Source: an uncultured bacterium (GTDB lineage Bacteria; Electryoneota; Electryoneia; Electryoneales; Electryoneaceae). From it: a stretch of 34,027 nucleotides of DNA. Below are positions 1 through 34,027 of the stretch, piece by piece (position 1 is the stretch's first letter; the number at the start of each line of letters is the position of its first letter). The translations under genes and the position numbers were made by a program. Location: contig CAJVXH010000015.1 of NCBI GenBank assembly GCA_913009835.1, positions 1 through 34,027 of the forward strand, written 5' to 3'. The notes beneath the pieces were generated by a model, which ran no database searches, was not told the DNA's origin, and saw only the letters and a program-made list of their open reading frames with translations.

Positions 1-44
1 CACCGAGATCTACACTCTTTCCCTACACGACGCTCCTCCGATCT
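1..44 (+). other. Illumina P5/universal adapter sequence (non-genomic)
   Basis: CACCGAGATCTACACTCTTTCCCTACACGACGCTCcTCCGATCT matches the Illumina universal adapter 3' portion with one mismatch at 36. Confidence 0.97.
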
Positions 45-478
45 ACACCAACCGCCAGACCACCCAAGTGACCACGAGTTGCCATCGAACGAATGAAGAC
101 ACCTGGATCCATCCCGATGGTCTCCATCCTTATCCGGTCACCCAGCAGAGCGCCACCGGTAAACGGGCTGGTCGGATCAAAGGCAATCACCCCAACCTGT
201 TCTTCCTGCTTACGGTAGTTGAGCACCATCTGGTTAACAAGCGTACTCTTGCCCGCACCCGGCGGGCCAGTGAGCCCTATGCGCCATGCATCACCAGTCT
301 CGGGATATAGCTTGTCCAGGAGTTGGGAGATGCTTGGATGTTGGTTCTCCGCCCTGGTCAACAAACGCGCCAAGGCAGGTCGATGCCCCTTATGAAAGGC
401 TTCCAACAGTTCTGAGTCGCTGTATTTCTTCATCAATAAATAAATAAAATCAGACATGCGTGTCCGATTTAATCCCAA
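45..478 (-). CDS. meaB: MeaB/ArgK-type GTPase (methylmalonyl-CoA mutase chaperone family), truncated by contig end
   Basis: GLTGPPGAGKSTLVNQ Walker A, GVIAFDPTSPFTGGALLGDRIRM and FIRSMATRGHLGGLA motifs; the ORF-track residues VDRRSVV at the C-terminus come from adapter. Confidence 0.9.
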
Positions 479-1180
479 TCATGCAAATTGCTTTTTGAAC
501 TTGTCGTAATCGTTGAATACTACGCTGTTTTCAACCTTGATCATCAAACCTTCATCCTCGAAACGCTTGATCACACGGCTGATAGTCTCGCGGCTGGTTC
601 CAGCGATGCTCGCAATATCACGCTGTAACGGTAATCCTTCCAGTACCACCTTGCCGCCGCGCACAATTCCACTGTCTTCGGCCAGACGAACCAGGGTTGA
701 ACCCACACGACCTCGAGCGTCTTTCAGCGTCAATGCCTTGATCTGGCTGTCGCTGCGACGTAAACGCTCGGCCAGTTCCTTCAAAAGAGTGATCGCTACC
801 TGCGGGAAGGATTCAAGCAAGGAGAGAAAATCGCCACGGTTTAACACCCACAATTCAACATCGTCAATCGCCGTGGCTGTAGCGCTGCGAGGAAGTCCGT
901 CAATAATCGAAAGCTCGCCAAAGAAATCGCCGTCGCTGAAGATGGAGAAAATAGCTTCATCCCCTTCACTGGACACACCGCTTATCTTCACCCGACCACT
1001 TTTGATGACGAACATATTGCGTCCAAGATCATCCTCAAAGATGATCATATCATCCTTCGGGTACGATTTCAAGACCATCAGACCGGCGATGCGCTCAAGA
1101 TCTTTCTCATCCAAATCGTAATACAGTGGAACACTTCGGAGCAGTTTCAATTCTGCCGCTCGATCAGCCGTTCTTTGCAT
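479..1180 (-). CDS. Crp/Fnr family transcriptional regulator
   Basis: cNMP-binding-like domain (FVIKSGRVKISGVSSEGDEAIFSIFSDGDFFGELSIIDGLPRSATATA) plus C-terminal HTH (LQRDIASIAGTSRETISRVIKRFEDEG); start chosen at internal Met MQRTADR. Confidence 0.93.
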   Translation of the reverse strand: MQRTADRAAELKLLRSVPLYYDLDEKDLERIAGLMVLKSYPKDDMIIFEDDLGRNMFVIKSGRVKISGVSSEGDEAIFSIFSDGDFFGELSIIDGLPRSATATAIDDVELWVLNRGDFLSLLESFPQVAITLLKELAERLRRSDSQIKALTLKDARGRVGSTLVRLAEDSGIVRGGKVVLEGLPLQRDIASIAGTSRETISRVIKRFEDEGLMIKVENSVVFNDYDKFKKQFA

Positions 1181-1203
1181 ATTTCCTCCCACAGCAGCGT
1201 GGA

Positions 1204-1503
1204 TCACAGTTCAGAGTATCGGTCAATAGCCTCCCGAACCGCAGGAAGCAAGTATTGCTGGTCAAGATCGAGCGAAGAGAGTGCTGAGGCAACTGTGCTC
1301 AGCTTACGCTCAAGTTTTGCCTGTCGATTCAGAACGAGGTACTTCTCGCCTCTGACCCGGCAGATCCCACCACGGAAATCACCAGATTCCTCTTCGACAC
1401 GGTCGAAATATCTGCGGGCCACCTCGAGCAGCTGCTCATATAAATCCACTCGACCCGGTCGCAACTTCCGCTCACGTCCTGAATTCGTCACACTCAATCT
1501 CAA
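1204..1503 (-). CDS. hypothetical protein (99 aa)
   Basis: ORF overlaps the manC stop (1500-1503) and precedes the Crp/Fnr gene in the same strand cluster. Confidence 0.6.
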   Translation of the reverse strand: MRLSVTNSGRERKLRPGRVDLYEQLLEVARRYFDRVEEESGDFRGGICRVRGEKYLVLNRQAKLERKLSTVASALSSLDLDQQYLLPAVREAIDRYSEL

Positions 1504-2558
1504 GACTTCAGCTTATGAATGATTTCCGAGGCCTTGCCCACATCCTGAAGACGGTCACGCGGGCATACCAATGTCCCCTCATCGGTCTGGACGACTACCA
1601 CATTGTCCAACCCTATCACCGCGAGCGGAAGATCAGTGCGCGAAACGACATACGATCCCTTAGTATCTATTGTCACTACCGGACCATGTTGAACCGTATC
1701 ATTCACATCCCTATCTTCATCCAGCTGGTAAACTTCTTCCCAGCTTCCAATATCACTCCACCCAAAACTGGCGGGGACAACATAAGCGTTACGAGTCTTC
1801 TCCATTACGCTGTAGTCAATTGAGATTGGCTTGATACTCTGGTATGCACGATAAATCCGATCCGCACCGTTCGGATCATCCAACGCATCCGAAATTTCCA
1901 TAAGCGCAGAGTGCAATTCTGGTGTGTGTTCCTCTAATTCGGAGAGGATGCGCTGAACTGACCAGATGAACATCCCCGAATTCCACAGAAACTCACCCGT
2001 TTCCAAAAATTTGATCGCCGTCTCACGATTCGGCTTCTCAGCAAATGTCACCACACGATGGGTGCCAGGACGAAATTCGTCCCTCTCATATTGGATGTAG
2101 CCATAGCCGGTTTCGGGACGAACCGGATGTATCCCGATGGTCACGATACCGTCTGATTCATCCACAAAATTGCATGCGGTCTGCAGCGTCTCATGAAACG
2201 CATCCTTGTCCGAGATGCGATGGTCAGCGGGAAGAACCACCATGATCGCTTCCGGATCAATCTTCGACAAATGAACCGCAGAGAGTCCGATACAGGGAGC
2301 TGTGTTACGCGCGAAAGGCTCAGTGATAAACACATCGGGCCTCAAACCCGGAACTTGGCGCGCAAATTCCTCGACCTGTTCCTCAATCGTTACTATGTAC
2401 TGTCGCTCAGTGGGAATGAAGGGTTGCAGACGTAGCATCGTCTGCTCAATCATCGTACGTTCATCGAATAATCGAAGCAATTGCTTGGGACGTTCTGGGG
2501 TTGATACCGGCCAGAAACGCGTCCCCTTACCCCCTGCCATGATTACCGCGTGAATCAT
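1500..2558 (-). CDS. manC: mannose-1-phosphate guanylyltransferase
   Basis: MIHAVIMAGGKGTRFWPVSTPERPKQLL, VLPADHRI, FAEKPNRETA, NSGMFIWS motifs of nucleotidyltransferase GMP family. Confidence 0.93.
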   Translation of the reverse strand: MIHAVIMAGGKGTRFWPVSTPERPKQLLRLFDERTMIEQTMLRLQPFIPTERQYIVTIEEQVEEFARQVPGLRPDVFITEPFARNTAPCIGLSAVHLSKIDPEAIMVVLPADHRISDKDAFHETLQTACNFVDESDGIVTIGIHPVRPETGYGYIQYERDEFRPGTHRVVTFAEKPNRETAIKFLETGEFLWNSGMFIWSVQRILSELEEHTPELHSALMEISDALDDPNGADRIYRAYQSIKPISIDYSVMEKTRNAYVVPASFGWSDIGSWEEVYQLDEDRDVNDTVQHGPVVTIDTKGSYVVSRTDLPLAVIGLDNVVVVQTDEGTLVCPRDRLQDVGKASEIIHKLKS

Positions 2559-2589
2559 CGTTTATCTCCAGTGCTTGCAAACCCTTAAG

Positions 2590-4302
2590 TCAAGGGAATA
2601 TAATTTCCAGACCGCCCGTTTCCCAACGCGCCCGCACATCAAACGTGTCCCTCGATACTACCACAGGGTCGCTGGGCCTGAAAGGAATAGCCCGCCCCTC
2701 AAACCAGTTTAAAGTTCGGCTCACATCCTGCCAGCCATGCACCTGCCACTTCCCTGCCGGCACATCGTTCAAGAGAAATTCGCCAGCGCCCGGCAGCGTC
2801 AATGCTATTGGTATCTGTACGCCCATAATATCCGTAAAGCTCAAGTGAACAGGAGCGTCGCCACCAGGTGCGACCACCTCCCCACTCAACGTTCCCAGCG
2901 AATCCTGGGGAAGCCAGGCGTACCGATAGGTGATCAGACTGTCACGAAGGCTGTTGCCCATCATATCGACAACCGTTTCGCCATAGATGTTGAGAGTAAG
3001 CCCTCCCCCCTCAGTTTCAGGATCAATGTCGAAGGAAACACTGTTTGGATAGGGAGTTTTGATTTCGATAGGCAGGCGCTCATCGGCGCCAGCCATCAAC
3101 TCTATGCTGTTTAGATCGGTCAGACGTACCGGTTCGTTGAAAGTCAACAGGACCTGGTTCTTGCCACGATGCATGCGTGCCCGGTCCTCAGGGCTTACTG
3201 ATATCAAGCCCGGACGCAAGGTGTCCACCAACGCAGCATTTATCAGGTCTACAGTGAGCGTTGTGTCTAATGTGTCTGAGGTACCGAAGCTGCCGACCAC
3301 CCTCAATCCGACAGCCTCCCCCAATGGAATACGATCCAGCCCGATTTGGACGATAGTAGAATCACCCGGTCTGAAACCCTTTGAGAATACAGGGATAGTC
3401 AGATCGTCCGCAACAACCTCCCAATCCCTTTCCTCGCGGTTGGATTCCATGGTATCCACTGGCAGCTCAGTGAGCGTGTAGCTGACATCCAACTCCCGCG
3501 GTTTAACATCCAACCTTAGCAGGAAGAAATCCTTCAGAATCGCTGTGATCCGCAAAACCTGCGGCAGAAGCACCGGATCGGAGGGATGTAGTATCAATTC
3601 TCGGGGTACCGAGCTACTGTCCTCGCTGGCGACAACATCATAAGACGGAACAGCCAACTGGTCGCTCCAGGGAGTCCACAAACGGTCACCGTCCATATCC
3701 TTAAACGCAAACACCCGCCAGCTTCCCTCCGCCAGATTGGAGAGAATCCAGGTTCCGTCATCGCCAGTCTGTGTGGTCGCATCCGGCGGCTGAGTCGAGG
3801 GATCAGGCACAGTAGTACTGTCCGCTAGATAATAGCCCGCAATATCCCAGCCAATGGGCTCACCTTCAGTCAACAGACTGCCCTTTAACCACCCTGTATC
3901 CAGCTTGTCACCGGTGGAGAAGGCGAGCACATAAGTATCGGTCAGCTTGTTATTTTTACTGTCAGTTAGCTGAGTCCCAATGGTAACTGCGTAAGTGAGA
4001 TCTGGTTTTAACGCCGTCTCGAAACTGATCTCGACCCGTTTGCCGCCCGACCATTTAGCTCGTACCGTTCCTGGAGGTGGGGGTGACAAACCAAACGCGG
4101 CCCGAAGAGTCGACTCCTTCACTCTTTCGTCAAAGGTAAGTGTGATGGTTGTCGAGGTATCCACATTTGTACTTCCGGGGATGGGAAATGCTTCGAGGAT
4201 CACCGGCGGAGTGCGATCCTGAGGTCCACCCATCGGTGGGCCCAGCTGGGCGCAGCCAACAAACATGAATGCGGAGACGAGAATAATCAGGATTTGCTTC
4301 AT
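2590..4302 (-). CDS. Ig-like (SbsA-type) domain lipoprotein
   Basis: Signal peptide with lipobox (LILVSAFMFVGC) from the Met at 4302; PPVILEAFPIPGSTNVDTSTTITLTFDERV is typical of the bacterial SbsA Ig-like domain. Confidence 0.8.
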   Translation of the reverse strand: MKQILIILVSAFMFVGCAQLGPPMGGPQDRTPPVILEAFPIPGSTNVDTSTTITLTFDERVKESTLRAAFGLSPPPPGTVRAKWSGGKRVEISFETALKPDLTYAVTIGTQLTDSKNNKLTDTYVLAFSTGDKLDTGWLKGSLLTEGEPIGWDIAGYYLADSTTVPDPSTQPPDATTQTGDDGTWILSNLAEGSWRVFAFKDMDGDRLWTPWSDQLAVPSYDVVASEDSSSVPRELILHPSDPVLLPQVLRITAILKDFFLLRLDVKPRELDVSYTLTELPVDTMESNREERDWEVVADDLTIPVFSKGFRPGDSTIVQIGLDRIPLGEAVGLRVVGSFGTSDTLDTTLTVDLINAALVDTLRPGLISVSPEDRARMHRGKNQVLLTFNEPVRLTDLNSIELMAGADERLPIEIKTPYPNSVSFDIDPETEGGGLTLNIYGETVVDMMGNSLRDSLITYRYAWLPQDSLGTLSGEVVAPGGDAPVHLSFTDIMGVQIPIALTLPGAGEFLLNDVPAGKWQVHGWQDVSRTLNWFEGRAIPFRPSDPVVVSRDTFDVRARWETGGLEIIFP

Positions 4303-4420
4303 CGGTCGCAAGGTAACGCCTCCATTGAGGCGGGTCAAAACCAATACCTTCCGGCTCAGCACCTTCACAGCCAGCCCTCATTCGATTGAGACGCCTCATC
4401 CTTTCCCCTATTTTACTACG

Positions 4421-5212
4421 ATGAACAAAGAACTTTCGACACCTGCCAGACACAATGGTGATAGCGAGTGGTTCCAAGACTGGTTCGATGAAGACTACCT
4501 CGCTCTCTACAAACATCGAAACAGCGACGAAGCGAGGAAATTTCTCGGCAACCTTCGCCATAAACTCAGCTCCCTGGGAGAACGTGGCACGGTTGATCTC
4601 GCTTGTGGTGCCGGACGACATTCATGGTTGTTAAGCGAAGATTTTGATTGGCCAGTGGTGGGTCTGGATCTGTCTGAACCGTTGCTAAGACGCGCTGTCA
4701 ATCATCAATCGAATCAACCGAAACTAAGGCCCGCATTCGTTCGCGGCGATTTACGGCAACTACCCTTTCACGACCAATCTTTCCATCTCGCGCTCAACAT
4801 TTTCACCAGCTTCGGATACTTCAGCGATGATGCACAGCACCTCCAGTCACTCGAAGAGATGAGACGAATCCTCGTTCCCGGAGGTATGCTGGTGATGGAC
4901 CTGATGAACCCTGCGGTAGCAGTTGACAACCTCGTAGCTGAGGATGAAACTCAAAGTGGTCTTTGGCGTGTGAAACAGACACGGCGTTACGATCCGGAAA
5001 CAAAGCGAATTGAGAAGACTATCGAACTTCATTCTGAAGATGGAAAGACTCGTTCTGTTCGAGAATCAGTCCGTATCTTCAAACTCAACGAACTCGAGTC
5101 GATAATGGCTGAGGCAGGGCTCACAATCACCGATACCTGGGGGGACTACCAAGCCTCGCCCTTTAATCCCTCAACCAGTGAACGACTGATCAGCTTTGTG
5201 GAGCGTACCTGA
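4421..5212 (+). CDS. class I SAM-dependent methyltransferase
   Basis: TVDLACGAGRHSWLLSEDFDWPVVGLDLS motif I; ATG at 4421; stop TGA overlaps the bshC ATG. Confidence 0.9.
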   Translation: MNKELSTPARHNGDSEWFQDWFDEDYLALYKHRNSDEARKFLGNLRHKLSSLGERGTVDLACGAGRHSWLLSEDFDWPVVGLDLSEPLLRRAVNHQSNQPKLRPAFVRGDLRQLPFHDQSFHLALNIFTSFGYFSDDAQHLQSLEEMRRILVPGGMLVMDLMNPAVAVDNLVAEDETQSGLWRVKQTRRYDPETKRIEKTIELHSEDGKTRSVRESVRIFKLNELESIMAEAGLTITDTWGDYQASPFNPSTSERLISFVERT

Positions 5213-6840
5213 TGGAAATGCTCGACTTGAATGAGTTCCCAGGGATTCCGCCACTGGTTCAGGATACATTGGCCGGGACAGCGCGCATTGACTTCGGATT
5301 CCGCACCTACCCTGATCCTGCCGCCTGGATCGAGCAGAGCAAAGCTGAGAGCGAACAGAATCGCCCCATCGCCGGGATTGTAGAAGCCATCCGTGCCCAA
5401 TATGGACCGCTCCCGATTCCAGATATCGTCAGCCAGAATCTCGTTTCACTCTCGCAACCGGGTACAATGACCGTCGTCACCGGGCAACAGGTCGGGCTTG
5501 GCGGTGGACCGTTGCTGACATTGTATAAAGCAATGACAACAGTTGCTCTGGCCAGACGACTTGAGACCGGCACCGGTGTACGAACCGTCCCCATTTTCTG
5601 GATGGCAACCAGCGATCACAACCTCGTCGAAACAGCCCAGAGTCATTGGCTCGACATCAACAACAATCTGACCAGCTACTATTCAACGATTCAGGGAAAC
5701 AGAACCCCGGTGGGTTCACTCCCGCTCGGTGCGATAGCCGACGAGTTTGTCAACCGCATCACAAAGGACATTCCAGAATCCGAGTTCAGCAAACACTACC
5801 TGGACCTGCTGTGCGAAGCCTACACACCCGATAAAACCTTCGCCCAGGCCTTCCGTCAGTTGGGCAATGAACTGCTGGGGCCCTATGGCCTCATCTTCCT
5901 TGACCCGGACGATGTTCAACTCAAACGCCTGTCCGCGCCATTCATGAAGGATGCGGTCGCAGAAGTCGATGACAGGCTGGAACGTATCATCGAACGATCA
6001 AAGATGATCCAGGCCTCCGGCTACAAGACCCAGGTAAGCGTCAAATCTGGACGAACATCCCTGTTCCTGCTCGAAGATGGACAAAGACGCAAGATCGTTC
6101 TGGAAGAAAAGGCTATTCAGGGACACACCGACATCAAACTGTCACGAAGTGAACTTGCCAGAATTGCCGCAGAAACACCTGAAAACCTCTCAGCCGGAGT
6201 AACTCTTCGACCTATCCTGCAAAGCTGGATGCTTCCGGTGGGTGCATATATCGCCGGACCGCACGAGATGGCATACTGGAGTCAGCTTAAGGACGCATTT
6301 TCGCCGCTGGGCATTGCCAAACCAGCAGTGGTCCATCGTGCATCATTTACATTGATCGAACCAAAAGTCAGACGTTGGCTGGATAAGTACGATCTGAAAC
6401 CGAATGACATGTTCATGGGATACGATAAACTCTCAGAACAGGTGATCGCGGACATCGGAGATGACGAGTCCGAACACATATTCACCACTATGCAAAATGA
6501 CCTCAATTCGCACGAACGCGTCCTCACTGACCTCACACGCGGATACGATTTCTCCGGTATTGAAAGATCTGTTGATGCATCTTTCCGCAAAATCAACTTT
6601 CACGTTGACAAATTGCGCAACACCTTTTCCCAACGGGCGAAAAGCCGCCACAGCGTACTGTTGAAACACGTCGAACAACTGTCTAACCATATCTTCCCCG
6701 GAGGTACGGCGCAGGAACGGGTGATCAGCCCCATATACTACCTCGCCCGCTATGGAAACAGCCTACTCGACGGGTTGTCTGAAAATGCACTGTCTGCGGT
6801 CGGGAGGCATTCCATCGTCGATCTGAAGGAGTGGCAATAA
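5212..6840 (+). CDS. bshC: bacillithiol biosynthesis cysteine-adding enzyme BshC
   Basis: VVTGQQVGLGGGPLLTLYKAMTTVALAR, MATSDHNLVETA, PHEMAYWSQLKDAF; next to bshB1 and bshA. Confidence 0.93.
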   Translation: MEMLDLNEFPGIPPLVQDTLAGTARIDFGFRTYPDPAAWIEQSKAESEQNRPIAGIVEAIRAQYGPLPIPDIVSQNLVSLSQPGTMTVVTGQQVGLGGGPLLTLYKAMTTVALARRLETGTGVRTVPIFWMATSDHNLVETAQSHWLDINNNLTSYYSTIQGNRTPVGSLPLGAIADEFVNRITKDIPESEFSKHYLDLLCEAYTPDKTFAQAFRQLGNELLGPYGLIFLDPDDVQLKRLSAPFMKDAVAEVDDRLERIIERSKMIQASGYKTQVSVKSGRTSLFLLEDGQRRKIVLEEKAIQGHTDIKLSRSELARIAAETPENLSAGVTLRPILQSWMLPVGAYIAGPHEMAYWSQLKDAFSPLGIAKPAVVHRASFTLIEPKVRRWLDKYDLKPNDMFMGYDKLSEQVIADIGDDESEHIFTTMQNDLNSHERVLTDLTRGYDFSGIERSVDASFRKINFHVDKLRNTFSQRAKSRHSVLLKHVEQLSNHIFPGGTAQERVISPIYYLARYGNSLLDGLSENALSAVGRHSIVDLKEWQ

Positions 6841-7571
6841 TGGCGCTTGATATTATCGCAATCGGACCCCATCCCGATGATGTAGAATTGTTCTGCGGCG
6901 GAACTATAGCCAAGCTGATCAACAAGGGCTATACCATCGGCCTGATCGATATGACACGGGGCGAGATGGGCACACGCGGAAGTATGGAAGAACGTGATCA
7001 GGAAGCCGCCAATGCCGCCCGAATCCTGAACATCACCTCACGCGAGAACCTCGGCCTTCCCGATGGCAGCCTGAACGCACGTGACCCCGAACAGCGGCTG
7101 GCAGTCGTCAACGCAATACGCAAACATCAACCGCAGCTGGTAATCGGACCAGCCGCCAAAGACCGTCATCCTGACCATATACAGGGAATGCAACTGGTTG
7201 AGGAAGCTGTATTCTTCTCATACGTCGGCGGGTACAAAACGGAGTTCGAACGCCACAAAGTCCACGCTCTGCTCCGATACCCCATGTGGTGGGCACCGGA
7301 AGCTGATTTGATCGTGGATGTGACCGACTCCTGGGAACAACGGATGGAAGCGGTTAAAGCCTACCGCACCCAGTTCCACACTCCCGGCGTGGAAGGTCCG
7401 AAAACTTTTCTCGCCAGCGAACAGTTCATTGATTGGGTCGAGGGTCGTGGTTCGCAATATGGTGCCGCTATCGGTGTTCGTAAAGGTGAACCATATTTGC
7501 TACGAAATCCGGTACCAGTTGATGATCCATTTGACTTGCTGATTAACAGTTCCGGCGAGGCGAATCCATGA
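6840..7571 (+). CDS. bshB1: bacillithiol biosynthesis deacetylase BshB1
   Basis: GPHPDDVELFCGGTIAKL, DMTRGEMGTRGS, DRHPDHIQG (LmbE-like family); TAATG overlap with bshC. Confidence 0.95.
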   Translation: MALDIIAIGPHPDDVELFCGGTIAKLINKGYTIGLIDMTRGEMGTRGSMEERDQEAANAARILNITSRENLGLPDGSLNARDPEQRLAVVNAIRKHQPQLVIGPAAKDRHPDHIQGMQLVEEAVFFSYVGGYKTEFERHKVHALLRYPMWWAPEADLIVDVTDSWEQRMEAVKAYRTQFHTPGVEGPKTFLASEQFIDWVEGRGSQYGAAIGVRKGEPYLLRNPVPVDDPFDLLINSSGEANP

Positions 7572-8743
7572 GCCCCCGGGACAATCGTCGCCTCAAGATC
7601 GGCATCGTATGCTACCCCACTACCGGCGGCAGCGGAATTGTCGCGGTGGAGATAGCCCACGCTCTGGCTGACCGTGGGCATGAGGTCCATGTCATCAGCT
7701 ATTCGGTACCAGTACGCCTGGATACTCTGCGTCCTAACCTGCGTTTCCACAACGTCAGCGTGCCCGAATACGCACTGTTCGAGTATCCACCATACAGCCT
7801 CGCGTTGGCCGCACAAATAGCCGAAGTTGCCTGCAAATTCCATCTGGACGTTTTACATGTCCACTACGCCATCCCCCACGCTGTCTCCGGATGGTTGGCC
7901 AGACGAATCTGCGGACGTTTTGACATGCCGCTGATCACAACCCTGCACGGCACCGACATCACCATCATAGGTAAAGACGCATCCTATTTGCCGATTACCC
8001 GTTTCTCGCTGGAAGAATCTGACCTGGTTACCGTTGTCAGCTCCTGGCTTGAGGGCAAGGTCAGAGAAGTGGTGGAGTGCCTGTGCTCCTGCGAAGTTGT
8101 GCACAATTTCGTCGATCCGGATATCTTCAAACCCCTTGACAATGGCGAGCCACACCCGTTCCCTTGTGACCCGAATGTTCCAGTGCTGATGCACATGTCC
8201 AACTTCCGTCCGGTTAAACATATCCCGGACGTGATCGACACCTTCCTGGGTTTGCGCGCGAGAATGAAGACTCAACTGGTACTCATCGGCGACGGCCCGG
8301 AGGCCTCGGTCGCCAAGCAACGTATCAACTCATCACCATACGCAGCCGACGTTCAGTTCCTCGGCCCACAACAAAATGCCGAACGTCTGCTACCATATGC
8401 GGACGCATTCATCTTCCCCTCGAACGCCGAGAGTTTCGGACTGGCTGCTCTTGAGGCCCAATCGTGCGGGGTGCCAGTCATCGGATATAACGTGGGTGGA
8501 CTGCCGGAAGTTGTGGAAGATGGGAAAACTGGTCTCCTGTGTGAGGTCGGCGCAGTTGACGAAATGATTAACGCCTGCGAAAGACTCTTCAGGGATAAAG
8601 ATTATCAGCAACAAATCGGCAGAGCTGCCCGTGAACGAGCAGTATCTCAGTTCAGCGCCAAACCAGCAATCGACCGCTATGAGGAGCTGTACTGGCAGGC
8701 AATCATTGAGCTGGAGAAAAGTGGGGATGGAGAACGAACCTGA
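7568..8743 (+). CDS. bshA: N-acetyl-alpha-D-glucosaminyl L-malate synthase BshA (GT4)
   Basis: KIGIVCYPTTGGSGIVAVEIAHALADRGHEVHVIS, VHYAIPHAVSGWLA, TLHGTDITIIG, GT4 motif ESFGLAALEAQSCGVPVI; ATGA overlap with bshB1. Confidence 0.95.
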   Translation: MSPRDNRRLKIGIVCYPTTGGSGIVAVEIAHALADRGHEVHVISYSVPVRLDTLRPNLRFHNVSVPEYALFEYPPYSLALAAQIAEVACKFHLDVLHVHYAIPHAVSGWLARRICGRFDMPLITTLHGTDITIIGKDASYLPITRFSLEESDLVTVVSSWLEGKVREVVECLCSCEVVHNFVDPDIFKPLDNGEPHPFPCDPNVPVLMHMSNFRPVKHIPDVIDTFLGLRARMKTQLVLIGDGPEASVAKQRINSSPYAADVQFLGPQQNAERLLPYADAFIFPSNAESFGLAALEAQSCGVPVIGYNVGGLPEVVEDGKTGLLCEVGAVDEMINACERLFRDKDYQQQIGRAARERAVSQFSAKPAIDRYEELYWQAIIELEKSGDGERT

Positions 8744-8771
8744 CTTCCACCCCTTGTGATGACTTAGCAGC

Positions 8772-9124
8772 ATCCGGTTATCCAGTTAACTCAGCTATGA
8801 GACATGCCCCTGTGACCCGCCGTCTTTTTGGCGGTTCGCAGGGATTATCCAACGACAATCCTGAGTTCTGAGAAAACAGACAGGCACATTATAACTTGCG
8901 GATCAACCCTGTTATCGCCTGCGGCGGTAACAGGGGCATATTCATCGTCGGATTATCCAACGACAATCCTGAGTTCTGAGAAAACAGACAGGCACATTAT
9001 AACTTGCGGATCAACCCTGTTATCGCCTGCGGCGGTAACAGGGGCATATTCATCGTCGGATTATCCACGATATAAATCTCGTGGGCATGATGCAACCGCA
9101 GTTGAAGCAACTGGATAACTGGAT
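8772..9124 (+). mobile_element. non-autonomous MITE-like/structured intergenic repeat, copy 1 (contains a 108-bp tandem duplication)
   Basis: Terminal inverted repeats ATCCGGTTATCCAGTT (8772-8787) vs reverse complement of 9109-9124 (15/16); core shared with 17394-17492. Confidence 0.7.
8843..9058 (+). repeat. exact tandem duplication, 2 x 108 bp
   Basis: GATTATCCAACGACAATCC...CATCGTCG repeated identically at 8843-8950 and 8951-9058; a partial third GATTATCC follows. Confidence 0.97.
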
Positions 9125-9178
9125 AGCAGCAAGCTGACATTCAAACAAGAACATCAAACATATGCAGGAGTTGTACCG

Positions 9179-10537
9179 ATGCAGATGAATGCAGAGATTT
9201 TCCGTCAATACGACATCCGCGGGATAGTCAAGGATGATCTGACACCGACCGTTGTCGAAGCGCTGGGACGTGGATTCGGGTCATGGGTACGTGATGAAGG
9301 TGGCAAGACCATTGTCCTCGGACGTGATGGTCGCCTGACCGGACCAGCCCTCCGTGATTCCTTTATCAAGGGAGCGCTGACCACTGGATGCGATGTCATT
9401 GACATCGGAGATGTCCCCACACCTGTAACCTATTTCGCCACCTATCACCTGAATCCCGATGCCTCGGTGATGATCACCGGCAGCCATAACCCGCCGGAAT
9501 TCAACGGATTCAAGATGATGATGGGCAAGGATACTGTCTTCGGCGACATGATACAGGAGCTTCGAGTTCGTATCGAAGAGGAGAATTTCCAAACGGGGCA
9601 GGGTACCCGTAGTGAGCAAAATGTTGTCCCGGAGTACATGGATCACATCGTCGGCAACATCAAATTCGCAAGACCGGTCAAACTAGCCCTCGACTCCGGC
9701 AATGGTATCGCTGGCGCTGTCGCACCTGAACTCTTCCGCAGGATGGGAATAGATCCAGTCGAGCTGTTCAGCGAAGTGGACGGCAATTTCCCCAATCATC
9801 ACCCCGACCCGACAGTCGTCGAGAACGTTCAGGACTTGAAGAAGGCCGTTCTTGAGCAGGGACTCGAATTCGGAGTTGGTTTCGATGGTGATGGCGACCG
9901 TATCGGCGTCATCGACGATAAAGGCAACATCCTCTGGGGCGACCGTCTGCTCGCATTATTCGCGCGTGACGTACTTAAGAACTTCCCCGGCGCCAGCATC
10001 ATCGGTGAGGTCAAATGCAGCAAGGCTCTGTATGACGATATCGCCAAACACGGTGGCAAACCCATCATGTGGCGCACCGGCCATTCCTTCCTGAAGCAGA
10101 AGCTGCGCGCTGAAGACGCCAAACTGGCCGGCGAGATGAGCGGACACATGTTCTTCAACGACCGCTACTTCGGCTATGATGATGCAATCTACGCCGCCGC
10201 TCGATTGACAGAAATAATTGCCCGTTCCGACAAACCGCTTTCAGAATTACTATCAGATCTGCCGGATTATCCATCAACACCGGAAATCCGTTTCGATTGC
10301 CCGGATGCTATCAAGTTCAAGGTGGTCGAGAAAGTCGTGGAGTATTTCAGGGGCAAGTATGACGTGGTCGATATTGACGGCGTCCGAGTCAATTACGAGC
10401 ACGGATGGGGTCTCGTTCGCGCCAGCAACACCCAACCGGTACTGGTGATGCGTTTCGAGGCGGACACCGAAGAACGGGTCGCGGAATACCGCAAAGACGT
10501 CGAGGACGCCGTCGCAGAAGCTCTCAAGAGTTTCTAG
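9179..10537 (+). CDS. phosphomannomutase/phosphoglucomutase
   Basis: FRQYDIRGIV, MITGSHNPPEFNGFKMM active site, GFDGDGDRIGVID, metal/sugar loop GEMSGHMFF, RASNTQPVLVMRFEA. Confidence 0.95.
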   Translation: MQMNAEIFRQYDIRGIVKDDLTPTVVEALGRGFGSWVRDEGGKTIVLGRDGRLTGPALRDSFIKGALTTGCDVIDIGDVPTPVTYFATYHLNPDASVMITGSHNPPEFNGFKMMMGKDTVFGDMIQELRVRIEEENFQTGQGTRSEQNVVPEYMDHIVGNIKFARPVKLALDSGNGIAGAVAPELFRRMGIDPVELFSEVDGNFPNHHPDPTVVENVQDLKKAVLEQGLEFGVGFDGDGDRIGVIDDKGNILWGDRLLALFARDVLKNFPGASIIGEVKCSKALYDDIAKHGGKPIMWRTGHSFLKQKLRAEDAKLAGEMSGHMFFNDRYFGYDDAIYAAARLTEIIARSDKPLSELLSDLPDYPSTPEIRFDCPDAIKFKVVEKVVEYFRGKYDVVDIDGVRVNYEHGWGLVRASNTQPVLVMRFEADTEERVAEYRKDVEDAVAEALKSF

Positions 10538-10554
10538 AAAGTAGCCGGCATATC

Positions 10555-10680
10555 CGAACACGTCTTGACCGAACACGAACACGTCTTGACCGAACACGAA
10601 CACGTCTTGACCGAACACGTCTTGACCGAACACGTCTTGACCGAACACGTCTTGACCGAACACGTCTTGACCGAACACGT
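10555..10680 (+). repeat. tandem repeat, 15-bp unit CGAACACGTCTTGAC (two units enlarged to 21 bp)
   Basis: Seven consecutive units read directly: 10555, 10570, 10591, 10612, 10627, 10642, 10657, followed by a diverging partial unit. Confidence 0.97.
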
Positions 10681-10747
10681 CATCCTGACGGACGACTTGG
10701 TCAGTTTCAAGTCGTCCGAGAAGGATCTCGGTTTTAATCTTTTGATA

Positions 10748-10878
10748 ATCCGCGTAAATACAGGCCCGTGTTTGCTTGCAAACGCGGATCAACCAGCAAG
10801 TTGGATGAATGGTAATGGATGACAACGTGTATTTCAAAGTGACATTCATCCGCGCTTGTCAAGCAAGCACGGGCCTGT
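10748..10878. repeat. inverted pair of hairpin-bearing repeats
   Basis: ACAGGCCCGTGTTTGCTTGCAAACGCGGAT (10760-10789) is nearly the reverse complement of ATCCGCGCTTGTCAAGCAAGCACGGGCCTGT (10848-10878). Confidence 0.85.
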
Positions 10879-10903
10879 TCTGCCCACTTTCACCAATGCT
10901 CAA

Positions 10904-11788
10904 ATGACCCCACCGATCAACGAACAGGTGAAACGCGTTCTGGACGCGCACGACTGGTGCCGTGATTACGTATCAAAGCACCAGGAGAACTTCGAGATCG
11001 CATCGCGTTTGTTCCTGCCTTACGACCTTCGCGAGGTGTACTACGCCCTGTACACCTTCGCACGTGGAGCCGATGATGCGGCGGACAGTTCGTCAACAGA
11101 AGCCGCCAGCATCGCCCTCGACGAGTGGCAGGCCGAACTCGACGCTGTCTATTCCGACGATTCAGACCCGACTCAACAGACATTTATCGCATTACGCGAC
11201 GCACTACAGCACCATTTCATCGAGAGAGAACTGTTCCAACGAATGATCGATGCCTTCCGTCAGGATCAAATTGTCCACCGTTACCAAAGCTGGCAGGATC
11301 TGAGACGATACACCAAGGGTTCCGCTGACCCGGTGGGACGGTGGGTGCTGCGAGCTCACAGCTACAACGTGCCAGCTCTCGACCGATGGTCGGACGCCAT
11401 CTGCACCGGACTGCAACTGGTCAATTTCATGCAGGATGTTCGCGAGGATTATGAAACTCTGGACCGCATCTACCTGCCGCAGGAAGACCTCATACGGTTC
11501 GGCGTGTCCGAGGCGATGTTTGTCCAATCGCCAACACCGGAGCCATTGCGCGAGCTACTCCGTTTCGAAGCCGAACGCGCCGAATGTCTATTTTCATACG
11601 GCAGACCATTACTCTTCAACGTCCACCCGAAACTGAAACGCCAGCTCATCCTGTTTCATGGTGGCGGGAGATTGGCCTTGCATGCACTGCGACGAGCGAA
11701 CTATGATGTCACCGGGAAACATATCTCGGCGAGTAAACTGAGCCGTTTAGCCCTGCTCGTTCGGGCACTACGAGGAAAGCCGTTGTGA
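10904..11788 (+). CDS. hpnC: squalene/phytoene synthase family protein, HpnC-like
   Basis: HQENFEIASRLFLPYDLREVYYALYTFARGADDAAD and NFMQDVREDYETLDRIYLPQEDL; start chosen at ATG 10904. Confidence 0.88.
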   Translation: MTPPINEQVKRVLDAHDWCRDYVSKHQENFEIASRLFLPYDLREVYYALYTFARGADDAADSSSTEAASIALDEWQAELDAVYSDDSDPTQQTFIALRDALQHHFIERELFQRMIDAFRQDQIVHRYQSWQDLRRYTKGSADPVGRWVLRAHSYNVPALDRWSDAICTGLQLVNFMQDVREDYETLDRIYLPQEDLIRFGVSEAMFVQSPTPEPLRELLRFEAERAECLFSYGRPLLFNVHPKLKRQLILFHGGGRLALHALRRANYDVTGKHISASKLSRLALLVRALRGKPL

Positions 11789-12633
11789 AACATTTGCGCC
11801 ATGCTTACGTACATTGCAAGACAGCCGTGAGAAAATCGGCCGGAAATTTCTTCCTGGCGTTCCAACTGCTACCTCGTACCAAACGCTACGCCATATATGC
11901 CGTTTATGCCTTCTGCCGTGCCGCCGATGACGCCGTTGACGAACTACCAGACCCTTCCCTGCGAGCAGCCGCGCTCAACGCTGTAAAGGTTGGTCTGGAA
12001 AGGGTATACAAAGGTACTCCTGAAACCCCGGTCGAAATTGCGCTTACCGACACCGTAGGACGTTACCGCCTCACCAAACAATATTTCGACGATCTCATCC
12101 TCGGGATGGAAGGCGACATTCACGATGTCTCGCTGGACAAAATGAGCGAGCTGGACGAGTATTGTTACCGGGCTGCAGGAACCGTCGGACTGCTCTGCCT
12201 GGAAGTGTTCGGGGTGGCTGGAGCCAAAGCGAAGAAATACGGGCTGGCACTGGGGCGCGCGTTGCAACTGACCAACGTTATCCGTGACTTGCGCGAGGAC
12301 GCTCGCAACGGTCGTGTTTATGTCCCCCGTGAGATGCTGGAAGAACACGGCGTCACTCGTGACGATCTCGCCAACGGCACCAACCCGCACCGCGTACGTC
12401 GGCTGATCCACGCACTGATCCGTCTCGCGAAAGCTGCCTACGACGAAGCTGAGCGTCACCGTCCCCACAGCGCCGCCGCCCGCCTTTTGACCTCCGAAGC
12501 CATGCGACGCGTCTACTACGCCCTGTTACTCAAGATCGAGAAGAACCCGCAGGCAGTCCTATACGGACGCGTCAGCTTGAACCCATTCCGCAAGATCGGA
12601 GAAGTCATTGGAGCCCTGGCATCGGCCTATTGA
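11785..12633 (+). CDS. hpnD: squalene/phytoene synthase family protein, HpnD-like (presqualene diphosphate synthase)
   Basis: FFLAFQLLPRTKRYAIYAVYAFCRAADDAVDE, GRALQLTNVIRDLREDARNGRVYVPREML; overlaps hpnC stop. Confidence 0.9.
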   Translation: MKHLRHAYVHCKTAVRKSAGNFFLAFQLLPRTKRYAIYAVYAFCRAADDAVDELPDPSLRAAALNAVKVGLERVYKGTPETPVEIALTDTVGRYRLTKQYFDDLILGMEGDIHDVSLDKMSELDEYCYRAAGTVGLLCLEVFGVAGAKAKKYGLALGRALQLTNVIRDLREDARNGRVYVPREMLEEHGVTRDDLANGTNPHRVRRLIHALIRLAKAAYDEAERHRPHSAAARLLTSEAMRRVYYALLLKIEKNPQAVLYGRVSLNPFRKIGEVIGALASAY

Positions 12634-12654
12634 TTTGGTGAAGCATGCATGGTC

Positions 12655-12886
12655 GTGCGAGGGTATCATCCTTGGGGAAGTCATCCTGACGAAGCATGCG
12701 TCATCCTGAACGAAGTGAAGGATCTAGTCGACGAGTATCGAGCAGGATAGTACGTAGAAGTAAGTGAGGGCGTGTGAGGAAGCCATCCTTTGGAAGTCAT
12801 CCTGACGAAGCATGCGTCATCCTGAACGAAGTGAAGGATCTCGGGGTTGATTTTGCTTAATGGTTGTCATCCTGAAAGGAGCGCCC
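12655..12886 (+). repeat. direct repeat (~116-bp period) made of GTCATCCTGAACGAAGTGAAGGATCT-family units
   Basis: 50-bp GGAAGTCATCCTGACGAAGCATGCGTCATCCTGAACGAAGTGAAGGATCT present at 12676-12725 and 12792-12841, with related flanks. Confidence 0.93.
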
Positions 12887-12887
12887 G

Positions 12888-13748
12888 TCAAGCCGGAACC
12901 GCTTCCCCAGCATGAAGATCATTCTCCAACCATTCTTCCGGGATATCCACAACATTATTTCCTTCTTCGTGCAACTTGAGACGCAGTTTCCGCATCGCAA
13001 CAATCATCCGATCAACCACCTGCTGGAATACTTGCTTGCTCTCCGGAAGGGCGTACAGATCGCTCATATCGATAGGTTCACCGACGGAGATCGCTATTTT
13101 ATTGCCGCCATGTATACGGTTAGTCCCGACTGGCAGAATACTCTGTGTTCCCTCATGATAAACAGGTACCACTTTAATTTTCGTCTCATGGGCCAGCTTG
13201 CCGACTCCGATCTTGCCATCGCCTATATCGCCATTACGGGAACGTGTCCCCTCCGGATAAATATGGATAATCCTGTCCTCGAGCAGCAGTTCCTTGACAC
13301 GAGTCATACCAGGCTGGAAAACACCCCGACCACGAGTGATCGGGATCGCCTGACACTTCCGCAAAAACCAGGTCAGAGCCGGGTTCAGGAAGAAATTCTT
13401 CTCCTCGGGAACATGCCACGGAAAATACTTCAGCTTCATCCGTAATATGGCTATGGATCCGAAAAGGACTGGGTCCAGCAGGAAATCATCAACCATCGTG
13501 AGGTGGTTACTCACGTACAAATAAGGTGGTTGCTCATGCTTCAAGATTTTCTGACCGTAGACACTGGTTTTATTCATGACCCTCAGGACAAAAACACCAA
13601 TACTCGCCACCAAGCCCTGAATAATGAAAGAGAGAAAACGATTGAAAGGACCGCGTACTGATTTCCGCATCCGTTCGAGACGCATCTGAGCGTCTTCTTT
13701 GGAGAGTTTTGTTTTACCCGTTTTCGTTGACGTATCAACCTTCGACAT
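12888..13748 (-). CDS. 1-acyl-sn-glycerol-3-phosphate acyltransferase family protein
   Basis: NHLTMVDDFLLDP (variant of the NHxxxxD motif), YPEGTRSRNGDIGDGKIGVGKLAHETKIKVVPVYHEGT. Confidence 0.88.
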   Translation of the reverse strand: MSKVDTSTKTGKTKLSKEDAQMRLERMRKSVRGPFNRFLSFIIQGLVASIGVFVLRVMNKTSVYGQKILKHEQPPYLYVSNHLTMVDDFLLDPVLFGSIAILRMKLKYFPWHVPEEKNFFLNPALTWFLRKCQAIPITRGRGVFQPGMTRVKELLLEDRIIHIYPEGTRSRNGDIGDGKIGVGKLAHETKIKVVPVYHEGTQSILPVGTNRIHGGNKIAISVGEPIDMSDLYALPESKQVFQQVVDRMIVAMRKLRLKLHEEGNNVVDIPEEWLENDLHAGEAVPA

Positions 13749-13768
13749 TCTCTTTCCTCACTTCAATC

Positions 13769-15373
13769 TTAATGATCTACTGTACTCCCACCGGACTGTA
13801 ATCTTGCACCTGGGTAGAATATATCCAGAATTCTCACTCGATCCCAACCCTTAGCTGCCAGACCACATGCCCCCAGTTGACACAAACCTACGCCATGTCC
13901 CCAACCAAGGCCATCGAGCGCAATTCCCTCATTCTTTTCACTCACAATAAACGCGCTGCTGGGCAAATGGCTGTCGGACAGCAGACGTCGAATCGTCAGC
14001 TCTTTTCCCAGCGTAATGGTTCCTTCAGACCCGTGAACGCGAAGATACACGATTCGACCTGAAATTCCACGCTCAAGAGGCTCCAGATGATGAATCTCTC
14101 CAATATCCACACCCGTACGAAGCTTCACCAGCTCCGTCACCCGATCCCACGACAACTCCTCACGCCAGATGAACAAGTCCTTCATCTCCTCAGCCGAGGG
14201 CGGATATGGATGCGACGCCGGGTTGCACGCCGACCACTCAGGCGGATTCGCCAGCCATTCCCTGAGATTCTCCTCGCCGGAACGGGTCATCGCCTTCTTC
14301 ACTTCGTCCTGATACCTACCCTCGCTCGGACCGCAAGGCACTGGTGTCAAATATGGAATGATCTCGTCATCCCAAGCAATTTCATGGGCATCGGTCAGGA
14401 CGCCAGACGTTTTTGCATAACGAGCGTCCGCCACCCGTCCATCATAGGTGAGAACCTGCCCCCGTACGGATTCCAGAATCCTGCGTGATGTTTCGCTCTC
14501 ACGCGATACACCCTGGTAACACTGGCAATGATCATCATGGCAGAGCTGATACGCTTCTCCATAATGATGACGACTGCGGGTTGCCAATACCGTTGAACGT
14601 GCTGCAATCGCCTGTGCAGCCAAAGCCTCATCCGGCCAATCCAAACGCATCTCACTGCCCAGCAAAGAAGCAAGATAGTCATCAAGATCAACTTCATTGA
14701 CAGCCGTCAGGCGGTCCTCATCTGCCACAATCTCCAGCGCACCACAAAATGCCAGCGTTTCGTCATGCTGCCAGTGAAATTGTATGCCGATCGTGACATC
14801 TGCGAGTTCAAACTGCTTCGATGGATCGTTCGGCGTGCAAATCAGGGGGGATGAAACCGTCGCGGATATGGTGCCGTCTTCCCGCTGGATCAGGATCTGA
14901 CCACCCACGGGCGGGTTGAGCCTTACAGCTTCCAGACGTGGGATCTCATCATCATATCGTCTTAACCCAGCGACTATGCGGGAGTCTTCCGCCGGGATGG
15001 CTAGGAGTTGCTCTCTCGCACGCTCCAGAACTGTCTCGATACTCTCCAAACGCCCGATGACAACCGCCGTCACCGTCGTGTCCAACTCACCAGCTTCGCC
15101 CCACTCCACCTCGCCACCCATGCTGAGCAGATCGACCTCAATCCCCCGTTCACGAAGAAACTCAGCCGTTCGTTCAGCGCGCTCACGATTGATGAAGGTC
15201 GCCACTTTCGCGCCCCACAGTGGCTTCGAGCTCGGCGCCACATTTGTTACTGAATATTCACCCGCCGGAACGATATAGGGCTCACGACTGGTTGATGATA
15301 CCGTCGTTTCCCCGGCAAATCGAAAATGCATTTCCGGCTTGCCAATGCTGATCCCGACTCGAACCTTCTCCAT
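13769..15373 (-). CDS. SpoIID/LytB domain-containing protein
   Basis: LDDYLASLLGSEMRLDWPDEALAAQAIAARSTVLA, CQCYQGVSRES, GWGHGVGLCQLGACGLAAKGW; start at ATG 15373 overlapping upstream stop. Confidence 0.92.
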   Translation of the reverse strand: MEKVRVGISIGKPEMHFRFAGETTVSSTSREPYIVPAGEYSVTNVAPSSKPLWGAKVATFINRERAERTAEFLRERGIEVDLLSMGGEVEWGEAGELDTTVTAVVIGRLESIETVLERAREQLLAIPAEDSRIVAGLRRYDDEIPRLEAVRLNPPVGGQILIQREDGTISATVSSPLICTPNDPSKQFELADVTIGIQFHWQHDETLAFCGALEIVADEDRLTAVNEVDLDDYLASLLGSEMRLDWPDEALAAQAIAARSTVLATRSRHHYGEAYQLCHDDHCQCYQGVSRESETSRRILESVRGQVLTYDGRVADARYAKTSGVLTDAHEIAWDDEIIPYLTPVPCGPSEGRYQDEVKKAMTRSGEENLREWLANPPEWSACNPASHPYPPSAEEMKDLFIWREELSWDRVTELVKLRTGVDIGEIHHLEPLERGISGRIVYLRVHGSEGTITLGKELTIRRLLSDSHLPSSAFIVSEKNEGIALDGLGWGHGVGLCQLGACGLAAKGWDRVRILDIFYPGARLQSGGSTVDH

Positions 15374-16335
15374 CACGCTTCCGAGTTCAGATTCTTTCCA
15401 ACACTGCCACCTGGACCGTGTCCTCCCAACCCCTTCGCGTCCGAAAGCTGGAAGAATTTCCGTAATCCGTACACCAACGCAACAGCTGCGGATAGCAGGA
15501 TTAACGGATGCACATGGCCGCCAAGAGTGAACCACTCAGGTTCGGTCTCCCCGTATACATTTGCCGCTATTAAACCAAGACTATTGTTGGTCATGTGCAC
15601 GATGATGCTGGGCATTACTGATTCAGCACGCCAGGCCATTGCCCCCATTACCGTTGCCATCAGCAGGATCGGAATCAACCAGTATATATTGAAATGGTAC
15701 ATGGCAAACAGGGCGCTGGTCACCATCACACCCGAAGTTACCCCCCGCTTAGCTTCAAAATATCGTTGGAAAAAGCCACGGAAGAGCATCTCTTCCACAA
15801 TCGGCGCTATCAGAACAACAGTCAACCCCATAGTGAGAAAATCCACCATAGTGTCCATCTGCATCATGCGCTGGATACCATAAGCCATCTCCGCCGGGAA
15901 AGGAAAAACAAGGTCAACCAGGCGGCTGATCTCATCTCCAATCACCGCCACCCCCAACCCGATCAGCAACGAATAAGACAGGAGTTGGACAGGAACCGGG
16001 TTGATTCGTAAGAATGTTGAAACCTTCAATTTCCTGCGCCTGATAAATACCCAGGCCGGAACGATCAAAATCAGCTGAGTGACCATCGCCGCAGCTTTCA
16101 CCGAAGTAGGAAGGCTGTCAAAATTGCCATTGCTCCACTCCTGAACCTGGTCCATGTCAACTTCACCGCTCTCATCCATCAGCCCCACCGCGGCAATGGA
16201 ACCAATGATGACAAAGCCCACAAAAAGGATCAGCAGTGTGGAGATCACCACTACCAGAACATCCTTGCCGGAGATCGGATATTCGTCAGCTTTCTTACTT
16301 ATTGAGGGCGGCTGCCCATTCGAAAAAGGGTCCAT
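15373..16335 (-). CDS. CPBP family intramembrane metalloprotease
   Basis: APIVEEMLFRGFFQRYF motif with multiple hydrophobic segments. Confidence 0.9.
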   Translation of the reverse strand: MDPFSNGQPPSISKKADEYPISGKDVLVVVISTLLILFVGFVIIGSIAAVGLMDESGEVDMDQVQEWSNGNFDSLPTSVKAAAMVTQLILIVPAWVFIRRRKLKVSTFLRINPVPVQLLSYSLLIGLGVAVIGDEISRLVDLVFPFPAEMAYGIQRMMQMDTMVDFLTMGLTVVLIAPIVEEMLFRGFFQRYFEAKRGVTSGVMVTSALFAMYHFNIYWLIPILLMATVMGAMAWRAESVMPSIIVHMTNNSLGLIAANVYGETEPEWFTLGGHVHPLILLSAAVALVYGLRKFFQLSDAKGLGGHGPGGSVGKNLNSEA

Positions 16336-16349
16336 GAAACTCTCTATGT

Positions 16350-17159
16350 TCAGCGTGCAAGTAGACGATCCAGCAGGACAGAACCCGCCATCGCAACATT
16401 TAACGAATCTACTGGGCCGCGACGTTCTATCGCAACATGTTCAGTCGCCAACGCAACCAATCCCGGCGAAACTCCAGCCGGTTCGTTACCAAGAAGCAGT
16501 ACTACAGGGCGTGAATCAGGATGAACTGGTTTTATTTCACCCTCAGCGTCCATCTCCGTCGCAATAACTCTGACTCCTTCAGCTACTGCTGCGGTCAGAG
16601 ATTGTTCCAAGTTTACGCCACGGTACAGGGTCGCGTGGAGATGAGCGCCCATACTCGCACGCAACACCTTGGGATTGAACACATCCACCGTCCCCTCCCC
16701 CAGCCAGAACTCCGTCACTCCGTAGAATACCGCCGCTCGGATCAAGGTACCCAGGTTGCCCGGATCCATCACCCGATCAAACGCCACAACCACCTGCCCT
16801 GCAATCAACGTGGATGGTTCAGCGTTTTGTGGCATCCGGAACACACCCGCCACAGGTGGAGCTGTCTTCAAACCACTGATACGGACCAGCTCACCATCAG
16901 CCACCTCTTGAACCGGCAGCCCTTTTTCGCCGGCAAGGGTTAATACCTCTGCATCCTGCGAACGCTCAAGTGCCCGCTCATCGTGCAGCACCAGGATTGG
17001 ACACTTGTCCTCTACAATTGCATCCCTGATGGCAGCAGAACCCTCTATCAGGTACAGCCCTTCCTTGTCACGGAATTTCTTCATCGCGAGTTTCCGCAAT
17101 ACGGCGAGTGAGGGAAGTGTGGGTTCCATGACCATATCCGAATGTGAGAGGTGATCCAA
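16350..17159 (-). CDS. TrmH/SpoU-family RNA 2'-O-methyltransferase
   Basis: DRVMDPGNLGTLIRAAVFYGV, VLLLGNEPAGVSPGL, IERRGPVDSLNVAMAGSVLL SPOUT motifs. Confidence 0.93.
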   Translation of the reverse strand: MDHLSHSDMVMEPTLPSLAVLRKLAMKKFRDKEGLYLIEGSAAIRDAIVEDKCPILVLHDERALERSQDAEVLTLAGEKGLPVQEVADGELVRISGLKTAPPVAGVFRMPQNAEPSTLIAGQVVVAFDRVMDPGNLGTLIRAAVFYGVTEFWLGEGTVDVFNPKVLRASMGAHLHATLYRGVNLEQSLTAAVAEGVRVIATEMDAEGEIKPVHPDSRPVVLLLGNEPAGVSPGLVALATEHVAIERRGPVDSLNVAMAGSVLLDRLLAR

Positions 17160-17269
17160 TATTGAGTATGGAAGATAGTGACCTAAATGACTGCACTCAC
17201 CCTTGACAGCAAGCTCCGCTCCCGTTACGTTCGCTTAAGGATAACACGAGTCGGACACCGTTTGGATAC

Positions 17270-17518
17270 TTCCGGTTATCCAGATTCGTCAACTGAGGTG
17301 TCATGCCCCAGACATTTATGTCTGGGATGAATCGCGCTGGCAGTTTCCTGACATGGGTCTGATTCAAGGTGCCCCTGCGGGCTTTGCCAGCAGGGATAAT
17401 CCGACGATGAATATGCCCCTGTTACCGCCGCAGGCGATAACAGGGTTGATCCGCAAGTTACAAGGTGCCTGTCTGTTTTCTCAGGACTCAGGCCGGTGAA
17501 CTAACTTGATAACCAGAT
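17270..17518 (-). mobile_element. non-autonomous MITE-like/structured intergenic repeat, copy 2 (opposite orientation)
   Basis: TTCCGGTTATCCAG left end and CTTGATAACCAGAT right end; 17394-17492 matches the reverse complement of 8860-8958 at 96/99. Confidence 0.72.
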
Positions 17519-18275
17519 GGATACAACAATCACCATCTACCTGGCAGCTGTAATTGTGGGTGCAATTCTTATTCGAGGCTTGCGTCTGCTCGACACTCCC
17601 GCAACAATCGTCGCTGCGATCATGGCACTGTCACTCTTGATGGCGGGCGGCTGGAGCTGGCTCACCCCGGCCCTCGCATTCCTCATCACCTCCTCCATCT
17701 GGACACACTGGCCTGGTGCATCAAAATCAGAAGACAGCACCCGCGACTATAAACAGGTTCTCGCCAATGGCCTCGTCCCAATGTTGGCAGCAGCCTTGTT
17801 TCTGATCACCGGCTACCCTTCCTTAGCACCAGTAATCGTCGGTTGCTTCGCCGCCGCCGCCGCCGATACCTGGGCTACCGAGTGGGGTGGCAAATTCGGG
17901 GGACGACCGCTTGACCTGCACACTTTCAAGTTCGTTAATTCCGGCCAATCAGGTGCTATCAGTCTAATTGGTACAATTGCCTCTGCCGTTGGAGCAACCT
18001 TTGTCACCACAATCAGTGCATTCGCTGGAATGATCCATTGGGAGGTCGTTGTCGCTGTAAGCCTCGCGGGAACTGTCGGTTCACTCATCGACAGCCTCGC
18101 CGGAGCCTGGCTGCAAGGACTATGGATCGACGATTCGGGACAAATACTCGAAACGCCTCCGGAGGACATAAAAAGACCTCCGCCGCGTGGTATACAATGG
18201 GTCAATAACGATATCGTCAATCTTATCACAACACTCGCCGGAGGGCTACTCGCCTTCTGGTGGACAGCCACTTGA
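17517..18275 (+). CDS. DUF92/TMEM19-family membrane protein
   Basis: AAAAADTWATEWGGKFGGRPLDLHTFKFVNSGQSGAISLIGTIAS and GTVGSLIDSLAGAWLQG. Confidence 0.9.
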   Translation: MDTTITIYLAAVIVGAILIRGLRLLDTPATIVAAIMALSLLMAGGWSWLTPALAFLITSSIWTHWPGASKSEDSTRDYKQVLANGLVPMLAAALFLITGYPSLAPVIVGCFAAAAADTWATEWGGKFGGRPLDLHTFKFVNSGQSGAISLIGTIASAVGATFVTTISAFAGMIHWEVVVAVSLAGTVGSLIDSLAGAWLQGLWIDDSGQILETPPEDIKRPPPRGIQWVNNDIVNLITTLAGGLLAFWWTAT

Positions 18276-18293
18276 GCAGGGGGAGGTATCGAG

Positions 18294-20447
18294 ATGAAAG
18301 CCATACTATTTGTCGCAACCATTGGGCTGCTGATGCTACTGGCAGCGTGTTCGGTAAGTGATAACACCAGCACCTCACAACTGGGTGACATTTCCCTGTA
18401 TAAAGCCGATTATCGCCTCACTCCCGACCAGCATCTGCTCGAGACGGAGATCTTGCTGACCTGGCATCCGGCCGAGATTGACACTTTCTTCTTCCTGCTG
18501 AACAAGAACCTCGAAATCGGTATGGCACACGCTAGCGGAGACGTCGCACAAGGCGAGCTACTCGTCCTGGCCGAGGGAGAACAGATCCCCATCCGCCTGC
18601 ATCAGCATATTAAAGACGCTGACGCCGTCTACTACGAGGATCATCACACCCTGTACGCGCTCCCCATCACCACAGATTCAGACTCAATAGAGATCATGTT
18701 AAGCTACCGTGGGGAAATATTCGATGATGTCAGCGTCCCCGAATTCAGCCGCTGGGAACTCGCCGACGAAACCACCGGTCTCATCAGTGAGAAAGGCGCA
18801 TTCCTCGTTCCAAGTACAGGGTATTACCCGGTGATCCCGTGTGAATCGGGGTTGAGCCGCTTTGAGACCACCATTCACACTCCCGTGGACTGGAAAGGGT
18901 TGGCCGAAGGAAATATCGATAGCTATTCCGAGTCTAGGACAACCTTCTTCTCAAAATATCCCCTCGATGGATCAAATCTCGTCGCTGGTCCGTATATCCT
19001 CGACACCCTGATGAGCGATAGCATCGAAATTGCGATGTACCACTATGAGGATGACGAAGAGCTCGTCCAGCGATACCTAAGCCACAGCGCACGCTACATC
19101 GCCATGTACCAGGAGATGATCGGGCCATATCCGTTCGAACGATTCAGCGTCGTCGAAAACTGGTTCCCAACCGGCTACGGTATGCCCAGCTACACCTTGC
19201 TCGGCACCGAGGTGCTGCGCCTCCCATTCATCGTTTACACCTCGCTGGGCCATGAGATCCTCCACAATTGGTGGGGTAATGGAGTGCTCGTCGATCACGA
19301 TTCGGGTAACTGGTGCGAGGGTTTGACCGTCTATCAAGCAGACTACAACTTCGCTGGATCACGAAACCCGACTGGAAAACGTCAATATCGCCTCGACGCG
19401 CTGCGCGATTACAGCGACTATGTGATCCGGGGCGAGGATGAAGATTTCCCGCTCAGGGAGTTCACCTCACGCACCAGCGCTGGAAGTCGAACCATCGGCT
19501 ACGGAAAAGCGATGATGGTCTTCCATATGGCCGCATTGAGAATCGGCGAAGATGTTTTCAAACAAGCTCTGAGCGACCTCTACAACGAGCGTCAGTTCGA
19601 AAAAACGGCCTGGAGAGATTTCTTCGACGAGTTTGAGAGTGTGTCCGGTGAAGATTTCGGATGGTACGAGCGTCAGTGGATAGACAGAGACGGAGCCCCA
19701 TCATTTGAGGTCAGCAATCCGCTCGTTCAACATAAGCCGGAAAGCTCCAACTACTTGTTAGAATTTGACTTAGAGCAGGTGCAGGATGGTGATACTTTCC
19801 GAATGGACATCCCTGTGCGCCTGTACTTTGAAAACGACTCCAGCTCGGTTAGCGTGTTGCATGATGTGAATAAGGAGATGTACCATGCGCGCGTTCAGAC
19901 AAACGCTCGACCTGAACGATTTGCCATCGATCCTGAATACAATGTCTTCCGCAGCCTCGATCCGCTCGAAGCGCCCCCAACATTCTCAGGATTCTATGGC
20001 GCTGAACAACTGGCCGTGATTCTGCCCCCGCCAGATGATCCAATGCGGGATGCCTATCAACAACTGGCGGAGAGCCTGTTGTCACGATCTGAACCAACGT
20101 TCATCGAACCAGATGATCTCAGCGAGCACGATCTGACAGGATTATCAATACTGAGATTTGGTAGAAAGAACTTATCGCAGCGAGTTCTGAACACGCCGGG
20201 ATTGCAGGATAGTCCCGCCGATGAGAACGATCTGGCACTGATCTGGGCGAGCAGGAACAGTGAACAACCAGATGTAGTACATATGGATATATGGGCTGCA
20301 AACCCGGGCGCCTTAGCACCACTGGCGCGAAAATTGCCCCATTACGGCAAATACAGCTATCTGGCTTTTAATGCAGGCCGAAATGTCGCGAAAGGTCAGT
20401 GGGAAGTGACTGATTCACCACTGTCAGTAGAACTGCCACGACCCTGA
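18294..20447 (+). CDS. M1-family (gluzincin) metallopeptidase lipoprotein
   Basis: Lipobox LLMLLAAC; HEILHNWWGN (HExxH) followed by WCEGLTVYQADY. Confidence 0.87.
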   Translation: MKAILFVATIGLLMLLAACSVSDNTSTSQLGDISLYKADYRLTPDQHLLETEILLTWHPAEIDTFFFLLNKNLEIGMAHASGDVAQGELLVLAEGEQIPIRLHQHIKDADAVYYEDHHTLYALPITTDSDSIEIMLSYRGEIFDDVSVPEFSRWELADETTGLISEKGAFLVPSTGYYPVIPCESGLSRFETTIHTPVDWKGLAEGNIDSYSESRTTFFSKYPLDGSNLVAGPYILDTLMSDSIEIAMYHYEDDEELVQRYLSHSARYIAMYQEMIGPYPFERFSVVENWFPTGYGMPSYTLLGTEVLRLPFIVYTSLGHEILHNWWGNGVLVDHDSGNWCEGLTVYQADYNFAGSRNPTGKRQYRLDALRDYSDYVIRGEDEDFPLREFTSRTSAGSRTIGYGKAMMVFHMAALRIGEDVFKQALSDLYNERQFEKTAWRDFFDEFESVSGEDFGWYERQWIDRDGAPSFEVSNPLVQHKPESSNYLLEFDLEQVQDGDTFRMDIPVRLYFENDSSSVSVLHDVNKEMYHARVQTNARPERFAIDPEYNVFRSLDPLEAPPTFSGFYGAEQLAVILPPPDDPMRDAYQQLAESLLSRSEPTFIEPDDLSEHDLTGLSILRFGRKNLSQRVLNTPGLQDSPADENDLALIWASRNSEQPDVVHMDIWAANPGALAPLARKLPHYGKYSYLAFNAGRNVAKGQWEVTDSPLSVELPRP

Positions 20448-20474
20448 AAGAAACACCAGTGATTTGGAGAAATA

Positions 20475-20840
20475 ATGCGGTATTGTCCGAGCACTCGAAT
20501 TGACTACGATGACGATGTTGACGAGTGTGTGGTCGGCGGTGGACCTCTGGTTGAAGGTAGCGCTCGCGAGATGTTTGAAGATATTCCAGAGGACGCTTGG
20601 GTCGAACTCGATCTGGTTTCGACTCTCACTCATGCTACACACATCGTTGAAGCACTGGACGAAATATCCATCCCCTGCTACATCGAAGCGATGTATTCCG
20701 GTGATGTAAAAGTCGGGTATACAGCAAATATCCTCGTACCAGACAATATGTTCGAGGACGCCCTGGAGGTGCAGCAATCACTGCCCGCACCAGTGGATGA
20801 TGATGATTTCTTCATTGACCCTGACAATGATGATTTTTAG
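20475..20840 (+). CDS. hypothetical acidic protein, possible DUF2007-like fold
   Basis: ORF with an intact frame followed by a strong terminator; HATHIVEALDEISIPCYIE...ILVPDNMFEDALEV resembles DUF2007-type proteins (weak). Confidence 0.6.
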   Translation: MRYCPSTRIDYDDDVDECVVGGGPLVEGSAREMFEDIPEDAWVELDLVSTLTHATHIVEALDEISIPCYIEAMYSGDVKVGYTANILVPDNMFEDALEVQQSLPAPVDDDDFFIDPDNDDF

Positions 20841-20860
20841 CTCGCATTAGTCGTAAATGT

Positions 20861-20892
20861 AAGGGTTCAGCCTTTTGACTGAACCCTTTTTT
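20861..20892 (+). terminator. Rho-independent terminator
   Basis: AAGGGTTCAG (20861-20870) / CTGAACCCTT (20879-20888), perfect 10-bp stem followed by a T run. Confidence 0.9.
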
Positions 20893-20908
20893 GCTCATCT
20901 TTGAATGA

Positions 20909-22240
<1,332 letters not shown>

Positions 22241-22265
22241 GTCTTACGGGGTCGATAGCTAAGTC

Positions 22266-22586
22266 ATGATGATTCCCGGTACACGCACCGTAATCTACAC
22301 CTGCCTTGCCGGATCGTTCCTCGCACTGGCCGCATATACCGTTTTCGATAAAGAAGCCGGTGTGCTACAAGTGCGCGAGGTCGTCAAGCAGCATCATGAT
22401 CTCACTGTCGAAGCGCGCGCCCTGGAAGCTCGACGGGATTATCTGACCGTCAAACTCGAACTGTTGGAACTGGATGATCCGCAAGCCCTGGAAACCATTG
22501 CACGAGAGAAGAACCTGATACATCCGGGCGACACCGTGTACCGGATCCACTATCGTCAACCTGCGGACGATGAATCGAAACACTGA
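22266..22586 (+). CDS. septum formation initiator (FtsB/DivIC-like) protein
   Basis: Small protein: N-terminal TM, coiled coil, LETIAREKNLIHPGDTVYRI C-terminal signature. Confidence 0.82.
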   Translation: MMIPGTRTVIYTCLAGSFLALAAYTVFDKEAGVLQVREVVKQHHDLTVEARALEARRDYLTVKLELLELDDPQALETIAREKNLIHPGDTVYRIHYRQPADDESKH

Positions 22587-22604
22587 TCCCGCCAAGGTAC
22601 CCAT

Positions 22605-23366
22605 ATGTCTTTCTATGATGATTTAGGCGAGAAGTATGACAATATGATCCGTTGGAAAGCGCGACTCGTACGTGAGACGCCCTTCCTGCAACGGTTATTC
22701 AGTGAACATCGGATCAAACGTGTACTCGACCTCGCCTGCGGAACAGGGCATCACGCGTTGATGTTCCGTAAATGGGGCTGTGAGGTCGTAGGGTACGATG
22801 CCTCAAAAGCACTGCTGGATGTCGCACGAGAAAACGCGCAGGAAGATGACAACGGCATTCAGTTCGTTGAAGGATTGTTCTCAGAGCTCGGAGATAAAGT
22901 TGAAGGTCCATTCGATGCCGTGCTCAGCCTTGGGAATTCCATCCCTCACCTGGCAGGCGTCGAAGAGCTGCGCGAATTGTTCGCCGATGTTCATTCGATC
23001 CTGCGTCCAGGAGGCGTGTTCGTCTTCCAGAACCGTAATTACGACCGCCTGCTGAAAACACGCGAACGCTTCCTCCTACCCACCACCCATCGCTCACATG
23101 GAAGTGAGCAGCTCTATTTCCGGTTCAACGATTTCGAAGGTGACAAAGTCCGCTTCAACATCGTCCACTTCCGTCAGGTAAACGAAGGCTGGGTGCACGA
23201 TGTCTATTCAACCGAACTGTCGCCGTTCCTGCACTATCAACTCAACATGGAATTGAAGGCCGCCAACTTCGCGCCAAACGACTTTTACGGCGATTTCTCC
23301 GGCACACCTTTCGACGCCGAAACATCACCCGACATCGTCGGTCTAGCACGTAGATCGCAATCGTAG
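22605..23366 (+). CDS. class I SAM-dependent methyltransferase
   Basis: RVLDLACGTGHHALMFRKWGCEVVGYDAS motif I; LRPGGVFVFQNRNYD. Confidence 0.92.
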   Translation: MSFYDDLGEKYDNMIRWKARLVRETPFLQRLFSEHRIKRVLDLACGTGHHALMFRKWGCEVVGYDASKALLDVARENAQEDDNGIQFVEGLFSELGDKVEGPFDAVLSLGNSIPHLAGVEELRELFADVHSILRPGGVFVFQNRNYDRLLKTRERFLLPTTHRSHGSEQLYFRFNDFEGDKVRFNIVHFRQVNEGWVHDVYSTELSPFLHYQLNMELKAANFAPNDFYGDFSGTPFDAETSPDIVGLARRSQS

Positions 23367-23409
23367 GCAATGGGCTGCTGGCTGCTGGCTGCTGGAAAGA
23401 AGCGCAAGC

Positions 23410-23517
23410 CATCCTGAACATAGAGTGTGTCATTCTGAACATAGAGTGGGTCATCCTGAACATAGAGTGTGTCATTCTGAACATAGAGTGTGTCATTCTG
23501 AACGAAGTGAAGAATCT
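23410..23517 (+). repeat. 21-bp tandem array (CATYCTGAACATAGAGTGKGT) x4, ending in a GTCATTCTGAACGAAGTGAAGAATCT unit
   Basis: Units start at 23410, 23431, 23452, 23473 and 23494. Confidence 0.96.
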
Positions 23518-23555
23518 AGCTGTTATTATGGGCACACCTTGCACGATACTCAACG

Positions 23556-23584
23556 GCTAGATCCTTCATTACATTCAGGATGAC
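23556..23584 (-). repeat. inverted copy of the GTCATCCTGAACGAAGTGAAGGATCTAGC family
   Basis: Reverse complement reads GTCATCCTGAATGTAATGAAGGATCTAGC, facing the copy at 23492-23520. Confidence 0.9.
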
Positions 23585-23622
23585 TTCCTTGTCAATCCAC
23601 CCGACATACCGACTATGTCTTC

Positions 23623-25002
23623 CTATCGCCCATAGCCCATAGCCTTCTTACTGGCAAAAGCACTACTCAACAACACCGGCATCGGCCCGAAAGACGCCGC
23701 GACATCCAATTCCCACCCACTCTCGCCAGAATCCAACAGATACGTCCAGGGCCGATACGTCGTTTCGATGAAAGCTGCCAGCTCATCGCCCTCGATACGT
23801 TGCACCGGTGAACCCTTGACCTTGAGCGGATTCATCCGCTTCCCATCTCTGAATACTTCATAGTGCAGATGCGGCCCGGTCGTCTGACCGGTACTGCCGA
23901 CATATCCGATCACGTCACCCTGTTCAACATGCACACCCTCGTGGATGCCCTGAGCGATCTTCTGAAAATGACCATAGCGAGTTTCAAATCCGGAATCACC
24001 ATGCTTGATGTGTACCCAGTTGCCGTATCCGGGATCATTCCGGGCCGCAATAGTCACCACTCCCCGTCCTGCCGCAACAACCGGAGTGCCGCGATCTGCC
24101 GCCAGATCGACGCCGTGATGCATACGTGTCTGACCAGTAACCGGATGACGACGGACACCATAAGTACTGGTAATCCTGGCTGCCGGGAAGGGTACCCGAA
24201 GCAGGTCGCGACGGAAGGTGAAGCCCTCATCGTCAAAGTGTTCGCCAGTACCCATCCCGTCCGTCTTGAGCACTGCGGTCAGGGTGTCGAATTCACCAGA
24301 ATATCGTGCGGCGAGGATGGAACCATAACCTGTCCTCACACCTTCACGCCATATTTCCTCGACCACGAAGCTGAATCTGTCGCCCCGACGGGTGTCCACC
24401 GCGAAATAATGAGTGAACTGGAAGACCTCAAAGAACAACACCGCCAATTGCGGTGTGCCACCATTTTCAAGCAGCGTCTCATAGACGCTGGTACTCACAA
24501 TTCCATCATAATATGAGAGTATGGTATCCGCAGGGATAATCACGTATTCAGCCACATACTGGTTATTTCCTACCGAAGTGGTTTGAATGACCCCATCTCG
24601 GGCAGGATGCGAAAAATCGACTCTCAACAATCCACCCAGACTCCAGCCCAGTTCTATCTTCGCCCCGGCTGGCATTCGACGTGGATCTATCTGCGTCGCT
24701 ATCGCCTGAATGATCGCATAATGCAGCGAATCCGGGACATCCATCCGACCGAGTAAGGTCGACAAAGTCTCGCCGCGGAGAAGTTTGCTGGCGGTCCAGG
24801 TCAAATCCTCCGGATTGACCCTCCCCGCAATCGACGATTCCCCATCCGAGGAATCCATCTCCGCTGTTCTGACCACGGTGACAGCTGTTGATCGGTGGAT
24901 GAAGTTTGTTACCAGGAGGGCGATTACCACGGCGACGAGCAAAACGCTGGTCATCACAGCCGCAATGATACGGCTTCGTCGTGACTTAAATTCAGTGCGC
25001 AT
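23623..25002 (-). CDS. M23 family metallopeptidase (peptidoglycan DD-endopeptidase-like)
   Basis: MHHGVDLAADRGTPVVAAGRGVV, GSTGQTTGPHLHYEVFRDGKRMNPLKV; N-terminal TM segment. Confidence 0.95.
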   Translation of the reverse strand: MRTEFKSRRSRIIAAVMTSVLLVAVVIALLVTNFIHRSTAVTVVRTAEMDSSDGESSIAGRVNPEDLTWTASKLLRGETLSTLLGRMDVPDSLHYAIIQAIATQIDPRRMPAGAKIELGWSLGGLLRVDFSHPARDGVIQTTSVGNNQYVAEYVIIPADTILSYYDGIVSTSVYETLLENGGTPQLAVLFFEVFQFTHYFAVDTRRGDRFSFVVEEIWREGVRTGYGSILAARYSGEFDTLTAVLKTDGMGTGEHFDDEGFTFRRDLLRVPFPAARITSTYGVRRHPVTGQTRMHHGVDLAADRGTPVVAAGRGVVTIAARNDPGYGNWVHIKHGDSGFETRYGHFQKIAQGIHEGVHVEQGDVIGYVGSTGQTTGPHLHYEVFRDGKRMNPLKVKGSPVQRIEGDELAAFIETTYRPWTYLLDSGESGWELDVAASFGPMPVLLSSAFASKKAMGYGR

Positions 25003-25067
25003 AGAGTTTCTGGCTTTACTTCAGTTGGTGGATTTGTGGGTAGTTACCGGTAATACTTGAGTCGACG

Positions 25068-25718
25068 CTACTCGGTGTCAGTGTTGATTTCTCCTGAATC
25101 AGGCTGTTCGATGAGAACGCCATCCTCATCAATCAACCCGGCTTCGAGGCTGTCGGATGCGGTCATCACCAAAGCTGGAGGATTGACAAACACCCAGTCC
25201 GGCACAATCCAGGCGTTACGGAAGCCCAAACTCCTCGCATCGCTCAAATATGATTCCGCCTGACCACGATTCTGGTAGTTCCCCGCTCTGATCTTGTAGT
25301 TCGGACTGCGGAATGTCACATAAACATGCGAAAAACGTTCACGGGCAGCATCCTGGATTTCAATGGCAGCACCATGTGTCAGCACATCCGCCAGTTGAAT
25401 ACGGAAACCCTGCACCATTTCCAGTGAGTCCTCCGACACCACGCCTTCGTCACTCCCTCTTGAGGTTAGATCGAAGCGCGCGGGTGGACGGACTTCCGGA
25501 TTCCAAGAATCACGCCAGTCATCCCCTCCAATGGCGTACACGTCCACATACACCTGCTCTATGAGCTCGGAATCGTCAATCTCAGATCCCTCACTCGGAA
25601 CAGCATCCTGATCTTCCGACTCAAATGGACGCTCCTGAGTTGAAGCGGCGCATCCCGCCAGGATAAAAATGAGTATGAACAACCCGATTATGTTCAGAAA
25701 CAGCGCGTTACGTGTCAT
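25068..25718 (-). CDS. SPOR-domain lipoprotein
   Basis: Lipobox FILIFILAGCAAST from the Met at 25718; SPOR-like region FRIQLADVLTHGAAIEIQDAARERFSHVYVTFRSPNYKIRAGNYQNRGQAESYLSDARSLGFRNAWIV. Confidence 0.85.
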   Translation of the reverse strand: MTRNALFLNIIGLFILIFILAGCAASTQERPFESEDQDAVPSEGSEIDDSELIEQVYVDVYAIGGDDWRDSWNPEVRPPARFDLTSRGSDEGVVSEDSLEMVQGFRIQLADVLTHGAAIEIQDAARERFSHVYVTFRSPNYKIRAGNYQNRGQAESYLSDARSLGFRNAWIVPDWVFVNPPALVMTASDSLEAGLIDEDGVLIEQPDSGEINTDTE

Positions 25719-25924
25719 TTTCCTCTCACTGGTATCTCCTGTCAATGTAGGGTTTGAGTCATAGCTGGAGCAGCCCTGGTACTTCAGCAGGCTCCCTGGA
25801 GTATGCTCTCCTCTTATTCAGAAAATGCTTACTTTACCAGCAAAGAAAGAGCCAAATTCCGTCCGAAGCTCTACACGTAAAATCTACTCCACCCCTGAGA
25901 ACTGATAATTGAGATAACCCAATC

Positions 25925-26926
25925 TTGCCTTCAAGCACCGAAAATAACACTCAGCCCTGGTTTGAGCGACGACCCCTCGTAGCCCTGGCCCCCATGGAAG
26001 CTGTGACCGATTGCGCCTATAGACGCATCGCTCGGTCCATCGCACCCAATGCCGTTCTCTATACCGAGTTCGTCCCCGCCCGAGGCCTGCTAGCCGGTGC
26101 CGCGAAAGTCTGGGAGATGGCCCATTTTGAAGAGATGGAACGGCCTATCGTAATCCAGTTATACGACAGCGTTCCAGAGGCGTTGGGAGATGCGGTCGCC
26201 GCTGTCAGGGAGAAGTACCAACCGGACGGTTTTGATCTGAACATGGGCTGCCCGATGCGCAAAGTAGCTAACCGCGGAGCTGGTTGCGGAATGATGGCAA
26301 CACCAGATATCGCCGTAGACTCTGTTCGACGAATGGTTGAAAATGCAAACGGTATCCCCGTCTCCGTAAAAACACGCCTCGGAATCCGGAAGAGGGATGA
26401 AGTCGTTGATCTCGCCAGGGCTTGTATTGATGCTGGCGCAGAGCAGATCACCATTCACGCCAGACTGAAAGCAGAACGTCCACGGGAGGCGGCAGACTGG
26501 ACAGCGCTCTCATCTGCTGCCTGCAAACTGAGAGTGCCAATTATTGGCAATGGCGACATCTGGACTGTCAGTGATGCGTTGAAAATGAACAGTCTTGAAG
26601 GAATCGATGGCGTCATGATAGCGCGAGGCGGAATCGGCAACCCCTGGCTGCTGCAACGCTGCTGTCAGGCAATTGCCGATGAGGCGATTGATCCACTGCC
26701 CGATCGCGAGGAAAAAGCACGAGTTGCCAAGATGCACTTGCGAGCGAATGTTGAGTTGAAAGGCGAACGCCGCGGGGTGCTGGAATTGCGGAAGATCGTG
26801 AGAAACTATATCAAGGGACACATCGATTCCCGACGAACATGGATGCGGATCATTGAAACAATCACTCTCACCGACACCCTGAAAGTGCTGGATGACTTCG
26901 CAAGGGGCCCTGATGACTCTCAATAA
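25925..26926 (+). CDS. dusB: tRNA-dihydrouridine synthase (DusB-like)
   Basis: LAPMEAVTDCAYRRIAR, DLNMGCPMRKVANRGAGCGMM, VSVKTRLGIRK, ITIHARLK, GNGDIWT, ARGGIGNPWLLQ; apparent TTG start. Confidence 0.93.
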   Translation: MPSSTENNTQPWFERRPLVALAPMEAVTDCAYRRIARSIAPNAVLYTEFVPARGLLAGAAKVWEMAHFEEMERPIVIQLYDSVPEALGDAVAAVREKYQPDGFDLNMGCPMRKVANRGAGCGMMATPDIAVDSVRRMVENANGIPVSVKTRLGIRKRDEVVDLARACIDAGAEQITIHARLKAERPREAADWTALSSAACKLRVPIIGNGDIWTVSDALKMNSLEGIDGVMIARGGIGNPWLLQRCCQAIADEAIDPLPDREEKARVAKMHLRANVELKGERRGVLELRKIVRNYIKGHIDSRRTWMRIIETITLTDTLKVLDDFARGPDDSQ

Positions 26927-27198
26927 CAGGAGAGTATACCAGCTACCTGACCGGAGATGGACAATCTGCCCGAACCGACCATCGCTCTCCATATCGGTGA
27001 TAATTAAGAGGTTCTACTGTTGCCGATGCTTAGATTGTATACCTACGTTATAACCAATAGAATTATAAGCGTCAACTTTCAGGGATAGAGACGAAAGCAA
27101 CCACGCAATTCATGCCTTGGATTCTGGATTGTAACGTCATACCTTTAATGAGATTCCAATCTCGATAACTGGTAACTACACTGTATTTGGAGTGCTAA

Positions 27199-27597
27199 GT
27201 GTCAACTGAGAAGCTAAGCCTGTTAATTGCGGAAGATGAGCCCGACCTGCTAGACCTCTATACGCAGGGCTTTCAGATGTTCGGTGCTGAAGTGCATGGA
27301 GCGCCGGACGGTTTGCAAGCCTGGGAAAAATTCCAGGAAATTAGCAGCGAAATTGACCTGGTTATCAGCGACATCTTCATGCCCGGTATGAACGGTGCCC
27401 AGCTGATGGACAAGATTAAGGACCATTCTCCCAATGTTCCGGTCTTCCTGATCACCGGGTATGCACATCTCCGACGTTTGGTTGAAGAGTCCGAACATGA
27501 ACCGGATGCCTTCCTCGAAAAACCCTTCGACCTGGCAGAACTGTTTCAACGGATACGAGAACTGATTCCGGGAAGCCTCACTCCACCCTCGAGTTAA
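27199..27597 (+). CDS. stand-alone response regulator receiver domain protein
   Basis: LIAEDEPDLLDLY, DLVISDIFMPGMNGAQLM, FLITGYA, FLEKPFDLAEL; GTG start. Confidence 0.93.
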   Translation: MSTEKLSLLIAEDEPDLLDLYTQGFQMFGAEVHGAPDGLQAWEKFQEISSEIDLVISDIFMPGMNGAQLMDKIKDHSPNVPVFLITGYAHLRRLVEESEHEPDAFLEKPFDLAELFQRIRELIPGSLTPPSS

Positions 27598-27663
27598 CTC
27601 GACCCAGACAGCCTGATCGATGATGTAGCCGGATAGATGTCCCGGTTATTCGTCAAACAATAA

Positions 27664-27693
27664 AACCCCCTCACCATTTCTGATGAGGGGGTT
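27664..27693. terminator. Rho-independent (possibly bidirectional) terminator
   Basis: AACCCCCTCA (27664-27673) / TGAGGGGGTT (27684-27693) between convergent genes. Confidence 0.85.
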
Positions 27694-27716
27694 ATTTATT
27701 GACGTCGAAATCGACC

Positions 27717-28550
27717 TTACCCGACTAGCCCCGCAATGATCTGCGGTACCTGGTTGGCCTGCGCCAGCATCGAGACACCAGTCTGCATCAGGATCTGACC
27801 TCGGACAAAGTTGCTCATTTCAGCAGCAATGTCCGCGTCACGGATCTGAGATTCAGAAGCTGTCGCGTTTTCACGCTGGATCTGCAAGTTCAACACGGTG
27901 TTCTGGAGACGCTCCACATACGAACCGATACGAGTACGTTCGGTATCTTTCGTGGTAATAGCGGAATCGATTGTCGTGATGGCAGACTGAGCGCTTGTCG
28001 TGGTTGACAAAGCCAGACTGTCGATCGACAAATCACTAGCCCGCATCGAAAGCATCGTGACATAATAGTAATCGTCGTTCGCAACGTTATACGTTCCGAT
28101 GTGGAACTTGACGCCAGTACTGCTCAAAGAACCATTGAGCAGATACAGACCGTTGTAGTTGGTCGTATTGGCAATACGGGTAATCTCCGAACGTAACTGG
28201 TCGAATTCAGTGTTCAGATAGCTACGGTCCTCTGAAGTCAAAGCACCGTTGCTGGCCTGAACCGCCAACGCACGCATTCGGATGAGTTTGTCGTCAATGA
28301 CCTGGAGGGCTCCCTCCGCTGTGGCGAGCAGATTCATATCGTAGTTCGCGTTCCGTTCCGCTTCTTCCATCGAAGCGATCTGAGCACGAAACCTCTCAGA
28401 TACCGCCAAACCAGCAGGGTCGTCCCACGCATAGTTTATGCGCAGTCCAGAAGACAGACGGGTTAACGCCGTATCCATACTGAACTGGGATTGCTGCAAA
28501 TTTCTCTGCGCGGTCATGGAGAGAATGTTGTGGTTTATCCTGGTACTCAT
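27717..28550 (-). CDS. flagellin (copy A)
   Basis: INHNILSMTAQRNL, LSSGLRINYAWDDPAGLAVSERFRAQI, C-terminal RDADIAAEMSNFVRGQILMQTGVSMLAQANQVPQIIAGLVG; GGAGGT RBS before ATG 28550. Confidence 0.97.
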   Translation of the reverse strand: MSTRINHNILSMTAQRNLQQSQFSMDTALTRLSSGLRINYAWDDPAGLAVSERFRAQIASMEEAERNANYDMNLLATAEGALQVIDDKLIRMRALAVQASNGALTSEDRSYLNTEFDQLRSEITRIANTTNYNGLYLLNGSLSSTGVKFHIGTYNVANDDYYYVTMLSMRASDLSIDSLALSTTTSAQSAITTIDSAITTKDTERTRIGSYVERLQNTVLNLQIQRENATASESQIRDADIAAEMSNFVRGQILMQTGVSMLAQANQVPQIIAGLVG

Positions 28551-28801
28551 ACAGTACCTCCTTGTGGGTGTGCCAGAATTGGGCACAGTCACCCGATCGT
28601 TGATACTAATGGCCTGTCACCGATACCCTCGGGTATTACGATACCTGTGAACTGGTTCGCGTGGAGAGACGACGTAATTACGCCGTTGTGAGCACTCCGG
28701 CCCGCGGTTCTGGTTGCCAGGCGGATTGTCAAAGAACAGGGTGTTTCCCACCGACTGCGTGCTGAACCGGGATTGGACGGGACCTATCCCGGGCTATAGT
28801 C

Positions 28802-29200
28802 CTAAGTCATGCCATTTGCTTGCGGATCACCTGTCTGACCGTTCATGAACAACTTCTTCAGCAAATAGTCCGACATTGTCTCCGCCAACTGGTGCAGGTG
28901 CTTTTCATCGATGCCGGGCATAGCCGCCTCGGCTGCCTCTTTGGCTGCGTCCTCTGCAGCCAACTTCCGTCGCGCACCCTCGAGAGTGTAGCCTTCTTTG
29001 TGAACCAATCGATTGATCCGTTCTATCCGTTGGATCGTGACCTCGTCGTAACGACGTTGATTTCCTTCGGTCCGGATTGGTTCCAAATAACCCGAGAATT
29101 CTTTCTCCCAAAATCGAAGTGTTGGCTTCGGAATACCCGTTATCGCGTGTACCTGCCCGATGCTGAAAAGCTTGGCCCCGGTTACAATTGGGCTGCTCAT
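28802..29200 (-). CDS. MerR-family HTH transcriptional regulator
   Basis: LFSIGQVHAITGIPKPTLRFWEKEFSGYLEPIRTEGNQRRYDEVTIQRIERINRLVHKEGYTLEGARRKL. Confidence 0.93.
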   Translation of the reverse strand: MSSPIVTGAKLFSIGQVHAITGIPKPTLRFWEKEFSGYLEPIRTEGNQRRYDEVTIQRIERINRLVHKEGYTLEGARRKLAAEDAAKEAAEAAMPGIDEKHLHQLAETMSDYLLKKLFMNGQTGDPQANGMT

Positions 29201-29262
29201 CGAGGGTACCTCCTCCCGGTGAGATTATCATCGAGTGGTTGAATTGTTGTCACGCGATTCAT

Positions 29263-30096
29263 TTAACCCACTAGCTGGGCAATCATCTGCGGAACCTGGT
29301 TAGCCTGCGCAAGCACAGAAACACCAGTCTGCATCAGAATCTGTGCACGCACGAAGTCGCTCATCTCACGGGCAATGTCAGCATCGCGAATCTCAGATTC
29401 TGAAGCCGTCGCATTCTCACGACCAATCTGAAGATTCTGAATGGTTCCCTGAAGACGATTCACGAATGCACCAATTCGAGTACGTTCTCCATCCTTGACT
29501 TCAATCGCGGAGTCAAGATTGAGAATCGCTCTCTGTGCAAGTGCCGTGTCCGTCAAAGCCAAAGAGTCAACACCGAGTGCGGGAGCTGTCATGTCCTGCA
29601 TCTGGACGTAATAGTAGTCATCAAGCGCAGTATTGAAGGTTCCAATGTGGAACTTGATACCCGTGCCTGAAAGACTGCCGTTCAGCAGATACAGACCGTT
29701 GTAGTTGGTGGTGTTGGCAATTCGCGTCAGCTCACTGACCAACTGCTGGAATTCCACGTTCAGGTATGAACGGTCTTCCGAAGTCAATGCACCGTTGCTG
29801 GCCTGGATCGCAAGCGCACGCATACGTACCAGCTTGTCATCCATCACCGCCAACGCACCTTCCGCCGTTGCTAACAGGTTGACATTGTAGTTCGCGTTCC
29901 GCTCTGCCATGTCCATTGATTCGATCTGGGCACGGAAACGCTCACTGACCGCCAGACCGGCCGGGTCATCCCACGCATAATTCACGCGAAGACCAGAACT
30001 CAAACGCTGGATAGCAACATTCAGGTTGCCTTGCGTGTTGTTCAGGTTCCTCTGCGCAGTCATGGAGAGGATGTTGTGGTTAATCCTTGTACTCAT
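29263..30096 (-). CDS. flagellin (copy B)
   Basis: Same signatures as copy A; C-terminal RDADIAREMSDFVRAQILMQTGVSVLAQANQVPQMIAQLVG. Confidence 0.97.
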   Translation of the reverse strand: MSTRINHNILSMTAQRNLNNTQGNLNVAIQRLSSGLRVNYAWDDPAGLAVSERFRAQIESMDMAERNANYNVNLLATAEGALAVMDDKLVRMRALAIQASNGALTSEDRSYLNVEFQQLVSELTRIANTTNYNGLYLLNGSLSGTGIKFHIGTFNTALDDYYYVQMQDMTAPALGVDSLALTDTALAQRAILNLDSAIEVKDGERTRIGAFVNRLQGTIQNLQIGRENATASESEIRDADIAREMSDFVRAQILMQTGVSVLAQANQVPQMIAQLVG

Positions 30097-30201
30097 TGTC
30101 GGGCTCCTCCTGCGAGTCGGGCCTGGTAATGCGGCCCTGTTCTAGGTACAGCCATCCGGCCTGGGGAGTTGGGACGACTGCCCTTTTACTGTTCATCACT
30201 C

Positions 30202-30229
30202 ATATCGGAATCCTGAACCACAAACTTTA
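30202..30229 (-). promoter_or_regulatory. putative sigma-28 (FliA) flagellar promoter upstream of flagellin B
   Basis: Minus strand reads TAAAGTTT-N12-TCCGATAT versus consensus TAAAGTTT-N11-GCCGATAA. Confidence 0.6.
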
Positions 30230-30617
30230 ACTCTCGCTCCTCATCCACTTTAACTTTCCTTCAAGATGCCACAAATATACACCGCTATCCTGCTGTTATT
30301 ACACATTTTGGGATCGACTAAAGGTAAAGCTGATCCGCCTCTCCCCTGTCTCTGTTCGGGTAACAACACTCCATCTCCTCACCTGCTTCCGCCTGGACTC
30401 ATGCGAAACATAGCTAATAGCTGAGGATTGAGAGCTCCTCTTCAGCGCATTGATAGATAGTGCAAAAACGCCCGGCAAGCAGGACGTGCTTCAAATATCC
30501 GGAAACGTGAAGTAAGAACTTGAAGTTTTCCGGAAGCATTGAGTGACAGGCTTCTGGACTTCTTGTTCAAGTTCGATCAACTGTTACTGGAAGTCTGGTT
30601 TGAAACCTTGGAGACAA

Positions 30618-30643
30618 GCAAAAAACCCGACAGGAGCCGGGTT
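30618..30643 (-). terminator. terminator-like hairpin (minus strand)
   Basis: Minus strand AACCCG...CGGGTT followed by T-rich GGGTTTTTTGC. Confidence 0.6.
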
Positions 30644-30701
30644 GAGATATGAGATTGTAAACTCGCCAACCATAACGAATGCGAAGTGCACACGGTTAAC
30701 G

Positions 30702-30724
30702 AAAAAAGCGCCCCCAGAGGGCAC
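30702..30724 (-). terminator. Rho-independent terminator downstream of the SelW-like gene
   Basis: Minus strand GTGCCC-TCTGG-GGGCGC-TTTTTT, about 36 nt after the TGA stop at 30762-30760. Confidence 0.8.
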
Positions 30725-30759
30725 CGATTATGGATATGTTGAAATGGAGTGAAGAAACG

Positions 30760-30990
30760 TCAGTCTAATAGCTTATCTGCACTCTCAAGTACTTCCGAGT
30801 CTTCTGGGAAACGGCCTGCCTGATCCTTGGAAAACAACAGAGTACCATTAAGCGTCACATCAAAGACACCATTGCTGCCACGTATCAGGTCTACCTTTGA
30901 TCCCACGTACCGCTTTTCTAAAATGACCGCCAACCTGGCGGCGCGAGGCTCGTAGTTTCAAACAACACAATACTGAATAGTGAATTTCAT
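30760..30990 (-). CDS. SelW/Rdx-family selenoprotein with in-frame UGA (Sec) codon 11
   Basis: Minus-strand read-through translation: MKFTIQYCVVUNYEPRAARLAVILEKRYVGSKVDLIRGSNGVFDVTLNGTLLFSKDQAGRFPEDSEVLESADKLLD*. Matches the Rdx pattern CxxU-[GN]Y-xPRAxxL...GsnGVFdVtlnG..lFSK...GRFPE; U is TGA at 30960-30958. Confidence 0.88.
30927..30941 (-). promoter_or_regulatory. candidate bacterial SECIS apical stem-loop
   Basis: Minus strand CCGCC-AGGTT-GGCGG, starting 16 nt 3' of the TGA; G in the first two loop positions. Confidence 0.7.
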
Positions 30991-31361
30991 TTCACATCAC
31001 CAGGCTTCTTGTTATTACCAGACCCTTTGGCCTGTAGCTCATCAAGTGGGGTTTGAAGAGCTTCCTTTATCCTGCGACCAGGACGGAAATGGGTCTTCCT
31101 TCGCGCTGGGATGAAAATCTCTTTCTCCGGATTTCTCGGATTGCGTGCCTTTGGCTTGGCCGCCGTGTTTTTCACCTGCAACACACCAAAATCGCGGATC
31201 TCGATGCGACATTCGCCAAGAGTCTCAACGATCATGTTACGCATCGAGGTAAATGTGGCGTCAACAATCGGTGCCACTACCTTCGGATCCAGTTTAGTCC
31301 TCTTGGCTACCATTTCAACCACGTCGCGCTTGATAAATGTTCGAGGTCGTTGGTTACTCAT
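30987..31361 (-). CDS. HU/IHF-family DNA-binding protein
   Basis: RTFIKRDVVEMVAKRTKLDPKVVAPIVDATFTSMRNMIVE, IEIRDFGVLQVKNTAAKPKARNPRN; TGA overlaps the ATG of the SelW-like gene. Confidence 0.93.
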   Translation of the reverse strand: MSNQRPRTFIKRDVVEMVAKRTKLDPKVVAPIVDATFTSMRNMIVETLGECRIEIRDFGVLQVKNTAAKPKARNPRNPEKEIFIPARRKTHFRPGRRIKEALQTPLDELQAKGSGNNKKPGDVK

Positions 31362-31435
31362 TTCACCTGTCTCGCCGTTGGCTAGGAAAATTGTTTCGTG
31401 ATGTGCTAAAGTAGGAATTACAACAACCTATGTAA

Positions 31436-31451
31436 AGTGATCAAGGTCACA
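31436..31451. promoter_or_regulatory. putative Crp-type operator
   Basis: AGTGA-TCAAGG-TCACA versus TGTGA-N6-TCACA, in the divergent HU / GlmU-like intergenic region. Confidence 0.45.
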
Positions 31452-31545
31452 TATACACAGAGTCGGGAACATTGGAGTAAGCAACAGACATTGACGACTC
31501 CCCAACTGAACCGTACCTTGAACCCGCCTAACATGGAGCTGTTCG

Positions 31546-32820
31546 ATGAAGCAGATACCTCTGATTCTCTTTGAAGATCCCGGATACCAACGCTTTGGAC
31601 CCCTGACCTCTATAAGACCGGTTTGGGATCTACTTATCGGCTTTGAAACCATCGGCGATCGCATCGCCAGACGCCTCGATATACAGCCCTACTCATGGAT
31701 TCCACGAAAAGACCTGCGGGATATTGTCAAAGAACAAAGGGGAGCGCGGGCCACAAATCTTCCCACCAGAGGGGACGTTTTCCTCGTAAATGGACGGGCA
31801 ATCGGTGATATTCCCAAGGAAGGTCTCAACGAAAACTCGCCATACATAATCTTGACTGACGGACCGGATGTTGTGGCGACGAGAGTACCAGCGGTTGTCG
31901 CGAGACGCTGGCTCAAGCTCCCGAATCACAACCCCGCAGACTTCTCCGCACAAATGCTCATCACCATCTGGAACCAGGAACTGGGCACCCCGGAAATCGA
32001 GATCCGGGAATTAAAAAACGCTCTCGCCTGGTGGCCATGGGACTTGCTCAAACAGCAGGATGTAGTCATACGAACAGCTCTCTCGCGTGTCGGAGACGCT
32101 CAAATTAAAGGCGAAGTGCACACCTCCACAATCCTGGTGGAAGAGACCAGCATCCACGTCGAAAAGGGTGCAACTGTTGGAGCAGGAGCCATCCTGGACG
32201 CCAGCGATGGTCCCATCATGATCATGGAGGGGGTTCGAGTCATGCCCGGGGCGATCATCATCGGCCCGGTAGTCATCGGCCCGAATAGCACCATTAACGC
32301 TGGAGCAAAACTGTACGGTCCCCTGTCCATCGGACCAGCCTGCAAGCTCGGTGGTGAAATATCGTCATCCATATTCATCGGCTACTCAAACAAACAACAT
32401 GACGGTTACATCGGAAATTCCATCATTGGCGAATGGGTCAACCTGGGTGCTGACACCAACAACAGCGATCTGAAGAACAATTATTCGAACGTGAAAGTCA
32501 CCTTACACGGCGAACAGATCGACACCGGCAACGCTCATTTCGGATGTCTCATCGGCGATCACGTGAAAACCGCCATCAACACCCAGCTTAACACCGGTTC
32601 GGTTATCGGCGTTGGTTGCAACCTCTTCGGCGCTGGATTTCCGCCAACCACCATCGGTGCCTTCCGCTGGGGTGGCGAGGATAATTTCGAAATGTATGAT
32701 CTGAAGCGTTTCCTCAGCACCGCAGCCGTTGTCATGAAACGCCGAGAACGGGAACTCACTCCGTCCATGGCATTCCTGCTGAGCAAGCTGCACGCTCTGG
32801 CATTGAGTGGCGCGGAATAG
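31546..32820 (+). CDS. GlmU-family sugar-nucleotidyltransferase-like protein with left-handed beta-helix (hexapeptide) domain
   Basis: IPLILFEDPGYQRFGPLTSIRPVWDLLIGFETIGDRI N-terminus and hexapeptide repeats (VMPGAIIIGPVVIGPNSTINAGAKLYGPLSIGPACKLGGEI). Confidence 0.85.
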   Translation: MKQIPLILFEDPGYQRFGPLTSIRPVWDLLIGFETIGDRIARRLDIQPYSWIPRKDLRDIVKEQRGARATNLPTRGDVFLVNGRAIGDIPKEGLNENSPYIILTDGPDVVATRVPAVVARRWLKLPNHNPADFSAQMLITIWNQELGTPEIEIRELKNALAWWPWDLLKQQDVVIRTALSRVGDAQIKGEVHTSTILVEETSIHVEKGATVGAGAILDASDGPIMIMEGVRVMPGAIIIGPVVIGPNSTINAGAKLYGPLSIGPACKLGGEISSSIFIGYSNKQHDGYIGNSIIGEWVNLGADTNNSDLKNNYSNVKVTLHGEQIDTGNAHFGCLIGDHVKTAINTQLNTGSVIGVGCNLFGAGFPPTTIGAFRWGGEDNFEMYDLKRFLSTAAVVMKRRERELTPSMAFLLSKLHALALSGAE

Positions 32821-32866
32821 GCAACATAGAGAAACTGTTGGGTTTACTCGAAACTGTTACCAAATC

Positions 32867-32895
32867 GTCATCCTGAACGCTTTTGTGAAGGATCT
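32867..32895 (+). repeat. copy of the GTCATCCTGAACG...GTGAAGGATCT intergenic repeat family
   Basis: GTCATCCTGAACGCTTTTGTGAAGGATCT, followed by CGGTGTTGAT as in other copies. Confidence 0.85.
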
Positions 32896-32966
32896 CGGTG
32901 TTGATGTTGTCTTTTAACTTGGGTTTTGAGCCCATAGCCGGTTGACGTGATGAAAAAGGGGAATGC

Positions 32967-33857
32967 GTGAACATCGCCGCTGGAAAACTGACTCGCTGGA
33001 TTCTCATCGGACTGGGCGCAGGGGTAATCGTCGGCCTGATCCAGTTCTTCGCCTTACCTACAGACGTCAACGAAAACATCATCAAATGGGTGCATAACCC
33101 GCTCGGGCAGATATTCCTAAACGCCATCCGCTTAATGGTCGTACCGCTCGTCCTCGTTTCACTGACACTTGGCACTGCTGCCATCGGTGATCTGAGCAAG
33201 CTCGGACGTATCGGCGGTAAGACAATGGCTATCTACCTCACAACTACCGCCATCGCCATCTCCATCGGCTTCCTGCTGGCTACCACGGTTCAACCCGGAA
33301 AAGGCCTCAGCATCCCCGTCAACGGCGATTTCACCGGCGGCGAATCACCATTCGTAATGGACATCTTCGTCGACATCGTGCCCACAAACCCATTCGCCTC
33401 TATGGCCGATGGAAACATGCTGCAAATCATCTTCTTCGCCATCCTGGCCGGTCTGGCAATCGCCATGATCGGGAAGAAAGCTGATCCGGTCGTCCGTGGA
33501 CTGAAATCACTCGATCAGATTATCCAGGCGATGGTGGTGATGATCATGTGGTATGCCCCCATCGGCGTGTTCGGACTTATCGCAAAAGTTGTCGCAGGCG
33601 AAGGCTTCGCGGTCTTCGTCCCCTTGCTCAAATACATGTTCTGTGTGCTGGGAGCGCTCGGCATACACGGACTGGTCATCTACCCCCTGTACCTGTTTGT
33701 GTTCGCCAGGTTGAACCCCTGGCGCTTCTACGCCAACATCTGGCCCGCTATGCTGGTCGCCTTCTCAACCAGCTCCTCAAACGCCACCCTACCAGTCACC
33801 ATGAACGTCGCCGGAACCCGTCTGGGCGCGAAGGAGAGTGTCTATTCCTTCACCCTC
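32967..33857 (+). CDS. dicarboxylate/amino acid:cation symporter (DAACS/SLC1-like), 3'-truncated by adapter
   Basis: NPLGQIFLNAIRLMVVPLVLVSLTLGTAAIGDLSKLGRIGGKT, VPTNPFASMADGNMLQIIFFAIL, AFSTSSSNATLPVTM. Confidence 0.95.
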
Positions 33858-33915
33858 AGATCGGAAGAGCGTCGTGTAGGGAAAGAGTGTAGATCTCGGT
33901 GGTCGCCGTATCATT
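33858..33915 (+). other. Illumina P5 adapter reverse complement (non-genomic)
   Basis: AGATCGGAAGAGCGTCGTGTAGGGAAAGAGTGTAGATCTCGGTGGTCGCCGTATCATT, full-length match as I know the adapter. Confidence 0.99.
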
Positions 33916-34027
33916 AAAAAAAAAAAAAAGCAAAAATAAAAAAAAATCATAATCTTCTCTTTACAATAAATTCAAGCTCTATATCACTCGCAGCACGATA
34001 TTACTAGTTGGCAGGCATCGACCTTGG
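33916..34027 (+). other. poly-A and AT-rich post-adapter tail (sequencing artefact)
   Basis: 14-nt A run directly after the adapter, then AT-rich sequence with no coding or repeat signal. Confidence 0.9.

Follow-up and report, generated by a model that had tools for sequence, protein, structure and literature searches.

Short elements with IS1595-like ends and REP hairpin interiors, probable IS1595-type MITEs, in an uncultured Electryoneaceae bacterium

Results

The window analyzed here is the whole 34,027-nucleotide stretch of DNA from the source genome, G000 (3.59 Mb; the bin is 86% complete, and its contigs break within the repeats described below). It contains two short elements with the same ends (Table 1). 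Copy 1 is flanked by a glycosyltransferase gene, which ends at 8743, and a phosphomannomutase-type gene, which starts at 9179; copy 2 is found where a DUF92 membrane-protein gene begins. The initial annotation had described copy 1, from the sequence alone, as a MITE-like intergenic element with inverted-repeat ends at 8772 and 9124, three stem-loops, and a 108-bp duplication. We found the inverted ends to be real (8772-8796 and 9100-9124; 25 nt, 80% complementary), although the outermost A (8772) and T (9124) are part of the target, leaving 8773-9123 as the element. All three stem-loops were confirmed, as was the duplication, which is perfect; without it, the element is 243 bp long. The terminal inverted repeats begin TCCGGTTATCCAGTT, an exact 8-bp target duplication, TAGCAGCA, flanks the element on both sides, and the predicted fold is far more stable than that of shuffled sequence (z of -7.0 with DNA parameters).

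Table 1. Coordinates of the two MITE copies and their parts in the window
Feature	Positions	Strand	Remark
Copy 1, MITE, 351 bp	8773-9123	+	Subtype A-B-C with internal duplication (A-B-B-C)
Copy 1, left target-site duplication	8765-8772		TAGCAGCA; sequence and 8-bp analysis
Copy 1, right target-site duplication	9124-9131		TAGCAGCA
Copy 1, left terminal inverted repeat	8773-8796	+	TCCGGTTATCCAGTTAACTCAGCT
Copy 1, right terminal inverted repeat	9100-9123	-	
Copy 1, REP-like hairpin A	8804-8845	+	ATGCCCCTGTGACCCGCC..GGCGGTTCGCAGGGAT; free copies in sister species
Copy 1, 108-bp perfect tandem duplication, unit 1	8842-8949	+	Internal
Copy 1, 108-bp perfect tandem duplication, unit 2	8950-9057	+	Internal
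Copy 1, REP-like hairpin B, first copy	8907-8939	-	
Copy 1, REP-like hairpin B, second copy	9015-9047	-	
Copy 1, REP-like hairpin C	9065-9088	-	Degenerate here: CCACGATATAAATCTCGTGGGCAT
Copy 2, MITE, 247 bp	17271-17517	-	Sister subtype E-D-B; same ends as copy 1
Copy 2, left target-site duplication	17263-17270		TGGATACT
Copy 2, right target-site duplication	17518-17525		TGGATACA; its TG plus the element's last A form the DUF92 ATG
Copy 2, REP hairpin E	17303-17328	+	Same hairpin flanks RAYT gene at G000:C97
Copy 2, REP hairpin D	17369-17397	+	Tandem D arrays flank RAYT gene at G000:C146
Copy 2, REP-like hairpin B	17412-17444	+	

Copy 2 had been taken for a second full-length copy at 17270-17518. 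The two elements do have their ends and one block of ~99 bp in common (97% identical, in opposite orientation), but their other modules differ, and the boundaries of copy 2 are 17271 and 17517. Copy 2 is a sister subtype of copy 1, not a repeat of the same sequence. When the flanks of copy 2 are joined, TTG GAT ACA ACA appears as an earlier start of the DUF92 gene, and the present ATG at 17517 is made of the last A of the element and the TG of the target duplication. The insertion of copy 2 probably converted this TTG start into ATG. The initial annotation had proposed a search for empty sites, and the orthologous regions upstream of DUF92 in the sister species (G001) and in G003, recognized by a conserved TTGACA-N17-TACGTT-like promoter, contain no MITE. 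In the window (17203-17525), copy 2 separates the DUF92 gene from this promoter-like pair, which is conserved in three genomes; a sigma-70 scan upstream of DUF92 returned no promoter by the scan's criteria.

A BLASTN search of the source genome, also proposed in the initial annotation, matched the element in at least 40 places, far more than the two copies of the window. The 14-bp end ATCCGGTTATCCAG gave 202 matches with up to two mismatches in the 3.59 Mb, compared with 9 for the reversed-pattern control. From these data, there are about 100 MITE ends in G000 and roughly 50 to 100 copies. Complete copies are mostly 243 bp long (range, 92 to 351 bp) and have the form TCCGGTTATCCAG...CTGGATAACCGGA with an 8-bp duplication. 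Exact 8-bp duplications were present at 6 of the 26 complete copies, and 10 of the 26 had duplications with at most one mismatch. In 5,000 shuffles that paired flanks from the two sides at random, the corresponding means were 0.5 and 1.4 and the maxima were 4 and 7. The target duplications, which the initial annotation had suggested inspecting, thus peak sharply at 8 bp, and other lengths gave at most one copy. In one copy, an odd terminal G precedes the end and recurs in the duplication (TCATCCCG), which fixes the element boundary. This copy and the MITEs of the distant genome G180 (see below) place the outer A and T in the target and set the duplication at 8 bp. Ends of the form ATCC..GGAT with 6-bp duplications were rejected, being one base off on each side and in conflict with IS1595.

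The remaining 16 of the 26 complete copies have hybrid flanks and no near-exact duplication, which counts against the interpretation favored below. Hybrid flanks are expected from recombination between copies, and short-read misassembly may be another cause of the copies without duplications. Several contigs end inside the MITE repeat, two of them in Illumina adapter sequence. At these two contig ends (L169 on G000:C136 and L170 on G000:C81), the adapter (AGATCGGAAGAGC...) stands right within the MITE, which is an assembly artifact.

The flanking consensus over 103 distinct ends was TT-GC-NN-GC-A, with position frequencies of 0.6 to 0.9, and it identifies the palindrome TTGCNNGCAA as the target site and TGCNNGCA as the duplication. 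Furthermore, 38 of the 103 ends sit in one half of a REP-like palindrome, G (CAGGCCCGTGTTTGC..GCAAACACGGGCCTG), although G occurs only 64 times in the 780 kb sampled. Insertion sites of the MITE thus match TTGCNNGCAA and are often located at the apex of a further REP-like palindrome. Other elements are known to insert on the symmetry axis of REP palindromes, with hybrid duplications that are explained by recombination (PMC1525189). ISRm22, ISPsy8, ISPpu9, and IS1397 share with our element this insertion point in a palindromic repeat and some hybrid duplications; unlike them, the inserting element here is a MITE with other REPs, and only about a third of its ends are in a REP-G-like palindrome (PMC1525189). 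G003 has a hairpin related to G, CAGGCCCGCGGTTGCTTGCAACCGCGG, at the flank of a Y1 transposase gene (L244).

Next, we considered the interiors. Neither the REP nature of the hairpins nor the swapping of interiors between subtypes had been noticed in the initial annotation. All of the hairpins share the framework RTGCCC-stem-loop-stem-GGG(A/T)nnATC. A REP sequence is recognized by its flanking a REP-associated tyrosine transposase (RAYT) gene in inverted orientation, and this arrangement was found for hairpins D and E. The RAYT gene L093 (G000:C146) has ten D hairpins upstream and six inverted ones downstream, RAYT L252 of the sister species has D hairpins at its flanks as well, and L092 (G000:C97) has E hairpins on both sides in inverted orientation. 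The L093 and L092 proteins pass the NCBIfam cutoff for REP-associated tyrosine transposases. Hairpins D and E are thus REP sequences of RAYTs. A RAYT gene flanked by A, B, or C was not found in G000 to G003 or G006; their common architecture with D and E suggests that A, B, and C are REP sequences as well. Hairpins A to E have RTGCCC instead of the GTAG or GTGG head that marks the GTAG superfamily. Another RAYT gene, L094 (G000:C148), is flanked by GTAG-type hairpins (GTAGCCCGGTTTCG..), a type seen only there, so this genome contains classical GTAG REPs alongside those of the RTGCCC type.

The hairpins are arranged as modules, with A-B-C as the main type and E-B-A, E-D-B (copy 2), E-F-A, and single E as the others. 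The minimal element is 92 bp long and consists of one E hairpin with an exact 8-bp duplication, TGCTGGCA. Counting a hairpin as MITE associated when it lay no more than 330 bp inward from an end in the 780-kb sample, we found A near an end in 35 of 39 cases and B in 32 of 34, with E (16 of 59) and G (8 of 64) far less often so placed. Hairpin A has at least 16 occurrences in the sister species G001, where the inspected copies are without MITE ends. One G001 contig (L105, G001:C40, 900-2600) carries ~0.8 to 1 kb of DNA in which blocks of hairpins A, C, and D and another REP are tandemly repeated, without MITE ends. In G000, an A-type hairpin unit of 33 bp is tandemly repeated about eight times after a MITE end (L164, G000:C132, 1-263).

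To place the ends in a transposase class, we compared them across 384 genomes. The end TCCGGTTAYCCAGTTnnnTCAGC was present in 6 of these, namely, 5 of the 39 from the phylum and the distant G180. The IS1595 transposase domain PF12762 was detected in 8 of the 39 phylum genomes, including G000, whose proteins belong to the IS1595 family by NCBIfam (NF033547). In G000, these hits are on contigs other than that of the window, and the MITEs are short and have no transposase gene of their own. Two intact G000 IS1595 copies have the ends TCCGGTTATGCCTTTAGTTCAGC, which differ from the MITE at ~6 of 23 positions, and show no clear target duplication. The IS1595 copies of G002 have the ends TGTGGTTATCCAGTTAACTCAGC, in which 20 bases (GGTTATCCAGTTAACTCAGC) are identical to the MITE end, and in G015 the exact 23-mer end stands beside an IS1595-like remnant. 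Two genomes harbor MITEs of their own in which the same ends enclose other interiors, G003 with the 8-bp duplication TGTATGCA and the distant G180 with TACGTTTA. IS1595-family target duplications are 8 bp long and usually A/T rich (PMC12561309). The elements combine three marks of an IS1595-family MITE: terminal repeats that match an IS1595 element, a duplication of ~8 bp, and a short body without a transposase gene.

The initial annotation had also called for a transposase with MITE ends. Related IS1595 ends were found (G002 and G015), but the exact mobilizing transposase was not, and a complete IS1595 element with exactly the MITE ends was not found in G000 (bin 86% complete, with contigs breaking inside repeats). 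An IS1595-family MITE usually, though not necessarily, shares its genome with an autonomous partner whose ends are identical; the partner can be lost or unassembled. Contigs of G001 (L127, L136, L182, L186, and L188) and one of G006 (L184, G006:C549) break 30 to 100 bp inside the MITE terminal repeat, and in some of them an ORF terminus, ...TPRRKSAEPTG, has its stop codon within the repeat. These breaks probably mark an unassembled autonomous element. The ORF terminus had no Pfam match, and its abutting the MITE end implies that another transposase may use the same end.

Discussion

The elements share ends of ~23 bp, of which this genome has about 100, as well as 8-bp target duplications and a preference for TTGCNNGCAA, and both features of the window are very probably IS1595-type MITEs that carry RAYT-type REP hairpins as cargo. 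The proposal of a mobile, nonautonomous element in the initial annotation holds, given the high copy number, the 8-bp duplications, the related transposase ends in the phylum, and the uninserted DUF92 upstream regions of two relatives. In the mechanism that we propose, an IS1595-family transposase would act in trans, binding the TCCGGTTATCCAGTT ends and cutting and pasting the MITEs. The REP hairpins would first have been spread by RAYTs, then caught between a pair of ends and multiplied as passengers, and recombination between copies may have swapped modules and flanks. We more tentatively raise a dual-mode unit, a possibility that we consider unlikely, in which RAYTs (HUH enzymes with a single-stranded mechanism) still recognize the hairpins while an IS1595-type DDE transposase recognizes the ends. 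One system could then carry REPs into and out of the MITE while the other spreads the composite; this would account for the modular interiors (E, A-B-C, E-D-B, and E-F-A). What is new is that the MITE ends of a DDE-type (IS1595) system carry the REPs of a RAYT (HUH) system; among the openly licensed papers searched, we found none that describes an IS1595-type MITE with RAYT-type REPs.

A different transposase, outside the IS1595 family but with the same end sequence, could instead move the MITE. The ORF terminus without a Pfam match beside the G001 and G006 ends would fit this explanation, as would the presence of ends without an IS1595 hit in G001 and a target, TTGCNNGCAA, that is GC centered where IS1595 targets tend to be A/T rich (PMC12561309). 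Given the 20-bp identity to the G002 IS1595 ends, the exact end by the G015 IS1595-like remnant, and the 8-bp duplications, we judge it improbable. Still less likely is that the whole unit is a REPIN or BIME, inverted REPs that a RAYT moves as one single-stranded unit, with the terminal repeats being incidental. The interior does consist of REP hairpins, A and B are inverted with common 14-nt arms, and RAYT genes exist in the genome. A REPIN would be bounded by two REPs and have no target duplication, whereas non-REP terminal repeats and 8-bp duplications bound this element. Such sharp 8-bp duplications are not made by IS200/IS605-type transposition (PMC2817692), the ends are constant while the interiors vary, and the same ends enclose unrelated interiors in G003 and G180.

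The initial annotation had offered a structured RNA family as an alternative. A riboswitch, noncoding RNA, or attenuator family conserved in 5' leaders would account for the very stable fold (z of -7.0) and for both window copies lying ahead of genes. We give this explanation almost no credence, because there was no match among 4,227 Rfam families, the flanking genes are unrelated, target duplications are present, modules are freely swapped, and the MITE is absent from the orthologous DUF92 region in relatives.

Our preferred reading, an IS1595-type MITE with REP cargo, relates the element to several known systems. With IS1595-family insertion sequences and their derived MITEs, it shares related terminal repeats, 8-bp duplications, and a transposase family present in genome and phylum; it differs in having a REP hairpin interior rather than a deleted transposase gene, in its palindromic target TTGCNNGCAA, and in that the exact partner was not found. 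With the REP/RAYT systems (REPtrons, BIMEs, and REPINs; PMC2817692, PMC3116915, PMC3733652), it shares GC-rich hairpins of 20 to 45 bp, of which D and E flank RAYTs in inverted orientation, but the tag is RTGCCC rather than GTAG, the REPs are inside a DDE-type MITE, and A and B spread almost only by the MITE. The Correia/NEMIS, RUP, and ERIC MITEs are likewise short, high-copy, and intergenic, with inverted ends and strong folds (PMC2817692, PMC3733652). They have other end sequences and transposase families and are not known to carry RAYT REP cargo. The plasmid and phage collections searched gave no match to the element, and viral contigs gave no matching ends.

The spread of REP sequences is attributed to RAYTs. 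In the species studied here, hairpins A and B occur almost exclusively within a DDE-type MITE, and A is found without MITE ends in the sister species. Hitchhiking on a MITE thus offers REPs another concrete way to multiply, one that could be examined by setting REP families carried by MITEs against those that are not, and it illustrates how two types of genomic parasite can move jointly. With a palindromic target preference, repeats nest in repeats, one way in which the mosaic intergenic regions that break the assemblies of such genomes can arise. Elsewhere in the window (10537-10880), units of the CGAACACGTCTTGAC type form a short tandem repeat, after which two REP-G hairpins inverted with respect to each other (~10760 and ~10849) lie immediately upstream of a squalene/phytoene synthase gene.
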